64,000 nt of DNA from NCBI RefSeq assembly GCF_002907375.1, contig NZ_MIYK01000010.1:124001-188000 (forward strand). Reading direction: 5' to 3'. Shown piece after piece: positions 1 through 64,000 of the stretch. The translations under genes and the position numbers were made by a program. This DNA comes from Fructilactobacillus lindneri DSM 20690 = JCM 11027. GTDB lineage: Bacteria; Bacillota; Bacilli; Lactobacillales; Lactobacillaceae. Numbering within the stretch: position 1 is the stretch's first letter; each line of letters opens with the position of its first letter. The notes beneath the pieces are model-generated. The model was not told where the DNA came from. It did no database searches and saw only the letters and a program-made list of their open reading frames with translations.

Positions 1-327
1 AAAGATGACGCTATCTTAGTCAATACTGCTCGTGGAGAATTAGTTAATACTGGGGCAGTTACGGCCGCCTTAGATGACGGAACTTTAGGTGGTTATGCAG
101 CTGATGTGGTTCCAGATGAAAATCAAATCTTTGGCAAACAATTCGACAGTTTGGATGATTTACCGGATCAGGAACTTTTGGATTTGATGAAGAAATATCC
201 CAATGTTATTATTACACCACACATGGGCTACGATACTGAACCAGCCTTAGAAGATATGATTAAAGTTAGTTACGAAAACTTTCATGATGTCTTAACTAAG
301 GGCGAAACAGAAAATCAGATTAAGTAA
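1..327 (+). CDS. D-lactate dehydrogenase (NAD-dependent), C-terminal part
   Basis: The 108 visible residues are the end of a D-2-hydroxyacid dehydrogenase that reduces pyruvate to D-lactate with NADH; the start lies outside the window. The reading frame is open from base 1. VNTARGELVNT is the third family signature and carries the substrate-binding arginine, PDEN corresponds to the acidic residue of the catalytic relay, and ITPHMGYDTE holds the acid/base histidine. The ending LTKGET is typical of lactobacillar fermentative D-LDH, so lactate formation is the best guess, although a 2-hydroxyisocaproate dehydrogenase is possible. A nitroreductase follows after 9 bases and is probably co-transcribed. 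Confidence 0.85.
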   Translation, partial: KDDAILVNTARGELVNTGAVTAALDDGTLGGYAADVVPDENQIFGKQFDSLDDLPDQELLDLMKKYPNVIITPHMGYDTEPALEDMIKVSYENFHDVLTKGETENQIK

Positions 328-336
328 GAGGTCATT

Positions 337-942
337 ATGGATACACAATTATTAGATTTAATGAAAAAACGTCGGACAATTTATGCCTTGGGCAAGAACG
401 TTTCCATTCCACAAGACGAATTGTACAAATACATTAAAGAAGTCGTTAAATATACACCGTCGGCTTTTAACAGCCAGCCGGTTCGTGCGGTTGTTTTGTT
501 TAATGAACAACATGATAAGTTATGGGATATGGTTTCAGACGCCTTACAGGACAATATTGCGCCTGATGCATTCTTAAGAACAAAAGCCAAGATTAGTACT
601 TTTAAAAATGCTTTTGGCTCAGTTCTATTTTATACTGATATGGACGTTGTGAAAGCTTATGCTGACAATCCTAAGCTGGCTACGTACCAGTATCAAGAAT
701 ACAATTGGTCTGAAGAGGCTCAGGGAAATGCTCAATTTGCTGTGTGGACTGGATTAGAAGAAAATGGGTTAGGAGTAAATATTCAACACTATGATCCGCT
801 AATTGATCCTTTGGTAAATTCTGAATTTAAGATTCCTGCTAGCTGGCAATTACGGGCTGAAATGAACTTTGGCTCAATTGAAAACCCAGCAGGTGACAAA
901 GATTTTATGGATGATGCAAAACGATTTAAGCTATATAAATAA
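337..942 (+). CDS. Nitroreductase family NAD(P)H oxidoreductase
   Basis: This 201-residue protein has the size and layout of the FMN-dependent nitroreductase family. An N-terminal RRTIYALG segment binds the flavin phosphate, PSAFNSQP (about residues 41-48) is the usual FMN-contact motif, and EENGLGVNIQHYDP is the conserved C-terminal helix region. Members reduce nitro compounds, quinones or flavins in the cytosol; the physiological substrate cannot be read from sequence. The start is supported by the AGAGGT ribosome-binding site just upstream. It follows the D-lactate dehydrogenase closely and may help re-oxidise NAD(P)H. Confidence 0.85.
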   Translation: MDTQLLDLMKKRRTIYALGKNVSIPQDELYKYIKEVVKYTPSAFNSQPVRAVVLFNEQHDKLWDMVSDALQDNIAPDAFLRTKAKISTFKNAFGSVLFYTDMDVVKAYADNPKLATYQYQEYNWSEEAQGNAQFAVWTGLEENGLGVNIQHYDPLIDPLVNSEFKIPASWQLRAEMNFGSIENPAGDKDFMDDAKRFKLYK

Positions 943-965
943 TTTAATGAAGGGAATGCTGCCTA

Positions 966-1196
966 ATGAATGAAAAAGAAATTATTGATAGGAAATTGCT
1001 AAAGCTACGCCGTTTCGCTAATTTCATTATCACGCCGCTGTGTGTGGCGTTAATTTGTGCTTATTTTATTCAGAAAAGTGTTACCCCATTAGTTATTATT
1101 TTAGCTTTGTTAGTAGTTTTTACCTATCTTCCTTATGGTTGTGTCGTGCTATACTATGCGGTTAAACGACGTAAACTAACCAAAAATAATCAATAA
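966..1196 (+). CDS. Small two-span membrane protein of unknown function
   Basis: This 76-residue protein is not recognised. A charged N-terminus (residues 1-17) is followed by two hydrophobic segments, about residues 18-36 and 41-66, and a basic tail, predicting a short hairpin in the membrane with both ends cytoplasmic. It lies 23 bases after the nitroreductase, and a clear terminator follows its stop, so it appears to be the last gene of the transcript that begins upstream of the window. Confidence 0.6.
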   Translation: MNEKEIIDRKLLKLRRFANFIITPLCVALICAYFIQKSVTPLVIILALLVVFTYLPYGCVVLYYAVKRRKLTKNNQ

Positions 1197-1203
1197 AAAA
1201 AAT

Positions 1204-1245
1204 TAGCGCTTACTCTAAATTAATGGAGTTAAGCGCTATTTTATT
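1204..1245 (+). terminator. Rho-independent terminator
   Basis: TAGCGCTTACTC (1204-1215) pairs with GAGTTAAGCGCTA (1226-1238), with one bulged base, and a T-rich run follows. It closes the transcript ending with the small membrane protein. Confidence 0.8.
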
Positions 1246-1292
1246 GTACAATGGTTAATGTTGCTTAATAATGAACAAGGGGGAAGTTTGAA

Positions 1293-3098
1293 TTGAAACA
1301 GGCTTTAAAAGACAAACGTAATCTAGTATCTTTAGCGGTGATTTTTGCCGCTATTTTGATGATGCTATCGCTCCAATTTTTTTCTAAAAATGTGATTATT
1401 GGATACGATACCTTTTTTCATTTTAATCGGATTTATGATGCTGCAATGCAGATTCAGCATCATAACTTTAGTTATTTTATGTCTAACTATGGTTATCACC
1501 AGTCCGGTCAGATTGTTAGTGCGGTGTATGGTCCATATATGACTTATGCTCTCGGTTTTATTTTATTTCTGACTCACAGCTGGTTCTGGTTTGAAATGAT
1601 TGTTGATTTTATCATTTTAACGGTATCTGCTCTTGGTGCCTACATGTTATTTCGTTGGCTTAAAATTAATCACACTTTAGCAGTTTCTGGTGCGATTATC
1701 TATATGTCGCAAAATTTCATTACATACTGGATTACCAGTTCCGCTTTTTTGGACTGGGGGGCCATGATTCTACCATACTCAGTGATGGTAGCGCTTGATT
1801 TGCTATATGGTTCACCAAAAAAAGTTCATTACACGTTAGCGATTGTGGTTGCGTTACTACTAGAAATGCACGTTTTGAGTGCTGTGATTACGATTGTAAT
1901 GTTTCTACCGTTTTTCTTGATTGGATTTACTCGTTCGCACGAAAAACTAAAATATTTTATTAAGGTATGTTTAAATGCAGTGTTAGCTACGATTTTAAGT
2001 GCAAATTACTTTGCTGCATTTTATGATGTCTTTTTACATAATAAATTAATCCCGCCATTTAGTATTGAAAACTTAAGTCGGGGAGCGATGAAGTTTGTTA
2101 GACCGAACTTGACCCAGAGTGAAGTGGGTGTGGTCTTTATGATTATTATTGTCGCTCAGGTAGCATTTATCATTTTCAACTTTAAACGGTCTCGTTTAAA
2201 CCTTGGAATTACAATGATTGGATTATTGTTCTTTATTTTATCCTCTCAGTATTTCCCTTGGGATCAAGCTGGACATATTTTTCCTTTCTTTCAAGATTTC
2301 TTGCAGTTTCCATCGCGGTTCTTCTCATTTGCTGCCATGTTAATACTGACTGGTTTCTTGATGTCGTTAAATCAGTTTATTGATTCAACTAATTATCATC
2401 CGCTTAAGTATTCATATTATGCATTTGTAGTTCTTTTAGCGATTATGGCTTTGATGCTCGGGATGAAAAACATTAAGATTCAGATGGTTAACGATTGGGA
2501 ACTAAATAACCAACCGCCCCAAGTCGGAGTATATGCCGGACATCTGCGTCCTTATGGCTATTATCCGGAAGGAGTAACCCAGACGAAGCTGAAGGATGAT
2601 TTCAAGAGTCGTGATTTATCGAAGCCGTTGAATGATGTCATTCGTTCTGTCACAGATTATTTACCTAATGAAAGCGGCGGTCCAACTCCAGGTCACTTAC
2701 AACATAAATATCGTCATCAGATTACTTACAATAATCATCGTTATCATAAACAGGTCTTGGATAACGGAAGTGTTGATGTTACTTGGAATAGTCGTCAAGC
2801 GGTAACAGCTCGAATCCCGATGTTTGCCTATAATGACACTGTCTTAAAACTAAATGGTAAAACTTTACAAAAATCAGATGATTCCACGATTAAAAAACAT
2901 GTTCTTCATCATGGAAAATATCAAGTATCAGATATTGGTGGAATTTACGTTCCAGCTAAGCAGGGGAACAACAAATTAAACGTTAGTTATCAAGCACCAT
3001 GGTACTTTACGCTGTCGCTGATTTGCTCTGTGATTGCATGGATTGCAGTTCTTGGTTACGAACTGGTTCGAAAAGTCAGAAAAACATTTTTTTCATAG
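1293..3098 (+). CDS. Large multi-span membrane protein, YfhO/PTPS-related type
   Basis: This 601-residue integral membrane protein has about ten hydrophobic segments within residues 13-390, a soluble outside-facing portion (about 400-565) and one final span (about 573-595). The layout and the C-terminal region, rich in beta strands with NGKTL and KQGNNKLNVSYQAPW, resemble YfhO and the membrane proteins annotated as 6-pyruvoyl-tetrahydropterin synthase-related, which are GT-C-fold proteins linked to glycosylation of cell-envelope polymers. The substrate is unknown. Start is TTG at 1293, chosen because AAGGGGG lies at the right distance. A second, longer YfhO homologue sits at 9357. The gene is flanked by terminators and appears monocistronic. 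Confidence 0.65.
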   Translation: MKQALKDKRNLVSLAVIFAAILMMLSLQFFSKNVIIGYDTFFHFNRIYDAAMQIQHHNFSYFMSNYGYHQSGQIVSAVYGPYMTYALGFILFLTHSWFWFEMIVDFIILTVSALGAYMLFRWLKINHTLAVSGAIIYMSQNFITYWITSSAFLDWGAMILPYSVMVALDLLYGSPKKVHYTLAIVVALLLEMHVLSAVITIVMFLPFFLIGFTRSHEKLKYFIKVCLNAVLATILSANYFAAFYDVFLHNKLIPPFSIENLSRGAMKFVRPNLTQSEVGVVFMIIIVAQVAFIIFNFKRSRLNLGITMIGLLFFILSSQYFPWDQAGHIFPFFQDFLQFPSRFFSFAAMLILTGFLMSLNQFIDSTNYHPLKYSYYAFVVLLAIMALMLGMKNIKIQMVNDWELNNQPPQVGVYAGHLRPYGYYPEGVTQTKLKDDFKSRDLSKPLNDVIRSVTDYLPNESGGPTPGHLQHKYRHQITYNNHRYHKQVLDNGSVDVTWNSRQAVTARIPMFAYNDTVLKLNGKTLQKSDDSTIKKHVLHHGKYQVSDIGGIYVPAKQGNNKLNVSYQAPWYFTLSLICSVIAWIAVLGYELVRKVRKTFFS

Positions 3099-3108
3099 AA
3101 TTTAACCA

Positions 3109-3150
3109 AAAACGAACGTAGGTGTAAATTTACGTTCGTTTTAGTTTTTA
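3109..3150 (+). terminator. Rho-independent terminator
   Basis: AAAACGAACGTA (3109-3120) and TACGTTCGTTTT (3131-3142) form a perfect 12-bp stem with a 10-base loop, followed by a T-rich tract. It ends the membrane protein gene. Confidence 0.85.
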
Positions 3151-3205
3151 AGCTAGATTATATGGTAAAATACTGACAATGGTTTAACGAAACGAGGATA
3201 ATTGT

Positions 3206-3724
3206 ATGGAACGACTATATTGGGATGCGATTAATGTATATGATCGTAAAATATTTTATACCGTAACAGAAAAAGGATTAAATTTTGTGGGATCGCCTGA
3301 ACATGGAGTTTCCCAGGTTTTGGATTTTTATGATAATGATCAGTTTGAATATGTACATGCTCATAGTCAGACTGATCATTATCGAAAATCATTAAAACGT
3401 TATCTAAAAGGTAAAAGAGATCATCTAGAGTTTAAGGTTGATTATTTAGTTGATGGAACCCCACAACAAGAAACAGTCTGGCGAAAAATTACAACGATTC
3501 CTTATGGAGAAACTCGAAGTTTAGCTACTTTAGCAGCTGAATTGGACTTAGGTTCTGACGAGGTGCTTGATGCCATGAAAAAATGCCCGGTTTGGATTGC
3601 AATTCCATTACATCGAGTGGTTGATCGCGGCGAAACTAATGGATTTCGTACCGATGTCAGGATGCAGCAATACTTACGCGAGATTGAGCAAAAGCCTAAA
3701 TCTGATTTAAAAGAATTATTGTGA
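3206..3724 (+). CDS. Alkyltransferase-like (Ogt/MGMT-family) protein without the acceptor cysteine
   Basis: The 172-residue protein matches the methylated-DNA-protein cysteine methyltransferase family: an N-terminal Ogt-like domain (about 1-80) and a C-terminal DNA-binding domain beginning VWRKITTIPYGETRS. Active family members contain PCHRV, where Cys takes the methyl group from O6-methylguanine. Here the motif reads IPLHRVVD (about residues 133-140) with a TTA codon for Leu, so suicide alkyl transfer is not expected. The Arg-containing helix (usually RAVG) and the Asn before the active-site loop are also altered. It may instead resemble alkyltransferase-like proteins that bind lesions and recruit nucleotide excision repair, or be a decaying enzyme. 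It appears to be transcribed alone. Confidence 0.7.
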   Translation: MERLYWDAINVYDRKIFYTVTEKGLNFVGSPEHGVSQVLDFYDNDQFEYVHAHSQTDHYRKSLKRYLKGKRDHLEFKVDYLVDGTPQQETVWRKITTIPYGETRSLATLAAELDLGSDEVLDAMKKCPVWIAIPLHRVVDRGETNGFRTDVRMQQYLREIEQKPKSDLKELL

Positions 3725-3776
3725 TTTTATTTGTCGGTAATTTTAATTAAGAAACACTTGAAGGGAACATTAATCT

Positions 3777-5255
3777 ATGAAAAAACGTCAACTAACGCCA
3801 TTATCATTGGTCCTGATGGTTTTCACCTCCATCTTTAACTTTGTTAATATTCCACGAGCTTTTTATTTGATGGGATATGCAGCGATTCCTTGGTATATTT
3901 TAGCAGCTGTTTGTTTCTTTTTACCTTTTGCATTTATGGTTGCCGAATTTGGTTCAGCCTATCCGGATGCACAGGGGGGAATTTATACGTGGATGGCTGA
4001 GTCAGTCAATCCACGCTTTGCTTTTATTGGCATTATCATGTGGTATTCATCTTTTATCACATGGATGTTAAATACGAGTTCAATTATTTGGATTCCAATT
4101 TCAACGGCAATTTTTGGAGTTGATAAAACCCAATCATGGCACTTGTTTGGACTAAGTGATGTGCAAACGCTAGGAATTTTAGCTGCTATTCTAGTAATTG
4201 TGATTACGTTTGTAGCCAGTCGAGGATTGGGTCGTTTTAAGCTGATTACTTCGATTGGTGGCTCTGCCATGTTATTGGCTAGCTTTATTTTGATTGTTGG
4301 CGGATCAATTATTTTGCTGTTAAATGGTCATCCATTACAACCGCTTAGTTTTTTAAGTTTAATTAAATCACCTAATCCGCAATACGCTACGGGGATTTCA
4401 GTTTTGAGTTTCTCGGTCTATGCAATCTTTGCCTTTGGCGGGATTGAGATTATTAGTGGATTAGTGGATCAAACGAAGAATCCAAAGAAAACTTTTCCGC
4501 GTGGAGTAGCCATTAGTGCTATCTTGATTACACTGGTTTACGCTCTAGGAATTTTTGTAACCGGGATGTTTACAAACTGGGACAAAGTCTTTAATGTAGC
4601 CGATGGTTCTAAAGTTAACTTGGGAAATGAAGCATTTATTGCCATGAATAACTTTGGGTATCAACTAGGTCTGGCATTACATTTTTCCCATGGGGTTGCG
4701 ACTCAGATGGGACTTTGGACGGGACGCTATATTGGAATTTCGATGTTTTTGGCTCTGATTGGAGCCTTTACAACGGTAGTCTTTTCGCCAGTAAAGCAGT
4801 TGGTAGAAGGAACTCCTAAAGAAATATGGCCTAAATATCTACGTAAGATTAAAAATGATTTACCTGTCAATGCGATGAAAGTACAAGTTTTGCTAGTAAT
4901 TTTGTTTATTTTATTAGTTGCATTTGGAGGTCAAAATGCCAAAATTTTCTTCCAAGTTGTAATTTCAATGACTAACGTGGCCATGTCATTGCCATACTTG
5001 TTTATTGCTTATGCATTTTGGCAATTCCGCAAAAAAGGTAAGATTAAACAATCATTTACATTCTATAAGGGTTATAGTTCGGCTCGCTTAGCTGCCATTG
5101 TTGTGTTATTGACGGTTGGTCTAGCCAATGTCTTTACCTTAATTTCGCCTGTCTTGCAGGGACAATGGATGACAACGGTTTGGATGATCGTTGGTCCGAT
5201 TGTATTTGCTGTAATTGGTTTAGTCTTATATAGAAGATATGAGAAAAAAATTTAA
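3777..5255 (+). CDS. APC-superfamily amino acid permease (glutamate:GABA antiporter/YjeM type)
   Basis: A 492-residue polytopic protein with about twelve to thirteen membrane spans. The opening segment with FNFVNIPRAFYLMGYAAIPW, followed by AYPDAQGGIYTWMAES, fits the glutamate:GABA antiporter family of the APC superfamily, close to YjeM. Members exchange or import amino acids across the cytoplasmic membrane; the substrate cannot be assigned here. No decarboxylase gene is next to it, so a GadC-like acid-resistance role is not supported by context. An AAGGGA ribosome-binding site precedes the ATG, and a strong terminator follows. Confidence 0.8.
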   Translation: MKKRQLTPLSLVLMVFTSIFNFVNIPRAFYLMGYAAIPWYILAAVCFFLPFAFMVAEFGSAYPDAQGGIYTWMAESVNPRFAFIGIIMWYSSFITWMLNTSSIIWIPISTAIFGVDKTQSWHLFGLSDVQTLGILAAILVIVITFVASRGLGRFKLITSIGGSAMLLASFILIVGGSIILLLNGHPLQPLSFLSLIKSPNPQYATGISVLSFSVYAIFAFGGIEIISGLVDQTKNPKKTFPRGVAISAILITLVYALGIFVTGMFTNWDKVFNVADGSKVNLGNEAFIAMNNFGYQLGLALHFSHGVATQMGLWTGRYIGISMFLALIGAFTTVVFSPVKQLVEGTPKEIWPKYLRKIKNDLPVNAMKVQVLLVILFILLVAFGGQNAKIFFQVVISMTNVAMSLPYLFIAYAFWQFRKKGKIKQSFTFYKGYSSARLAAIVVLLTVGLANVFTLISPVLQGQWMTTVWMIVGPIVFAVIGLVLYRRYEKKI

Positions 5256-5258
5256 AAT

Positions 5259-5296
5259 AAAAGTAGGCAGCAATTTAATTTGCTGCCTACTTTTTT
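5259..5296. terminator. Bidirectional rho-independent terminator
   Basis: AAGTAGGCAGCAA (5261-5273) pairs perfectly with TTGCTGCCTACTT (5280-5292), with an A-run before and a T-run after. It lies between the convergent permease and yoeB genes and can serve both. Confidence 0.9.
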
Positions 5297-5302
5297 AATA
5301 GA

Positions 5303-5566
5303 TTATTTATAGTGTCCTTTGACAGAAAAGATAGTTACTAATTTTTCTTCTGAATTAATTTTATATACAATTCTATCTTGAATATTTATTCGACGTGAAT
5401 AATAACCATCGCCAGGTGGCATTAATTTTTCAAAAGAATTGGTTGGTTCATATGGATTATTATGAATTGTTTTTAGAATTTCATTAATAGTATTTACATA
5501 AGGAGTCCCACGATATTTTTTTAAGTCTTTTTTAGCTTGTTTTATTAAAATGATTTTATAACTCAT
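5303..5566 (-). CDS. yoeB: Txe/YoeB family toxin
   Basis: An 87-residue mRNA interferase of the RelE/YoeB fold that cleaves mRNA in the ribosome A site. Support: the family length, the basic N-terminal helix (KQAKKDLKKY), the central YYSRRINIQDRIVYKI strand segment holding the catalytic arginine, and the C-terminal KGHYK with the His-Tyr pair characteristic of YoeB. It overlaps the upstream antitoxin gene by 4 bases (stop and start interlocked), so translation is coupled. All recognisable catalytic elements appear intact. Confidence 0.9.
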   Translation of the reverse strand: MSYKIILIKQAKKDLKKYRGTPYVNTINEILKTIHNNPYEPTNSFEKLMPPGDGYYSRRINIQDRIVYKINSEEKLVTIFSVKGHYK

Positions 5567-5832
5567 AAATCATCCCAATTGATTCCATTTGTAATGTCAA
5601 TAAAATCTTCTTTTTTGGCATTTTTAGATCTATCTAATGATTCTTGCAATTGTCCATTATTAATTACGTGCATTGTTTCAAGCATACGTTTGTAGTCATT
5701 CTTACTCATTATAACCATATCTTGATTTGGTTTTCTAACATTATTTACACTTATAACATTATGATTGTTGTTCACATCGGAAGCAATTTTAAATAAATTT
5801 TTTCGTGCTTGAGTGGGAGTACAATTGTCCAT
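5563..5832 (-). CDS. yefM: YefM/Phd family antitoxin
   Basis: An 89-residue antitoxin of the YefM-YoeB type II pair. The N-terminal half (TPTQARKNLFKIASDVNN through the VIMSKNDYKRMLET segment) is the DNA-binding Phd/YefM fold; the acidic C-terminal tail (about 63-89, with a Trp near the end) would wrap and neutralise YoeB. It is the first gene of the operon, preceded by AGGAGG. The palindromic TGTACA-type operator directly upstream predicts autorepression by YefM with YoeB as co-repressor. Confidence 0.88.
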   Translation of the reverse strand: MDNCTPTQARKNLFKIASDVNNNHNVISVNNVRKPNQDMVIMSKNDYKRMLETMHVINNGQLQESLDRSKNAKKEDFIDITNGINWDDL

Positions 5833-5865
5833 TTTAAATAATCCTCCTAGCTTATCCTAATTTGT

Positions 5866-5900
5866 TATGTACATTATAACGTACATATGAAAAAACACAA
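5866..5900 (-). promoter_or_regulatory. yefM-yoeB promoter with embedded palindromic operator
   Basis: TATGTAC (5866-5872) and GTACATA (5881-5887) form a perfect 7-bp inverted repeat with 8-base spacing. The halves carry TGTACA and its near-copy CGTACA, the core known for YefM operators. On the minus strand TATAAT (5873-5878) sits exactly between the halves as the -10, with TTGTGT (5895-5900) as -35 at 16 bp. Repressor on the palindrome would block the promoter. Confidence 0.75.
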
Positions 5901-5945
5901 TAAAAAAATTTAATTAATAAATTTCTCTTATTGTGTTAAAAAAAT
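5888..5945 (-). terminator. Probable terminator after the PPOx-family gene
   Basis: AACACAATAA (5894-5903) and TTATTGTGTT (5928-5937) form a 10-bp stem with a long AT-rich inner loop, followed on the minus strand by a T-run. It should stop transcription of the upstream flavoprotein gene. Unusually, it overlaps the -35 region of the yefM promoter. Confidence 0.55.
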
Positions 5946-5971
5946 ACGTTAAATATACTTTATATGTTCCC

Positions 5972-6403
5972 CTAAAACTTAATTACTTCTGGTTCCCCTT
6001 GAAATGATTCAATTAAAGCCGATTTCAAAGTGATAGTTAAGACGCATTGACCTTCCAAAGTAGGATTGTATTGTGTCATTGCTGGATAAGGTTTGGCAAT
6101 TTCCTGCATGGTTTTTACATCAGTAGTGATGGTTGCAAAAGCTTCATTTGAAGTTAATCGGTCGCCATTTTTGTGATCATACCAAGTTGCGATTGCAACT
6201 TGAGGATGATTGGCAATATCTAAAGCTCTTTTGGAAGCAGGATCAGTTACTACGTAAAAAACATTTGGCTGATCCTTATCCTGGTTAGCTGTGATAATTG
6301 AGCCAGCGAGTTCTCGTTCTTCATTACAAGTAGCCAGAAAAATATTATTCTCGTTTTCATTTAAAACTGTTTGATATCTTTTTAAACTTGCTTCATCTGC
6401 CAT
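5972..6403 (-). CDS. Pyridoxamine 5'-phosphate oxidase-family (split-barrel flavin-binding) protein
   Basis: A 143-residue protein with the split-barrel layout of the PPOx superfamily: NNIFLATCNEERELAGSI (first strands), NVFYVVTDPASKRALDIANHPQVAIATW (the classic flavin-phosphate-binding segment) and a C-terminal strand set. Such small members bind FMN or F420-like cofactors or haem; true PdxH enzymes are longer, so vitamin B6 synthesis is unlikely. An AGGAGA ribosome-binding site precedes the ATG. It is single, set between two terminators, with no informative neighbour. Confidence 0.8.
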   Translation of the reverse strand: MADEASLKRYQTVLNENENNIFLATCNEERELAGSIITANQDKDQPNVFYVVTDPASKRALDIANHPQVAIATWYDHKNGDRLTSNEAFATITTDVKTMQEIAKPYPAMTQYNPTLEGQCVLTITLKSALIESFQGEPEVIKF

Positions 6404-6551
6404 AGTAATCTCTCCTTTGTTTTCTATACCGTTATCTTACACCATATATAGGGTAGTTTCTTGTACTTGGTACTTAAAAGATGTTTGTGATTTAATTTTA
6501 GTTGTTTTAAATAAATAACTATTTGGAACTTTGGTTTAAAGATTAATAAGA

Positions 6552-6608
6552 AACTAAAAGGCCACTGCCAATATAATTTGTAAAGATACTGGCAGTAGCT
6601 TTTTAGTT
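6552..6608. terminator. Bidirectional rho-independent terminator
   Basis: AACTAAAAGGCCACTGCCA (from 6552) pairs with the segment at 6587-6608 ending in AGCTTTTTAGTT, a stem of about 20 bp with a few mismatches. It terminates the DUF3892-like gene on the minus strand. Confidence 0.75.
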
Positions 6609-6612
6609 ATTT

Positions 6613-6882
6613 TTAAAATCTTGGCAAACTTAGTAAATTGTCATCTAAAGTTCCGTCATGCATGGTACGGATGTAAGGCATTTTTCCTTCAGGACGAACA
6701 ACTTCAACATCAGCAATTGCTTTTGAAGCAGTTGTGTAGAAAAATTTGGTACCAGAATCAATGTAAGAAATGATTAACTCAATCGAAACAACTCCGCCAT
6801 TAAGCAATTGAACCGATGTGATATCACTTTCCTTGTCTGAATCCGGATTGTCTAAATGAACTTTAATAATTTCATCATTCAT
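6613..6882 (-). CDS. DUF3892-like small protein
   Basis: An 89-residue protein resembling DUF3892: an N-terminal IIKVHLDN strand, an ITSVQLLNGGVVS segment and the C-terminal part PYIRTMHDGTLDDNLLSLP, matching the family's habit of ending in a YIRT-DGT-DNL-LP pattern. Its biochemical role is unknown. The start is set at the ATG at 6882 because AAAGGTGG (6891-6898) lies 8 bases upstream; an upstream in-frame GTG at 6894 would lie inside that ribosome-binding site. It is monocistronic. Confidence 0.6.
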   Translation of the reverse strand: MNDEIIKVHLDNPDSDKESDITSVQLLNGGVVSIELIISYIDSGTKFFYTTASKAIADVEVVRPEGKMPYIRTMHDGTLDDNLLSLPRF

Positions 6883-6969
6883 GATAATCACCACCTTTAA
6901 AGTCAGTATAACAACATATAGTTAATAAAAGTATGATTTAGTAGTTAACACGAAAAATAATGTAGTTTA

Positions 6970-7563
6970 TTAACCAATGAAATGGGAAATTGTACCATTT
7001 TGCACTAAATCAGAAATCCCTAAATAAAGATAAATCACTGCTGCTAAATAATGCCCATAGCGGTTAAGTAATTGTTCAATTTTTTTATTATGACCAATTG
7101 CAATTGATCCTGCAAAAAAACTGAGTGCCATTAACATCATTATCATATAGCTAACTAGTAGTTCAAGATTCGTTTTATGAATGAAAATGGGGATATAAAC
7201 GGCAATATTGTCAGCACCACAGCCTGTAATAGTCAAAATAGTGGTATTGAAAATGATTTTGAGACTTGAATTTAAGTTAGGTTCTGTTTCATTAATGGCA
7301 GGGGTTTTATTTGGAAATAAAGCTTTAATCCCAAAGAAAATTGGAAAAATCCCCAGTAACCCGATTAGCCACATTTTTGGCACTTCTCCTAATAACTTGG
7401 CAATTATCATAGGTAAGATGATTAAAACGGATGTACCAATTAAATCCCCGATTAAAATTAGCCTTGGTCGTCGATAAGTTCCTAATAATAAAACTAGTAG
7501 GAGAATATAATCTAAATTAGTTGAAAAGTAGGCGATGATTGAAGTAATTATAATTTCAATCAT
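6970..7563 (-). CDS. CadD-family cadmium resistance transporter-like membrane protein
   Basis: A 197-residue protein with five to six membrane spans and the CadD/LysE-like pattern: an N-terminal span containing FSTNLDYILLLVLL, a second span after GDLIGTSVLI, and TGCGADNIAVYIPIF in the middle, where the Asp-Asn pair mirrors the first span. Family members export cadmium or other cations or give low-level resistance. No cadC-type repressor lies beside it, so cadmium specificity is not proven. AGGAGGAGC precedes the ATG. Confidence 0.75.
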   Translation of the reverse strand: MIEIIITSIIAYFSTNLDYILLLVLLLGTYRRPRLILIGDLIGTSVLIILPMIIAKLLGEVPKMWLIGLLGIFPIFFGIKALFPNKTPAINETEPNLNSSLKIIFNTTILTITGCGADNIAVYIPIFIHKTNLELLVSYMIMMLMALSFFAGSIAIGHNKKIEQLLNRYGHYLAAVIYLYLGISDLVQNGTISHFIG

Positions 7564-7605
7564 TGGGTTGCTCCTCCTTACGGCTTTATTTTAAAAATAA
7601 GTTTC

Positions 7606-7650
7606 AAAAAAGCGCTTGAATTAGATAAAATGCTAATTCAAGCGTTTTTG
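7606..7650. terminator. Strong hairpin terminator
   Basis: AAGCGCTTGAATTAG and CTAATTCAAGCG pair around the loop at 7625-7632, flanked by an A-run and a T-run. It ends the NmrA-type gene on the minus strand and works symmetrically. Confidence 0.88.
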
Positions 7651-7659
7651 TATAATTGG

Positions 7660-8607
7660 TTAAATCAAATATTTAGGCTTCTTGGTAAGCAAATCTTTGA
7701 CTTGGTCTGACAAGCTGGGTAACGGCTGACCTAATACATTTTCTAAAGCATTTTCATTTTCGGTGTTATTTTTTAGAATTTCTTCGTGTGACATTCCAAA
7801 TTTAACTGCACTTTTTCCAATTCGTTCGTTTAAAGCACCAGAACGAATCAATTTTTGAATTGCAACTTTAAAAGCAATTACATCAGCAGGGAGCTTTTCT
7901 TGTTCCAAATCCGCTTGATATTCAGCTAAATCAACTGATTTAACCGGGAAATCTTTTCCAGTCACTTCATGGATTGCTTTAGCAAGTTCGTGATAAGTAT
8001 GTTGTGCACCGTGAAATTCATAAACTTCTAAAGGAGTGGTTTCAATCATTGAAAGAACACGGGCAGCCCCTTCAGCATAGTAAATTTCTTCTGCCCAACC
8101 GACCGTTTCGTCTCCGGAAGCATCAATCAACGGGCTACCATTAACAACTTGCTTGATTAAATCCATTTCATTTTCCAAATACCAGTTATTGCGTAAAAAA
8201 GCATGAGGCAAACGAGCGTCAATAATCATTTTTTCAGTTTTCCGATGGTCTTGAGCTAGTGGTGCTTCACTGACATTGGCATGCGGGAAGCTCGTATAAG
8301 CTATGAACTTAACACCAGCTTTAGCCGCAGCTGTAACAACCTTTTGGTGTTGATCAAGTCGTGGATGTTTAGGATCTGGTTGTGAGGAAACGAATAAAAC
8401 TCGATCAATGTCTTTAAACGCTTTTTCCATTGATTTTTCATCATTATAGTCTCCCTGACGAATCTCCAGACCAGCAGGAAACATTTTTTTGGCTTTTTCA
8501 GTGTCGCGTGCAATCACGACAATGTCATAAAATGGAACTAGAGTCACTAATTTCAAAATGGCTCGTTCACCAAAGCGACCTGTTCCAGCAGTAACTGCAT
8601 ATTTCAT
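7660..8607 (-). CDS. NmrA/SDR-family NAD(P)-binding oxidoreductase
   Basis: A 315-residue atypical short-chain dehydrogenase. The N-terminal TAGTGRFGERAI is the Rossmann glycine-rich loop, VIARDTEKAKKMF is the cofactor-specificity strand, and LFVSSQPD plus YTSFPHA fit NmrA-like quinone or azo reductases of the YtfG type. A lysine-rich C-terminus follows the variable substrate domain. Likely NAD(P)H-dependent quinone reductase or redox sensor; substrate unknown. It is slightly longer than the usual 280-290 residues, mostly through its C-terminal extension. Confidence 0.78.
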   Translation of the reverse strand: MKYAVTAGTGRFGERAILKLVTLVPFYDIVVIARDTEKAKKMFPAGLEIRQGDYNDEKSMEKAFKDIDRVLFVSSQPDPKHPRLDQHQKVVTAAAKAGVKFIAYTSFPHANVSEAPLAQDHRKTEKMIIDARLPHAFLRNNWYLENEMDLIKQVVNGSPLIDASGDETVGWAEEIYYAEGAARVLSMIETTPLEVYEFHGAQHTYHELAKAIHEVTGKDFPVKSVDLAEYQADLEQEKLPADVIAFKVAIQKLIRSGALNERIGKSAVKFGMSHEEILKNNTENENALENVLGQPLPSLSDQVKDLLTKKPKYLI

Positions 8608-8640
8608 AATTTAAGGACTCCTTTGCTAACATTTTAGCAT

Positions 8641-8671
8641 AAAAAAAGAACATGGAAAGATTCCATGTTCT
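8641..8671 (-). terminator. Rho-independent terminator
   Basis: AGAACATGGAA (8647-8657) and TTCCATGTTCT (8661-8671) form a perfect 11-bp stem with a 3-base loop; on the minus strand a run of seven T follows. It ends the HdeD-type gene. Confidence 0.9.
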
Positions 8672-8683
8672 GAATTGTTTTAC

Positions 8684-9205
8684 TTAGAATGAACGAACAA
8701 TTAATAAAATACCGAAGAACATGAAGTAGAAGGCTACTAAGAATAGACCAACACTAACTGCCATGCCAGGGCTGAATAAAAGGATAAATCCTAAGATAAC
8801 ACCTAAGACACCAAGAATCACGTCAAACCAAAAGTAACCCTTGTGTTGTTTACTAATGAAACGACTTGCCCAGAGTTCAAAGAATGAATCAAATATGAAC
8901 CAAAGTGCAAGGACGATCCAAATGTAAACTGTTCCAAGTTCGGGTTTGATAAAAATCATAACACCCAAAATCAAATCGATTACGGCACTAAAAATCAACC
9001 AGCCAGAACTCATTCCTAAGGTTTTATCAATCATTGAAGTATCAGCTAGTTTGATAACTCCTTCAACAACTAATGCAATCGCAATTACATAAATCAATAC
9101 TTTTAATGAGCCAAGCGGATTTCTTAAGATTACCATTGACATAATTGCAAATAAGACTCCAAGTACTAATGTAAATGGATCAAATTTTCTTTCTGAACTA
9201 AACAT
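8684..9205 (-). CDS. HdeD/DUF308 family membrane protein
   Basis: A 173-residue protein with six predicted membrane helices arranged as three hairpins, each with a G-V-L/I-F pattern typical of DUF308 (HdeD): ILGVLFAIMSMVIL near the start, DLILGVMIFIKPELG in the middle and DVILGVLGVILGFILLFSPG near the end. E. coli HdeD contributes to acid resistance at high cell density, but the role in lactobacilli is not established. AGGAGG precedes the start. It is a single-gene unit. Confidence 0.8.
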   Translation of the reverse strand: MFSSERKFDPFTLVLGVLFAIMSMVILRNPLGSLKVLIYVIAIALVVEGVIKLADTSMIDKTLGMSSGWLIFSAVIDLILGVMIFIKPELGTVYIWIVLALWFIFDSFFELWASRFISKQHKGYFWFDVILGVLGVILGFILLFSPGMAVSVGLFLVAFYFMFFGILLIVRSF

Positions 9206-9356
9206 AATATTTTCCTCCTTCGATTTCTTTATACAATCTTAATTATATCACAGATTAGTTTTTTTATTATCGCTTGCTAGTGAAATCAAGTGTTTTATAG
9301 TAAACTTAAAAAGAAAATGTCGGGTGTTAACTTACGAAAAGAGTTGTTGATTCAAC

Positions 9357-11951
9357 ATGAAAAAATTTTTACACACCGCTAAATATTATTTAGCAGCGTT
9401 TATCATTCCAATAATTGTGATTTTGGTGGCATTTGCCTTTCGTGGTATTGAACCATTTGGGAGTCATAATTTATTGGTGAGCGATTTGGCGACGCAATAT
9501 CTGCCTTTTTTTGACTTTTTGCGCAGTCAGTTAGTGCATCATACTTTTAGTACTTATTCATTCATGTTATCGCTGGGTGATAACGCCATTCCTATTTATA
9601 CTTACTATTTGATGAGTCCATTGAATTTGTTAGTAGTATTTGTAAAAGCTGCGAACGTTCCGTTATTAATGGAAGCCATCATTGTGATGAAGATTGGCTT
9701 GATTAGTTTATCAATGGAATTTTTCCTGAATGTTAAGTATCATCGTCAGGATATTCAACAAGTATTAGCTGCCATTGCCTATGGATTATGCGGCTTTGTG
9801 GCGATGTATTTTTATGATTTTATGTGGCTAGAAGCTTTAATGCTGCTTCCTTTGGTAACATTGAGTCTAGAACGTTTATTTACTAAAGGAAAATGGGGCT
9901 GTTATGTTGTTACCCTAGCAGTTGCTATTATTTTGAATTATTACATGGGTTACATGATGTGCATTTATTCGGTCATTTACTTCATCTATTTAGTATTATT
10001 GCACCGACCTGCAGGAACTAAATTTTGGCATTATTTGCGTGAACACGGGGAAATGACTTGTAAGTATGTAATTAGTTCAATTTTAGCTGCGATGCTGTCA
10101 TGTTTCATGTTGATTCCCACGATTGTTGGAATGCTTTCAACAGGAAAGGGAAGTCTTAGTTTGGTTAGTTTCTTACCTACGTTGCGGTTTTTGCCTTCAG
10201 CATTTGTGAGTTTAGGCGTTGGGGCAACCAACTTTGTAGGAAGATTGAATCACGAACCGTCTTTCTTTATCGGGTCGTTATTTGAAATTGGTCTCTTTGT
10301 TTTCTGGTTATCCAAACGAGTTAGTAAAAAAGAAAAACATGCTTCTTATTGGTTAGTAGGAGCAATTTTTTTTGGAATGTTGATTTCAACTTTTGATACA
10401 ATTTGGCACATGTTTCAAATGCCGGCTGGATTTCCTTTCCGAGAAGTTTATATGCTGAGTTTTGTGGTAATTATGCTTGGGTATGAAGCTTATCTAAAAG
10501 GAGCGTTTCAAAATAATCAAATAGTCGTTAAAGCTGGAGTAATTGTAGCTGCACTGGTATCTTTGGGTTATGTTTCAGCTGTTATCGAATATTTCATAGC
10601 AGGCAAGTTCGGCTGGTCGACTCCATTTTACGTTGCAAGTTATTGGCATTTGGTTTGGGCCTTATTATTTATTTTGGCAACTATCCTAATGCTGATCGCT
10701 ATTAACCGATATGGAAATAAGCTTTGGTGGTTAATGTTGGCATTAGTGGCTTTAGAAATGGGTACAAATGCTTGGATGTCACTAGGCGGAACGCATGAGT
10801 ATGGCAGCCAGAGCAAGTTTGCTCATGCCTTTGAGCAGTCGACCAAAATTATTAAGACACAGCAAACCGGTAAGCATCAATTTGGGCGTTCTAACATCAA
10901 TAATCAACTTTATGGTAAGAGTTTTAACATTAACTACAATCAATACAATGATTCGCTTTTGTATAATTTCTTTGGTGTTAATAGTTATACGTCTTCCCTA
11001 AATGTTCATACGCATGATTCGTTGTCTAAACTAGGTTTATACAGTCGTAATGAACGACGAATTAGCGTTAATGGCTCGATGCCGGTCACTAATCAATTAT
11101 TAAACATTGATAATCATGTTCAGATTAACCGGCATGGGAAATATCATACCCATCGTGATTATCGCTTTAGCGGACTGGGTTATGCTGTTTCTGATAAGAT
11201 TAACGGATTACACCTGGATTCAAATAATGTGTTTAAAAACTTGAATTCATTGGTTCAAAAAGAAGCGGGGAACCAGACAAATTATTTTGTGGCGAACCAA
11301 ATCAACCATGTTCAAGTTAAAGAACATCGTCATGGTTATCAATATAAAGTTAAAACTACCCCGCAAATGAATGGTATTCAATACTTTGATTCACCAACGA
11401 CTAGTCCTAATCAATTTTTGCAGATTAAGGTTGATGGGAAACCTTTAAAAACTGCTTATCATCAGCTTGGAGCAGAGATTATCAGAGTGGGACGTTATCA
11501 AAAAGGTCAATCATACACGATTACTTTTAATTCAAATCAGAAAATTAAGCATTTAAATCGTGATTTAGCAGGATTTGATGAAAATAAATTCAATCAATTT
11601 GTAAAAGATACTCAGCCATATAGGCTACAAGTTAAAAATCCACAAAACTTGAAATTTAAGGGAAATCATTTTGTCGGTTTTGTTAGAACTACTAAACAAC
11701 GTCCACAATTATTGATTAGTATTCCTTATGATAAGGGATGGCAGGTTACCGATAATGGAAAACCTGTTAAACTTAAGAAAGTAATTAATGGATTAACTGG
11801 AATTAAGTTAAAACCCGGAAAGCATAAATTAGAATTCACATACCATATTCCCGGTTTGGTAGCAGGTATTATTTTAACAGTGCTTGGAATAGTTGGAATT
11901 GGCGGTGAACTAATTTACTTTAGAAGAAAAGACAAAAATAGGGGGAAATAA
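9357..11951 (+). CDS. YfhO family membrane protein
   Basis: An 864-residue protein with about twelve membrane spans over residues 9-460, a large extracytoplasmic region (about 470-830) and a last span near 834-855 with a basic tail. The early motif LLVSDLATQYLPFFDFLRSQ, the YFYDFMWLEALMLLPLV segment and the late YDKGWQVTDNGKPVKLKK strand region are hallmarks of YfhO. Family members are GT-C-fold proteins that add sugars to lipoteichoic acid or related polymers. A histidine phosphatase gene begins 1 base after its stop, so the two are co-transcribed. Confidence 0.85.
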   Translation: MKKFLHTAKYYLAAFIIPIIVILVAFAFRGIEPFGSHNLLVSDLATQYLPFFDFLRSQLVHHTFSTYSFMLSLGDNAIPIYTYYLMSPLNLLVVFVKAANVPLLMEAIIVMKIGLISLSMEFFLNVKYHRQDIQQVLAAIAYGLCGFVAMYFYDFMWLEALMLLPLVTLSLERLFTKGKWGCYVVTLAVAIILNYYMGYMMCIYSVIYFIYLVLLHRPAGTKFWHYLREHGEMTCKYVISSILAAMLSCFMLIPTIVGMLSTGKGSLSLVSFLPTLRFLPSAFVSLGVGATNFVGRLNHEPSFFIGSLFEIGLFVFWLSKRVSKKEKHASYWLVGAIFFGMLISTFDTIWHMFQMPAGFPFREVYMLSFVVIMLGYEAYLKGAFQNNQIVVKAGVIVAALVSLGYVSAVIEYFIAGKFGWSTPFYVASYWHLVWALLFILATILMLIAINRYGNKLWWLMLALVALEMGTNAWMSLGGTHEYGSQSKFAHAFEQSTKIIKTQQTGKHQFGRSNINNQLYGKSFNINYNQYNDSLLYNFFGVNSYTSSLNVHTHDSLSKLGLYSRNERRISVNGSMPVTNQLLNIDNHVQINRHGKYHTHRDYRFSGLGYAVSDKINGLHLDSNNVFKNLNSLVQKEAGNQTNYFVANQINHVQVKEHRHGYQYKVKTTPQMNGIQYFDSPTTSPNQFLQIKVDGKPLKTAYHQLGAEIIRVGRYQKGQSYTITFNSNQKIKHLNRDLAGFDENKFNQFVKDTQPYRLQVKNPQNLKFKGNHFVGFVRTTKQRPQLLISIPYDKGWQVTDNGKPVKLKKVINGLTGIKLKPGKHKLEFTYHIPGLVAGIILTVLGIVGIGGELIYFRRKDKNRGK

Positions 11952-11952
11952 A

Positions 11953-12612
11953 ATGGGAGTTACAGCTTATTTAGTTCGTCACGGACAAACATACTTAAAC
12001 CTTTATAACAAAGTTCAAGGTTGGATTGATTCACCTTTGACTCAAAAAGGAATTAACGATGCCAAAGAAGCGGGGCGTCGTTTATCTGTTCTTCCTTTTG
12101 ATGCTGCTTTTACCAGTGATTCTGGTCGAGCAGTTGAAACTGGACGTCAAATTTTAAAAGAAAATCCGAATGGATTAAACATTATTACTTACCAATATCC
12201 TGAATTACGAGAACAGTTCCACGGTTATTTTGAAGGCGATAACTTGGAACAAATGTGGCAGTTTGTTGGAGAACAAGTTAAAATCACTAATGAAAAAGGT
12301 GTTTTAGAACACTTTGGACTGGAACGTGCTCGTGATTTGATTGCCAAAGCTGATTTATATCATGATGCTGAAGACAATCAACAATTTTGGACGCGGATTG
12401 ATCGTGGCTTTGATCGTATTCGAGAGAATACTAAAGATGGTGAAGTAATCTTGATTGTATCGCACGGAATGACGATTCGTTCGATTGTTGATCGTTACGC
12501 TCCTGAACTTGATCAGGGTCAACCAGCCAAAAATGGTAGTATTACAAAGTTAAATATTCTTCCTGACACGATTAAGGTTGAATATTACAATAAACTGGAT
12601 GATAACATCTAA
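11953..12612 (+). CDS. Histidine phosphatase family protein (phosphoglycerate mutase-like)
   Basis: A 219-residue cytosolic phosphatase. YLVRHGQTYLN carries the catalytic His (about residue 10) in the RHG motif; FTSDSGRAVETGRQI, YPELREQFHGYFEG and VSHGMTIRSIVD (second His near 171) complete the site. This architecture suits a phosphohydrolase acting on small phosphorylated metabolites rather than glycolytic mutase, which usually carries longer insertions. The substrate is unknown. It follows the YfhO gene with a 1-base gap, which implies coupling but gives no functional link. Confidence 0.85.
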   Translation: MGVTAYLVRHGQTYLNLYNKVQGWIDSPLTQKGINDAKEAGRRLSVLPFDAAFTSDSGRAVETGRQILKENPNGLNIITYQYPELREQFHGYFEGDNLEQMWQFVGEQVKITNEKGVLEHFGLERARDLIAKADLYHDAEDNQQFWTRIDRGFDRIRENTKDGEVILIVSHGMTIRSIVDRYAPELDQGQPAKNGSITKLNILPDTIKVEYYNKLDDNI

Positions 12613-12656
12613 TTTAACCCTAAAATAGGGTAATTATGCTAAACTAAAAGCAATCA

Positions 12657-12816
12657 AATAAGAAGTTGGGGTGCCTTGAGCTGAGATTATACCCATTGAA
12701 CCTGATATAGTTCGGACTATCGCAGGAAACTTATCTTAATTTATGCAGGACAATTTGTCTTTTAAATTAAACAACTTTTTCGAGTTCTCAGCTCAGCGCT
12801 GAGGACTTTTTATTTT
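12657..12816 (+). ncRNA. TPP riboswitch (THI element) with expression-platform terminator
   Basis: The aptamer spans about 12659-12740: GGGGTGCC, CTGAGATTATACCC, GAACCTGAT and CGCAGGAA match the conserved TPP-aptamer blocks, and AAGAAGTT with AACTTATCTT closes P1. A terminator follows at 12783-12816 (AGTTCTCAGC with GCTGAGGACT, then T-run). TGAGCTGAGA in the aptamer (12677-12686) is perfectly complementary to TCTCAGCTCA in the terminator 5' arm (12786-12795), so the free aptamer can form an antiterminator. TPP binding sequesters CTGAGA and lets the terminator form, switching off thiD-thiE-thiM. Confidence 0.95.
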
Positions 12817-12849
12817 GGATTAAATTATGAAACGAGGAGTGTGGTTTAT

Positions 12850-13665
12850 ATGAAACAACAATTTTCAGAAGCATTAACGATTGCTGGAACTGATTCTGGC
12901 GGTGGAGCCGGGATTGAAGCTGACATTAAAACTATGCAGGCTTGTCAAACCTTTAGCACCAATGTAGTAGTTGGAGTAACAGCTCAGAATACGCTAGGGG
13001 TACAAGGACAGTATCCGTTGCCACGCGGAATTGTGAACGAGCAGTTTAAATCAGTTTTGGCTAATTTTGCGATTAAGGCCGCTAAAACAGGAGCATTGTT
13101 TGATGCCGAACATGTATCCATGGTGGCAGATAACTTAGCACATTATCAGTTACAGAATGTAGTGGTTGATCCGGTAATGGTAGCCAAAGGCGGTGCTCAT
13201 TTATTAACCGAGCAGGGAATTAAAACTCTCAAAGAAAAATTATTACCGCAAGCTGATGTAGTAACCCCTAACTTGCCGGAAGCAGAAATTTTAGCTGGAC
13301 AAAAAATTAATAGTGAGTCAGATGTAAAACAGGCTGCTATAAAGATTCAGCAGCTTGGGAGTCCGAATGTAATTATTAAAGGCGGGCATGCTCAGGACGC
13401 AACCGTTTCTGATTACGTTAGATTAGCAGATGGAACTGATTATTGGCTGACAAGTCCCCGCATTAATACTGAAAGAACGCATGGAACTGGCGATACTTTA
13501 TCAGCAGCCATAGTAGCATATTTAGCTCAAGGTGCTGATCTTAAAACGGCCATTAATAAAGCGCATAAATATTTAGCTGATATTATTCAACATCCCTTGT
13601 ACATTGGGAATGGTCACGGACCGTTGAATCATGGCAGCTGGAAGGATGATAATGATGAAATTTAA
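12850..13665 (+). CDS. thiD: Hydroxymethylpyrimidine/phosphomethylpyrimidine kinase
   Basis: A 271-residue ribokinase-fold enzyme that phosphorylates HMP and then HMP-P to HMP-PP, one of the two precursors of thiamine phosphate. IAGTDSGGGAGIEADIKT is the ThiD substrate-binding opening, VDPVMVAKGGAHLL the middle motif, and HGTGDTLSAAI the C-terminal anion hole with the catalytic Asp. The start is the ATG at 12850; an in-frame GTG at 12841 lies too close to the GAGGAG ribosome-binding site. First gene of the TPP-regulated operon; it overlaps thiE. Confidence 0.92.
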   Translation: MKQQFSEALTIAGTDSGGGAGIEADIKTMQACQTFSTNVVVGVTAQNTLGVQGQYPLPRGIVNEQFKSVLANFAIKAAKTGALFDAEHVSMVADNLAHYQLQNVVVDPVMVAKGGAHLLTEQGIKTLKEKLLPQADVVTPNLPEAEILAGQKINSESDVKQAAIKIQQLGSPNVIIKGGHAQDATVSDYVRLADGTDYWLTSPRINTERTHGTGDTLSAAIVAYLAQGADLKTAINKAHKYLADIIQHPLYIGNGHGPLNHGSWKDDNDEI

Positions 13666-14302
13666 TCCACAGATGCTACAGGTTTATTTAGTAATTGGCA
13701 CGCAAAATACCAATAATGATCCCCAACGTTTGTTGAAAATTGTCAAAGAAGCACTTGCTGCAGGAGTAACAGCGGTGCAGTATCGTGAAAAAGACGGAAC
13801 AACTTTAACAAAAGCTGAAAAAGTTGCTTTAGGACGGCAGTTACATCAAATTACTCAAGCAAAACAAGTTCCGTTATTTGTCGATGATGACTATGAATTA
13901 GCTCGTACAATTGGTGCAGAAGGAATCCATGTTGGACAAAGTGACACGCGAGCTGACGTAATTCACCAGCTAGCACCTGATTTAATGATGGGATTGTCAG
14001 TTCATAACTTAGAAGAACTAGAACGCAGCCGGTCTTTATTGCCAGTTGTTGATTATCTTGGAGTTGGACCGATTTTTGCAACCGCTAGCAAAATTAAGGT
14101 TAAAGATCCGATTGGGATGCAAGGATTAGACGATGTAATAACACAAACTAGCAAACCAGTCGTTGCTATCGGTGGAATTCATGAAAACAATGTAACTGAT
14201 TTTAAAACTGAAAAAGTTACAGGTGTTGCTGTGATATCAGCGATTACTAAAAGTTCAGATATTAAAAATACCGTTCAAATTTTAAAACAGCGAGGAAAAT
14301 AA
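13655..14302 (+). CDS. thiE: Thiamine-phosphate synthase
   Basis: A 215-residue TIM-barrel enzyme joining HMP-PP with thiazole phosphate to form thiamine monophosphate. Signatures: VQYREKDG (phosphate and pyrophosphate binding), PLFVDDDYELA, GIHVGQSD, YLGVGPIFATASK and the C-terminal VAIGGIHENN phosphate loop. The start sits inside the thiD end; ATGs at 13652 and 13655 are the sensible choices because GGAAGG lies at 13640-13645, whereas the upstream ATG at 13631 has no such site. Translational coupling to thiD is likely. Confidence 0.9.
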   Translation: MKFNPQMLQVYLVIGTQNTNNDPQRLLKIVKEALAAGVTAVQYREKDGTTLTKAEKVALGRQLHQITQAKQVPLFVDDDYELARTIGAEGIHVGQSDTRADVIHQLAPDLMMGLSVHNLEELERSRSLLPVVDYLGVGPIFATASKIKVKDPIGMQGLDDVITQTSKPVVAIGGIHENNVTDFKTEKVTGVAVISAITKSSDIKNTVQILKQRGK

Positions 14303-14303
14303 C

Positions 14304-15089
14304 ATGAAACAAAATTTTATTCAGCAAATTAGAGCTAAAAGTCCGATTGTCTTAAACATTGCCAACTTTATTACTCCCCAACATGTTGCAGATGGAATTA
14401 ACTATGTGGGCGGTTCTCCGATGATGGTAGCTGACCCGCTTGAAGTTAAAGACTTAGCAAAGCTAGCTAACGCCGTTACTATCAACATTGGCTCAACTAA
14501 TCCAGCTGCACAACTCTGTGCTTTAAGTGCAGGAGAACAAGCTAATACGATGGACACTCCGGTAATCTTAGATCCAGTAGCGGTTGGTGCGACTGCTTTG
14601 CGAAAAGAACGAGTGCAGCAGATTTTGCAAAATGTAAAGATTGATACCATTCGCGGAAATATTGGCGAGATTGCAGCATTGTCAGGCATAAATTGGCAAA
14701 GTCATGGGATTGATGCTGGAAGCGGAGCTGGTGATTCAATTGAAATTGCCAAAAAGGCCGCACAAACATTACAAACTAAAATTGTGATTTCTGGATCTAC
14801 TGATATTGTGACAGATGGAAAGACTGTTTATCTGATAAACAATAACGCCCCCATGTTAAAAACAAATGTGGGGATGGGAGACGTTTTAGATGGTATTTTA
14901 GGAACTGGTCTGAGTCTAGATAATTCATTAGAAACGCTTGCTTATACGACCGGAATTCTACCAGTGGCAGCAGAATTAGCTACTGTAGATAATAAAAATG
15001 CAGCAACCTTTTTACAACATACGTATGATAATTTAGCTAGTTTAGACGATGAAACTTTTTTTAAACGCCTTAAAATTGAAAAAAGATAA
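14304..15089 (+). CDS. thiM: Hydroxyethylthiazole kinase with GMGD active-site loop
   Basis: A 261-residue kinase that phosphorylates hydroxyethylthiazole for thiamine salvage. SPIVLNIANFITPQHVADGI and GGSPMMVADPLEV are the ThiM N-terminal substrate motifs, and RGNIGEIAALSG is the conserved central helix. The anion-hole loop reads NVGMGDVLDGILG, whereas Bacillus ThiM has GTGC; an Asp therefore sits where the Cys normally is, as in ThiD and ribokinases. Third gene of the TPP operon, 1 base after thiE; a terminator follows. Biosynthetic genes thiC, thiG and thiF are absent here, so the operon looks like salvage. Confidence 0.9.
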   Translation: MKQNFIQQIRAKSPIVLNIANFITPQHVADGINYVGGSPMMVADPLEVKDLAKLANAVTINIGSTNPAAQLCALSAGEQANTMDTPVILDPVAVGATALRKERVQQILQNVKIDTIRGNIGEIAALSGINWQSHGIDAGSGAGDSIEIAKKAAQTLQTKIVISGSTDIVTDGKTVYLINNNAPMLKTNVGMGDVLDGILGTGLSLDNSLETLAYTTGILPVAAELATVDNKNAATFLQHTYDNLASLDDETFFKRLKIEKR

Positions 15090-15093
15090 AAAC

Positions 15094-15126
15094 AAAAATC
15101 CATCTCATAATGAGGTGGATTTTTTG
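15094..15126 (+). terminator. Rho-independent terminator
   Basis: AAAAATCCATCTCA (15094-15107) pairs with TGAGGTGGATTTTT (15111-15124) around a 3-base loop, with more T after it. It ends the thi operon. Confidence 0.9.
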
Positions 15127-15239
15127 TAACTTTAAAATTATTTTTAACTGTTGAAATTATCCTTAAAAGGGTTAACATATATTTTAGTTGTTTTAAATTT
15201 TAGAGAGTTTGAACGATTTTAAAGATGAGGTGAACTAGG

Positions 15240-18011
15240 ATGGATCATAAAATGACAGATGACGATTACGCACAACTCCCTGTTGCCGAACTAGTGAAGG
15301 ATTTAGGTTCATCAGTTACTGATGGATTAACCAACACTGAGGTTCAGCAAAAGCTGAAGACTGTGGGGAAGAATGTCATTGAAAAGGGACAGAAAGAAAA
15401 TGGATTCTGGAATTTTATTAAGAATTTTACTTCCTTGATGGCTTGTCTCTTGTGGGTTTCAGGTGTGATTGCTATTTTGGCAGGAACTCCTGAACTTGGG
15501 ATTGCGATTTGGGCGGTTAACATCATCAACGGGTTGTTTTCTTATTGGGAAGAACACGCTGCTAAAAAAGCCACGGATGCTTTAAGTAAAATGTTACCTA
15601 CATATGTAAGTGTGATTCGAGATGGAAAAAAGATTCAGGTTATAGCTGAAGATTTAGTTCCTGGAGACTTAGTGGTCTTGCAAGCAGGAGATGCAATTCC
15701 AGCTGATGCGAGAGTTTTAAGCTCATCTTCGCTGCAAGTTGATGAATCAGCTTTAACCGGTGAATCTGTCCCTGTCGATAAATTTGCCGATTATAAACAT
15801 GGCGATGGAAAATTTGCAATTGATAATATTGTTTTCGCTGGAACGGTTGTTACTAGTGGAACTGCTACCGTAATGGTAGTCGAAACGGGTATGAATACTG
15901 AATTTGGTCAAATTGCCAAGTTGACACAAAATCAAAAAGGAACCGTATCGCCTTTAACTAAAGAATTAAACCGACTTACACGTCAGCTTTCTGTACTTGC
16001 TTTAGTAATTGGACTTGGATTCTTTGTGTTAGCTATTTTCTTTGTGCATTATCCAATTGCCAAATCATTTATTTTTGCATTAGGAATGATTGTGGCCTTT
16101 ATTCCTGAAGGACTGTTGCCAACAGTTACTTTGTCATTGGCACATGGAACGAAAGTTATGGCTAAAAAACATGCGTTATTGAAAAACTTGGATAGTGTGG
16201 AAACATTGGGTGAAACTAACGTGATTTGTTCTGATAAAACAGGAACGTTAACGCAAAACCAAATGACGGTTAATCACATTTGGTTGCCTGATAAGGAATA
16301 CACGGTTACCGGAACAGGTTATTTTAACAATGGAAAAATCCAGTTTAATCAACAAGATGTTAATTTAAAAAATGAAAAAGACTTATCTCTGCTGCTAGAT
16401 ATTGCACTTTTAAATAATGATACGAAAGTTCAAGGCGGCGAAGAAGGTAAAACCGCACCTAAAATTTTAGGAACGCCGACTGAAGCCGGCTTAAACATTT
16501 TAACAGCAAAAGGCGGGTTGGATTTAGACCAACGCATGCAAGCTACTCCTCGTTTGAAAGAATTACCATTTGATTCGACTAGAAGACGGATGACAACTTT
16601 GCAGCAAGAATCCGACGGCAAAGTTGCTGTGTATGTCAAAGGGGCTTTATCGAATATGATGCAGGTCTGTGACCGAATTTTAATTAATGGCGAAGTCCGT
16701 CCTATGACCAATGCTGATAAAACTAAAATCGATCAAGCTAATCAAGATTATGCAGCCCAAGGATTACGCTCATTGGCTTTTGCTTACAATACAATTGCAG
16801 CCGACGATGTTTCTAGTGCTATGATTGAAAATACAGAACAGCATCTGATTTTTGTGGGATTAGCTGTTATGCAGGATCCGCCTCGAGAAGAAATTTATGA
16901 TGCTGTGAAAAAGTGTCATAGTGCTGATATTAAAATCATTATGGTAACTGGAGATAGTTCTTTAACCGCTAAAAGTATTGCAGTTAAGATTGGGATTGTT
17001 TCTGACAAAGCCCGTGTAATTACTGGTGCCGAATTAAATCAGATGAGTGATGATGAATTACGTCAAGCAGTCAAAGGCGAAGTGATTTTTGCACGAGTTG
17101 CTCCAGAAGATAAATATCGAATTGTGTCAATGTGTCAGGCTAATGGTGAGATTGTCGCAGCCACTGGTGATGGAGTAAATGATGCACCGGCCTTGAAAAA
17201 AGCTAACATTGGGATTGCCATGGGAGTAACAGGTACTGATGTTGCTAAAGAAGCTGCCGATATGATTTTAACTGATGATAATTTTGCTTCAATCGTATCC
17301 GCAATTGAAGAAGGACGAACGGTTTACAGTAATATCCAGAAATTTTTGGTATATATCTTTAACAGTAATTTGTCTGAAGCATTTCCATCCTTACTATTTA
17401 TTATTTCAGGCGGTTTAATTCCGCTTGCCTTAACGGTAATGCAGATTTTAACCGTTGATTTAGGAACTGATATGTTGCCAGCTCTAGGTTTAGGAGCTGA
17501 AAAAAGTGAACCGGGGATTATGGATCGACCACCACGCAAACGGGATGCCCATTTGCTAAATAAAGGAATTTTATTAAAGAGTTTCTGTTATTATGGGTTG
17601 ATTGGATCGCTGGTTTCAGCAGATGCGTACTTCTTTGTCAACTGGCAATATGGTTGGCCAAGTGTATCATTAGCTCATGGCGGTTATGTATATGCGGCTG
17701 CTACTACTATGACTTTGGCAGCAATTGTCTTTTGTCAGGTAGCTACTGTGTTAAATTGTCGAACGGAAACCACATCATTGTTTAAGATTGGAATTTTTTC
17801 TAATCATCGAATTATGTGGGGAATCGTCTTTGAAATTTGTTTGTTGACATTTTTAATCTACGTGCCTTTTGTCCACGGACTTTTTGGAACTGCCCCAATT
17901 AATTTGCTAGATTGGATTTATTTATTATGTATTCCGGTTCCACTGATTTTAATTGATGAAGCACGTAAATGGTTTATCAGAAAATATATGAATAAGAAAA
18001 AAGCAGCATAA
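15240..18011 (+). CDS. P-type ATPase of the Na,K-ATPase-like (IIC/IIA) cation pump group
   Basis: A 923-residue P2-type pump. An N-terminal cation-ATPase domain precedes the first membrane pair; TGES (about 173-176) is the actuator loop; FIPEGLLPTVTLSL (about 286-299) is the ion-binding fourth span; CSDKTGTLTQNQ holds the phosphorylated Asp (about 331); GDGVNDAPAL (about 642) is the hinge; LTVDLGTDMLPALGLG (about 736) is the sixth span. PEGLLPTVT and DLGTDMLPA are closer to animal Na,K- and H,K-ATPases than to Ca pumps. It probably exports Na+ or another cation; selectivity is inferred. Monocistronic, with terminators on both sides. Confidence 0.85.
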   Translation: MDHKMTDDDYAQLPVAELVKDLGSSVTDGLTNTEVQQKLKTVGKNVIEKGQKENGFWNFIKNFTSLMACLLWVSGVIAILAGTPELGIAIWAVNIINGLFSYWEEHAAKKATDALSKMLPTYVSVIRDGKKIQVIAEDLVPGDLVVLQAGDAIPADARVLSSSSLQVDESALTGESVPVDKFADYKHGDGKFAIDNIVFAGTVVTSGTATVMVVETGMNTEFGQIAKLTQNQKGTVSPLTKELNRLTRQLSVLALVIGLGFFVLAIFFVHYPIAKSFIFALGMIVAFIPEGLLPTVTLSLAHGTKVMAKKHALLKNLDSVETLGETNVICSDKTGTLTQNQMTVNHIWLPDKEYTVTGTGYFNNGKIQFNQQDVNLKNEKDLSLLLDIALLNNDTKVQGGEEGKTAPKILGTPTEAGLNILTAKGGLDLDQRMQATPRLKELPFDSTRRRMTTLQQESDGKVAVYVKGALSNMMQVCDRILINGEVRPMTNADKTKIDQANQDYAAQGLRSLAFAYNTIAADDVSSAMIENTEQHLIFVGLAVMQDPPREEIYDAVKKCHSADIKIIMVTGDSSLTAKSIAVKIGIVSDKARVITGAELNQMSDDELRQAVKGEVIFARVAPEDKYRIVSMCQANGEIVAATGDGVNDAPALKKANIGIAMGVTGTDVAKEAADMILTDDNFASIVSAIEEGRTVYSNIQKFLVYIFNSNLSEAFPSLLFIISGGLIPLALTVMQILTVDLGTDMLPALGLGAEKSEPGIMDRPPRKRDAHLLNKGILLKSFCYYGLIGSLVSADAYFFVNWQYGWPSVSLAHGGYVYAAATTMTLAAIVFCQVATVLNCRTETTSLFKIGIFSNHRIMWGIVFEICLLTFLIYVPFVHGLFGTAPINLLDWIYLLCIPVPLILIDEARKWFIRKYMNKKKAA

Positions 18012-18017
18012 CAATAC

Positions 18018-18060
18018 AAAAAAGTCCAAGTAATTAAATTTTTAATTACTTGGACTTTTT
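18018..18060. terminator. Bidirectional rho-independent terminator
   Basis: AAAAAGTCCAAGTAATTAAA pairs perfectly with the run ending CTTGGACTTTTT at 18060. It lies between the convergent ATPase gene and proC. Confidence 0.9.
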
Positions 18061-18079
18061 GCATGTAATATTTTAATTA

Positions 18080-18844
18080 TTAAGAACCATTGGCTTTATT
18101 AACTGCTTGGTTAACGGCATTTCTAAAACCGTTTTGATCTAAGGCAACGACACCCTTAATCGTTGAACCGCCAGGAGAAGTTACCTGATCTTTTAAGATG
18201 GCTGGATTAGTTTTGGTATCAAGAGCTAACTTAGCACTACCAAACACCATGCTGGAAGCCACTTCATATGAAGTTTCACGATCTAAGCCATTTTGCACGG
18301 CTGCATCAGAGAGGGCACTTAAAAAGACATCTACAAATGCTGGACCGCATCCTGCGACTGTTCCTACAATACCAAGATCTTTTTCTGCAACAGGAACCAA
18401 TGTACCAAGTGATTTCAAGATGGAATCAGCAGTTTCCTGATCTTTTTCAGTCGCAGTGTCAGATTTAGCCATGGCAATACAACCAGCATTAACTGCAACT
18501 GGAATATTAGGAACGATTGCAACTACTGAATTATCTGGAAAGACTTCTTTAAGTGAATCAGGAGAAACACCTTGAGCAGCTGAAATAATGATTGTAGAAG
18601 GTTTTAACTTCACACTGTCCAAGATGTTGATGGTAATAGCAGCTGGAGTGGTAATGAACAACACATCCAAATTACTTAAATCGTCGTTTTTTGAAATTTG
18701 GAAACCGATTTCTTTTTGGAAATTTAAGAGACGTTCGTTTACATGGTGACCTTTTACAAAAATATTATTTACATCATATTTGTTGGCTAAGCCGCGAATG
18801 ATGGCACTGCCCATGTGTCCAGCACCTAAGATACCAATATTCAT
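18080..18844 (-). CDS. proC: Pyrroline-5-carboxylate reductase
   Basis: A 254-residue NAD(P)H-dependent enzyme catalysing the last step of proline synthesis. GILGAGHMGSAIIRGL is the N-terminal dinucleotide-binding loop; LFITTPA and IISAAQGV follow the Rossmann strands; VAGCGPAFVDVFLSAL and VTSPGGSTIKGVVAL are the ProC-specific dimer and active-site helices near residues 165-235. Length is slightly below the usual 265-280. proA and proB are not adjacent, so it may act on pyrroline-5-carboxylate made elsewhere. Confidence 0.9.
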   Translation of the reverse strand: MNIGILGAGHMGSAIIRGLANKYDVNNIFVKGHHVNERLLNFQKEIGFQISKNDDLSNLDVLFITTPAAITINILDSVKLKPSTIIISAAQGVSPDSLKEVFPDNSVVAIVPNIPVAVNAGCIAMAKSDTATEKDQETADSILKSLGTLVPVAEKDLGIVGTVAGCGPAFVDVFLSALSDAAVQNGLDRETSYEVASSMVFGSAKLALDTKTNPAILKDQVTSPGGSTIKGVVALDQNGFRNAVNQAVNKANGS

Positions 18845-18925
18845 AAATAAAACTCCTTTTGATTAATATTATTTTCCCAAGTATAACATGCACAATGCAA
18901 TTTTTTGAAGGAATTACGAATTGAA

Positions 18926-20287
18926 TCAGTTAGTAGGGGTTGTTGCTAAAGCCTGATCAAGATCGTCATTAGTAATGTTAGTTAAATCTTCAGTGCTAGG
19001 TTCGTCTTTTTGAAATGCAACTCGACGAGCCTGTGCTTGCAACATTGCTTGATAGACATTTCTGGCCCAGCGAGCATTTCCAGTTGGCTGATGTTTTTCA
19101 ATAAAGTTTTTAATTGTTTCTTGGAAATATTTTTCGTCACTTAGTTTGACAATTTCGTCATGAGTAATCATTTTAAATAGGATTTGGACTAATTCGTCAG
19201 TAGAATAATCAGCAAAGAAAATTCGATTAGGAATTCGGGATCTTAATCCGGGATTATCGTTTAGGAATTCTTCCATTTCATTGGTATAACCAGCGAGAAT
19301 TACGATTAAATCTTTTCGGTGATTTTCCATTCCAATAATCAACTGATCAATGGCTTCATGACCAAAATCAGTTGGGCTATCGGGATGGGAAAGCTGATAG
19401 GCTTCATCAATGAAAAGAACACCACCAAGCGAACTTTGAATGACCTTTTTAGTCCGATCAGCAGTAGTTCCGGTATAGTGGCCGACTAAATCGGAACGGT
19501 CTGTATTAACGAACTTGCTATCCTTGATGATGCCATTTTGATAGAGAATGGTTGCAAACAACTTTGCAACCGTTGTTTTACCAGTCCCGGGATCTCCGAC
19601 AAAGACCATATGTTTACTAATGCCGGCAGGAACTTTGAGACCGTGTTTTTCCCGAAGATTGTTTACTTTAGCAATCGCAATCATATCAGTGATTTGTTTT
19701 TTGGCACTCTCTAGCCCAGTTAAATTTTCTAATTCTTTTAAGGCATCGATGGAAGTATCTAATTTCTCGATGTTAAGGTTTAAATCATCACTGGATTGCT
19801 CGTTATTGTCACTATTAGAATCGGTGGTTTTGTTTTTAATATCAGTTAAATTAGATAAGTCTAAATCAGCAAGCGGCTGATTATCGTAGAGTCCGGCAGC
19901 GTATTCATAACGATCGTTGAATTTCGAAATATCGACTGTGGCAATATTGGAACTATCATCTTGTTCTAAACTGATTAGATCAACGAGGGGCAAAGCCTGA
20001 TTTAGTTTTTCAGCAGTGGTTTTTTGTTTTAAAGGAAAGTACAAATACATTTCACGTTTTTTAAAGTTAAAATTATAGCCGAAAGTATCTCCAATCACTG
20101 GACTAAGCAAGTTGTATAAAGTGACCATATTGTCAGTCCAGTCGGTAAAACCACCTTCATCATTTTGTACATGTTGATTGGACTTGATGTTTTTTATTTT
20201 AAAAGTTTTGGTTTCTAGATTACTGTCTAATTTATAGTTAGAGCGGTAAAACAACTGACCATATTCTTTTAATTCTTCAAAAGTCAT
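18926..20287 (-). CDS. CbxX/CfxQ-type AAA+ ATPase
   Basis: A 453-residue protein. The C-terminal 260 residues form a CbxX/SpoVK-like AAA+ module: linker helix (NLTGLESAKKQITDM), Walker A GDPGTGKTT (about 229-237), Walker B VLFIDEAYQL (about 289-298), sensor and arginine-finger segment NPGLRSRIPNRIFFADYS, and the lid helix GNARWARNVY. The N-terminal 180 residues contain no domain I recognise, apart from an Asn/Asp/Ser-rich linker around 150-170. Relatives remodel proteins (Rubisco activase, type VII secretion EccA); no secretion or Rubisco genes lie nearby, so the client is unknown. Transcribed alone. Confidence 0.82.
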   Translation of the reverse strand: MTFEELKEYGQLFYRSNYKLDSNLETKTFKIKNIKSNQHVQNDEGGFTDWTDNMVTLYNLLSPVIGDTFGYNFNFKKREMYLYFPLKQKTTAEKLNQALPLVDLISLEQDDSSNIATVDISKFNDRYEYAAGLYDNQPLADLDLSNLTDIKNKTTDSNSDNNEQSSDDLNLNIEKLDTSIDALKELENLTGLESAKKQITDMIAIAKVNNLREKHGLKVPAGISKHMVFVGDPGTGKTTVAKLFATILYQNGIIKDSKFVNTDRSDLVGHYTGTTADRTKKVIQSSLGGVLFIDEAYQLSHPDSPTDFGHEAIDQLIIGMENHRKDLIVILAGYTNEMEEFLNDNPGLRSRIPNRIFFADYSTDELVQILFKMITHDEIVKLSDEKYFQETIKNFIEKHQPTGNARWARNVYQAMLQAQARRVAFQKDEPSTEDLTNITNDDLDQALATTPTN

Positions 20288-20351
20288 AAATACACTCCCT
20301 TACTTATATGTCTAACCTATTTATTTTATAAGTAAGCGGGCAAAAAGTAAA

Positions 20352-20382
20352 CAAAAATAAAAGACGATTGCTCGTCTTTTTT
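20352..20382 (-). terminator. Rho-independent terminator
   Basis: AAAAGACGA (20359-20367) and TCGTCTTTT (20372-20380) pair around a 4-base loop, with a T-rich stretch following on the minus strand. It ends the phosphoglucomutase gene. Confidence 0.85.
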
Positions 20383-20392
20383 GGAAACTTAT

Positions 20393-22132
20393 TTATTTTT
20401 GTAATAATTCGTTGTCAATTGCTTTGACATAACTTTGTAAACGTTGTTTGGCAGCTTCAGCTGTATCAGCTTTTATTCCGACATAAAATTTAATTTTAGG
20501 TTCGGTTCCAGAAGGTCTGATTGCCAACCAGGTTCCATCTGCTAACCAGTATTTCAAAACGTTGGATTGAGGTAAATTGATTTTGGTTTGATGTCCATCT
20601 GCATCCGTTTTTTCAGAAGTTTGAAAATCTTCTAAGGCGGTTACTTTCACGCCATTAAATGAAGTTAATGGATGATTTCTGAAGTTCTTCATCAAATCAG
20701 CCATTTTCTTTTGACCATCAACTCCGTCAAATTCTTCTGAAATAGTTTTTTCTTCAAAATAGCCATATTCTTTGTATAATTCTTGCAAACCGTCATACAA
20801 TGTCATACCGCGCTTTTTGTAATAAGCGGCAACCTCTGCCAATAACATGGTAGACTGAATGGCATCTTTATCACGGACGAATGGTTTAATTAAGTAACCA
20901 AAACTTTCTTCAAAACCAAAGAGGAAGGTGTGATCGTGATTTTCTTCAAAGTTTTTAATTTGTTCGGCAATAAATTTAAAACCAGTCAAAACGTTTCGCA
21001 TTTCAATGCCATAACTTTTAGCAATATCAGTAGCTAATTCGGTTGAAACAATTGATTTAACTACCATTCCGTCAGCAGGAAGTGTTCCAGCATCTTTTTT
21101 AGCTTGTAAAATGTAGTGCAATAATACGCTGGCGATTTGATTACCGCTCATTAAAGTGTATTCGCCATCAGGCTGACGTACTGCTGCCCCGAGCCGATCA
21201 GCATCAGGGTCGGTGGCGATTAAAACATCGGCATTTTCTTTTTTGCCTAATTTGATAGCTAAATCAAACGTTTGGGCAAATTCTGGATTAGGGAATGGGG
21301 TAGTTGGGAATTCTGGATCAGCAATAGTTTGTTCAATCACTGCATCGTAATTTTTGAAACCAGCATCTGATAATGCTCGTCTAGCAATGATTTTTCCTGT
21401 TCCATGTAAAGGTGTGTATATAAATTTTAAGTCTTTCCCGACTTCTTTGATTAAATCATGATTGACATTGACAGTTTTCGCTTCTTTCAAGTAATCAACA
21501 TCAACATTTTCACCGACGATACTCATTAATTTTTCGTGACGCAGTTCTTTTTCATCTGCAACCGGAATTGCAAAGAGATCGTCAACTTTACGAACATATG
21601 AAGTCATCAAGTCTGATTCTTTAGGTGGCATTTGTCCACCATCGGCACCATAAATTTTATAACCGTTGTATTGTTTAGGGTTATGGCTGGCAGTAATCAT
21701 AATACCAGCATAGGTATGTAAATTGCGGACAGCAAATGAAAGTTCAGGTGTGGGGCGAATGTCATCAAAAACAAAAGTTTTGATACCATGAGCACCCAGT
21801 ACGCGGGCAGCTTCATGTGCAAATAATTGAGAATTATAACGGGGATCAAAACTAATGGCAACCCCGCGATCCCTTTCGGCTGGATCAAGTGTTTCCATTA
21901 GCTTAGCGAGTCCTTCGGTGGCTTGTCGAACCGTATAAATGTTCATTCGGTTAGTCCCAGCACCTAGCAACCCACGCATTCCAGCGGTTCCAAATGACAA
22001 TGAAGTACTAAAAGCATCTTCTTTAGCAGCGTCATCGTCTTTAATTTTTTCTAAATCTCTTTTTAGTTCAGCTGGCATGTCTGCTGCATTTATCCACGCG
22101 TTATATTTTTGATCAATTTCTGTTTTGTTCAT
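20393..22132 (-). CDS. pgcA: Phosphoglucomutase/phosphomannomutase (alpha-D-phosphohexomutase)
   Basis: A 579-residue enzyme interconverting glucose-1-phosphate and glucose-6-phosphate, feeding UDP-glucose for cell-wall glycans and glycolipids. Family blocks are complete: GTAGMRGLLGAGTNRMN at the start, TASHNPKQYNGYK with the phosphoserine (about residue 147), DPDADRLGAA for Mg2+ (about 309), GFEESFGYLI for sugar recognition (about 409) and RPSGTEPKIK for phosphate (about 541). Length fits the PgcA type. It probably works with galE, which lies on the other side of a divergent promoter region. Confidence 0.92.
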   Translation of the reverse strand: MNKTEIDQKYNAWINAADMPAELKRDLEKIKDDDAAKEDAFSTSLSFGTAGMRGLLGAGTNRMNIYTVRQATEGLAKLMETLDPAERDRGVAISFDPRYNSQLFAHEAARVLGAHGIKTFVFDDIRPTPELSFAVRNLHTYAGIMITASHNPKQYNGYKIYGADGGQMPPKESDLMTSYVRKVDDLFAIPVADEKELRHEKLMSIVGENVDVDYLKEAKTVNVNHDLIKEVGKDLKFIYTPLHGTGKIIARRALSDAGFKNYDAVIEQTIADPEFPTTPFPNPEFAQTFDLAIKLGKKENADVLIATDPDADRLGAAVRQPDGEYTLMSGNQIASVLLHYILQAKKDAGTLPADGMVVKSIVSTELATDIAKSYGIEMRNVLTGFKFIAEQIKNFEENHDHTFLFGFEESFGYLIKPFVRDKDAIQSTMLLAEVAAYYKKRGMTLYDGLQELYKEYGYFEEKTISEEFDGVDGQKKMADLMKNFRNHPLTSFNGVKVTALEDFQTSEKTDADGHQTKINLPQSNVLKYWLADGTWLAIRPSGTEPKIKFYVGIKADTAEAAKQRLQSYVKAIDNELLQK

Positions 22133-22290
22133 TAAATAGTCTCCTATAAAATTGTTCCATAAGTATTAATGCTATGCCAAATTATAGTTATTAATCTTAG
22201 TTACGTCAATTAAACTCGGATTTATTAGGATGATTTGGTACCTTATCTAGTTATGTTACAATATATATAAATTGAGTGGGGTGACTAAAG

Positions 22291-22566
22291 ATGAAATTTG
22301 ATTTTGAACCCGGACGTTTTTATGCAAATGACGAACAAGGAAATTTGGTTGCAGAAGTTAGTTTTACGGTTGAGGATGAGACTATTTTTATTAACCATAC
22401 TTTTGTAAATCCTGATTACCGTGGTCGAGGATTAGCTGGTAAATTAATGTTGGTGATGATTGATTATGCTGAAAAGCAACATCAGCAGATTGTTCCGGTT
22501 TGTTCTTTTGCACAGACGTTTTTTGCACGCAATACCAAATATAATCATTTATTAAGGAGAAATTAA
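22291..22566 (+). CDS. Small GNAT (YjdJ/Gtn-type) N-acetyltransferase
   Basis: A 91-residue minimal acetyltransferase. The protein starts with a two-strand sheet ([26 protein letters not shown]), then has [22 protein letters not shown], where RGRGLAGKL is the acetyl-CoA pyrophosphate loop, and ends with a helix and [14 protein letters not shown], typical of the GCN5-related YidJ/COG2388 family. The substrate is unknown; a compact size of about 90-95 residues is normal for this group. Its stop is followed after 1 base by galE, so the genes share a transcript. Confidence 0.82.
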
Positions 22567-22567
22567 A

Positions 22568-23566
22568 ATGGCAGTTTTAGTTGCTGGAGGGGCTGGATAC
22601 ATCGGCTCTCACATGGTAGATCGATTAGTTAATGAAGGTTATGACGTCGTTGTAGCTGATAACTTATCAACTGGTCATAAAAAAGCCATCAATCCTAAAG
22701 CTAAGTTTTATGAAGGCGATACTCGGGATGGCGAATTTTTAGACAATTTATTTGCAAATGAAGATATTGATACAGTGATTCATATGGATGCTTTTTCATT
22801 AGTATCAGAATCAATGAAAAATCCATTAAAATACTTTGATAATAACGTAGTGGGTATGATTGTACTTTTAGAAGCAATGAAAAAGGCAGGCGTTAAAAAC
22901 ATTGTCTTTTCTTCAACGGCCGCTACTTACGGTAATCCAGAACGGATTCCCATTCACGAAAAAGATCATAAAGAACCAATCAACCCTTATGGTGAAAGTA
23001 AGCTAATCATGGAACACATCATGAAATGGGTTGATAAAGCTGATGGAATTCACTCCGTCGCTTTACGTTACTTTAATGCTGCTGGTGCTAAACAAGATGG
23101 ATCAATTGGAGAAGACCATCATCCAGAAACTCACTTGATTCCAATTGTGTTAAAGGTGGCTGCTGGTCAGCAAGATAAACTAAAAATCTTTGGTGATGAT
23201 TATGATACTCCAGATGGAACTAACGTTCGTGATTACGTTCATATCTTAGACTTGGCGGATGCCCATATCCTAGCAATGGAATATCTTAAAAAAGGTAATC
23301 CTAGCAATGTCTTTAATTTAGGTTCATCAACTGGATTCTCAAACAAGGAAATTGTGGAAGCTGCTAGAAAAGTTACTGGTAAAAAAATTCCAGCTGAAGT
23401 TGCTACTCGTCGTGGCGGTGATCCCGATACTTTAGTAGCTGATAGTACTAAGGCTCGTGAAGTTTTAGGCTGGAAGCCAAAATTTGATAACATCGAAGAT
23501 ATCATTAGTACCGCTTGGACTTGGAAACAAAAACATCCAAATGGTTATGAAGACCAACAAGGCTAG
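22568..23566 (+). CDS. galE: UDP-glucose 4-epimerase
   Basis: A 332-residue extended SDR enzyme converting UDP-glucose and UDP-galactose. [14 protein letters not shown] (about 7-20) is the NAD loop, [15 protein letters not shown] the cofactor-side helix, SSTAATYG (catalytic Ser/Thr) and NPYGESK (Tyr and Lys near 141-145) the active site, with YFNAAGA and [14 protein letters not shown] in the substrate domain. Without galK or galT beside it, it more likely supplies UDP-galactose for envelope glycans than the Leloir pathway. It sits between a GNAT gene and an EamA transporter with very small gaps. Confidence 0.93.
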
Positions 23567-23569
23567 TCA

Positions 23570-24472
23570 ATGAAGAAAAATAAAACTTATTTAGGAGTTA
23601 TCTTGGCAATCTCTGGAGCACTTATGTGGGGAATTCAAGGACCGGTTTCTCAATTTCTGTTTCAAGATAAGAGTTTTTCAACTGAATGGTTAATGGGAAT
23701 TAAGATGTCGATAGCCGGCATCTTAATTTTGCTTTTTACCAAGTTTGTGCAAAAAAACTCTTTAATCACGATTTGGAAACAGAAAACCGCTTGGCTACGT
23801 TTGCTTTGTTATGCTGTTTTTGGTTTAGCCGGCGTCCAGTATTTTTTCCTGCTAACGGTCCGTGCTAGTAATTCAGCAACTGCTACGATTATGCAAAGTC
23901 TTGGAACTGTGATGATTGTGATTTTAACTGCGCTTATTTATCATCAATTACCATCCAAACCACAAGGAATAGCGGTATTGGTTGCTTTAGTTGGAACGTG
24001 GCTGTTAGTTACCAAAGGTGATTTGACCACCATTGCAATTGGTCCTAGGGCATTTGGATTAGGGTTAACCGTTGCTCTTGCTGGAGCTTTGCAAACCATG
24101 TTACCGGTAAAGTTAATTAAGAAGTTTAGTACGTTTGTCGTTGTGGGCTGGGCGATGGTAATTGGCGGATTGATTTTCACTTGTATTCATCCTTTTTGGA
24201 TGAACGCTCCTCATTTATCGCTGGCTGGAATATTTGGAGTAGCTTTTATTGTAATTTTTGGAACAATGTTGTCGTTTCTCTGTTTTACTTCCAGCCTTCA
24301 TTATATTTCTCCTACTACCGCTGGTTTATTAGATACTTTTGAGCCTTTATCGGCAACAATTGGGACAGTTGTCTTTTTTAACACTAGTTTTAATATATAT
24401 GAAATAATTGGTGGAATTTTAGTCCTTAGTACGGTCTTTATTCTAGCAATCAAACCTAAAAAACAATCCTAA
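23570..24472 (+). CDS. EamA/DMT-superfamily transporter
   Basis: A 300-residue protein with ten membrane helices in two EamA repeats. The first repeat begins ILAISGALMWGIQGPVSQF, and the conserved proximal motif VRASNSATATIMQSLGTV marks the end of the first half; KLIKKFSTFVVVGWAMVIGGL lies in the second. It probably exports or imports a small metabolite; the substrate is unknown. It starts 3 bases after galE. It is a distant paralogue of the two EamA proteins at 28047 and 29337, sharing the LTKGDL/ITKGDI-type half-junction. Confidence 0.82.
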   Translation: MKKNKTYLGVILAISGALMWGIQGPVSQFLFQDKSFSTEWLMGIKMSIAGILILLFTKFVQKNSLITIWKQKTAWLRLLCYAVFGLAGVQYFFLLTVRASNSATATIMQSLGTVMIVILTALIYHQLPSKPQGIAVLVALVGTWLLVTKGDLTTIAIGPRAFGLGLTVALAGALQTMLPVKLIKKFSTFVVVGWAMVIGGLIFTCIHPFWMNAPHLSLAGIFGVAFIVIFGTMLSFLCFTSSLHYISPTTAGLLDTFEPLSATIGTVVFFNTSFNIYEIIGGILVLSTVFILAIKPKKQS

Positions 24473-24487
24473 GTGATTGTTTTTTTA
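24458..24487 (+). terminator. Rho-independent terminator overlapping the stop
   Basis: AAAAAACAATC (24458-24468) pairs with GATTGTTTTTTT (24475-24486) around 6 bases. The stem begins inside the last codons of the EamA gene. Confidence 0.82.
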
Positions 24488-24564
24488 TTAATCTAATTGA
24501 ACACCATGTTGACTTAATAATAAAATAGATTAAAATAAAACTAAGAAAAAAAGAGGTGGAAAAA

Positions 24565-25203
24565 TTGGTAAAGCAACTGCGAAAAACAAATACCGTTGCC
24601 GAGATAAAAAATGCTTTTGTGGACTTAATTTATTCCAAAGGTTTTCGGTCTATGAATGTAACAGACATTACCCGAGCTGCGGGAATCGGTAGAGGAACAT
24701 TTTATACTCATTACACTGATAAGTATGATCTTTTAGAAAAGATTGAAGATGAGTTGCTTGATCAATTGCAGTCTGATTTAAAAAACGTGATGCCAAATGC
24801 GATGCAATGGCTGATTGTGGATAAAAACGCTGCAACACCAGCACCATTTATTTTGGAAACGTTAAATAATTTTTATCAAAATCGGCGTTTGATTGCAGCA
24901 TTATTGAGTGAAAAGGGAGATCCACATTTTATTGGCAAAGTAAAAAAAATTATTTTTGCTGATTTAGATAGTTCTTTAACGAAACTTGATAAGCAAGTTA
25001 CGGTTGCTGATAAAATACCCGAAGATTATGCCCGCGAGTTTACGATTGATGAAGTTATGGGTGTAATTGTATATTGGATTTCCAAAGCTCATCCGGAAGA
25101 ACCAGCTGAAGTTGCTCAAATTATTACTAAGTTACAAAATGAAGCACCAATGCAATTATTTTCCATGAAAAAGGATAAAGAAAGGAAGTCCAAGCATGAA
25201 TAA
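24565..25203 (+). CDS. TetR/AcrR-family regulator of the adjacent MMPL pump
   Basis: A 212-residue regulator (from the preferred TTG at 24565; a GTG at 24556 would give 215). The N-terminal helix-turn-helix is MNVTDITRAAGIGRGTFYTHYTDKYDLLEKI; the C-terminal half is a variable ligand-binding helical bundle. AGAGGTGG at 24552-24559 favours the TTG start because the GTG lies inside it. The MMPL gene starts 8 bases before the stop, so the pair is coupled and the regulator probably represses its own operon and the pump. Confidence 0.85.
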   Translation: MVKQLRKTNTVAEIKNAFVDLIYSKGFRSMNVTDITRAAGIGRGTFYTHYTDKYDLLEKIEDELLDQLQSDLKNVMPNAMQWLIVDKNAATPAPFILETLNNFYQNRRLIAALLSEKGDPHFIGKVKKIIFADLDSSLTKLDKQVTVADKIPEDYAREFTIDEVMGVIVYWISKAHPEEPAEVAQIITKLQNEAPMQLFSMKKDKERKSKHE

Positions 25204-27904
25204 ATTTGTGAAAAAGTATACAGTGGTTGCCATTTTATGGATAGTAGCAGTAATAGCAGCTATTTTATTCTTACCTAACATTAACAACTTGGAAGCACAA
25301 AAGGGTCAAACTAAAATCCCTAGTGATATGCAGAGTCAAGTGGCAGAAAATATGCAAAAACACTGGGGTCATCATATTAGCAACACACGTCAAGTAGTGT
25401 TGGTCTATCATAATGACAAAAAGATTAATGCTAGCGATCAAGCTAAAATTAATCATCAGCTTCATCAATTAACTAAAAAGTCCGATTATTATGGGATTAA
25501 AGGGGTTACTTCTGTTCAAAATACCCCAGTTGCAAAAAAACAACTGATATCAAAAGATAAGACAACTGAATTAGTGCAGTTAAATATTTCTAAGCAGGAT
25601 TCAGTTGAAACAATTAATAATAAATTACAAAAGGGTGCCCGAATTAACGGACTTCAATCATATGTCACTGGTTCAGACATTTTGAATAATGATATGCGGG
25701 TATCGATGGTAGATGGGATTAAAAAAACAGAAATTATTGCGACTGTCTTTATTCTGATTGTCTTGATTATTGTTTTCAGATCGCCAATTGTGCCGTTGAT
25801 TTCCATTTTGACGGTCGGAGTTTCGTTTATTACGTCGCTGAGTTTAGTCATGAATTTGGTAAAATACTTTAATTTTCCACTTTCAAACTTTACCCAAGTC
25901 TTTATGGTAGTAGTTCTTTTTGGAATCGGGACCGATTACAACATTTTACTGTATGATCAGTTTAAGGATGATTTGGCAGATGGAATGGATAAAGTGGCAG
26001 CTACCATGCATGCCCGTAAGCTAGCTGGAAAAACAATTCTTGATAGTGGAATCTCAGTTTTAATCGGATTCGCTGCATTAGGGTTAGCTAATTTCTCAAT
26101 TTATCGTTCTGGAGTTGCAGTCGCTATCGGGGTAATTTTATTACTTTTGGTATTGTTAACGTTAAATCCATTTTTTATGTTGACTTTAGGCGGAAAGATG
26201 TTTTGGCCAGTCAAACGGTTGGAAACACAAAAGCAACGTAGCAGATTATGGGGGTTTCTTTCATCAAAAGCAGTTCAATTTTCAGTGCCAGCTATTTTAC
26301 TAGTTCTAGTAGTTGTGCTGCCATTGGTAGTGATGGGTCATGGCAAATTGAACTATGATGATGCTGTTGAATTAAATAATAAAATTCCTTCTAAACAAGG
26401 GTTAAATATTGTACAAAAACACTTTTCTAAAGGAACTGCTGAGCCAGCTACCATTTACATTAAAGCAAATCATAGCTTAAATAATGAAAAGAGTTTGATG
26501 ACAATCGATCGGATTACGCGACAACTAGCTAAAAGAAACGATGTGAAGACCGTTGCTTCAGTTACGGAACCAAGCGGACAGCCCATCAAACAATTATATT
26601 TAAATGATCAATTAAAAACACTGACTGGTAAAATGAGTCAAGCTAATAGCGGACTAAGTAAAATTCAAGCTGGTGCTGCTAATCAGTCGTTTAATGGCAG
26701 CCAATTAAAGGCAATTGGTGAATCCGCTCAATCCATCGGACAACATTTACAAAATATTCAAAGTACAGCTGGCGGAAGTAATATGACTGCAGGACAACAG
26801 GTAGTGGCCTTGATTCAACAAAAAGCAACCGCAATGGGTTCTCCATTGAATCAAGCTCAATTACAAGTTGTAACTGGTGCATTACAACAAGCCGGTGCAC
26901 AAGCTCAGGCTAAACAAAGTGGTATGAGTAATGATTTAAATGGGATAGCAAGTGATACACAAAATATTGGAAATAATACGCAGTCCATGGCTAATCAATT
27001 ACAAGCTCTGCAAGGACAACTAGCTGCTGCTAACGAGGGACTCGGTAAAATTTCACAAGGAAGCGCTGCAGCTAATGATTATCTGAGTGCCTTGCAAAGT
27101 TCTGCTGTTTCTAACGATACTTTCTATATTCCTAATCAAGTTCTGCAAAGCAAGGAATTTAAACAAGCATTAAATAATTATCTTTCAGAAAATCAAAAAA
27201 TTACCAAGCTTACAGTAGTATTGAAAGATAATCCTTCAAGTTCTCAAGCAATGAAGTCGATTAATAACATTCAATCTCAAGTAAAACAAAACATTGGCGG
27301 AACCAGTTTAAATGGATCCACTGTTGCTATTAGTGGTCAAACGGCTACTATGTCTGATACACATGAGATTGCTACTAAAGATTTCTTACGAACTGCCATT
27401 ATTATGTTAATTGGGATTTTGTTGGCTTTGATGTTTGTGACAAAATCAATCTTACAACCACTTTATATTGAAGGAACCTTGCTGTTGGCTTATCTTTCTT
27501 CATTAACGATTACTAAACTAATTAGTACTGTCATTTTGGGGCAAAAAATGCTGACTTGGAATACGCCATTCTTTGCTTTTATTATGATTATTGCTTTAGG
27601 AGTCGATTACAGCATTTTCTTGATGCGTAAATATCAAACGATTGATCCTGAAGCGGAACCAGCCGAGCGAATTGTAGAGGCATCGAAGTTCATAGGGGTG
27701 GTTGTGTTATCATCTGCCTTGATTTTAGGCGGAACCTTTGCTGCTTTGATTCCATCTGGTGTCTTAACACTGATTCAAGTTGCAATTGCGGTGGTAGTTG
27801 GATTATTGATTTTGATTATCATCTTGCCAATTCTACTTTCAGCTGCTATTAATTTAACGTATGGTGATCAGCGAAACTCAGAACGCAAACGAAGAATTAA
27901 ATAA
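25196..27904 (+). CDS. MMPL-family (RND superfamily) transporter
   Basis: A 902-residue membrane pump built from two similar halves. One span at the N-terminus (11-29) precedes a large outside domain, then a five- or six-span block with GIGTDYNILLYDQF (about 242), then a second outside domain containing a Gln/Ser/Ala-rich helical region (about 470-645) that should form coiled coil, and a second block with ALGVDYSIFLMRKY (about 802). The paired GxxxDY motifs carry the proton-relay Asp of MMPL proteins. Relatives move lipids, peptides or drugs outward. The cargo is unknown; the coupled TetR gene suggests inducible export. Confidence 0.88.
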   Translation: MNKFVKKYTVVAILWIVAVIAAILFLPNINNLEAQKGQTKIPSDMQSQVAENMQKHWGHHISNTRQVVLVYHNDKKINASDQAKINHQLHQLTKKSDYYGIKGVTSVQNTPVAKKQLISKDKTTELVQLNISKQDSVETINNKLQKGARINGLQSYVTGSDILNNDMRVSMVDGIKKTEIIATVFILIVLIIVFRSPIVPLISILTVGVSFITSLSLVMNLVKYFNFPLSNFTQVFMVVVLFGIGTDYNILLYDQFKDDLADGMDKVAATMHARKLAGKTILDSGISVLIGFAALGLANFSIYRSGVAVAIGVILLLLVLLTLNPFFMLTLGGKMFWPVKRLETQKQRSRLWGFLSSKAVQFSVPAILLVLVVVLPLVVMGHGKLNYDDAVELNNKIPSKQGLNIVQKHFSKGTAEPATIYIKANHSLNNEKSLMTIDRITRQLAKRNDVKTVASVTEPSGQPIKQLYLNDQLKTLTGKMSQANSGLSKIQAGAANQSFNGSQLKAIGESAQSIGQHLQNIQSTAGGSNMTAGQQVVALIQQKATAMGSPLNQAQLQVVTGALQQAGAQAQAKQSGMSNDLNGIASDTQNIGNNTQSMANQLQALQGQLAAANEGLGKISQGSAAANDYLSALQSSAVSNDTFYIPNQVLQSKEFKQALNNYLSENQKITKLTVVLKDNPSSSQAMKSINNIQSQVKQNIGGTSLNGSTVAISGQTATMSDTHEIATKDFLRTAIIMLIGILLALMFVTKSILQPLYIEGTLLLAYLSSLTITKLISTVILGQKMLTWNTPFFAFIMIIALGVDYSIFLMRKYQTIDPEAEPAERIVEASKFIGVVVLSSALILGGTFAALIPSGVLTLIQVAIAVVVGLLILIIILPILLSAAINLTYGDQRNSERKRRIK

Positions 27905-27910
27905 ACAATT

Positions 27911-27941
27911 AAAAAAGTCTAGAGTCTTTCTAGGCTTTTTT
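27911..27941 (+). terminator. Rho-independent terminator
   Basis: AAAAAAGTCTAG pairs with CTAGGCTTTTTT around a short loop. It ends the TetR-MMPL operon. Confidence 0.85.
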
Positions 27942-28046
27942 GATTAGTTAAAATATTTTAAGTTTAAGATTATTTACGCTATCGTTTGTATAAGAGTATT
28001 ATTAAACTGTTGAGAAAAATTTAAAATTATTTTTGAGGTGAATTGT

Positions 28047-28994
28047 ATGGGTGCCACGAAAAAGGGAATACACGGAAATATTATGAAAGGAATTTTATGG
28101 GCAGCTTTGGCGTCTGCCTTTTGGGGTGTTTCTGGAACAATTCTTCAATTTGTTTCACAAAATGCTAAAATTCCAGCTGGCTGGTTTTTATCAGTTCGGA
28201 CTTTATTTTCTGGGATTATTTTATTAGTGATTAGTGCAATTATATATAAAGGTAATATTTTTAATGTTTTCAAAACTTGGAAATCGATTTTGTTAATTTT
28301 TGGGTATGCAATTTTAGGCTTAGGTGCTAATTTACTATCATTCTTCTTAAGTGTACAGACTGGTAATGCAGCTTCTGCAACTATTTTGCAATATTTGGCG
28401 CCTTTATTTATTTTATTGGGAAGCTTTATCTTTATGCATAAAAAACCAAATAAAATTGATTTGATTGTTTTTTTAATTGCTCTTGTCGGAGTTGTTCTTT
28501 CTATTACGAAGGGTGATATTAGTCAGCTTTCAATTCCACCAATTTCATTATTTTGGGGAATTATTTCCGGGATTACGGCTGCATTTTACGTAGTCATTCC
28601 GAGACCTTTAATGCAGGATAACTCACCACTCACAGTTTTAGGCTGGGGAACTTTGATTGCTGGATTCTTCTTTAATATTCATCAACCGGTATGGGTTGGG
28701 GTACCACAACTGACATCTGGAGGGACAATTGGAATTGGCGCCATTATCATTTTTGGAACAGTTCTTCCATTTGCTTGTTTATTACATAGTATGCATTTTG
28801 CGAGTTCAGAGGATGTTAGTTTGGTCGATGCAGTTCAGCCGGTAATGACATTTGTTTTGAGTGTGATATTTTTACACACGCAAATTAGTTTTATGGAGAT
28901 TGTGGGTTCAGCTCTGGTAATTTTAGCAATTTATATTTTGCAAAATTATAAACGAAAAGTAGTTGAAACTGAAATTGATAAAATGAAACTTTGA
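28047..28994 (+). CDS. EamA/DMT-superfamily transporter, first tandem copy
   Basis: A 315-residue ten-helix transporter. It opens ILWAALASAFWGVSGTI and has QTGNAASATILQYLAPLF as the first-repeat end motif and LSITKGDISQLSIP at the junction. The start is the ATG at 28047 with GAGGTG upstream; an in-frame GTG at 28038 overlaps that site. It is an obvious paralogue of the protein at 29337 (long identical runs such as ILQYLAPLFI and the whole junction), the two being separated by one short unknown gene, so a local duplication is likely. The substrate is unknown. Confidence 0.85.
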   Translation: MGATKKGIHGNIMKGILWAALASAFWGVSGTILQFVSQNAKIPAGWFLSVRTLFSGIILLVISAIIYKGNIFNVFKTWKSILLIFGYAILGLGANLLSFFLSVQTGNAASATILQYLAPLFILLGSFIFMHKKPNKIDLIVFLIALVGVVLSITKGDISQLSIPPISLFWGIISGITAAFYVVIPRPLMQDNSPLTVLGWGTLIAGFFFNIHQPVWVGVPQLTSGGTIGIGAIIIFGTVLPFACLLHSMHFASSEDVSLVDAVQPVMTFVLSVIFLHTQISFMEIVGSALVILAIYILQNYKRKVVETEIDKMKL

Positions 28995-29003
28995 TGGTGA
29001 ACT

Positions 29004-29324
29004 ATGACAGAAAAATATGAAGTATTGAGGTTTATTGGAGTGCCTGTTGAACAAGATGATTCTGGCAACTATCAAATTAAGTTGGATGCCAACGGTGATT
29101 TCAAATTGCATGAATGGAGAATCGGGAAACATACCAAAGGTAAATTTCGAAATATCGGACAGGTTTTTTTGACTGAGAATCAGATGCGGGTTGCAATTAT
29201 AGCTTCTTTTAAGGTATCCTTTAAAAAACGCCATCACTTTACCCCAATGGCACGATTCTTGAGCGATGATGTCGACTCGGAGGTTGTGAAACGAGCTAAG
29301 GTTAAGCTAACAGGCGATAAATGA
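29004..29324 (+). CDS. Unknown 106-residue protein between two EamA transporters
   Basis: No family is recognised. The protein is soluble, without signal peptide or membrane span, basic overall, with alternating hydrophobic strands (YEVLRFIGVPV, MRVAIIASFKVSF) and a central basic stretch (KLHEWRIGKHTKGKFRN). It starts 9 bases after one EamA gene and ends 12 bases before its paralogue, so it is almost certainly co-transcribed. The ATG has a weak ribosome-binding site, consistent with translational coupling. A regulatory or substrate-modifying role for the transporters is only a guess. Confidence 0.65.
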   Translation: MTEKYEVLRFIGVPVEQDDSGNYQIKLDANGDFKLHEWRIGKHTKGKFRNIGQVFLTENQMRVAIIASFKVSFKKRHHFTPMARFLSDDVDSEVVKRAKVKLTGDK

Positions 29325-29336
29325 GGAGTTAAAATA

Positions 29337-30269
29337 ATGTTTGAAAGAATCAAAAATATGAGTAATACCGCTAAAGGAATTATTCTTGCGGGATCAGCTT
29401 CTGTTTCTTGGGGAATTGCTGGGGTTATTACTCAATTTGTTTCACAAAATGAATCAATTCCAGCTTCCTGGTTTTTATCTGCCAGAACTTCTGGAGCAGG
29501 GTTAATCTTGTTAGCAGTTAGTGCTTTAGTTTATCGTGGTCGAATTTTTAATATTTTCAAAAGTTGGAAATCAATTATGATTTTGATTGCTTATGGATTA
29601 TTTGGATTAGCTGCAAATATGGGTAGTTTCTATGTAAGTATCCAAAATGGTAATGCAGCTGCAACTACAATTTTGCAATACTTAGCACCACTATTCATTG
29701 TGTTAGGAAGTTTTATTTTTCAACATAAAAAACCAGTGAAAATGGATTTGGTGGTTTTCGTAATTGCCATTGTGGGAGTTTTCTTGTCAATTACGAAAGG
29801 CGATATTAGTCAATTATCAATTCCAATGGATTCATTTATTTGGGGGTTGATTTCAGGGGTAACTGCTGCTTTGTACGTTGTTCTTCCTCGTTCTTTAGGA
29901 AAAGATAATCCGCCAATTGTGGTCATGGGTTGGGGAACTTTAATTGCAAGTATTGCCTTTAACCTTAACCATCCGGTTTGGACTAATGTACCGCATCTTA
30001 CTAGCGGAGCAATTTTGGGTGTTTTAGGAATTATTTTCTTTGGGACTTTATTAACTTTTTCAACTTTAATTTATGCTTCCCGTTTTACTTCTTCTGAAGT
30101 TATTAGTTTAATGGATGCATTACAGCCAGTTTCAACTTTTATCTTAAGTGTTATTTTCTTTCATGCAGCTTTGAGCTTGGCAGAAGTAGTTGGAGCAATC
30201 TTAGTTATTCTGGCGATTTATCTCTTACAGTATTCGCAACGCAATGATCCAACTAAATTAAATTTATAA
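29337..30269 (+). CDS. EamA/DMT-superfamily transporter, second tandem copy
   Basis: A 310-residue ten-helix protein closely related to the EamA protein at 28047. It begins GIILAGSASVSWGIAGVI, keeps QNGNAAATTILQYLAPLF and LSITKGDISQLSIPMDS, and diverges most at the C-terminus. AGGAG lies upstream of the ATG. It is the last gene of a three-gene unit closed by a terminator. Two similar pumps with one small gene between them suggest either duplication with specialisation or a heterodimer, as in some small DMT pairs. Confidence 0.85.
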   Translation: MFERIKNMSNTAKGIILAGSASVSWGIAGVITQFVSQNESIPASWFLSARTSGAGLILLAVSALVYRGRIFNIFKSWKSIMILIAYGLFGLAANMGSFYVSIQNGNAAATTILQYLAPLFIVLGSFIFQHKKPVKMDLVVFVIAIVGVFLSITKGDISQLSIPMDSFIWGLISGVTAALYVVLPRSLGKDNPPIVVMGWGTLIASIAFNLNHPVWTNVPHLTSGAILGVLGIIFFGTLLTFSTLIYASRFTSSEVISLMDALQPVSTFILSVIFFHAALSLAEVVGAILVILAIYLLQYSQRNDPTKLNL

Positions 30270-30283
30270 AAGTAAACTAAAGT

Positions 30284-30313
30284 AAAGACCTTCACGGCTT
30301 AGTGAAGGTCTTT
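30284..30313 (+). terminator. Rho-independent terminator
   Basis: AAAGACCTTCAC (30284-30295) pairs perfectly with GTGAAGGTCTTT (30302-30313), followed by T-rich bases. It ends the EamA tandem unit. Confidence 0.9.
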
Positions 30314-30361
30314 ATTATCGTTTTTAAATAGGAGTTTGAAACTAATAATGGAAAGGATGAA

Positions 30362-31789
30362 TTGATAATAATGAATAATAACAAAGGGGTATCGCTGCTA
30401 GGTCTTACGATGCTGGTGATTAGTGCATCGATTGGAGCTGGAATTTATAATGCCAGTGAACAATTAGCCGCGGTCTCGACTCCTGGTCCTGCCCTTTTAT
30501 CGTGGTTAATTACAGGGATTGGAATTTTTGGATTAGCACTGAGTTTAAAATCACTGAGTGAAACCAATCCAGATTTAAATGGAATGGCTGAATATGCTCA
30601 AGCAGGTTTTGGTAACTTTGTTGGTTTTATATCAGGCTGGGGTTATTGGTTATCGTCGTGGGTTGGGAGCGTAGCATTTGCGACCATGATGATGTCAGCC
30701 GTTGGTTATTTTTTGCCAGCTTTTCGGTCGGGAAATTCAATTCCAGCGATTGTGGTAGCATCGATTATTTCATGGTTATTAACGTTTTTGGTAATTAATG
30801 GAGTTGAAAATGCAGCATTTATCAATGTTTTTATTACCGTAATTAAGTTAATTCCATTAGCGGCCTTTGTATTGTTAGGGATTGTGATGTTTAAAGCCCA
30901 TGTTTTTACAGCTCATTTTTGGCAAAATTTCACAACTAATTTTACATATACTAAAGCAACCCCAAAAGGGATTTTTGACCAAATCAAAGGATGCTTAATT
31001 ACCATGATGTGGGTTTTTGTTGGGATTGAAGGAGCTACGATGATGGCTGGCAGAGCACGTAAACGGTCAGATGCGAGTCGTGCTACTATCATTAGCTTTA
31101 TATCATTGTTGATTATTAATGTTGTCATTTCAATGCTGCCATATGGATATTTAGATCAAGCCCAGTTAGCACATGTTAGTAATCCCGCTTTGACATATGT
31201 AGTTGAAGATATGATTGGGCCAATTGGAGGAACATTGGTCAGCATTTCATTAATTATTACTATTTTTGGATCGTGGCTATCATGGACGATGCCGCCTGTA
31301 ATTGCGACATCGCAAATGGCAGAAAAAGGGATGTTGCCACATTGGTTTGGTCATTTGAACCACAAAAATTCACCTTCACATTCACTTTTTTTAACTCAAA
31401 TTTTGTTGCAGTTGTTTTTAATTTCGTTAGCATTTTCTGATCAGGCTTATAATTTTGCAATTTCATTGTGTACAGCAGCCATGGTAATTTGTTATTCGCT
31501 AGTAGCAGCTTATCAAATCAAGGTTGGGCATCATCATCATTCTTTTAAAATGATGTTACCGGGAATAATTGCTCTCGTTTTTGAAGTTGTAGGGATTACA
31601 TTTGCTGGACTCCAATATCTTTGGTTATGCTCAATTGCTTACGTTTTAGGGTTTGTTTTTTACATTAAGGCTGCTAAAGAAAATCAACGTCCCATTAACA
31701 AAAAAGAATGGTTGTTGATGATTTTAGTAACCGTGATTGCAATCATGGCAGTCGTTGAGCTAGCACTGGGGAAAATCAGTTTGTCTTAG
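30362..31789 (+). CDS. APC-family amino acid/polyamine antiporter
   Basis: A 475-residue twelve-span permease of the basic amino acid/polyamine antiporter group. VISASIGAGIYNASEQLAA is the first-helix substrate motif, TPGPALLSWLITGIGIFGLALSL the second, and FVGIEGATMMAGRARKRSDASRAT the conserved central loop, as in arginine:ornithine or lysine antiporters. Substrate identity is uncertain since no deiminase or decarboxylase gene is adjacent. Start is either TTG at 30362 (4 bases after AAAGGA) or ATG at 30371 (13 bases); both are imperfect, so the first three residues are open. Confidence 0.82.
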   Translation: MIIMNNNKGVSLLGLTMLVISASIGAGIYNASEQLAAVSTPGPALLSWLITGIGIFGLALSLKSLSETNPDLNGMAEYAQAGFGNFVGFISGWGYWLSSWVGSVAFATMMMSAVGYFLPAFRSGNSIPAIVVASIISWLLTFLVINGVENAAFINVFITVIKLIPLAAFVLLGIVMFKAHVFTAHFWQNFTTNFTYTKATPKGIFDQIKGCLITMMWVFVGIEGATMMAGRARKRSDASRATIISFISLLIINVVISMLPYGYLDQAQLAHVSNPALTYVVEDMIGPIGGTLVSISLIITIFGSWLSWTMPPVIATSQMAEKGMLPHWFGHLNHKNSPSHSLFLTQILLQLFLISLAFSDQAYNFAISLCTAAMVICYSLVAAYQIKVGHHHHSFKMMLPGIIALVFEVVGITFAGLQYLWLCSIAYVLGFVFYIKAAKENQRPINKKEWLLMILVTVIAIMAVVELALGKISLS

Positions 31790-31860
31790 TAAGTTTTTAG
31801 CTCTAAATGAAAAAAGTGCTGTATACTTGATAACAATAAATTGTTAAGGATGCTTTTATC

Positions 31861-32472
31861 ATGAAAACAAACAAGAAATATCGGAAATGGATTATTGCGG
31901 CACTTATAAATTTGTTGTTGATAGGTTTATTAATTCTATTTGGTTTTAATTTATATAGTTTAAATAAAAATCAGCAAAAATTGAGTAATGTACAAACTAA
32001 ATATAGTATGTTAAAAGATTCATACGATGGGATGAACACTAATGATGTGACCTACCAAGAAAATTTAACTTATCAAAATATGAAAACAATTGCTAAAACC
32101 AACAATGATTCATTAACTGATAGTATGAAAATTATTTTTGGTAATTATCCGACGGTTGCTAAGAACGAAGCAGCCGTTACTAAATTGACTAAAAATTATA
32201 TGACAAAAGCTGATGCGCAAGCCTTGATTGGTTCAGTAAATCACTATACACGGTTACATGACATTAAAATTTATAACTATAGTGATGAAATGTCACAAAA
32301 GGAACATTATTATTACTCCAATGTCACGGTTACTTATTATGAGAGACGAGGGAATCATCTTCATACCAACCATTATCTCTTTAAGGTTACTTTGAATCAT
32401 CAAGATTTGAATTCTGATAAGATTTGGTTCCACTTAATTAGAAGTTTTAGAGGTGATCGACATGCTAGATAA
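31861..32472 (+). CDS. Unknown membrane-anchored extracytoplasmic protein
   Basis: Not recognised. The 203 residues comprise a basic N-terminus, one hydrophobic helix (about 11-33) and an outside domain of 170 residues, starting with a coiled-coil-like stretch (NKNQQKLSNVQTKYSMLKDS) and ending with strands rich in Tyr and His (KEHYYYSNVTVTYYERRGNH). No signal-peptidase or lipobox motif is evident, so it should remain a type II membrane protein. It overlaps the next small membrane gene by 11 bases, making the two a likely functional pair. Confidence 0.65.
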   Translation: MKTNKKYRKWIIAALINLLLIGLLILFGFNLYSLNKNQQKLSNVQTKYSMLKDSYDGMNTNDVTYQENLTYQNMKTIAKTNNDSLTDSMKIIFGNYPTVAKNEAAVTKLTKNYMTKADAQALIGSVNHYTRLHDIKIYNYSDEMSQKEHYYYSNVTVTYYERRGNHLHTNHYLFKVTLNHQDLNSDKIWFHLIRSFRGDRHAR

Positions 32473-32713
32473 AATTAAAATTATATTAAAAAAAAATAAT
32501 TTAATTATTACCATTCCAATTATTCTGATTGTTATTTTAACAGTTGGGAATGGCTATTTAATCTACCAAAACAATCAAGTTACCCAAAAAATCACTATGC
32601 AAAACAAGGCAATTGCTAAGACAAGTAAAGATTTTACTAAAAAGTATAAAAAAGTTGCTAAAAATGCAAAACAAGAATTTAAAGCAAAGCATACTAACCC
32701 GTTAAATCAATAA
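32462..32713 (+). CDS. Unknown small single-span membrane protein
   Basis: An 83-residue protein with one long hydrophobic helix (about 12-35) followed by a Lys-rich tail (TKKYKKVAKNAKQEFKAKH) expected outside. The start is the ATG at 32462, because GAGGTG immediately precedes it and an in-frame GTG at 32453 lies within that site. Its layout mirrors the upstream 203-residue protein, including NNQ/KNQQ after the span, suggesting that the two could associate through their helices. No family assignment is possible. Confidence 0.6.
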   Translation: MLDKIKIILKKNNLIITIPIILIVILTVGNGYLIYQNNQVTQKITMQNKAIAKTSKDFTKKYKKVAKNAKQEFKAKHTNPLNQ

Positions 32714-32716
32714 AGT

Positions 32717-32745
32717 TTGTACAAATTATAAATTTATATTATAAT
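32717..32745 (+). promoter_or_regulatory. pyrF-pyrE promoter
   Basis: TTGTAC (32717-32722) and TATAAT (32740-32745) are separated by exactly 17 bases, giving a near-consensus vegetative promoter directly upstream of the attenuator leader. Confidence 0.75.
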
Positions 32746-32756
32746 TTTAACAATTA

Positions 32757-32840
32757 ATTGGTTCAGAGAATCCAAATTGAATTAAATATGAATTTAATTG
32801 AAATGGATCATTCTCTAGAGCAGGGGATGGTTCATTTTTT
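32757..32840 (+). promoter_or_regulatory. PyrR-type transcription attenuator of pyrFE
   Basis: Three mutually exclusive structures are visible. An upstream hairpin, AATTGG with CCAAATT, presents TTCAGAGAAT, which keeps the CNGNGA core of PyrR-binding loops. The antiterminator pairs AGAGAA/TCCA (32765-32774) with TGGA/TTCTCT (32804-32816) around an inner 8-bp stem AATTAAAT/ATTTAATT. The terminator pairs AATGGATCATTCTC with the segment ending ATGGTTCATT and is followed by six T. UMP-bound PyrR would stabilise the first hairpin and allow termination. pyrR itself is not in this window. Confidence 0.75.
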
Positions 32841-32868
32841 AATAAGTAATTAATATACGGAGGTAATA

Positions 32869-33585
32869 ATGGAAAAACCGCTGATGATTGCATTAGATTT
32901 TCCTGATTTAGATCAAGTGCGCCAATTTTTAGCTCAATTTGAGCAGACAGATCAATTAACTGTCAAAATTGGAATGGAATTGTTTTATCATTATGGACCA
33001 GCTGTGGTAACTACCATCAAACAAGCCGACTGTGATATTTTTTTGGATTTAAAATTATTTGATATTCCTCATACTGTTGAAAAAGCAATGGAACAATTAG
33101 GTGCATTAGGAGTTGATTATGTAACCGTACATACTTTGGGTGGTTTTCAAATGCTGCAGGCAGCTAAAAAAGGTTTATCTGATGGAGCTAAGCGTGCCGG
33201 TTTGCCTAAACCACATTTATTAGGTGTCACTGAATTAACTTCAATTTCAGAACAAGTTTTAAAAGAGCAGCAAAATTGTCGTTTAGATATGAATAATCAG
33301 GTCGTTTCCTTAGCTAAATTAGCCAAAGATTCCGGTTGCGACGGTGTGATTACTTCTGCTTTAGAGTTATCGGATTTAGTGAAAAGTGTGGGAACTGATT
33401 TTGAATATGTAGTTCCAGGAATTCGAATGCACCAGGATGCAGCCGGTGACCAGAATCGAGTTGCTACTCCAAAAGATGCTCGAAAAGACGGAGCTTCTGC
33501 CATTGTAGTGGGACGCCCGATTACTCAGAGCAATGATCCAGAGCATACTTATCAACGTTACTTAAAGAGTTGGACACTGAAATAA
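32869..33585 (+). CDS. pyrF: Orotidine 5'-phosphate decarboxylase
   Basis: A 238-residue TIM-barrel enzyme converting OMP to UMP, the last step of pyrimidine synthesis. ALDFPDLDQVRQFL opens the barrel, FLDLKLFDIPHTVEKAM contains the catalytic Asp-Lys-Asp array, and VPGIRMHQDAAGDQNRVATP with IVVGRPIT forms the phosphate-binding end. AGGAGG-like AAGGAGGT is replaced by CGGAGGT just upstream of the ATG. It heads the pyrF-pyrE pair behind the attenuator, while pyrB, pyrC, pyrD and carA/B are not next to it. Confidence 0.93.
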   Translation: MEKPLMIALDFPDLDQVRQFLAQFEQTDQLTVKIGMELFYHYGPAVVTTIKQADCDIFLDLKLFDIPHTVEKAMEQLGALGVDYVTVHTLGGFQMLQAAKKGLSDGAKRAGLPKPHLLGVTELTSISEQVLKEQQNCRLDMNNQVVSLAKLAKDSGCDGVITSALELSDLVKSVGTDFEYVVPGIRMHQDAAGDQNRVATPKDARKDGASAIVVGRPITQSNDPEHTYQRYLKSWTLK

Positions 33586-33601
33586 AATCAAGGAGTAAAA
33601 A

Positions 33602-34231
33602 ATGAATAAGATAGAAAGTCAAATCTTACACCAATTAGTTGAAAATCAAATCGTCAAGTTAAATTCTAAACAAAACTTTCAATTTGCTAGTGGCATTAAG
33701 TCACCCATTTATACTGATTTACGTTTGACAGTTTCATATCCAAAATTGCGGACGATGATTGCTAAGGCGCTTACAGAATTAATTAAACAAAAGTATCCAG
33801 ATGCAACCGTGATTGGTGGAGTTGCCACTGCTGGAATACCTCACGCAACGTTAGTTGCAAATAATCTGGAGCTTCCAATGGTCTATGTCAGATCGAAGCC
33901 AAAGGACCACGGAACTGGGAAACAAATTGAGGGAATTATTAATTCAACTGATAAAGTAGTTTTAATTGATGATTTGATTTCAACTGGTGGTAGCGTGATT
34001 CAAGCAGCTCAAGCGGTCCAAAAAGAAGGATTTAATGTTGCTGGAATTGTTTCAATTTTTTCTTATGGATTTAGGGATGCGGATAACAATTTTAAACAAG
34101 CCGAATTGCAGTTTGAACCACTTTTAACTTATGCTAAATTAATCAAAGAATTATTAGATTCAGATGTAATTAATCAAGAAAAATATGATTATTTAAGTAA
34201 TTGGCATCAAGATCCGTGGGCTTGGAAATAG
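33602..34231 (+). CDS. pyrE: Orotate phosphoribosyltransferase
   Basis: A 209-residue enzyme joining orotate and PRPP to give OMP. FQFASGIKSPIYTDLR is the orotate-site opening, TAGIPHATLVANNLELPMVYVRSKPKDHG the flexible-loop area with its Lys-Pro-Lys-Asp-His string, and VVLIDDLISTGGSVIQA the PRPP-binding motif. AAGGAG lies 8 bases before the ATG. It is 16 bases downstream of pyrF and ends the pair. Confidence 0.93.
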   Translation: MNKIESQILHQLVENQIVKLNSKQNFQFASGIKSPIYTDLRLTVSYPKLRTMIAKALTELIKQKYPDATVIGGVATAGIPHATLVANNLELPMVYVRSKPKDHGTGKQIEGIINSTDKVVLIDDLISTGGSVIQAAQAVQKEGFNVAGIVSIFSYGFRDADNNFKQAELQFEPLLTYAKLIKELLDSDVINQEKYDYLSNWHQDPWAWK

Positions 34232-34393
34232 ATTGTCATTTGACAATTTATTAAAGTAAAAAGAAAAATTGTCAAGATGTTGCTATTTTGTAAACTAGAT
34301 GTAACAATCTTGTGCTATTATAAAGGTGTTTAAAACTTAAAAAATGATTAAATTTTGAATTTCTATAATTCTATAAAAAGGGGATTTTAATAT

Positions 34394-37300
34394 ATGAACA
34401 AGTTTACTAAAGCGCATAATAAAATGGCTCTAGCAACTGGCGAAACTAAAACCAGAACCAAATTGACAAAGTCAAAACATGGCTGGCTTAAAATCGCAAT
34501 GGGGATTACATTTGCTTCAACTTCATTATTTGCAGTTGGACATACTACCCATGCTGAAACACAACCAAGTGTTCAAGCTAATGTTGCTAGTACCACAACT
34601 AATAATAATGACAATAAAACTGTAGATGCACCTAAGACTAATACTATTCAAGATACAGCAGATCAAGCAACTGATGCTTCAGCTGTAAAGGATGATGCAG
34701 TAAAAACTACTGACGCTAATAAAGCTAATGATAGTCAAACAGCTCCTGTTAAGACTGACGATAATCAAGTAAACACAGATGCAGCAAAGACTGTTACTAG
34801 TGATAGTGCAGCAGATAAAATTGCTGATGCAGCTAAACCAGCAGAAACCAATCAATCGGCAGCCTCTGTTCAAACTGACCAATCAAGTCAATCTGTTGAC
34901 AGTCCTGCTAAGACAGATGCACCTGTTAAAACTACTGACGATAGTCAAGATGTTGCTCCAGTAGCACAAACTACTGATCCAGCTTCTAAAGCAGCAATTC
35001 AAACTACCGATGCAAAGGCTGACGATAGCGACAAAGTTTCATCAGACAAACAAACATCTGAAACTAAAGCAGCTAAAGTTAGTGATGATGTAGCAACTGA
35101 TAAGGCTGCTGACAACACTAAAGCAGATGACAGTCAAAAATCAGATGTTAAAGCTACAGATACCAAAGCTGACGATAGCGACAAAGTTTCATCAGACAAA
35201 CAAACGGCTGAAACTAAAGCAGCTAAAGCTAGCGATGATGTAGCAACTGACAAGACTGCTGATAACACTAAAGCAGATGACAGTCAAAAATCAGATGTTA
35301 AAGCTACAGATACGAAGACTGACGATAGCGATAAGGTTTCATCAGACAAACAAACAGTAGATGACATTAAAGCAGATGATGTAGCAACTGACAAGACTGC
35401 TGACGCTACTAAAGCAGACGACAGTCAAAAATCAGATGATCAAAGTAATGACAATGCAGATGATAATGATGAATATCAAATTACTGATCGTCTCGGTGAT
35501 GAATCAGACGAAGATAATTCTGCTGCAATGGCATCAGCTCAAGCTGCACTTGCAAGTTTGAAGAGCCAAAGTCCATTTATGGTATTGGTTGCAAACAACA
35601 GTAATACTGCTGGTATGACTCCCGCTTCCGGTACATATACGCTTTCAGGGACTCAAAATGTTCGTGACGGTGCAGGAACTAATTACAATATTACTGGACA
35701 ATTAAATGCTGGCGATTCTATCAATTATGATGGAACTAAAAATGCTGATGGGTATACATGGGTTCATTACCAAAACTACGAAGGTTTAGACCGTTGGGTA
35801 GCTCAAATTGCTAGTGCAAATACTAGTCATCAGGCTTTTATTAGTTCACTTTCTGCCGGAGCAATCGAAACTTGGAAAAAGTATGGTGTACTTCCAAGTG
35901 TTTCAATCGCACAAGCTATCGTTGAAAGTGCTTGGGGTCAATCTGCTCCCGGTAACAACTTATTTGGTATTAAGGGGAGTTACCAAGGACAATCAACTAC
36001 ACAAAAAACACAAGAATATCTTAATGGACATTATGTAACTATTTATGATCAATTTAGAGCATATCCTAGTTATACTGAAAGTATCCTTGATCATGGTAGT
36101 TTTTTAGCCGTTAATTCACGTTATGCTAACTTGATTGGTAGCCGTGATTATGCACAAGTATGTTCAATGCTTCAAAGTGATGGATATGCAACATCACCAA
36201 CTTATGCTAGTACATTAATTAGTGTGATTAGATCAAATAATTTGAGTCAATATGACCAAAATCTTGATAATCCAACTCAAGGAGCAAACAATCCTGATAA
36301 TGGAAGTACTAATGTTGTTCCAGCCAATGGTACTTGGACATTTAGTACTGATACCAATGTAAGAACAGCTCCAAGTCTTTCCGGATCTGTAGTTGGTATG
36401 GAAAATACTGGTACTAAAATTACTTATGATGGATTAGCTGATAATAACGGCTACACTTGGATGCGCTTTAAGGATGGTTCTGGTGCAGAACGTTATGCGG
36501 CACAAATTGGTGCAAATGCTGATGTTCCTGCAACTCCAGCTCCAGAGACACCAACTGCCCCTGCAGCAAATAATAATGGCGGCGCAACAACTAACAATAG
36601 TGGTTCATATACACTGCCAAATACTCAAAATGTTCGTAATGATGCTAGTTTAAATGCTGGAATTACTGGACAATTAGAACCAGGTTACACAGTAAATTAT
36701 GATGGAACAAAAGATGCTGACGGTTACACATGGTTGCACTATAACAACTATGCAGGCGCTGATCGTTGGGTAGCTAATATGGGAAGTACTGCACCTGCAG
36801 CAACTCCAGCTCCAGAAACACCAACTGCACCTGTAGTAAATAATAATGACGGTGCAACAACTAATAATAGCGGTTCATACACACTTGCAGGAACACAAAA
36901 TGTTCGTGACGGCGCTAGCTTGAATGCTGGAATTACTGGACAATTAGAACCAGGTTACACAGTAAACTATGATGGAACCAAAGAAGCAGATGGATACACA
37001 TGGTTACACTACACAAACTATGCTGGTGCAACTCGCTGGGTAGCACAAATCGGAGCATCAACTGCTGCTCCTGCAGCACCTGTAGCAACAACTAACAATA
37101 GCGGTTCATACACACTTGCAGGTGACCAAAATGTCCGTGATGGTGCTAGTTTAAATGCTGGGGTTACCGGTCAATTACATGCTGGTGATACAGTAAACTA
37201 TGATGGCACTAAAGAAGCAGATGGATACATATGGTTACACTACACAAACTATGCTGGTGCAACTCGCTGGGTAGCTCAAATTAATGCTACTCCTGCTGCA

Positions 37301-37915
37301 ACTCCAGCCCCCGCTGCTACAGTAAATAACCAGGGTGGAAATTACACACTTAGTGGTGACCAAAATGTTCGTAGTAGTGCTAATGTTGGTAATAATGTAA
37401 CCGGTCAATTACATGCCGGTGACACAATTGCTTACGATAAAACACAACAATCCGATGGATACACATGGTTACATTACAATAATTATGCTGGACAAGATCG
37501 TTGGATTGCCCAAATGGACAGTATTCCTGCCACAACTGAATTAGCAGTTTCTAATGGTTCTGTTTCACAACAAGCTCTTAAGATTGCTACTTCATTAGCT
37601 GGGACTAAGTATGTTTATGGTGGAAGTAATCCACAAACTGGTTTTGATTGTTCTGGATTGATTTACTATGCTTATCAAAAAGCTGGTAAGACTTTGCCTA
37701 GACATGCAGCTGGTCAATATGGAGCAACTACTCGTATTAGCAAAGCCCAAGCTCGACCTGGCGATTTAGTATTTTTCCAAGATGGTTCAGGAATTTATCA
37801 TGATGGATTCTACCTTGGAAATGATAAAATGTTAGACGCCCAAAACAGAGGTGTCGTATATAACGACTTACTTTCATACTTCAGTGGTAGTGTTTACTTC
37901 GGTCGTGTAAACTAA
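34394..37915 (+). CDS. Secreted dual-domain peptidoglycan hydrolase (GH73 + six SH3-like repeats + NlpC/P60)
   Basis: This 1173-residue surface protein has a long signal peptide (about 1-55; KSKHGWLKIAMGITF core, cleavage near HAET), then a 350-residue Asp/Thr/Lys/Ala-rich low-complexity spacer with 50-residue repeats. One SH3-like cell-wall repeat (about 415-472) precedes a GH73 glucosaminidase domain (about 477-620; AIVESAWGQSAPGNNLFGIK with catalytic Glu). Five more SH3-like repeats (starting near 645, 737, 828, 905 and 982) precede a C-terminal NlpC/P60 domain (about 1060-1173): DCSGLIYYAY holds the nucleophile and YHDGFYLG the His. It should cut both glycan and peptide bonds. No LPXTG anchor is present; retention would be by SH3 repeats. 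Confidence 0.88.
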   Translation: MNKFTKAHNKMALATGETKTRTKLTKSKHGWLKIAMGITFASTSLFAVGHTTHAETQPSVQANVASTTTNNNDNKTVDAPKTNTIQDTADQATDASAVKDDAVKTTDANKANDSQTAPVKTDDNQVNTDAAKTVTSDSAADKIADAAKPAETNQSAASVQTDQSSQSVDSPAKTDAPVKTTDDSQDVAPVAQTTDPASKAAIQTTDAKADDSDKVSSDKQTSETKAAKVSDDVATDKAADNTKADDSQKSDVKATDTKADDSDKVSSDKQTAETKAAKASDDVATDKTADNTKADDSQKSDVKATDTKTDDSDKVSSDKQTVDDIKADDVATDKTADATKADDSQKSDDQSNDNADDNDEYQITDRLGDESDEDNSAAMASAQAALASLKSQSPFMVLVANNSNTAGMTPASGTYTLSGTQNVRDGAGTNYNITGQLNAGDSINYDGTKNADGYTWVHYQNYEGLDRWVAQIASANTSHQAFISSLSAGAIETWKKYGVLPSVSIAQAIVESAWGQSAPGNNLFGIKGSYQGQSTTQKTQEYLNGHYVTIYDQFRAYPSYTESILDHGSFLAVNSRYANLIGSRDYAQVCSMLQSDGYATSPTYASTLISVIRSNNLSQYDQNLDNPTQGANNPDNGSTNVVPANGTWTFSTDTNVRTAPSLSGSVVGMENTGTKITYDGLADNNGYTWMRFKDGSGAERYAAQIGANADVPATPAPETPTAPAANNNGGATTNNSGSYTLPNTQNVRNDASLNAGITGQLEPGYTVNYDGTKDADGYTWLHYNNYAGADRWVANMGSTAPAATPAPETPTAPVVNNNDGATTNNSGSYTLAGTQNVRDGASLNAGITGQLEPGYTVNYDGTKEADGYTWLHYTNYAGATRWVAQIGASTAAPAAPVATTNNSGSYTLAGDQNVRDGASLNAGVTGQLHAGDTVNYDGTKEADGYIWLHYTNYAGATRWVAQINATPAATPAPAATVNNQGGNYTLSGDQNVRSSANVGNNVTGQLHAGDTIAYDKTQQSDGYTWLHYNNYAGQDRWIAQMDSIPATTELAVSNGSVSQQALKIATSLAGTKYVYGGSNPQTGFDCSGLIYYAYQKAGKTLPRHAAGQYGATTRISKAQARPGDLVFFQDGSGIYHDGFYLGNDKMLDAQNRGVVYNDLLSYFSGSVYFGRVN
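35018..35440 (+). repeat. 150-bp tandem repeats inside the hydrolase gene
   Basis: Three consecutive copies start at 35018, 35168 and 35318, each beginning with GACGATAGCGA-type sequence; the third is shortened. Each unit encodes 50 residues (ADDSDKVSSDKQT and onward). Near-identity at the DNA level suggests recent expansion and scope for copy-number change by slippage or recombination. Confidence 0.85.
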
Positions 37916-37951
37916 AATTAAATTAAAAATTATATTTTAATTGAAAAAGGG

Positions 37952-37995
37952 AGAATCTACTTAAATTGGCGACAATTTGAGTGGATTCTTTTTTT
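37952..37995 (+). terminator. Rho-independent terminator
   Basis: AGAATCTACTTAAATTG (37952-37968) pairs with CAATTTGAGTGGATTCT (37973-37989), followed by a T-run. It ends the hydrolase gene. Confidence 0.88.
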
Positions 37996-38066
37996 GAAAA
38001 TAATTTTAACAAGGGATAAAACATCGGTATAATGGAAATATAAACTTTTCGATGGAAGGATCTAGA

Positions 38067-39257
38067 ATGAAAGAATCCGATTATCATATTGATATACCAA
38101 CTAAAGTAGTTGAATATTTGAATTTAAAACCCAATGAACCAATGAATTTAATTGTAGAAAAAGATGGCATATCTTTGGAAAAGGCTGATACTGCTCAATC
38201 AATGAGTTGGGATTTTTCTAGTTTATGGAGTATTGTTCCAACAATTTTGACTAGTATTATCTTTTTTATTTATTTTTCATTGGAAAAAAGAAGTTCAATA
38301 AAACTAACTGGAAACCATTCAATTGCTACTGCTACAATTGTCCTAGGTCTTATTTCCGGAACTATTTTATTTACAATTTTTTTAATTAAAGCTCGCAAAA
38401 GTTCTGTAAATCTTACCTATCGGAATATTTATTGGCGTAATTTTCCAACAATTATTATTTCTTTTGCAGCGATTCTGTTAATTTTCCTGCTAGGTATTTT
38501 TTGGGTATTTGTAAGAGTATTCATGGGAGTTACTTTTGGAATTTATACTTCTACAATGATTTTTTTAATTTTTGATTTAATTATTAATACTTTTATGATT
38601 AATATTGCAGATAATATTACACCAACAGTATTGGTAGATTTATTGGCAGTAACTATTATTGGTGGGTTGATTATTTCAATGCTTGCTAATAGTAATCGAC
38701 ATTGGTGGCGTCATAACATTAGTTTTTTGGGAACTGCTAAGGCAACTGATAGCTGGCAGTTTAATTTAACTTTTATTTTTGCAGCGTTGTTAATGGTAGC
38801 GTTGGTTGATTATCTTTTTGTATCGATTAAGCCGCTGCATCGTCCTAAAGTGCCAACCTTTATCTTACGAGTTTTATTAACCTTGATGGCGCTTGATGCA
38901 CTTGGAGTTGGATTAATTGCTAATAATCGTAAAATCCCTTGGATGCATGTATGGCATGATCGTTTTGCGTGGGCAATGGCTTTTGATATTATTATTTTAA
39001 TTTTTAGTATTAAATGGCTTTGGCCAGGGATTTCTCGTCGATTTTTGCGAGCTTCCAACTTAATGGGGATAATGATTATTATAGCGAGCGTGTTATTTAA
39101 AAACATTCATTACTTCTCTTTGACTGCTTATGAGATTTTTGCTTCGGCTTTAGCATTTTCCTGGATTATGATGTTATTTCAGTATATTTTAAAAGAGATT
39201 AATCAAGGAACACATCAATTTATTGTAAAAGTAAAAATTAATAAACCAATCAAATGA
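38067..39257 (+). CDS. Membrane protein with AbrB/SpoVT-like N-terminus
   Basis: A 396-residue protein. Residues about 1-45 (YHIDIPTKVVEYLNLKPNEPMNLIVEKDGISLEK) resemble the swapped-hairpin AbrB/MazE/SpoVT DNA-binding domain, in which a short strand, a helix and an L-x-x-G/N-turn lead to a second strand. The rest is an integral membrane domain of about ten spans with no family I can name. The start is the ATG at 38067, preceded by GGAAGGA; an upstream ATG at 38052 overlaps that site. A DNA-binding or oligomerising domain tied to a membrane body is unusual. It is transcribed alone between terminators. Confidence 0.7.
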   Translation: MKESDYHIDIPTKVVEYLNLKPNEPMNLIVEKDGISLEKADTAQSMSWDFSSLWSIVPTILTSIIFFIYFSLEKRSSIKLTGNHSIATATIVLGLISGTILFTIFLIKARKSSVNLTYRNIYWRNFPTIIISFAAILLIFLLGIFWVFVRVFMGVTFGIYTSTMIFLIFDLIINTFMINIADNITPTVLVDLLAVTIIGGLIISMLANSNRHWWRHNISFLGTAKATDSWQFNLTFIFAALLMVALVDYLFVSIKPLHRPKVPTFILRVLLTLMALDALGVGLIANNRKIPWMHVWHDRFAWAMAFDIIILIFSIKWLWPGISRRFLRASNLMGIMIIIASVLFKNIHYFSLTAYEIFASALAFSWIMMLFQYILKEINQGTHQFIVKVKINKPIK

Positions 39258-39300
39258 AATTAAATGGCACAAGATTTATAATACAGTTGGAGGTGTTACT

Positions 39301-40185
39301 ATGAGTCTTAATGTAAAATCAACTGTAAAATTAAATAATGGTGTAGATATGCCACGTTTTGGACTTGGCGTTTGGAAGAGCGATAACGCTACTGCTACTC
39401 AATCTGTTCGCTGGGCTTTAGCCCATGGATACAAGGCAATTGATACTGCTAAACAGTATGGGAATGAAGCAGGAGTTGGCGAAGGACTTACCAAAGGTTT
39501 AGCTGAAAATGGACTAAAACGTGAGGATGTCTTTTTAACTACTAAAATTTTTAATGGTGATGAGGGTTATCAATCAACATTAGATGCTTTTGAAGGACAA
39601 CTAAAACGACTCCAAACAGACTATGTTGACTTAGTGTTAATTCACTGGCCTGTTACTGATAAATATAATGAAACTTGGCGTGCATTAGAAAAAATTTATC
39701 GTGAAGGTAAAGCTCGTGCCATCGGGGTTTCGAACTTTGATATTAACCGTTTGCGTGATTTGATGAAACATGCTTCAATTAAACCGGTTTTAAATCAAAT
39801 GGAATTTAATCCATTAGAACAAGAAACGGATATTCGTGCATTTTGTTCTAAACATAATATTGAATTAGAGGCTTGGTCTCCACTTGGTCATGGTGAAGCT
39901 TTAACTAATCCTCAAATTGAAAACTTGGCCAAGAAATATAATAAATCAACTGCTCAAGTTATTATTCGTTGGGAATTACAAAGTGGTATTATTACGATTC
40001 CTAAGTCGACTCATGAACAATATATTATTGAAAATGCCGATGTTTATGATTTCGAACTATCTGATGATGATATTGCTTTAATTAATGGATTGAATCTTGA
40101 TAAACGTTCAATCTGGTATGGAGATTTTCAATGGAATGGTAATCATGATGGTAATGTAGATGCTGTTGATCAATGGGATAACTAA
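39301..40185 (+). CDS. Aldo/keto reductase
   Basis: A 294-residue NADPH-dependent reductase of the AKR5-like group. The catalytic tetrad is complete: Asp and Tyr in AIDTAKQYGNE (about 48-58), Lys in FLTTKIFN (about 80) and His in LVLIHWPV (about 113). AIGVSNFDINRL, NQMEFNPLEQ and ITIPKSTHEQYIIENADV complete the TIM barrel and cofactor site. Relatives reduce methylglyoxal or 2,5-diketo-gluconate; the true substrate is not determined. GGAGGT precedes the ATG, and a terminator follows. Confidence 0.9.
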   Translation: MSLNVKSTVKLNNGVDMPRFGLGVWKSDNATATQSVRWALAHGYKAIDTAKQYGNEAGVGEGLTKGLAENGLKREDVFLTTKIFNGDEGYQSTLDAFEGQLKRLQTDYVDLVLIHWPVTDKYNETWRALEKIYREGKARAIGVSNFDINRLRDLMKHASIKPVLNQMEFNPLEQETDIRAFCSKHNIELEAWSPLGHGEALTNPQIENLAKKYNKSTAQVIIRWELQSGIITIPKSTHEQYIIENADVYDFELSDDDIALINGLNLDKRSIWYGDFQWNGNHDGNVDAVDQWDN

Positions 40186-40201
40186 TTTTTATGAAATGAA
40201 G

Positions 40202-40232
40202 AGTGCTTCAATTATGAAGTGCTTTTTCTTTT
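40202..40232 (+). terminator. Rho-independent terminator
   Basis: AGTGCTTCA (40202-40210) pairs with TGAAGTGCT (40215-40223), including two G-U pairs, and T-rich bases follow. It ends the aldo/keto reductase gene. Confidence 0.75.
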
Positions 40233-40302
40233 AGTTTAATAGTGATTAAATTTTTGTTAAAATTGAAAAGAATGGTTTATATCGCAGAAGGAGGAATGTT
40301 TT

Positions 40303-41127
40303 ATGATAATGAAAGCGTTAAAAGATGGCTACGAAAGCGTTAAAAAGCATTTTGGCGTAATTTTAGGAATGTGGCTACCAGTTTTAATTGTTTCGTTGTT
40401 TGGTGAAGGATTATTAAATTCAGCTGGTAGTGGATTTCTCTCTATGACTAATCCTGGTTTTTATCTTTTTTTAACTTGTGTCACTTTGATTTTGGGAACT
40501 TTGTTTACAGTTTCATTTCAATATGGTTTGCTTAAGAGTGATCAAGACGGAAAGTTTGAATTTAAGCGTGCTTTTGTGGCATTTGATGGTTTAACTTGGA
40601 TTGGAATTATTGTGATTTCATTCTTAGTAGGTCTGATCGGCTTTTTATTTATCTTTTTCTTTGGATTACTAGCTGGGGGCTTTCTTTTCTCAGCAGTTAC
40701 TGAAATGAATTATGCCATGATTGCTGTAGCAGCTGTGATTACCATCATTGGTGGATTAGCATATCTTTTCATTGCGTTAAGTCTTTACTTTGTTTTCTTT
40801 ACGTACTTTACTGATACCAAAGGAACTGACGATGGAATTTTCAAAGCTTTTCCAAAAACTTGGAAGTTAATGAAAGGACACAGATGGCAATTACTTGGTT
40901 TATTAGTAATTGAATGGTTAATTGAACTAGTGGTTGCAATTGTGTTGGCAATGTTATCCGCAATTGTCATTTGGCTGGTATTAATGATTACTTCCTTTGG
41001 AATTAAAGTAGCAGTTGGAGCCATTTTAGGCTTAGTTGTCTTTGTAATCGGACTTGTTGCTTTTGTTTCTTTGACATTATGGTTCAGTATGACAAGTGTT
41101 AAATTTTTCGAAGCATTGAATAAATGA
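40303..41127 (+). CDS. Unknown polytopic membrane protein
   Basis: A 274-residue protein with six or so long hydrophobic segments (about 17-33, 51-73, 97-125, 140-165, 196-222 and 230-262), separated by short loops, the longest being the cytoplasm-type stretch FTDTKGTDDGIFKAFPKTWKLMKGH. That pattern, with a soluble YFTD-GI-AF-SW motif in the middle, resembles the DUF975 or glycerophosphodiester-phosphodiesterase membrane-domain families, without a firm match. GGAGGA supports the start, with ATGs at 40303 and 40309 both possible. Transcribed alone. Confidence 0.65.
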   Translation: MIMKALKDGYESVKKHFGVILGMWLPVLIVSLFGEGLLNSAGSGFLSMTNPGFYLFLTCVTLILGTLFTVSFQYGLLKSDQDGKFEFKRAFVAFDGLTWIGIIVISFLVGLIGFLFIFFFGLLAGGFLFSAVTEMNYAMIAVAAVITIIGGLAYLFIALSLYFVFFTYFTDTKGTDDGIFKAFPKTWKLMKGHRWQLLGLLVIEWLIELVVAIVLAMLSAIVIWLVLMITSFGIKVAVGAILGLVVFVIGLVAFVSLTLWFSMTSVKFFEALNK

Positions 41128-41132
41128 ACCTC

Positions 41133-41160
41133 AAAACTTACCTAATGGGTAAGTTTTTTT
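41133..41160 (+). terminator. Rho-independent terminator
   Basis: AAAACTTACC (41133-41142) and GGGTAAGTTTT (41147-41157) pair around a 4-base loop, followed by T. It separates the membrane protein gene from the ACP gene. Confidence 0.85.
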
Positions 41161-41253
41161 GATTTTAGTAGTAAGATTATAATGTTAAGATTATTGATAA
41201 TGTGATAAAATTAACTGGTATTGTATTGATTATTAATTTATGGAGTGATAAAA

Positions 41254-41508
41254 ATGGCTGAAAAAGCAAACAAAGAACAAATTTTAACAGAAATCAAAGA
41301 AATTGTGGAAGATCAAACAGATATTGATCCTAACAAAATAACTTTAGATGCTAGTTTTAAGGATAACTTAGAATTAGATAGTTTAGATATTTTTGAAATT
41401 GTAGATGCTCTTGAAGACAAATATGATATCGAAATCGATGGCGATGAAAACATGCAAACTGTTCAAGATTTAGTTGATTTTGTTGCCCAAAAGATTGATG
41501 AAAATTAG
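41254..41508 (+). CDS. Stand-alone acyl carrier protein (second ACP)
   Basis: An 84-residue acidic four-helix carrier. LELDSLDIFEIVDAL contains the Ser that receives 4'-phosphopantetheine (DSLD motif). It shares most of its core with the cluster ACP at 51281 (DSLDIFEI-DALED-YDIE), so the two are paralogues. The start is the ATG at 41254; the in-frame GTG at 41245 lies in the GGAG ribosome-binding site. It pairs with a phosphopantetheinyl transferase gene 25 bases downstream, which would convert apo-ACP to holo-ACP. It may carry acyl chains for fatty-acid synthesis or D-alanylation-like transfer; the first is more likely. Confidence 0.88.
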   Translation: MAEKANKEQILTEIKEIVEDQTDIDPNKITLDASFKDNLELDSLDIFEIVDALEDKYDIEIDGDENMQTVQDLVDFVAQKIDEN

Positions 41509-41533
41509 TTTTATTTGATTGGAGGAGTCACAC

Positions 41534-42109
41534 TTGCTTAAATTTAAGAGTGGAAGACTCACTGATTTACAATATCAGCCATATTATCAAGCACGTGGGA
41601 TTGAAGATCAACCTAAGAAACAGCAGACAATTGTTGGGAAGATGCTACTCGCTAAGTTATTAGAGTTACCGATTGAACAAGTACTTGAAAATGATGGTAT
41701 TGATTTTGGGAAACATGGGAAACCATATTTTAAAGATCAAAATATTTATTTTAATATTTCTCATTCTAATAATTTAGTTTTGGTTGCCATTTCGGATCAA
41801 CCATTAGGCATTGATTTAGAAAAAATCAAACCACTTTCTTTAGATCGATTGAGTAATGCGTTTACTGTTGGTGAACTTGCTTATCTTAATAAATTCAAAG
41901 AGCCACGAAAGTCAGAACAAATTTTGCGGCTTTGGACGATAAAAGAAGCAGTTTTAAAAGATTTAGGGATAGGTTTATCTGGGAAACCCAAATCAATCGC
42001 TGTTACTGTCCCAAGAATGGATGTGGCAGAACGTGATGGTCAGCAATTTAAAATTGATTTTTTAGGTGTTGATCCGCAATACATTGGCACGATGGCTAGT
42101 AAAATTTAA
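41534..42109 (+). CDS. Sfp-type 4'-phosphopantetheinyl transferase
   Basis: A 191-residue enzyme that transfers phosphopantetheine from CoA to carrier proteins. FGKHGKPYFKDQNIYFNISHS is the substrate-side region, LGIDLEKIKPLS has the metal-binding Asp-x-Glu, and RLWTIKEAVLKDLGIGL is the W-x-x-KEA signature with catalytic Glu and Lys. The start is the TTG at 41534, 6 bases after GGAGGAG, rather than a TTG at 41519 lying before that site. It is shorter than typical Sfp (about 220-230), lacking part of the C-terminus. Co-transcribed with the ACP gene. Confidence 0.88.
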   Translation: MLKFKSGRLTDLQYQPYYQARGIEDQPKKQQTIVGKMLLAKLLELPIEQVLENDGIDFGKHGKPYFKDQNIYFNISHSNNLVLVAISDQPLGIDLEKIKPLSLDRLSNAFTVGELAYLNKFKEPRKSEQILRLWTIKEAVLKDLGIGLSGKPKSIAVTVPRMDVAERDGQQFKIDFLGVDPQYIGTMASKI

Positions 42110-42116
42110 TCAAATT

Positions 42117-42155
42117 AAAAGAGACTTTCAAAATTCATTTGAGAGTCTCTTTTTC
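42117..42155. terminator. Bidirectional rho-independent terminator
   Basis: AAAAGAGACTTTCAAA pairs with TTTGAGAGTCTCTTTT, an extended stem with a short loop, flanked by A and T runs. It separates the PPTase gene from convergent purA. Confidence 0.9.
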
Positions 42156-42161
42156 GTTTAA

Positions 42162-43427
42162 TTATCTTTTGTGGGTTTGTTCGCGATCAGGTCCAACAGA
42201 ATACCAGTCAATTGGAACGTTAACTAATTTTTCTACCGTTTTAATGTAGTTTTGAGCATTTTGAGGAAGTTGTTCAAAAATTGTACATTCTGTGGTACTT
42301 ACTTTCCACCCAGGCAATTCTTGGTAAATTGGTTTACATTGATCTAAGACATCTAAATTAGCAGGATAGTAATCAATAATTTTACCGTTTAGTTCATATC
42401 CAGTACAAACTTTGATAGTATCAAGCTCATCTAATACGTCGACACAATTCATAGCCAAACTGGTTAATCCCGAAACACGTGCAGCATGACGTAAAGCTAC
42501 TGTATCAAGCCACCCAATTCGACGGGGACGTTTAGTAACCGTTCCGTATTCATGAGCAGTATCACGAATATGATTTCCAATTTCATTTAATAACTCAGTT
42601 GGGAAGGGACCTTCACCAACTCGAGATGTATAGGCTTTACAAACTCCGATTACATCTGTGATTTTAGTCGGTCCGATTCCAGCACCAACTGCAGCACCGC
42701 CAGCAACTGGATTAGAAGAAGTAACGTATGGATAAGTTCCATGATCAATATCTAGCATAATTCCTTGGGCGCCTTCAAATAAGACGTTTTTATTATCAGC
42801 CATCTCATTGATAATCATTGAAGTATCAGTGACATATTTTTTCATTTGCTGACCGTAATTTTTATATTCTTCGTACATTGTTTCAAAATCAAGTGGTTTT
42901 ACACCATATAACTTGGTTAATAGTTGGTTTTTTTGTCTTAAGGTTTCTGACAGAATTTTTTTCAAACTCTCAGGATGAATTAAATCTGCAACTCGAATTC
43001 CTACTCGAGCAATTTTATCCATATAAGCGGGACCGATTCCTTTTTTAGTTGTCCCAATTTTATTAGTTCGATCTTTTTCACTTAGTTCATCTAATAAAAT
43101 ATGATATGGCATAATTACTTGAGCTCGAGAAGAAATGCGAAGATTATCAGTTGTGACCCCATTATCGTTTAAATATTTCATTTCTTTAAATAAAGATTTG
43201 GGATTTAAAACAACACCATTTCCGATTATTGCTAATTTATCAGAATAGAAAATACCAGAAGGTAAAAGCTGCAGACTAAATTTGTGGTCATTGAAAACAA
43301 TAGTATGACCAGCATTATCGCCACCTTGGTATCTTGCAATTACATCTGAATCTTTACTGAGGTAATCAACAATTTTTCCTTTGCCTTCATCACCCCATTG
43401 ACTACCAACTACAACTGTTACTGACAT
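42162..43427 (-). CDS. purA: Adenylosuccinate synthetase
   Basis: A 421-residue GTP-dependent enzyme joining IMP and aspartate in AMP synthesis. [15 protein letters not shown] is the P-loop, [13 protein letters not shown] the IMP loop, [15 protein letters not shown] and [23 protein letters not shown] the central substrate motifs, and [20 protein letters not shown] the C-terminal catalytic area. Length matches the family, and all blocks are intact. purB is not adjacent. The ATG follows an AGGTGC-type site. Confidence 0.95.
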
Positions 43428-43568
43428 ATATGCACCTCGTTAATTTTTTTTACCACATGCAAGTTTAACAATCTTATGCACTTAAATCAAGAACTTAAGT
43501 AAATTTATTTTAAACAAAGTTCGTGTTTTGAGAATTAGTATTTTAACCTGTTTCTAATGTTAGATTTA

Positions 43569-43598
43569 TTGACAAAAAACCCGAACGGTCGGTAAAAT
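43569..43598 (+). promoter_or_regulatory. codA promoter with PurBox-like sequence
   Basis: TTGACA (43569-43574) and TAAAAT (43593-43598) are spaced by 18 bases. Between them lies AAACCCGAACGGT (about 43577-43589), which matches most positions of the Gram-positive PurR box with its invariant CGAAC. PurR control of a cytosine deaminase gene would make sense, but a single box with an unusual GG end is weak evidence. Confidence 0.5.
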
Positions 43599-43640
43599 AA
43601 GAGTTAATTGACTAGTAAAATCAAAAAATGGGTGGATGAA

Positions 43641-44857
43641 ATGTTGTTAATTAAACAAGTACATATCGAAAATAATGTAACTAAAAAGGATATTTTAGTT
43701 GCAGATGGTAAAATCAAAGCAATTTCTGAACATATTGATGAAAAACAGGCCGATGATGTCTTAGATTTGGATGGCAAATTGGTTATTCCACCATTTGTTG
43801 ATTCGCATGTACATTTAGATTCTACATTGACGGCTGGAGAACCAGAATGGAATGAATCTGGTACTTTATTTGATGGAATTAACATTTGGTCTAAAAGAAA
43901 GCAAATGCTGACGCAAGCAGATGTTAAAAATCGTGCCATTAAAACTTTGAAAAAGCAGGCAAGTCATGGAATTCAGTTTGTTAGAAGTCACGTGGATGTG
44001 ACTGATCCGACTTTTACAGCTCTAAAAGCTTTACTAGAAGTACGAGCAGAAGTTGCTGATTTTATTGATTTACAGTTAGTTGCTTTTCCTCAAGAGGGAA
44101 TTTTATCTTTTCCAAATGGTAAAGAGTTAATGGAAGAAGCAGCTAAAATGGGTGTGGATGCAATTATTACGGTCGTGATTCTTTAACTTTTTTAATGAAT
44201 CTGGCAAAAAAATATAATAAATTAGTCGATGTTCATTGTGATGAAATAGATGATCCAAATGCACGTAATTTAGAAGTTTTGGCTACCTTGGCATATGAAT
44301 CAGGAATGAAAGATAAAGTAACTGCTAGTCATACCGTGTCGTTAGCTAGTGTTAATGATGCCTATGCGTACAAATTAATGCGGTTGCTAGAAATGTCTCA
44401 GATTAACATGGTAGCTAATCCATTAGTTAACATGCACTTAGGCGGTCGCTTTGATACTTATCCGAAACGACGCGGCTTAACTCGAGTAAAAGAATTATTA
44501 GAAAACCACGTTAATGTTTCCTTTGGTGAAGATGATGTGAAAGATCCGTGGTATCCAATGGGAAATGGTAACATGCTGGATGTATTATATGTTGGTATTT
44601 TAGCAAGCGGATTAATGGGATATCATCAAATTTTAGACTCTTATCAACTGATTGGGGCTAATGGGGCTAAAACGCTGCATGTGAATGATAAATACGGAAT
44701 TGAAGTGGGAAAACCAGCTAGTTTTTTGGTGTTTGATACCGATAATTTCTATAATGAATTAAATGAACGTAAAACAATGTTATATTCCATTAAAGATGGA
44801 AAAGTACTAGTTAAAAACCATCCAGAAATGGCTGAAACTCATTTAAAATTAAAGTAA
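43641..44857 (+). pseudogene. codA: Cytosine deaminase, broken by an internal deletion
   Basis: Two open frames, 43641-44186 and 44195-44857, together encode an amidohydrolase of the CodA type. Iron ligands sit in both halves: VDSHVHLDS in the first, DVHCDEIDD, ASHTVS and SFGEDDVKDPWYP in the second. At about 44163-44180 the family expects GADAIGGIPHYEY and onward, but the reading runs from VDAI straight to a frame beginning YGRDSLTF, so about 20 bases seem missing, and the first frame stops. Enzyme activity, deaminating cytosine to uracil, is therefore expected to be lost. The start ATG is at 43641, after GGGTGG. Confidence 0.85.
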
Positions 44858-44892
44858 TAATTTAAGTTTCTTATTTGAAAAGGAGACACACT

Positions 44893-46278
44893 ATGACAAA
44901 CGATTATCGAATTGAAAGCGATACGCTGGGAGAAGTGAAAGTTCCTAAAAAGGCTTTGTGGGGTCCACAAACCGAACGGAGTCGTCATAATTTTCCAACT
45001 GGTCATTGATACCGGAATTATTAATTAGAGCGCTTATCAGCATTAAAAGCTGTGCGGCACATGTGAATGCTGAAGAGGGAATACTTGATCCAGCAAAAGC
45101 AAAATTAATTGAAAAAGCCGCTCAATATTTATTAGATTTGCCAACTTCACAACTAATGAAAGACTTTCCTTTACATGTTTATCAAACGGGTTCTGGTACG
45201 CAGACTAACATGAATGTTAATGAAGTAATTTCTCATGTTGCACATCAAATAAACGATAAGATTACGATTATTCCAAATGATGATGTTAATGAATCGCAAA
45301 GTTCAAACGATACATTTCCAACGGCGATGAACATTGCAGGAATTGAAGCCATTAACCAGTTAATCCCAGAGTTAAATCATTTGATTCAGGTATTAGAAAA
45401 ATTAGAAAAGAAATATTGGGATGTGGTTAAAATTGGGAGAACGCATCTCCAAGATGCAACGCCGATTACTTTTGGCCAAGAAATGTCTGGATGGGTTAGT
45501 ACCATTAAACATGATCTAGAGTTTATTCAGTTAAATGCTAAAGGACTCTTAGAACTTCCAATTGGTGGTACCGCAGTCGGGACGGGATTGAATACACACC
45601 CAGGTTTTGATCAGGAAATGGTAACCGCTTTAAGTGAAAAGTATGACTGTGATTTTAAAGTAGAAAATAAGTTTTATGGATTAGCATCTCATTCTGCGCT
45701 AGTGGTCACACATGGAGCAATTCGAACGTTAGCGACTGATTTAATGAAAATTTCAAATGATATCCGCTTTTTAGCTAGCGATCCGCGAGCTGGATATGGT
45801 GAAATCACGATTCCGGCTAATGAACCTGGTTCTTCGATCATGCCTGGAAAAGTTAATCCAACGCAAACTGAGGCAATGACAATGGCAGATGCTAAAATTA
45901 TGGGAAATGACACCACTATTGAGATTGCAAATAGCCAAGGTAATTTTGAGATGAATGTTTATAAGCCACTAATTATTAGTACCTTTTTAGAATCAGTCGA
46001 ATTATTAACAGGTTTATTGCCAAATTATACTGATAAAATGATTAGTGGAATCAAAGTAAATCAACAGGAGATGAAAAAAACTAGTTGATGAATCATTAAT
46101 GACAGTGACGGCTTTATCGCCACACATTGGCTATCATAATTCGGCTAAAATTGCGCAACAAGCGTTAAAAAATAAAACTGATTTACGAACTGCTGCGATT
46201 AAATCCGGTTACTTAACTGGTACTGAATTTGATGAATGGGTCGATCCTTTGAAAATGACTAATAATCAACAAAATTAA
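44893..46278 (+). pseudogene. fumC: Class II fumarate hydratase with two frameshifts
   Basis: The gene starts at the ATG at 44893 (RBS AGGAGA) with [20 protein letters not shown], which stops early at 45009. The main frame resumes at about 45006 (IPELLIRALISIKSCAAHVN) and runs to 46088 with the fumarase signature GSSIMPGKVNPTQTE near 280. It stops after a run of seven A (46074-46080); one A fewer would continue in frame as [15 protein letters not shown] to the stop at 46278. A missing T near 45007 and an extra A near 46080 explain both shifts. Fumarate hydration, or succinate-related malate metabolism, is likely lost unless these are sequencing errors. Confidence 0.85.
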
Positions 46279-46317
46279 AAAATAAACTACCGAATTACTT
46301 CGGTAGTTTATTTTTTG
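46277..46317. terminator. Bidirectional rho-independent terminator
   Basis: AAAAAATAAACTACCGAA pairs perfectly with TTCGGTAGTTTATTTTTT around TTAC. It lies between fumC and the convergent YczE-type gene. Confidence 0.92.
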
Positions 46318-46325
46318 CTTATTAT

Positions 46326-47318
46326 TTATTTATCATTATTATGGATGTCTTCAGATGATTTATCGAGTTGGCCACGTTTGTCACGTTTAACCATTTCAGC
46401 AACTAACATCCGATAACGAGTACGATACATATTGTATTCTTTTTGTGATCTTTGCATGTTATGTTCAGTATCTTGAATTTGTTTAATTAATTCTTTGTTA
46501 GTATAACCAGCCAAATGCATTTGAAAATCCAAGGTGGAATTATAAGCGTTGGATAACGATTGATATCCGTGTTTAGTAGCCTTAGTAACTCCACTAGCAA
46601 GATTTTTGAATGATGGGTGATCACTAAGTTCACTAATGTAATCCATTAATGGATTACTAATGGTACGGTTCCAGTATGAAATTAGAGGACCATCAAAGAA
46701 AGCTACCACAATAGAAGCAATACCAACGGGTCCATGAACAATTACTGCTAAGATTAAGAAACACATATCCTGAGCTACCCGGGCAGTTTTGTACTTACAG
46801 TGTAAACGAGTGGAAGCAATTGGAGCAATTGCATCATAAGGTGCAACTCCTAAATCGGGTGCCATATAAAGCGAACTACCGGCTGTAAATAAAAGTAATC
46901 CAATAATTAAATTGGCAATTAAAACAATCGCAGTTGCTTTTCCAGGGAAAAGTTGATGGTAGATTGTAGAAAACCATTGAATTTCAAATCCAACCAGTAC
47001 CATGTTCATAATGGTTCCAATCCCAATCTTTTTTCGGTCTAAAAAGAAAATAAAAACGAAAATTACAAAGTTGGCTGCTAATTGATAAAGACCAAGTGAC
47101 GTATGTAAAATAGCAGCCATTCCAACGTTAACAGCTGTAAAGGGATCAAGTCCTAAAATAGGAGAAGTTTTTAAAGCTGCTGCTCCCATTGATAGGATAG
47201 CAATTCCTAAAAACGACATCAGTGTTCGTAACGAAATGTTAACTGTCTTACCTAATAGCGAAAGATTTTGTGGTTGCTGTGCTGTCTGGTTATCAGTATC
47301 ATTTTGTTGTTTATCCAT
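46326..47318 (-). CDS. YczE/YyaS/YitT-type membrane protein with long C-terminal extension
   Basis: A 330-residue protein. Residues about 20-210 hold five or six membrane spans of the YczE/YyaS group: LRTLMSFLGIAILSMGAAALKTSPILGLDPFTAVN is the entry helix with its GLDPF turn, repeated as LYMAPDLGVAPYDAIA in the second half. Such proteins usually end near residue 210; here 120 extra hydrophilic residues follow, including a charged helix (LIKQIQDTEHNMQRSQKEYNM) likely to coil. Function is unknown; YczE has been linked to secondary-metabolite activation in Bacillus. Transcribed alone. Confidence 0.72.
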   Translation of the reverse strand: MDKQQNDTDNQTAQQPQNLSLLGKTVNISLRTLMSFLGIAILSMGAAALKTSPILGLDPFTAVNVGMAAILHTSLGLYQLAANFVIFVFIFFLDRKKIGIGTIMNMVLVGFEIQWFSTIYHQLFPGKATAIVLIANLIIGLLLFTAGSSLYMAPDLGVAPYDAIAPIASTRLHCKYKTARVAQDMCFLILAVIVHGPVGIASIVVAFFDGPLISYWNRTISNPLMDYISELSDHPSFKNLASGVTKATKHGYQSLSNAYNSTLDFQMHLAGYTNKELIKQIQDTEHNMQRSQKEYNMYRTRYRMLVAEMVKRDKRGQLDKSSEDIHNNDK

Positions 47319-47509
47319 AATTAATAATTCCTTTCGATAAAGTTACATCAATGCTTTATATTATATCATAATATAAAGCGAAATTTATTTTATACTAATA
47401 TCAGTTTTTAATTATTTTATGCATAATAAAAACATCTCCGACTTTAATTTATTCGTTTAGGAAAAATTATCGAAGGTGCTTTTACGTTGTAATTGAATTT
47501 GAAAGTTAA

Positions 47510-49198
47510 TTATTTCCAGTCTTTTTTAGTAGAAGTCATTCCAATCCCAGGATTAAAAGTATTGGTAGGATCATTTTCTTTATAATGATTAACGAGACTA
47601 GCGGGAGCGTGGTATAAATGTCCAACATTATGTTCGGCTGGATAAAGAGCACCTCTCTTATCAAGATTTTTAAGCATTTCTGTTTTTAATTTATGTGCAT
47701 CAACGCCCTTTTTTAAAATATAGTCTTGATGCATTACGTGGTCTAAAAAGTGTCCATAATATAATTTATATTGAATTTGATCATCAATTGATTTGGGGAG
47801 TTTTTCAAACCAATTGGTTTCATTTCTTGGTAGGGCAATGTCTAGTGGCAGAATTTGAATATTATCTTTAGGATGCGTTTTTTGATAACGAATTGGAACA
47901 GCGGCTGCTACATAACGATGAGTAGCTGCAACTTTAGCTTCTTTTGGGGTACATTCAAAATAGATTCCCTCATTTTTGGAATCTTGAAAAAACTTTTTGA
48001 GATATTGACGTGTTTCATTAATGCCTTGATCAGCTACTTTTAACTGTAAATAATGGGCATATTGATTACGAAATCTTTCCATTCGTTTTGGTAATTGATC
48101 AGGAAAGATTCTACTGATATTTTGCAACATTCGATCAGTAAAATTAGGTTTGAAAGTGGGAACGTGATGCAAAATACGTTCGGTAACAGCTTGAGTATGA
48201 AATAAAAATGGTAAGGGTTTAGTACCAAGAGTATCAATTACCATGAGTGAATCTTTACCATATTTTTTAGCTAAATCATAGGCTTCTCGATGCATATATT
48301 CTCCAGAAACTGGTAAATATTTAAATTCAGTTAAAATATGTCTTCTTAAATGTTCTAGTACTGAAGGATCATTAGTTCCAATGTAAAAAACTTTTTCCTC
48401 CTTGGGTTTTGGATAAGTATTTAAACGAACTGCAAAAGCTACCAGTTTACCGGCTGACCCTGAAACTTCATATAATTCCTGCGGATCGGCATTATATCGG
48501 GTTGGAGAATCTGCGTTTACATCCCTAACTCGTTTTTCATAATCACGATTATGTCCGACTCGGTTGTTATCATAATTAATATCTTTATCTGAATAATTAT
48601 GGTTTTCTAAATTGGTTAGTATTTCTTCAGGAGTCTTACCTAAATCAATTCCTAAATGATTAACTAAATGTAAATCGTTATTTTTATCGATTTGAGCGTA
48701 AAGCGATAATTCTGTGTAAGCTGGTCCCCTTTGAATTAAAGCACCACCTGAATTATTGTTAATTCCTCCAATAACAGTTGCCCCAATATTAGAAGATCCA
48801 ATTACAGAATGAGGATCACGATCAACTTTGTCTAAGCGACCTTCTAATTCATGAAGGGTAGTTCCCGGAAATGTAATAACTTGTTGATTATCGTCAATTA
48901 ATTGAATTCCTTTTATTCGCATGGTGTTAATCACAATTACGTTGCGGTCATAGCCGCTGGCAGTTGGCACTGATCCCTCAGTTAGACCAGTATTAGCTGC
49001 TTGCATGATTACGATCAAATTATTTTTATGAATAATTTTTATTATCTGCCATAGTTCCAGTAATGTTTTAGGCCTAACAACTGCTAAAGCATTTCCGTGT
49101 CCAGATCGATATCCTTCACGATATGGTTCAGATCTTTCTTTTGAGGTAATGACATTGTTTGCGCCAACGATATTTTTTAAATCTTTTACAACTGACAT
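47510..49198 (-). CDS. dld: Quinone-dependent D-lactate dehydrogenase (FAD, Dld type)
   Basis: A 562-residue membrane-associated flavoenzyme oxidising D-lactate to pyruvate and passing electrons to quinone. An N-terminal FAD-binding PCMH domain (MQAANTGLTEGSVPTASGYDR, GTTLHELEGRLDKVDRDPHSVIGSSNIGATVIGGINNNSGG) is followed by the DLD membrane-binding domain, and the C-terminus contains HNVGHLYHA and NPGIGM. Length matches E. coli Dld (571). The CcpA cre site over its promoter predicts glucose repression, consistent with lactate use after sugar exhaustion. The gene is flanked by AT-rich regions and appears alone. Confidence 0.9.
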   Translation of the reverse strand: MSVVKDLKNIVGANNVITSKERSEPYREGYRSGHGNALAVVRPKTLLELWQIIKIIHKNNLIVIMQAANTGLTEGSVPTASGYDRNVIVINTMRIKGIQLIDDNQQVITFPGTTLHELEGRLDKVDRDPHSVIGSSNIGATVIGGINNNSGGALIQRGPAYTELSLYAQIDKNNDLHLVNHLGIDLGKTPEEILTNLENHNYSDKDINYDNNRVGHNRDYEKRVRDVNADSPTRYNADPQELYEVSGSAGKLVAFAVRLNTYPKPKEEKVFYIGTNDPSVLEHLRRHILTEFKYLPVSGEYMHREAYDLAKKYGKDSLMVIDTLGTKPLPFLFHTQAVTERILHHVPTFKPNFTDRMLQNISRIFPDQLPKRMERFRNQYAHYLQLKVADQGINETRQYLKKFFQDSKNEGIYFECTPKEAKVAATHRYVAAAVPIRYQKTHPKDNIQILPLDIALPRNETNWFEKLPKSIDDQIQYKLYYGHFLDHVMHQDYILKKGVDAHKLKTEMLKNLDKRGALYPAEHNVGHLYHAPASLVNHYKENDPTNTFNPGIGMTSTKKDWK

Positions 49199-49252
49199 AA
49201 ATGTGACCTTCTTTTCTATATAATGAGAAACTATAGATTAATGATTAAGATT

Positions 49253-49280
49253 ATTATAGCATTTTTGAAAACGCTTTCAA
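49253..49280 (-). promoter_or_regulatory. dld promoter overlapped by a CcpA cre site
   Basis: On the minus strand TTGAAA (49275-49280) and TATAAT (49253-49258) are 16 bases apart. TTGAAAACGCTTTCAA (49265-49280) is a near-perfect palindromic cre, covering the -35 and spacer. Binding of CcpA with phospho-HPr should block RNA polymerase, so dld would be catabolite-repressed. Confidence 0.85.
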
Positions 49281-49420
49281 TAAAGAGGACGCGATTTATT
49301 TATTTTAAAAAATATATTAAAAAAATAAGAAATTAATTAGTGAATAGTTAGGTCTTTTATATTATAATTTTAACTAGCTGAATAGTTGCTATTAAAATGT
49401 TAGTTAAATGGAGGCTCTTT

Positions 49421-49591
49421 GTGGAATTAAATCAGTTAACTCAAAAAGATATTTTAGCTCTTAAAAAGTGGCGTTCTCATGAAAAGAAAATGAATTATGT
49501 CCACGAGTTAATTCATCTTGGTAAAATCAGTACTTTGAAATTAACCGAAAAACAAATTTTTGCTTTTATGCAGATTAAATTAAAATATTAA
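49421..49591 (+). CDS. Small protein of unknown function
   Basis: A 56-residue basic protein, MELNQLTQKDILALKKW onward, predicted mostly helical with no membrane span. The GTG at 49421 is preferred because GGAGG (49410-49414) lies 6 bases before it; an ATG at 49397 lacks such a site. TATAAT upstream and a strong terminator downstream suggest a genuine small transcript. No family is recognised. Confidence 0.5.
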   Translation: MELNQLTQKDILALKKWRSHEKKMNYVHELIHLGKISTLKLTEKQIFAFMQIKLKY

Positions 49592-49601
49592 TTTGAAGGA
49601 G

Positions 49602-49633
49602 CGAAGCGGTTCTTTAACCGACTTCGTTTTTTC
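49602..49633 (+). terminator. Rho-independent terminator
   Basis: CGAAGCGGTT (49602-49611) pairs with AACCGACTTCG (49616-49626) apart from one bulge, followed by six T. It ends the small gene before the fab cluster. Confidence 0.82.
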
Positions 49634-49699
49634 TATTTATATAAGATTAGTGTTACTCATTATCTTATTTGTAACTACTAGATTAATTATCGCTAAAAG

Positions 49700-49749
49700 T
49701 TGTCAACTAGGCATTTGAATTACTAAATTAGTACTTTGTTTCTGACAAC
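49700..49749 (+). promoter_or_regulatory. Candidate promoter and operator region of the fab cluster
   Basis: TTGTCA (49700-49705) lies 18 bases from TAAATT (49724-49729). TACTAAATTAGTA (49721-49733) is a 13-base palindrome over the -10, and TTTGAATTACTAAATT around it is loosely like FabT operators. GTTGTCA and TGACAAC form a wider inverted repeat at 49699-49749. No regulator gene for it lies in the cluster. Confidence 0.4.
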
Positions 49750-49829
49750 AAATTGAAAATAATCAGTTTTTTTATGAAAATGAATGGTGAAGAAAAATGA
49801 ACTAATATTTGTTTATAGGAGTGAATACT

Positions 49830-50273
49830 ATGGCTGTAATGAATGCAAAAGAAATTATGGATTTAATTCCAAATCGTTACCCAATATTGTTTATTGACCG
49901 GGTTGACGAAATGGAACCAGGCAAGTCAATTGTGGCTACTAAAAATGTCACAATCAATGAAGAATATTTCCAAGGGCATTTTCCTGGAAATCCAGTTATG
50001 CCTGGCGTTTTGATTATTGAATCAATGGCTCAAGTAGCATCTATCTTAATTTTGAGTTCACCAGAATTTGAAAACAAAACCGCATACTTAGGCAGCATTA
50101 AGAATGCTAAGTTTAGAAAAATGGTTGAACCAGGTGATGTTTTAACATTTAAGGTAACAATGGACAAAATTAGAGATCATGCTGGTTTGGTTTCATGTGT
50201 GGCTTATGTTGGTGATGAAAAAGCTTGTGAAACTAAATTAACGTTTATCGTTGATGAAAAAGAAAGAAAATAA
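49830..50273 (+). CDS. fabZ: 3-hydroxyacyl-ACP dehydratase, FabZ
   Basis: A 147-residue hot-dog-fold dehydratase removing water from 3-hydroxyacyl-ACP during elongation. IPNRYPILFIDRV is the opening, GHFPGNPVMPGVLIIESMAQ contains the catalytic His and Glu, and TKNVTINEEYFQ and KNAKFRKMVEPGDVL are typical. The start is the ATG at 49830; a GTG at 49821 lies inside the AGGAG site and longer starts lack one. It is the first gene of the fab/acc cluster. Confidence 0.95.
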   Translation: MAVMNAKEIMDLIPNRYPILFIDRVDEMEPGKSIVATKNVTINEEYFQGHFPGNPVMPGVLIIESMAQVASILILSSPEFENKTAYLGSIKNAKFRKMVEPGDVLTFKVTMDKIRDHAGLVSCVAYVGDEKACETKLTFIVDEKERK

Positions 50274-50276
50274 AAA

Positions 50277-51251
50277 ATGGGTAGTTTTGCGATTAAAGCG
50301 GTTGCTAAATCCGTTCCGCAAAAAATTGTTACGAATGATGATTTAACTAAAGTACTCGATACTTCTGATGAATGGATCAAGCGGCGCACCGGAATTTCAC
50401 AACGACATATTGCAGTAAATGAAAGTAATACTGAGATGGGTGTCAAAGTTGCCAACCAATTGCTTGAAAAATCCGGGATAGATGCTGATGAATTAAATTT
50501 TATTATTGTGGCTACTATGTCTTCTGATTACCAAACACCATCCACAGCTGCTAGTATTCAGGGAATAATTGGCGCACAAAATGCGATGGCCTTTGATATT
50601 AATGCTGCCTGTTCTGGGTTTGTTTATGGGTCAACGGTGTTGAATGCTTTGCTAGCTGGGAATCCTGGTGGTAAAGGGATTATTATCGGTGAAGAAAAAC
50701 TGAGCAAGTTAGTTGATTGGCATGATCGTTCAACGGCAGTTCTTTTTGGTGATGGAGCCGCGGGGATGCTAGTTGAAAATGATGGAAGTTCTTCGCAGAT
50801 TTTAGCGGAAGATTTAAAAACCTATGGTCAATTAGGTTCATCGTTAACAGCGGGACATTTTCCAGAAGACACGCCCTTTGGAAGCAATGAAAAACAAGTG
50901 TCCCAGTATTTTAAAATGGACGGACATTTAGTTTATAATTTTGCGACCACTAAAGCACCAGCTTCGATTCAGAGGGCTCTTGATCAAGCAGGATTACAAG
51001 CGGATCAAATTAAATTTTTTGTAATGCATCAAGCTAATGAAAGAATTGTGAAACGGGTGGCAAAAAAGTTATCATTATCAATGGATAAGTTTCCATTGAA
51101 TATTAGCGATTATGGAAATACCGCTGCGGCTAGCGAGCCGTTACTATTAAGCGAACTAGTAGACAAAGGAAAAATCAAACGCGGCGATTATCTGGCTTTA
51201 ACTGGTTTTGGCGGTGGATTAACCGTTGGGACTATGATTATTAGATATTAA
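50277..51251 (+). CDS. fabH: 3-oxoacyl-ACP synthase III
   Basis: A 324-residue initiating ketosynthase condensing acetyl-CoA with malonyl-ACP. NAACSGF has the catalytic Cys (about 113), MHQANERI the His (about 249) and ISDYGNTAAASEP the Asn (about 280). TSDEWIKRRTGISQRH is the standard N-terminal motif. It begins 3 bases after fabZ, with the position usually filled by the MarR-type regulator fabT vacant. Confidence 0.95.
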   Translation: MGSFAIKAVAKSVPQKIVTNDDLTKVLDTSDEWIKRRTGISQRHIAVNESNTEMGVKVANQLLEKSGIDADELNFIIVATMSSDYQTPSTAASIQGIIGAQNAMAFDINAACSGFVYGSTVLNALLAGNPGGKGIIIGEEKLSKLVDWHDRSTAVLFGDGAAGMLVENDGSSSQILAEDLKTYGQLGSSLTAGHFPEDTPFGSNEKQVSQYFKMDGHLVYNFATTKAPASIQRALDQAGLQADQIKFFVMHQANERIVKRVAKKLSLSMDKFPLNISDYGNTAAASEPLLLSELVDKGKIKRGDYLALTGFGGGLTVGTMIIRY

Positions 51252-51280
51252 ATTACACTACATTTATAGGAGATATTATT

Positions 51281-51535
51281 ATGACTGAAAATAACCAAAC
51301 TGAAATTTTAAATAAGATTAAGGAAATTGTTGCTGATCAAACTGATGACGTTAACGTTGATGATATTAAAATGGATACCAATCTTAAAGACGGTTTGGAT
51401 CTAGATAGTTTAGACATTTTTGAAATTATTGATGCACTTGAAGATGAATATGATATCGAAGTTGATAGCGACGAAGGCATTGAAACGGTTCAACAATTAG
51501 TTGAATATGTTCAAAACAAAGTTAACGAAAAATAA
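51281..51535 (+). CDS. acpP: Acyl carrier protein of the fab cluster
   Basis: An 84-residue acidic carrier; LDLDSLDIFEIIDALEDEYD includes the Ser for phosphopantetheine. It is closely related to the ACP at 41254. It lies between fabH and fabD, the standard order, and shuttles growing chains among the FabZ, FabH, FabF, FabG and FabI enzymes encoded around it. AGGAGA precedes the ATG. Confidence 0.93.
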   Translation: MTENNQTEILNKIKEIVADQTDDVNVDDIKMDTNLKDGLDLDSLDIFEIIDALEDEYDIEVDSDEGIETVQQLVEYVQNKVNEK

Positions 51536-51554
51536 TCTGGTTAGAGGTGGATAA

Positions 51555-52469
51555 ATGGCAAAAATAGGTTATTTATTTAGCGGTCAGGGAAGTCAGTTTC
51601 CAGGAATGGGATCTGACTTATATCAAGCAGAGCCTAAATACCAACAAGTAATTGACACTGCCTCAGAAGTTTTAAATATTGATTTAAGCGATTTATCAGT
51701 AATAGACGATCCGAATAACGTACAAGTTGCAATTTTAGCAATGAGTTATGGGATTTACCAAACGATTGTTGATGATTTTCCAATGGCACAGGGAATGATT
51801 GGACTTAGTTTGGGCGAATATAGCGCCTTAACTGCTAGTCAATCTTTAGACTTTTCACAAGGAATTTCTTTAGTACATGATCGTTCTCACTATATGGACG
51901 AAGCTGGGCAACAAAATCCAGGTGCGATGGCTGCAGTATTAAAAATTAATCCCCAAAAAGTGATTGAGATTTGTAATGAAGTTACAGGGGCTTATCCAGC
52001 TAATTTTAATACAACTGCTCAAACAGTTATTGGCGGCACTAAATCAGGCGTTAAAACAGCTAGTGAAGAATTAAAAGCTGCTGGTGCCAAACGCGTTGTA
52101 CCTTTAAAAGTGGCAGTTGCTTCGCACACTCCACTGATGCAACCGGCTAGTGATCAGCTTGCTAAAAGATTACAAACAGTTGAGTTTAATAATCCGGTGG
52201 TTCCAGTGATTAGTAATACCACCACTAAACCGTTTACGGCTGCCAATGTTAAAGCAACTTTACGTGATCAATTGATTAAACCAACTCATTTTAGTGCTGA
52301 TTTAGAAGAATTAAGAAAATTAAAAGGTTTTGACACCTTAATTGAGATTGGACCGGGCGAAACATTGAGTCGGTTTGCTAAAAAGACCCTTCAAGGAATT
52401 AAAACTTATCATATTGATAGTGTTGCGTCTTTACAGCAGGTTCGAGAAGAGCTGAAAACGGAGGATTAA
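51555..52469 (+). CDS. fabD: Malonyl-CoA:ACP transacylase
   Basis: A 304-residue transacylase loading malonyl onto ACP. LFSGQGSQFPGMG opens the fold, IGLSLGEYSALTA has the nucleophilic Ser (about 86) in GLSLGE, and VASHTPLMQPA has the catalytic His (about 194). LIEIGPGETLSRF is the usual C-terminal motif. The stop overlaps the next ATG region, so it is coupled with fabG. Confidence 0.95.
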   Translation: MAKIGYLFSGQGSQFPGMGSDLYQAEPKYQQVIDTASEVLNIDLSDLSVIDDPNNVQVAILAMSYGIYQTIVDDFPMAQGMIGLSLGEYSALTASQSLDFSQGISLVHDRSHYMDEAGQQNPGAMAAVLKINPQKVIEICNEVTGAYPANFNTTAQTVIGGTKSGVKTASEELKAAGAKRVVPLKVAVASHTPLMQPASDQLAKRLQTVEFNNPVVPVISNTTTKPFTAANVKATLRDQLIKPTHFSADLEELRKLKGFDTLIEIGPGETLSRFAKKTLQGIKTYHIDSVASLQQVREELKTED

Positions 52470-52472
52470 TGA

Positions 52473-53210
52473 ATGACAGAAGATAAAAAAATTGTATTAG
52501 TAACTGGCGGAACCAAAGGAATTGGATTAGCAACTTCACAACGGCTTGCCAGAGATGCTTCTAATCAAGTCGTAATTAATTCACATCGTGAGTTAGCAGA
52601 TGACGAAAAGGAAGCCTTATTAGCATCATTTGCCAATCCGGTCGAAGTTGTGACTGGTGATGTCTCAAAGGAAGAAGATGCCAAACGCATGATTGATGAT
52701 TTGGTATCTGAATATGGTCATATCGATGTGTTAGTTAACAATGCCGGTATGACACAAGATAAATTAATGACACGGATGACTGAAACATCTTTCAAAGACG
52801 TTTTAAATACCAATTTGGTAGGGACATTTAACATGTCTAAATATGCTTTGAAAGCAATGCAGAAAAAACGTTTTGGAGTCATTATTAACATGTCAAGTAT
52901 TGCTGGAATTCATGGAAATATGGGACAGGCAAACTACTCTGCCAGCAAAGCCGGTATTATTGGTTTGACGAAAACAACAGCTCAAGAGGGTTCATTACGT
53001 GGAGTTCGTTGCAATGCCATAGCTCCTGGAATGATTAAAACCGCAATGACTGATAAATTGAGTGATAAAATTATCAAGCAATGGACGGAACAAATTCCAT
53101 TACATCGTTTTGGTAATCCTGACAATATTGCTGAAACAGTTGAATTTTTGATTAAAAATGATTACATCACAGGGCAAGTAATTACAGTAGACGGTGGCCT
53201 TACAATGTAA
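52473..53210 (+). CDS. fabG: 3-oxoacyl-ACP reductase
   Basis: A 245-residue SDR enzyme reducing 3-oxoacyl-ACP with NADPH. VTGGTKGIGLATSQ is the cofactor loop, LVNNAGMTQDKL the Asn-Asn-Ala-Gly motif, and NMSSIAGIHGNMGQANYSAS with the following Lys gives the Ser-Tyr-Lys triad. ITGQVITVDGGLTM is the usual C-terminus. AGGAGG in the fabD tail supplies its ribosome-binding site. Confidence 0.95.
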   Translation: MTEDKKIVLVTGGTKGIGLATSQRLARDASNQVVINSHRELADDEKEALLASFANPVEVVTGDVSKEEDAKRMIDDLVSEYGHIDVLVNNAGMTQDKLMTRMTETSFKDVLNTNLVGTFNMSKYALKAMQKKRFGVIINMSSIAGIHGNMGQANYSASKAGIIGLTKTTAQEGSLRGVRCNAIAPGMIKTAMTDKLSDKIIKQWTEQIPLHRFGNPDNIAETVEFLIKNDYITGQVITVDGGLTM

Positions 53211-53240
53211 GGTCCTGTTTTCTGAAGGAGGAAGCAATAA

Positions 53241-54482
53241 TTGAGTAATAGAGTTGTAGTAACAGGTATGGGAGCAGTATCTCCAGTTGGAAACGACGCT
53301 GATGAATTTGTAAAAAATATTTTAGATTCTAAGGTAGGGGTCGCTCCTATCACTGATTTTGATGCTTCAGATACAGGAATTACAGTTGCAGCTGAAGTGA
53401 AAGATTTTGATCCAGGCAAACGGTTAACTAAACGTGATTATAAACGGTTAGATAAATATGCACAGTATGCTTTGTACACGGCTAAGGAAGCTATGGAACA
53501 AGCTGGATTAAAAGATGGCGAAAATTACCAGCCAGAAGATTTAGGTGTGATCTACGGTACAGGAATTGGTGGTATTCAAACTATTCAGGAACAAACTGAA
53601 AAAGCTTATACCAAAGGTCCTAAACGTGTTTCACCTTTATTTGTGCCCAAATCAATTTCTAACATGGCAGCTGGGAATGTTTCAATGTATTTTGATGCAA
53701 GAAACACGTCTCAAACAATTGTTAATGCTTGTGCTTCAGGTACCAATGCCATTGGGAATGCTTATGAATATATCAAAGCTGGCAAAGCCAAAGTAATGAT
53801 TGCTGGAGGAACAGAAGCAGCCGTAACCAAAATGGGAATTGCTGGCTTCGCTTCATTAACTGCACTTTCAACTGCTACAGATCCTAAAGATGCTTCATTG
53901 CCATTTGACAAAGATCGTAATGGTTTTGTAATGGGTGACGGTGCTGGAACCTTAATTCTTGAAGATTATGATCATGCCAAGGCTCGTGGTGCCAAAATTT
54001 TGGCAGAAGTAGTTGGTTATGGAACTACCAGTGATGCCTATCATTTAACTGCTCCTGATCCAGAAGGAAAAGGTGCGATTGCAGCAATGAAACAAGCAAT
54101 TGATGAAGGTGGAATCAAACCTGAAGAACTAGATTATGTAAATGCGCATGGAACTGCTACTCACGCAAATGATGTGTCAGAAGCAGGAGCTATTGGGAAA
54201 TTATTTAAAGATAATGATCACCTTAAAACAAGTTCAATTAAAGGAATGATCGGTCATTCACTTGGAGCTGCTGGTGGCCTAGAAGCAGTTGCCGTAGTTG
54301 GAGCACTTGAAAATGACCAAATGCCCGTTAATGTTGGAATGAAAAATAAGGATCCAGAAATTAAAATTGATTTAGTTAATGATCAAAATAAAAATGATTC
54401 AATTAAGACGGCAATTAGTAATTCATTTGGATTTGGTGGTCATAATGCAGTGATTGCATTAAGAAAGTGGGAAGAAAACTAA
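53241..54482 (+). CDS. fabF: 3-oxoacyl-ACP synthase II
   Basis: A 413-residue elongating ketosynthase. NACASGTNAIGNAYE holds the catalytic Cys (about 164), NAHGTATHAND and IGHSLGAAGG the two His (about 304 and 340). The start codon is TTG at 53241, 8 bases after AGGAGG. Its stop interlocks with the accB start (TAATG). Without fabB, it is the only elongation synthase here. Confidence 0.95.
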   Translation: MSNRVVVTGMGAVSPVGNDADEFVKNILDSKVGVAPITDFDASDTGITVAAEVKDFDPGKRLTKRDYKRLDKYAQYALYTAKEAMEQAGLKDGENYQPEDLGVIYGTGIGGIQTIQEQTEKAYTKGPKRVSPLFVPKSISNMAAGNVSMYFDARNTSQTIVNACASGTNAIGNAYEYIKAGKAKVMIAGGTEAAVTKMGIAGFASLTALSTATDPKDASLPFDKDRNGFVMGDGAGTLILEDYDHAKARGAKILAEVVGYGTTSDAYHLTAPDPEGKGAIAAMKQAIDEGGIKPEELDYVNAHGTATHANDVSEAGAIGKLFKDNDHLKTSSIKGMIGHSLGAAGGLEAVAVVGALENDQMPVNVGMKNKDPEIKIDLVNDQNKNDSIKTAISNSFGFGGHNAVIALRKWEEN

Positions 54483-54910
54483 TGAATGAAGCAGACATTG
54501 AACGTTTACTGAGTAAATTCGATAATTCTGGGTTACAGGAATTAAAAATTAATGGTAATGGCGTTGACGTCTATTTCAGTAAATTAGAAGATAAACAGCC
54601 TACTACTGTCACACAAAATAATAAGAAATCGACTACCAGTAACGAATGGCAACCATCTGTTAAAACTGGCAATTATAAATTAAAAGCACCAATGGTAGGA
54701 TTGATTTATTTTGCCCCTAGTCCTGACAAACCAGCTTATAAAGAAGTTGGTAGTCACGTTAAAAAGGGTGAAGTAATTTGTGCGGTTGAAGCAATGAAAT
54801 TAATTAATGAAGTCAAAAGTCCTGTTAGTGGTACGATTAAAAAACGATTGGTAGATGATGGTGACATGATTGAATACAATCAGCCATTATTTGAAATCAA
54901 GGAGGATTAA
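54482..54910 (+). CDS. accB: Biotin carboxyl carrier protein of acetyl-CoA carboxylase
   Basis: A 142-residue BCCP. An N-terminal helix-loop region (residues 1-65) with a Thr/Asn-rich linker precedes the biotinyl domain, where ICAVEAMKLINEVKSP includes the biotinylated Lys. YFAPSPDKPAYKEVG has the thumb-region motif typical of bacterial AccB. The start is the ATG at 54482, overlapping the fabF stop by one base. The BirA gene at 59170 should attach biotin. Confidence 0.93.
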   Translation: MNEADIERLLSKFDNSGLQELKINGNGVDVYFSKLEDKQPTTVTQNNKKSTTSNEWQPSVKTGNYKLKAPMVGLIYFAPSPDKPAYKEVGSHVKKGEVICAVEAMKLINEVKSPVSGTIKKRLVDDGDMIEYNQPLFEIKED

Positions 54911-54911
54911 G

Positions 54912-55325
54912 ATGAGTTTTGATGTTAGCAAGTATATTCCTCAGCGTTATCCTTTTGAAATGATTGATAAGATTGTGGCAGTTCAACCAGCTAAATCAGC
55001 AGAATCTATCAAAAACGTCTCTATTAACGAATGGTTTTTTGCAAATGGTAATCAATTAACGTTACCGCATCCAATTATCATTGAATCATTGGCACAAACT
55101 GGAGTTGTAGCAATTTTGTCAATGCCTGAAAATGCTGGGAAAAATGTTTTTTTTGGTGGTATTAAGCGGGCCGAATTTCAAGATGAAATGCGTCCAGGTG
55201 ATGTGTTGCATTTAAAAGTTGAACTTACTAAATTAAAAAAGAATATCGGTGTTGGACATGGTGAAGTCGTTCGTGATGGTAAAGTGATTGTAGATGCCGA
55301 TTTGATGTTTGCAATTGAATCATAA
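54912..55325 (+). CDS. Second FabZ-like dehydratase lacking the catalytic GHFP motif
   Basis: A 137-residue hot-dog-fold protein related to FabZ (IPQRYPFEMIDKI, IKRAEFQDEMRPGDVL). The usual catalytic segment GHFPGNPVMPG is replaced by NEWFFANGNQLTLPHP, so the catalytic His is missing, while IIIESLAQ still holds the active-site Glu. The start is ATG at 54912, 6 bases after GGAGG. Position between accB and accC is standard for fabZ2. It may be inactive, use a shifted His (in LPHP), or form a mixed oligomer with FabZ. Confidence 0.85.
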   Translation: MSFDVSKYIPQRYPFEMIDKIVAVQPAKSAESIKNVSINEWFFANGNQLTLPHPIIIESLAQTGVVAILSMPENAGKNVFFGGIKRAEFQDEMRPGDVLHLKVELTKLKKNIGVGHGEVVRDGKVIVDADLMFAIES

Positions 55326-55337
55326 GGTGGGAAAAAG

Positions 55338-56708
55338 ATGAAAAAAGTATTGATTGCGAATCGTGGTGAAATTGCGGTTCAGACAATCAGAGCTCTTCAT
55401 GAATTAAACATGGAAGCAGTAGCGGTTTATTCTACTGCCGATGCAGATGGATTGTTTGTCAAAATGGCAGATGAAGCTATTTGTATTGGAAGCGGTCTGC
55501 CTACTGACTCTTATTTGAATATGGGTGCGGTACTTGATGCGGCAGTTCTGACAGGTTCTGATGCCATTTTTCCAGGTTATGGTTTTCTTTCGGAAAATAG
55601 TGATTTCGCTGAATTATGTAAAGAATATGGCCTTAAGTTTATTGGTCCAAGTGCTGAAGTGATTGATTTAATGGGAAACAAATCTAATGCGAAGGCTGCT
55701 ATGCAAAAACTTGGCGTTCCAACGATTCCTGGTTCTGATGGTTTTGTGAAAGACGTTGCCAGTGCTGTAAAAGTAGCTGAAAAAATCGGTTATCCAGTGA
55801 TGTTAAAAGCAGCAGCTGGTGGCGGAGGTAAAGGAATTCGTAAGGTTAACAATCAGTCTGAATTAAAAAAAGCATTTGTTGATACGAAGCGAGAAAGTAA
55901 ACTTTCATATGGTGATGATCGCCTTTATCTTGAAAAAGATCTTTCAGATGCCAAACATATTGAAATGCAGGCGATTGCAGATCAACAAGGTCATGTCGTT
56001 TTTTTCCCAGAACGAGACTGTTCTTTGCAAAGAAATCATCAAAAAATAATTGAAGAATCGCCATGCTCGGTGATTTCTCCAGCAGAGCGAGCTCATATGG
56101 GTGAAGTAGTGGTAAAAGCCATGAAAGGAATTCACTATGAAAATACCGGCACCTTTGAATTTTTAATGGATCGCGAGCATCGGTTTTATTTCATGGAAAT
56201 GAATACCAGACTCCAGGTTGAACATACGATTACTGAAGAAGTTGCAGGAGTAGAATTAATTAAAGCTATGATTATAGTGGCTGCTGGCAATAACTTACCT
56301 TTTACACAATTAGATTGTGGTGTAAAAGGATACGCCTTGGAATGTCGAATTAATGCTGAAGATCCTGCTAATAATTTTCAGCCAACTCCAGGAACAATTA
56401 AATCAGTTCATTTTCCTTTTGGAACTAAAGGGGTTCGAATTGATTCAGGGGTCGAAACTGGCAGTAAAATCTCACCATTTTATGATTCAATGATTGCTAA
56501 AATCATTGTTCACATGCCAACTAAAAAAACAGCAGTACAAAAGATGCTGCGTGCTTTAAAAGAATTTGAGATTAGTGGAGTAAAAACTAATCGTGAATTT
56601 TTAGTTGATCTTTTACAAGATAAACATTTTTTGGCAGGAGATTTTAATAATCGATATATCGAAGATGTTTTTTTAAAAGATTGGGTGAGTCAGCATGAAG
56701 AAAAATAA
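55338..56708 (+). CDS. accC: Biotin carboxylase subunit of acetyl-CoA carboxylase
   Basis: A 456-residue ATP-grasp enzyme carboxylating the biotin on AccB. VLIANRGEIAVQTIRA is the N-terminal motif, KAAAGGGGKGIRKV the glycine-rich ATP loop, and EMNTRLQVEHTITEEVAG the metal- and biotin-site segment; FPERDCSLQRNHQK gives the substrate Arg-rich region. Intact and of standard length. It overlaps accD by 14 bases. Confidence 0.95.
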   Translation: MKKVLIANRGEIAVQTIRALHELNMEAVAVYSTADADGLFVKMADEAICIGSGLPTDSYLNMGAVLDAAVLTGSDAIFPGYGFLSENSDFAELCKEYGLKFIGPSAEVIDLMGNKSNAKAAMQKLGVPTIPGSDGFVKDVASAVKVAEKIGYPVMLKAAAGGGGKGIRKVNNQSELKKAFVDTKRESKLSYGDDRLYLEKDLSDAKHIEMQAIADQQGHVVFFPERDCSLQRNHQKIIEESPCSVISPAERAHMGEVVVKAMKGIHYENTGTFEFLMDREHRFYFMEMNTRLQVEHTITEEVAGVELIKAMIIVAAGNNLPFTQLDCGVKGYALECRINAEDPANNFQPTPGTIKSVHFPFGTKGVRIDSGVETGSKISPFYDSMIAKIIVHMPTKKTAVQKMLRALKEFEISGVKTNREFLVDLLQDKHFLAGDFNNRYIEDVFLKDWVSQHEEK

Positions 56709-57534
56709 AAGACAAAAATTAAGTTCGCAAGAGTTGCATAAACGGATGGATAAAGTTCCTGATGTGTGGGTTAAATGTCCTTTCTGTGGCAAAACAATTT
56801 ATAAAAAGCAATTAGGTAAATATCTTGAATGTCCAGATTGTCACTATGCTTTCCGAATTGGAGCAAAACAGCGAATTGAATTATTATGCGATAATTTTGA
56901 ACCATTTAATTTAGAGTTGAAAGCCAATCCTAAGTATCAAGATCCTAAATACCTTGCTAAATTAGAAAAAGCTCGGGAAACTACCGGATTAAATGAAGGA
57001 GTTTTGACGGGAATTGGTACCATTAATGGACATCGAACTGCTATTGGAGTAATGGACTGGCGGTTCATTATGGGCAGTTTAGGAACTGCAACTGGAGAAC
57101 TGCTAGCAAGACTTTTTGAACGGGCTACTCAAGAAAAATTACCAGTGATTGTTTTTACTGCGTCAGGAGGCGCCCGGATGCAGGAAGGAATTGAATCCTT
57201 AATGCAAATGGCCAAAGTTTCAGAAGCAGTTTCAGAGCATAGTAAGGCTGGATTAGTTTATATTAGTTATCTGTGTGATCCGACAACTGGTGGAGTTACT
57301 GCTAGTTTTGCGATGCAGGGAGATTTATTATTATCCGAACCGCATGCTTTGATTGGTTTTGCAGGACGACGAGTTATTGAAAGAACTATTCAACAAATTC
57401 CACCAAAGGATTTTCAACGGGCCGAAACATTGCTACATAACGGATTTTTGGATGCTATTGTTAAACGAAACGAAATGAAAACAACGTTAAGTCATATTTT
57501 AGCAATTCATGAAGGCGGTGATAAAAATGAGTAA
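56695..57534 (+). CDS. accD: Acetyl-CoA carboxylase carboxyltransferase beta subunit
   Basis: A 279-residue subunit transferring the carboxyl group to acetyl-CoA. The N-terminal zinc ribbon shows CPFCG and CPDCH, spaced 15 residues apart; the crotonase-like domain has FTASGGARMQEGIESLMQMAK and DPTTGGVTASFAMQGD for the oxyanion hole. The start overlaps accC, and its stop overlaps accA, so the three are co-translated. Confidence 0.94.
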   Translation: MKKNKRQKLSSQELHKRMDKVPDVWVKCPFCGKTIYKKQLGKYLECPDCHYAFRIGAKQRIELLCDNFEPFNLELKANPKYQDPKYLAKLEKARETTGLNEGVLTGIGTINGHRTAIGVMDWRFIMGSLGTATGELLARLFERATQEKLPVIVFTASGGARMQEGIESLMQMAKVSEAVSEHSKAGLVYISYLCDPTTGGVTASFAMQGDLLLSEPHALIGFAGRRVIERTIQQIPPKDFQRAETLLHNGFLDAIVKRNEMKTTLSHILAIHEGGDKNE

Positions 57535-58297
57535 AGATACTGCCTTTAATCGGGTTTTACAAGCTCGCTCAAAAGATAAGATTAGCATTAAAGCCCTGAT
57601 AGATGGAATTACTGATGATTTTATCGAATTACATGGTGATCGAGCTTATGGTGATGATCCAGCTGTATATGCTGGGATTGGTTCAATGAATGATAAACCA
57701 GTTACAATCGTAGGTATTCGAAAAGGTGACGATGACCAAACGGATGCCGAAGTACACTTTGGTTCTGCTGAACCTGATGGTTATCGTAAAGCTTTGCGTT
57801 TAATGAAGCAAGCTGAAAAATTCAAGCGTCCGATTATTACCTTAATTAATACTCCTGGTGCTTATCCGGATGTTGAAGCAGAATATCACGGACAGGGGTA
57901 TATGATTTCACAGTTAATTATGCAGGGAATGCAGTTAAAAGTTCCATATATTGCCGTGATTGTAGGAGAAGGCGGTAGTGGTGGTGCTTTAGCTTTGGCA
58001 GTTGGAGATTGCGTCTGGGCCTTTGAAGAAAGTATTTACTCCATTTTATCTCCAGAAGGTTATGCTACAATTCTTTGGAAAGATTCAAGCCGAGCTCGTG
58101 AAGCTGCCGAAGTAATGAAATTGACCCCAGAAGATTTAATTAAACAAGGGATTATTGACCGAATCATTCCTGAAATTAGAAATAATGATGAATTGAAACG
58201 GTTTAAAGCTGATTTATTTGGTAAAATAGAAGAGTTAAGTGCGATGCCGACTGCAGAAATGTTAAATCAACGTTTTGCACGTTATCGTAATTTTTAA
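57527..58297 (+). CDS. accA: Acetyl-CoA carboxylase carboxyltransferase alpha subunit
   Basis: A 256-residue crotonase-fold subunit. FIELHGDRAYGDDPAVYAGI, INTPGAYPDVEAEYHGQGY and VGEGGSGGALALAVGD are the family blocks for acyl-CoA binding. The start is the ATG at 57527, 8 bases before the accD stop; the upstream in-frame TTG-like start is not supported by a ribosome-binding site. It ends the acc run; a short hairpin region and fabI follow. Confidence 0.94.
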   Translation: MSKDTAFNRVLQARSKDKISIKALIDGITDDFIELHGDRAYGDDPAVYAGIGSMNDKPVTIVGIRKGDDDQTDAEVHFGSAEPDGYRKALRLMKQAEKFKRPIITLINTPGAYPDVEAEYHGQGYMISQLIMQGMQLKVPYIAVIVGEGGSGGALALAVGDCVWAFEESIYSILSPEGYATILWKDSSRAREAAEVMKLTPEDLIKQGIIDRIIPEIRNNDELKRFKADLFGKIEELSAMPTAEMLNQRFARYRNF

Positions 58298-58307
58298 TTA
58301 TAAGCTA

Positions 58308-58350
58308 ACTAATGAATGTTCTATTTGTTGGTTAGTTTTGTGTTTCTTAG
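58308..58350 (+). terminator. Weak hairpin between accA and fabI
   Basis: CTAACTAA and TTGGTTAG pair across a 15-base loop, followed by TTTTGTGTTT. It may attenuate or process the transcript before fabI, but the stem is short with one G-U pair. Confidence 0.4.
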
Positions 58351-58377
58351 ACATTTTAAATTGAGAGGATGATTAGT

Positions 58378-59139
58378 ATGGCTACTAATTTATTAAATGG
58401 AAAAAAGATTGTTGTCATGGGTGTTGCCAATAAAAAAAGTATTGCCTGGGGAGTAACCCGTGCAATTAATGAACTTGGCGGCGAAGTGATTTTAACTTAT
58501 CAAAATGAACGAATGAAGAAGAGTATTGAACGATTCGTGCCAGAAGATACTCCAATGTTTGAGTGTGATGTTGCAGAAGATAGTAATGTTGAAAAAACTT
58601 TTGCTGAAATTCATGATAAATTTGGTAATATTGATGGGGTAGTTCATGCAATTGCATATGCTGATCCAAAGACATTAAAAGGTGGAGTAATCAATACTAC
58701 TAAAGCTGGATATAATTTAGCCGAAGATGTTAGTGCCTATTCATTAATCTCAGTGACTCGTTATGCTAGCAAAATTATGAATAACCCAGGAAGTATCGTG
58801 ACACTCACATACATGGGATCTACATATGCAATTCCAAATTACAACATGATGGGAATTGCTAAAGCTTCGCTTGAATCAGCTATGCGTTACCTAGCAGTTG
58901 AATTAGGTGATATGGGGATTCGAATGAATGCTGTCTCAGCAGGGGCCGTTAGAACTCTTGCAGTTACTGGAGTTAAAGGACATGGTGATTTATTAAAGAC
59001 TTCAGAATCTTTGACTACTGATGGTAAAAGCGTAACTAAATTAGAAATCGGAAATGCAGTAAGTTTCTTATTAAGTGATTTAGCAAGCGGAATCACTGGT
59101 GATGTCGTTTACGTTGATAAAGGAGTTCATTTATTCTAG
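58378..59139 (+). CDS. fabI: Enoyl-ACP reductase, FabI type
   Basis: A 253-residue NADH-dependent reductase completing each elongation cycle. VMGVANKKSIAWGVTRA is the atypical SDR cofactor loop; AIAYADPKTLKGG and LTYMGSTYAIPNYNMMGIAK contain the Tyr (about 156) and Lys of the FabI Tyr-x6-Lys site; VSAGAVRTLAVTGV follows. The start is the ATG at 58378 after GAGAGGATG. The cluster thus uses FabI rather than FabK. Confidence 0.94.
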   Translation: MATNLLNGKKIVVMGVANKKSIAWGVTRAINELGGEVILTYQNERMKKSIERFVPEDTPMFECDVAEDSNVEKTFAEIHDKFGNIDGVVHAIAYADPKTLKGGVINTTKAGYNLAEDVSAYSLISVTRYASKIMNNPGSIVTLTYMGSTYAIPNYNMMGIAKASLESAMRYLAVELGDMGIRMNAVSAGAVRTLAVTGVKGHGDLLKTSESLTTDGKSVTKLEIGNAVSFLLSDLASGITGDVVYVDKGVHLF

Positions 59140-59169
59140 GGAAACCACTAGTTTAGATGATATGTTATA

Positions 59170-59922
59170 GTGAAATTAGATCAGCAAAAAATTTTAAAAT
59201 TAACTAATTTAACTGCTAAGCATGTTTTTATTTTTAACCAAATCGATTCAACTATGATATACGCACAACAGCATTCTTTTGACGGTATTAATTTAATATT
59301 GGCTAGTCAACAAACTGCCGGTAAAGGACAGCGTGGTCATTCTTTTAACTCCCCAACCACAGGCCTTTATGCGACTATTATCGTTCCAGCCAAAGATGAA
59401 TTTTTAAAAAGCCCGGGAATGCTAACGGTTGGTGTTGGGGTAGCGGTACAGCAAGCAATTAAGCAGGTACTTGGTATTGAAACTCAGTTAAAATGGGTGA
59501 ATGATATCTATGTTCGTCAGCAAAAATGCGGTGGTGTCTTAGTCGAAGTAAAAAGTAATAATCAAAATGTTGTTGAAAGCTTTATTATTGGCATTGGACT
59601 CAATTTAACGTATCATGAATCATTGAAGAGCGTAAAGGCGACAGGATTAACTGACACTGATGAAAAAAAGAATGAACTGATTGCGGCAATCTATAATTTA
59701 GTGGTTAAAATGTATCAGCATCCTCAACCAAATCAAATTGGGAAAGCTTATCAAAATCACTTGATTTGGCAAAATCAGTTAGTATCAGTTAATTATCGTG
59801 GTCTAAAAATGATTGGAAAAATTGATGGGGTAACACCTGATTTTAAGTTAAGGTTAATAGATAAGGTTGGACAGCATCATTTATTAACGGCTGCTGAATC
59901 AGAACATATTCGAGAAATTTAA
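59170..59922 (+). CDS. birA: Biotin-acetyl-CoA carboxylase ligase
   Basis: A 250-residue monofunctional ligase attaching biotin to AccB. TAGKGQRGHSFNSPTTGLYAT is the biotinyl-AMP loop (GKGQRG in place of the usual GRGRRG), KWVNDIYV and KCGGVLVEV the biotin- and Mg2+-site motifs; a small C-terminal SH3-like domain ends at VNYRGLKMIGKI and onward. The N-terminal HTH found in bifunctional BirA is missing, so it should not repress. The start is GTG at 59170; no strong ribosome-binding site is seen. Confidence 0.88.
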   Translation: MKLDQQKILKLTNLTAKHVFIFNQIDSTMIYAQQHSFDGINLILASQQTAGKGQRGHSFNSPTTGLYATIIVPAKDEFLKSPGMLTVGVGVAVQQAIKQVLGIETQLKWVNDIYVRQQKCGGVLVEVKSNNQNVVESFIIGIGLNLTYHESLKSVKATGLTDTDEKKNELIAAIYNLVVKMYQHPQPNQIGKAYQNHLIWQNQLVSVNYRGLKMIGKIDGVTPDFKLRLIDKVGQHHLLTAAESEHIREI

Positions 59923-59945
59923 GTAGTCAGTTGGAGTTAATATGT

Positions 59946-60485
59946 ATGAAGAAAAAGTTTGATGATAAGAAAATTACAACTAAACAACAAATTATCTTTG
60001 GACTCTTCGAAATGATGATGGAAAAGCCATATGCAGATATTACAGTTAAAAGTATTTGTGAAAAAGCTGAAGTATCACGGATGACATTTTATCGTAATTT
60101 TCATACTAAAGAAGATGTGATTACTGGTCAGATTGATATGGTCTATTCAACTTTTATTCAACGTTTGATTATTCAAAATCGTTTTACTTTTTATGATGTG
60201 GCAACGACTTTTTTTACCATCATCAAAGAAAATCAATTGATGATGGAAGCGATTGTCAAAAATGACTTATCTAATATCTTATTGAGTGTTTTGAGTGAAT
60301 ATATTAAGCAGTTAATTGATAATGAAATTTTAAAAACAAGGGAAAATTCTTCAGAGATGTTAGTAGCTTTGATTTCTGGCGGATTAACCGAAGTGATTAT
60401 TACATGGACTAAGAACGGAATGAAACAGCCTGTTGATGAATTAGTTATTTTTGCTTCAAAATATATGCACTTTAAAATTAATTAA
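59946..60485 (+). CDS. TetR/AcrR-family transcriptional regulator
   Basis: A 179-residue regulator with the HTH in the N-terminus (ADITVKSICEKAEVSRMTFYRNFHTKEDVI) and a ligand-binding helical domain with the C-terminal region of the TetR_C_8 type. The start is the ATG at 59946 with GGAG 9 bases upstream. It is 23 bases after birA, in the same direction as the fab cluster, and could take the place of the missing FabT or act on a distant gene; a target cannot be seen. Confidence 0.82.
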   Translation: MKKKFDDKKITTKQQIIFGLFEMMMEKPYADITVKSICEKAEVSRMTFYRNFHTKEDVITGQIDMVYSTFIQRLIIQNRFTFYDVATTFFTIIKENQLMMEAIVKNDLSNILLSVLSEYIKQLIDNEILKTRENSSEMLVALISGGLTEVIITWTKNGMKQPVDELVIFASKYMHFKIN

Positions 60486-60518
60486 AAAGAGACTGGAAAA
60501 AATTTCCAGTCTCTTTTT
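60484..60518 (+). terminator. Rho-independent terminator
   Basis: AAAAAGAGACTGGAAA pairs with TTTCCAGTCTCTTTTT. It ends the fab-birA-tetR run. Confidence 0.92.
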
Positions 60519-60533
60519 GAATAAATATGTATA

Positions 60534-60566
60534 AAAAAAGATCCCAACCGAAGTTGAGATCTTTTT
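60534..60566 (-). terminator. Rho-independent terminator of the cold shock gene
   Basis: AAAAAGATCCCAAC pairs with GTTGAGATCTTTTT around CGAA, with one G-U pair. On the minus strand it ends csp. Confidence 0.88.
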
Positions 60567-60575
60567 AAAAGTTGA

Positions 60576-60779
60576 TTATTCTTCAACTGGAGTAACGTTA
60601 GCAGCTTGTGGGCCACGATCGCCATCTTCAACATCCAAAGTAACTTTTTCGCCTTCATCAAGAGTCTTGAATCCGTCTTTGTTAATAGCTGAGAAGTGAA
60701 CGAATACGTCACCATCGTCAGTTGTAATAAAACCGTAACCCTTGTCAGCGTTAAACCATTTAACAGTACCTTGCTTCAT
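60576..60779 (-). CDS. csp: Cold shock protein (CspA family)
   Basis: A 67-residue OB-fold RNA chaperone. [13 protein letters not shown] (RNP-1) and DVFVHFSAI (RNP-2) are intact. Such proteins melt RNA structure and act as antiterminators, often at low temperature. The stop is followed by a terminator, and upstream lies a long untranslated leader. Confidence 0.95.
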
Positions 60780-60932
60780 AATATGAAACCTCCATAAAAA
60801 AATTTTATTAATGTTGCTTTAGTTTGAATCTAATAAGGAAGTCATTCTATAATAAAACAAAACAAGAAACCTTAAAAACTCGAAACCTATCACACATCTA
60901 CTTAACTATAACATGGTTTCATAATATGTCAA
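60780..60932 (-). promoter_or_regulatory. csp promoter and long 5' leader
   Basis: On the minus strand TTGACA (60927-60932) and TATAGT (60905-60910) are 16 bases apart. Transcription would start near 60898, giving a leader of about 118 bases before the ATG at 60779, as in cspA-type genes whose leader acts as a thermosensor. AGGAGGT is seen as TGGAGGT close to the ATG. Confidence 0.7.
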
Positions 60933-60992
60933 TACAAAACACTAATAAATGTTAAAATAAATTAATTAACTAGAAAGAATGGGGAAAGTTCA

Positions 60993-61697
60993 TTGAAAAC
61001 ACTAATTATAGTGTCGCATCCAAAGTATCAGGGGTCTGGAACTCAAGCATTTTTAAAAAAGTCATTGACATCATTTTCAGATGTTACCTGGCATTGTTTA
61101 GATGAAGAATATCCTGATCAAATTATTGATGTGGAAAAAGAAAAAAAACTACTTCAAACACATGATAGAATTATTTTTCAATTTCCAATGTATTGGTACA
61201 GCGCTCCGGCATCTTTAAAAAAGTGGGAAGACGAAGTTTTAACACGATCTTTTACTTATGCCAATGAGATTGGAGCATTAAAAGGGAAACAATTAGGAAT
61301 TGTCACATCGCTTGGCTATCCAGCAAAAGAATTTCAAGCTGGAAGAGCGGAAGGATTTAGCATTTCAGAAATTATGATTCCATATCGTGCTTTGGCGCAT
61401 CGAGCGGGGATGCAATTTATGAGTCCCTTGATAATTGATCAGTTTGCTTATATGACCGAAACTCAGAAGGCAAAACTTTTAATTAATTATCAAGAATATA
61501 TTACAGCTCCATATCCGTTTGATTTTACAGTGCAACAAAAATGGATTTCAACTCAGTTAAACAAATTAGCAGCAAATATTTCTCCAAAACAAGAAGTAAC
61601 TTTACGACTAATTATTGAGCAGTTGGAACAAAATCAAGATGATTTAGATAGTTTGAAGTGGCAAGTAAAATTAATGCGACAAGAGGAGGAAAATTAA
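60993..61697 (+). CDS. Flavodoxin-fold NAD(P)H oxidoreductase (KefF/YwrO type)
   Basis: A 234-residue flavoprotein. LIIVSHPKYQGSGTQAFL is the FMN-phosphate loop, FQFPMYWYSAPASLKKWEDEVL the quinone-reductase signature, and GALKGKQLGIVTSLGYPAKEFQ the second flavin segment. A C-terminal helical addition (about 190-234) is longer than in YwrO (about 175). It starts with TTG at 60993 after GGGGAAAG. It runs into a 58-residue gene 1 base later. Substrate, a quinone or nitro compound, is inferred. Confidence 0.82.
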   Translation: MKTLIIVSHPKYQGSGTQAFLKKSLTSFSDVTWHCLDEEYPDQIIDVEKEKKLLQTHDRIIFQFPMYWYSAPASLKKWEDEVLTRSFTYANEIGALKGKQLGIVTSLGYPAKEFQAGRAEGFSISEIMIPYRALAHRAGMQFMSPLIIDQFAYMTETQKAKLLINYQEYITAPYPFDFTVQQKWISTQLNKLAANISPKQEVTLRLIIEQLEQNQDDLDSLKWQVKLMRQEEEN

Positions 61698-61698
61698 T

Positions 61699-61875
61699 TT
61701 GGAAAATGAACAATGGTTATTAAATCAAATTACTGATTTAGAAAAAAATCAAACCTCATTTGATGTTAAGGCGCTTTTAGAAGCTACAAAACGAACCGTT
61801 ATAGAACAAACTAATCGAATTGAACAAACACAAGCTGAATTAGACGGCCGAGCTTGGAGTCCAAATAATTGGTAA
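61699..61875 (+). CDS. Small helical protein of unknown function
   Basis: A 58-residue protein that starts with TTG at 61699, 9 bases after AGGAGG, 1 base after the flavoprotein stop: MENEQWLLNQITDLEKN, then KALLEATKRTVIEQTNRI, ending ELDGRAWSPNNW. It is acidic and helical, probably coiled-coil. The downstream terminator and coupling to the flavoprotein support it as real. No family is recognised. Confidence 0.6.
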   Translation: MENEQWLLNQITDLEKNQTSFDVKALLEATKRTVIEQTNRIEQTQAELDGRAWSPNNW

Positions 61876-61902
61876 GAAAAAAAGCCATAGCGGCTTTTTT
61901 CT
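61874..61902. terminator. Bidirectional rho-independent terminator
   Basis: AAGAAAAAAAGCC pairs with GGCTTTTTTCTT around a short loop. It sits between the small gene and the convergent kinase gene. Confidence 0.85.
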
Positions 61903-61917
61903 TGCTTATATAATAAT

Positions 61918-62724
61918 TTATGCCCAATGGTTAATTGGTCCAAATTGATGTCCGACATTAATACCATCTTTAATACACTTATCTACGTAATCTTTAGCAG
62001 AACGAATAGCATTTTCTACTGATGCGCCTTTAGCTAATTCAGCAGTAATGGCAGCAGACAAGGTATCACCTGTTCCATTTTTGTGTGTAGTATCAAAGTA
62101 AGGTCCAGTCATTTCAAATGAACTTCCGTCTTCTAATAATACGTAATCAGTTACTTCTGTTTGGGAAAAATCATCATGACGTCCTTTTACCATGATATTT
62201 TTAGCACCAAGTTGTTGCAATTTATGGGCAGCTTTGGACTGAAAATCGGGATCATTTTCATTAATTCCACTTAATTTAACCGCTTCAAAGAAGTTGGGAG
62301 TCAAAACATCGGCTAATGGGATTAGTTTTTTCACAAAAGTGGAATAGGCTTCATTTTCTAACAACATATCACCATGTTTAGTAATAATTACCGGATCAAT
62401 AACTAAAGGACCAAAAACGTATTTTTTGAGATTGTCAGCTACTGTATTGATAATTTCAACATCTGCCAACATTCCGGTCTTAGCAGCTTTAATTTTGAAA
62501 TCGTCGGATAAATCCTTAAATTCCTGATTAATAAAAGAAGTCGGCATATTTACTGCATCGTGAATCCCGAATGAATTACCAGCTACACATGCTGTTACAA
62601 TTGATGCTCCGTAAACTTTTTTTGCAAAAAATGTCAATAAATCAGCCTGCATCCCTGCACTACCATCACTATCGCTACCTGCAATTGTTACTACTTGAGG
62701 ATAATCGTTAATCATTTTAGTCAC
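61918..62724 (-). CDS. Pyridoxal/hydroxymethylpyrimidine kinase, PdxK-type
   Basis: A 268-residue ribokinase-fold enzyme. TIAGSDSDGSAGMQADLLTF resembles ThiD's opening, VIDPVIITKHGDMLL and KNGTGDTLSAAI are the catalytic motifs. It differs from the operon ThiD at 12850 and lacks a TPP riboswitch, so it may phosphorylate pyridoxal/pyridoxine, as Bacillus-type PdxK enzymes do, and HMP as a side reaction. Specificity is not certain from sequence. It is transcribed alone on the minus strand. Confidence 0.75.
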   Translation of the reverse strand: MTKMINDYPQVVTIAGSDSDGSAGMQADLLTFFAKKVYGASIVTACVAGNSFGIHDAVNMPTSFINQEFKDLSDDFKIKAAKTGMLADVEIINTVADNLKKYVFGPLVIDPVIITKHGDMLLENEAYSTFVKKLIPLADVLTPNFFEAVKLSGINENDPDFQSKAAHKLQQLGAKNIMVKGRHDDFSQTEVTDYVLLEDGSSFEMTGPYFDTTHKNGTGDTLSAAITAELAKGASVENAIRSAKDYVDKCIKDGINVGHQFGPINHWA

Positions 62725-62829
62725 CGCGCTTTCTTTTTCCCATGAATTTAATTTGATTTTTACTTGTTTGGTGTATTATAATACAAGAAGCTGTTATTTT
62801 GAAGTTAAAAAGTAAAGGAGTTCTTAATC

Positions 62830-62952
62830 ATGAGAATTTGTCATCCAAATGGCGTTCAAGGTCGTCGTCCGATTGACCAAAAGAAACGTAAAAAAGAACA
62901 AAAAAGAGTAGCAGATTTACAAAAGTTAATGAAAGAAAAACCTGCTAAATAA
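62830..62952 (+). CDS. Very small basic protein of unknown function
   Basis: A 40-residue open frame: MRICHPNGVQGRRPIDQK, then Lys/Arg-rich stretches to KEKPAK. AAAGGAG lies 7 bases upstream of the ATG, and a TATAAT-like box (TATTATAAT at 62775-62783) and a terminator lie on either side, so it is likely expressed. The high positive charge suggests contact with RNA or ribosomes. No family is recognised. Confidence 0.55.
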   Translation: MRICHPNGVQGRRPIDQKKRKKEQKRVADLQKLMKEKPAK

Positions 62953-62959
62953 TCTAAAA

Positions 62960-62984
62960 GTTGCTTTAGCGACATTTTGTTTTT
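62960..62984 (+). terminator. Short terminator hairpin
   Basis: GTTGC and GCGAC pair around TTTA, with one G-U pair, followed by a T-rich tract. It probably ends the 40-residue gene, though the stem is short. Confidence 0.45.
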
Positions 62985-63025
62985 AAAAAAGAGTTATAAG
63001 TTCATTCGAACTTATAACTCTTTTT
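62985..63025. terminator. Bidirectional rho-independent terminator
   Basis: AAAAAGAGTTATAAGTTC and GAACTTATAACTCTTTTT form a perfect 18-bp stem with loop ATTC. It ends the minus-strand gene at 63027 and backs up the small hairpin on the other side. Confidence 0.93.
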
Positions 63026-63026
63026 A

Positions 63027-63473
63027 TTATTGTTTTGGTTTTTTAGCTTTAGTAGCTTTATTGATGTCTTTCTTCTTAGGTTTTGACAATGCTCGTAATT
63101 GATCTTTAAGAGCATTGATTTCATCTGTATGGCTTTCTTTCCATTTTGCAAATGAATTCTTAGAATCAGAATCAGCCGGCTTTAAACCGGTATTAAGCCA
63201 AAACATAGCTTCAGACAAGCTAGTGAAGTTATGCAACCATAGTGTCTGACCGTTTTCTGAATCAAAAGCGACATATGATCTTGGTTTTTTCTTTAAGAAA
63301 GTATGACGTCTGATTTTGAATGCTTCTCTTTTTCTAGTTAAAAAGTAGTCTGGTAAAATATAACTACCTGGAGAGATAAGCTCAGGAAAACGTTCATTAC
63401 GTTTGGCGTGACGATCTCGTAACATTTTCATCGCTTGGTCAGCTGTAATTAATTTAATATTCATATCGGCCAT
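63027..63473 (-). CDS. Unknown 148-residue basic protein
   Basis: Not recognised. The N-terminal 110 residues look soluble, with a core of AFKIRRHTFLKKKPRSYVAF and a repeated aromatic pattern WLHNFTSLSEAMFWLNTGL; a Lys-rich tail (KPKKKDINKATKAKKPKQ) follows. No membrane span or signal peptide is seen. AGGAGGAG precedes the ATG, separated from the RNase H gene by a divergent promoter region. The tail suggests nucleic-acid contact. Confidence 0.65.
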   Translation of the reverse strand: MADMNIKLITADQAMKMLRDRHAKRNERFPELISPGSYILPDYFLTRKREAFKIRRHTFLKKKPRSYVAFDSENGQTLWLHNFTSLSEAMFWLNTGLKPADSDSKNSFAKWKESHTDEINALKDQLRALSKPKKKDINKATKAKKPKQ

Positions 63474-63586
63474 TATTTTTGTCTCCTCCTGCTACTATTA
63501 TTTTTACATAAAAAAGGGAACATGCAAAGGATTTCAGGGAAATCCTTATAAATTATTAATATTTTTTTGAAAAGGGAGAGATTAGC

Positions 63587-64000
63587 TTGACAAAACCTAA
63601 AAAATTTTATGCTGTCCGTAAAGGGAAGCATCCGGGAATTTATCAAACTTGGGATGAAACTAAACAACAAGTAGACGGTTTTTCAGGTGCTGAATATAAA
63701 AGCTTTTTAACTCATCAGGAAGCCAGTGATTATTTGAAAGCAACATCTATAAAAAAAGCGGGAAAAGTAACTAAAAAAGACACTGCAAATGACTTGGGAA
63801 AAACATCTCCTGAAATAATTGTGTTTACTGATGGCGGTTCGCGGAATCATGGAAATGTTGCTGGAGGACATGTACGTAAAGACGATAAAGCAGCTTGGGC
63901 ATATTTGATTGATTATCATGGCAAACAGCATTCTGATTCAGCTGGAGAATTTGGCGTTACTAACAATAAAATGGAAATCACAGCTTTATTAAAAGCGTTA
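63587..64000 (+). CDS. rnhA: Ribonuclease H with N-terminal viroplasmin-like domain, cut by window edge
   Basis: The first 138 codons are visible, starting with TTG at 63587 after AAGGGAGAG and open to the last base. Residues 5-50 (FYAVRKGKHPGIYQTWDE, QVDGFSGAEYKSFLTHQEA) form the caulimovirus viroplasmin-type RNA:DNA-hybrid-binding domain; after a Lys/Thr-rich linker the RNase H fold begins with VFTDGGSRNHG (catalytic Asp) and reaches NNKMEITALLKAL with the catalytic Glu. It removes RNA from RNA:DNA hybrids such as R-loops. The rest lies beyond the window. Confidence 0.88.
   Translation, partial: MTKPKKFYAVRKGKHPGIYQTWDETKQQVDGFSGAEYKSFLTHQEASDYLKATSIKKAGKVTKKDTANDLGKTSPEIIVFTDGGSRNHGNVAGGHVRKDDKAAWAYLIDYHGKQHSDSAGEFGVTNNKMEITALLKAL

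Follow-up and report, generated by a model that had tools for sequence, protein, structure and literature searches.

In the window, the 64,000-nucleotide stretch of Fructilactobacillus lindneri DSM 20690 = JCM 11027 analysed here (contig NZ_MIYK01000010.1, positions 124,001 to 188,000), a fatty acid synthesis operon lies on the plus strand in the order fabZ1-fabH-acp-fabD-fabG-fabF-accB-fabZ2-accC-accD-accA-fabI. FabZ1 (49830..50273), assigned from its open frame, family profiles and tree position, is FabN-like and has intact GHFPGNPVMPG and IIESMAQ motifs, and its translation places the catalytic His at 49977..49979 and the catalytic Glu, still present in this genome, at 50019..50021. Downstream are fabH (50277..51251), the acyl carrier protein gene (51281..51535), fabD, fabG and fabF (51555..54482) and accB (54467..54910), the last directly upstream of FabZ2 (54912..55325; 137 amino acids), followed by accC, accD and accA (55338..58297) and fabI (58369..59139). 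FabZ2, a FabZ paralog without the catalytic His, was assigned from its open frame, family profiles, and structural model and fold, and the other genes from the operon order common to relatives. For Lactobacillaceae fab operons we refer to the FabN-like FabZ before fabH as slot A and to the FabZ2 position between accB and accC as slot B. A profile search of the 1.44 Mb genome detected PF07977 in only two proteins, FabZ1 and FabZ2, each encoded by this operon. FabZ1 ends at 50273 and fabH starts at 50277 with no gene between them; on a Pediococcus damnosus plasmid the two are separated by a MarR-family regulator gene, which has no counterpart there in the window. Elsewhere in the window, two adjacent plus-strand frames (43608-44186 and 44195-44857), which we take to be amidohydrolase halves, look like the halves of one gene that may be broken or frameshifted.

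A sequence-only reading of this DNA had described FabZ2 as lacking the catalytic His of GHFPGNPVMPG while keeping the dehydratase fold and the active-site Glu, and this description was borne out on each count. Residues 39-54 of FabZ2 (55026..55073, plus strand), translated and aligned to FabZ1, read NEWFFANGNQLTLPHP and contain no GHFPG loop; counted from NE to the catalytic Glu, FabZ2 has 20 residues and FabZ1 has 22. The Glu is retained as Glu58 (55083..55085, plus strand; Glu72 in alignment numbering), located by translation and alignments in the central helix within IIIE58SLAQ. The protein scored 62.8 bits against the FabA-like hot-dog profile PF07977 (cut-off 23), and fell under both NCBIfam FabZ equivalog cut-offs (109.9 vs 113 and 104.3 vs 155.15), which the neighbouring FabZ1 passed. 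A single-chain AlphaFold model built from a 26-sequence alignment gave a confident hot-dog fold (pLDDT 88.3), and the best 50 Foldseek matches of this model were FabZ entries, matches 1 and 16 being the two chains of the PDB integrative model 9a6k (YCSD-FABZ). No match to the MaoC/hydratase 2 domain PF01575 was found in FabZ2 at E up to 1 in the Pfam search, and a match to the FAS1-like dehydratase region PF13452 was weak (19.3 bits, under the cut-off of 22). The suggestion of the same reading that the catalytic His had moved is not supported, as the His of the PHP element is not conserved: among the 26 aligned sequences (window included) Arg predominates at that position (19), followed by His (4), Glu (2) and Lys (1). 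In other His-less copies the position is taken by Ser, Thr, Ala, Met, Gln or Asn, or the loop is shortened.

Occurrence of the FabZ Pair in Lactobacillaceae

A genome scan with peptide patterns of FabZ2 returned 69 named loci, all but one of them (an Aerococcus MAG) in named Lactobacillaceae genera, including Fructilactobacillus, Apilactobacillus, Lentilactobacillus, Pediococcus, Lactiplantibacillus (with L. plantarum, L085), Schleiferilactobacillus and Companilactobacillus; of the named relatives whose loci were read, Fructilactobacillus sanfranciscensis was the nearest. Slot B lacked the His in 70/70 of these loci and the window together, a count that shows breadth of occurrence and is not an unbiased rate, since patterns derived from FabZ2 itself select FabZ2-like genes. 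The slot A motif was intact in 66 of the 70 and, when read whole, in L084 as well, and the remaining slot A genes were either cut by a contig end (L059) or off the contig (L073, L096). Two apparent pairs without any His proved to be artefacts of the L059 cut and of a split at masked letters in L084. In Apilactobacillus and its near kin, slot A stands with fabF, downstream of fabI. The loss of the His from FabZ2 is more than chance and is a trait of many lactobacilli.

The survey was extended to 155 complete pairs, a non-random sample (70 loci from the FabZ2-specific scan, the rest picked by genus), in which the His was absent from slot B alone in 90, from slot A alone in 23, from neither slot in 42 and from both in 0. 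The first 135 pairs comprised 26 with both intact, 89 with a His-less slot B, 20 with a His-less slot A and 0 with both His-less; in the alignment of the 20 further pairs, picked from the list of matches to the g13 slot A protein, the corresponding counts were 16, 1, 3 and 0. Some genomes are counted twice in these figures (identical operons L062/L189, L090/L103 and L094/L173; L079 and L361 look the same), and L041, L042, L045, L046, L047, L052 and L092 count as separate pairs though they are near-identical short contigs. The rows dropped were the L059 slot A fragment and L251 and L253, which carry a different FabZ-like gene beside fabF, and 12 incomplete loci were set aside from the 135-pair count, among them G413, whose slots lie on different contigs (L254, L255) and both have His and Glu. 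The opposite polarity, a His-less slot A with an intact slot B, is exemplified by L106, L107, L110, L114, L116 and L117. In genus g23, the His is missing from slot B of L104 and L177, one of which has a shortened loop, and the 13 other pairs read keep both residues, and the single-FabZ loci L118, L257, L258 and L259 also have both. No His-less slot B was seen without a His-bearing slot A, contig ends aside (4 incomplete loci, and G050 with its slot A on another contig). As a class-wide baseline, the best 30 of 68 matches (L273-L302, from other families) had His and Glu intact by eye, although being the best-scoring matches they are skewed to typical FabZ. Redundancy by itself would already make His losses in the two slots mutually exclusive, and this pattern alone does not discriminate.

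Several further loci were observed in the course of the survey. The seven near-identical fab clusters on short contigs mentioned above come from different genera, and complete plasmids of beer and brewery origin, in Loigolactobacillus backii and Pediococcus damnosus, carry a gene of this kind; this cluster seems to travel between genera. The Lactobacillus kefiranofaciens contig of L039 is nearly identical to Lentilactobacillus loci, pointing to contamination or transfer. In the Aerococcus MAG (L091) the same operon, with slot A intact and slot B His-less, forms a long branch within Lactobacillaceae in the operon tree, and the contig could reflect transfer or misbinning. In two Lactobacillus genomes fabF is accompanied by an additional FabZ-like gene whose motif reads GHFKDFP (L251:1410-1841 and L253:3568-4011), apparently belonging to a separate pathway. 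The genome of G063, taken as Fructilactobacillus fructivorans, encodes a second intact FabZ1 on L267 (G063:C14), a contig of 7,987 bases that bears acc and fab genes and shows no FabZ between accB and accC; accA and accD are found at both ends of this contig, which may be a circle. Outside the family, among the weaker second copies from the class search, a His-less FabZ-like protein (SEWFFDQKSEKPAMPFMLVVESIAQ) with the Glu kept is encoded at L305:921-1397 (minus strand) in the Bacilli genome G503 of family f37, which also has an intact FabZ (L298).

Residue Conservation and Complementary Losses

Alignment columns were mapped to Helicobacter pylori numbering by spacing and motif. Glu72, Ala75 and Gln76 were kept in 96/96 distinct His-less sequences and make up three of only seven invariant columns, and in the same sequences the former His column varies (3.0 bits) and the loop around it is likewise free. 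Among the 151 distinct sequences of the His-bearing group, which is defined by presence of the His, P60, P63, P66 and G67 of the His loop were kept in 151/151 and the Glu in 146/151, the other 5 having Gln.

In five genomes of genus g37, taken to be Lactobacillus (G358, G441, G439, G465 and G423), slot A has the His with a fully kept His loop and Gln in place of the Glu, and slot B has the Glu and no His, and no single chain of the family holding both residues was found. In each of the five, exactly two proteins exceed the PF07977 cut-off, and a profile covering both kinds likewise finds two; a third PF07977 match in G358 is weak (E 0.19, 11.4 bits) and under the cut-off, and G441 is 59% complete, such that a third copy could be missing from its assembly. 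Since the PF07977 search can miss His-less copies, as it did in G063, the two-copy statement rests on several searches together. At position +4 from the lost Glu, the usual Gln is found in G358, G441 and G439 and a Glu in G465 and G423, so that a shifted carboxylate is possible in slot A of the latter two; Gln at the Glu position might itself retain some activity. The Glu-to-Gln replacement was found in one genus only, with 3 changes on the trees. A complementary dyad with neither chain complete is thus seen in 5 genomes of 155 pairs, and the FabZ1 of the window keeps both residues. A search for more Glu losses with the g13 slot A protein turned up four genomes of the g13 type, and the 20 further pairs contained no such loss. 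Neither the invariance of the Glu helix in His-less copies nor the five Glu-to-Gln genomes would be expected from redundancy alone.

Erosion was also seen around the catalytic residues. In H. pylori FabZ, His58 and Glu72' of the other subunit are described in one tunnel, and Ile20, His23, Phe83 and Phe101 surround an inhibitor near Glu72 (PMC2692856); in FabA the residues of each site are likewise supplied by different subunits (PMC2698920). Part of the tunnel lining is formed by the N-terminal Tyr-Pro loop (PMC2698920). The slot A proteins of the g37 group (12 distinct sequences: L190, L191, L240, L242-L249 and L252, with L189, L250, L254 and L256 outside the group) include those of the five Glu-to-Gln genomes, and a His-less partner was seen for 11/12; they keep the His loop in 12/12 and R24, Y25, Y94 and G96 each in 0/12, and have lost the Glu in 5. 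The three g13 slot A sequences keep the His loop and the Glu in 3/3 and Y25, P26, Y94 and G96 in 0/3. Among the His-less copies, P22 is kept in 96/96, R24 in 94/96 and P26 in 96/96, and Y94 in just 13/76 of the slot B sequences (mostly Phe by eye). Of the other distinct slot A sequences paired with a His-less copy (n = 59), 57-59 keep every Glu-side residue scored; of the slot B sequences whose slot A is His-less (n = 20), 18-20 keep all but one. The erosion of the Glu side is thus confined to two lineages, the g37 group and g13. Ahead of PGD, all 151 His-bearing copies have a basic segment (net +1 or more), as do 18/76 His-less slot B copies (mean -0.21); in His-less slot A the segment is mostly kept, though weaker (17/20 net +1 or more, mean +1.1). 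Our guess is that this segment docks ACP. In one genome, G462, a slot A with an eroded Glu side (Glu kept) occurs with no slot B and no accC; since the pathway seems to be lost there, it says nothing for or against a shared site.

A Proposed Composite Active Site

Given that FabZ sites pair the His of one subunit with the Glu of the other, a mixed oligomer with one composite active site offers the best reading of these data. FabZ2 would be a half-site subunit whose partner in a hot-dog dimer is the FabN-like FabZ1, encoded in the same operon. As a FabZ dimer has two sites, each with a His from one chain and a Glu from the other, the site of the mixed dimer made of the FabZ1 His and the FabZ2 Glu would work, and the opposite site, without a His, would be dead. 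The dead half-sites would then have eroded, in FabZ2 at the His loop and the neighbouring basic segment, and in the partner, in two lineages, at the Glu-side tunnel motifs and, in five genomes, at the Glu itself. We consider it likely that FabZ1 and FabZ2 form such an oligomer across the family, and hold this with somewhat less assurance for the genome of the window, because FabZ1 there still has both residues. Our confidence is lowered a little by the basic segment being largely retained in His-less slot A and by the restriction of Glu-side erosion to two lineages. The sequences themselves show the conservation, the complementary losses and the low dN/dS; we infer the mixed dimer itself, its activity, and that F. 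lindneri works like its relatives. The sequence-only reading had also raised an inactive partner of FabZ: the complementary losses agree with a partner, and its inactivity is not what they suggest, as FabZ2 is probably half-active, contributing the Glu side of the tunnel, the Glu itself included.

The counterpoint is that most lineages, including the window, keep both His and Glu in the His-bearing partner, and its homo-oligomer could therefore do all the work in most lineages. FabZ2 would then be a non-catalytic pseudoenzyme, serving as a structural or regulatory subunit or as an ACP-binding decoy, with all catalysis in the FabZ1 homodimer sites. This would agree with the 84 of the 89 pairs with a His-less slot B (window included) in which slot A has both residues, and usually the whole Glu side, but it leaves unexplained both the invariant Glu, Ala and Gln of the catalytic helix in all 96 His-less sequences and the other 5 pairs, whose slot A has Gln and no Glu at that place; we regard it as unlikely.

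We next consider the history of the pair, and then the alternative that FabZ2 is redundant and decaying and keeps its place through translation of the operon. Slot A proteins clustered with a FabZ-like gene adjoining fabF (4/5 near fabI) of Enterococcaceae-like genomes with a support of 99, which suggests that the pair is old, slot A being apparently of FabN type and slot B of FabZ type. On the operon tree the minimum number of His changes was 4 for slot B and 5 for slot A, and on the short FabZ gene trees, built without the motif columns, it was 1 and 2, respectively. Because the operon grouping was compatible with the AU tests (p 0.168 and 0.154), we estimate at least 3 (FabZ gene trees) and up to 9 (operon tree) independent His losses; the change counts are blind to direction, and loss was assumed because the His is the rule in FabZ. 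The single-FabZ Lactobacillus lineage (L118, L257-L259) nests in the operon tree among genomes with a His-less slot A, and the His-less copy thus seems to have been dispensable there, with slot A apparently dropped altogether. Median dN/dS values (NG86), from few usable pairs (3 to 26), were 0.059 and 0.08 for the His-less slot B of Lentilactobacillus and Apilactobacillus, 0.046 for the His-less slot A of several genera and 0.12 for three slot B copies of the G358 type, with 0.017, 0.065, 0.024 and 0.122 for the partners in the same order. The dropped slot A and the higher Lentilactobacillus value in slot B than in slot A would speak for decay, but no internal stop was present among the matches listed, dN/dS is far below 1, and FabZ2 is present over many genera with its catalytic helix selectively conserved, so that decay is quite improbable; a pseudogene was rejected on the low dN/dS and the residue conservation. 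The least credible alternative is that FabZ2 is an active dehydratase alone, with another residue, such as the Arg or His of the P-R/H-P element, replacing the catalytic His, for although P-R-P is common in the main clade, the replacement residue differs widely among His-less copies and a His-less slot B is seen together with a His-bearing slot A, contig ends aside as above.

Returning to the composite site, we would tentatively extend it to a broader scheme, which we consider possible and put well below the mixed oligomer in probability. The FabN-type and FabZ-type chains of lactobacilli may be an obligate mixed enzyme even where both keep His and Glu; the mixed dimer would have let either His, and then the opposite Glu, be lost repeatedly and in either direction, as in a ratchet, and the surviving tunnel, with one FabN-type and one FabZ-type wall, would set the balance of dehydration and isomerisation and hence of saturated and unsaturated fatty acids.

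Comparison With Known Dehydratases

FabZ2 resembles FabZ, the (3R)-hydroxyacyl-ACP dehydratase of type II fatty acid synthesis, in fold, Glu helix and operon position, and differs from it in having no catalytic His or GHFPG loop and in scoring under both NCBIfam FabZ cut-offs. The dehydratase domain of animal fatty acid synthase is a double hot-dog with one site, made of a His from one half and an Asp from the other; unlike in FabZ1/FabZ2, its halves are fused in one chain. With respect to FabN, the dehydratase/isomerase of Enterococcus that acts in place of FabA in E. faecalis (PMC10741038), slot A groups with the FabZ-like gene described above, which has both residues intact and which we infer from its neighbourhood to be FabN, family f3 being taken as Enterococcaceae. 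ApeI/ApeP, reported as a heterodimeric single-site dehydratase of aryl polyene synthesis (PMC8041823), is similar to FabZ1/FabZ2 in that two FabZ-like paralogs are encoded together, one of them short of a catalytic residue, but belongs to a secondary-metabolite pathway. The mycobacterial HadAB/HadBC enzymes are hot-dog heterodimers with one site kept and one lost (PMC4491049); both of their catalytic residues (Asp36, His41) are on HadB, whereas those of the proposed FabZ1/FabZ2 site would come from different chains, and they have the hydratase 2 motif, whose profile PF01575 FabZ2 does not match. In the YcsD-FabZ entry 9a6k, known here from its title alone, FabZ is modelled with a FabZ-like protein; no paper naming both YcsD and FabZ was found in the literature searched, nor were both named in one proteomics paper.

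Heterodimeric single-site dehydratases are therefore already known elsewhere (ApeI/ApeP, HadAB). A search of titles and the starts of abstracts, with subscription journals mostly outside it, found no paper describing, for lactobacilli, a FabZ2 that lacks the His or a complex of FabZ1 with FabZ2, and as far as we have seen, what is new is the occurrence in the primary type II fatty acid synthesis of Lactobacillaceae, the two polarities, and the genomes with half a dyad per chain. A hint on function in vivo comes from P. damnosus, whose chromosome is described as having no fabZ; strains carrying a plasmid-borne fab cluster grow in beer, whereas those brewery strains tested that lack the cluster depend on added fatty acids (PMC4814128). 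On plasmid pL21535-3 of P. damnosus TMW 2.1535, slot A is intact and slot B His-less, which is consistent with such a pair being enough and is silent on the need for FabZ2.

If the composite site is correct, the primary fatty acid dehydratase of many lactobacilli, L. plantarum included, would be a mixed enzyme with one site per dimer and not a FabZ homo-oligomer. The pairs would form a natural series from both sites intact to half a site per chain, allowing tests of how a symmetric homodimer becomes an obligate heterodimer, and deleting or assaying fabZ1 or fabZ2 singly in such bacteria may mislead.
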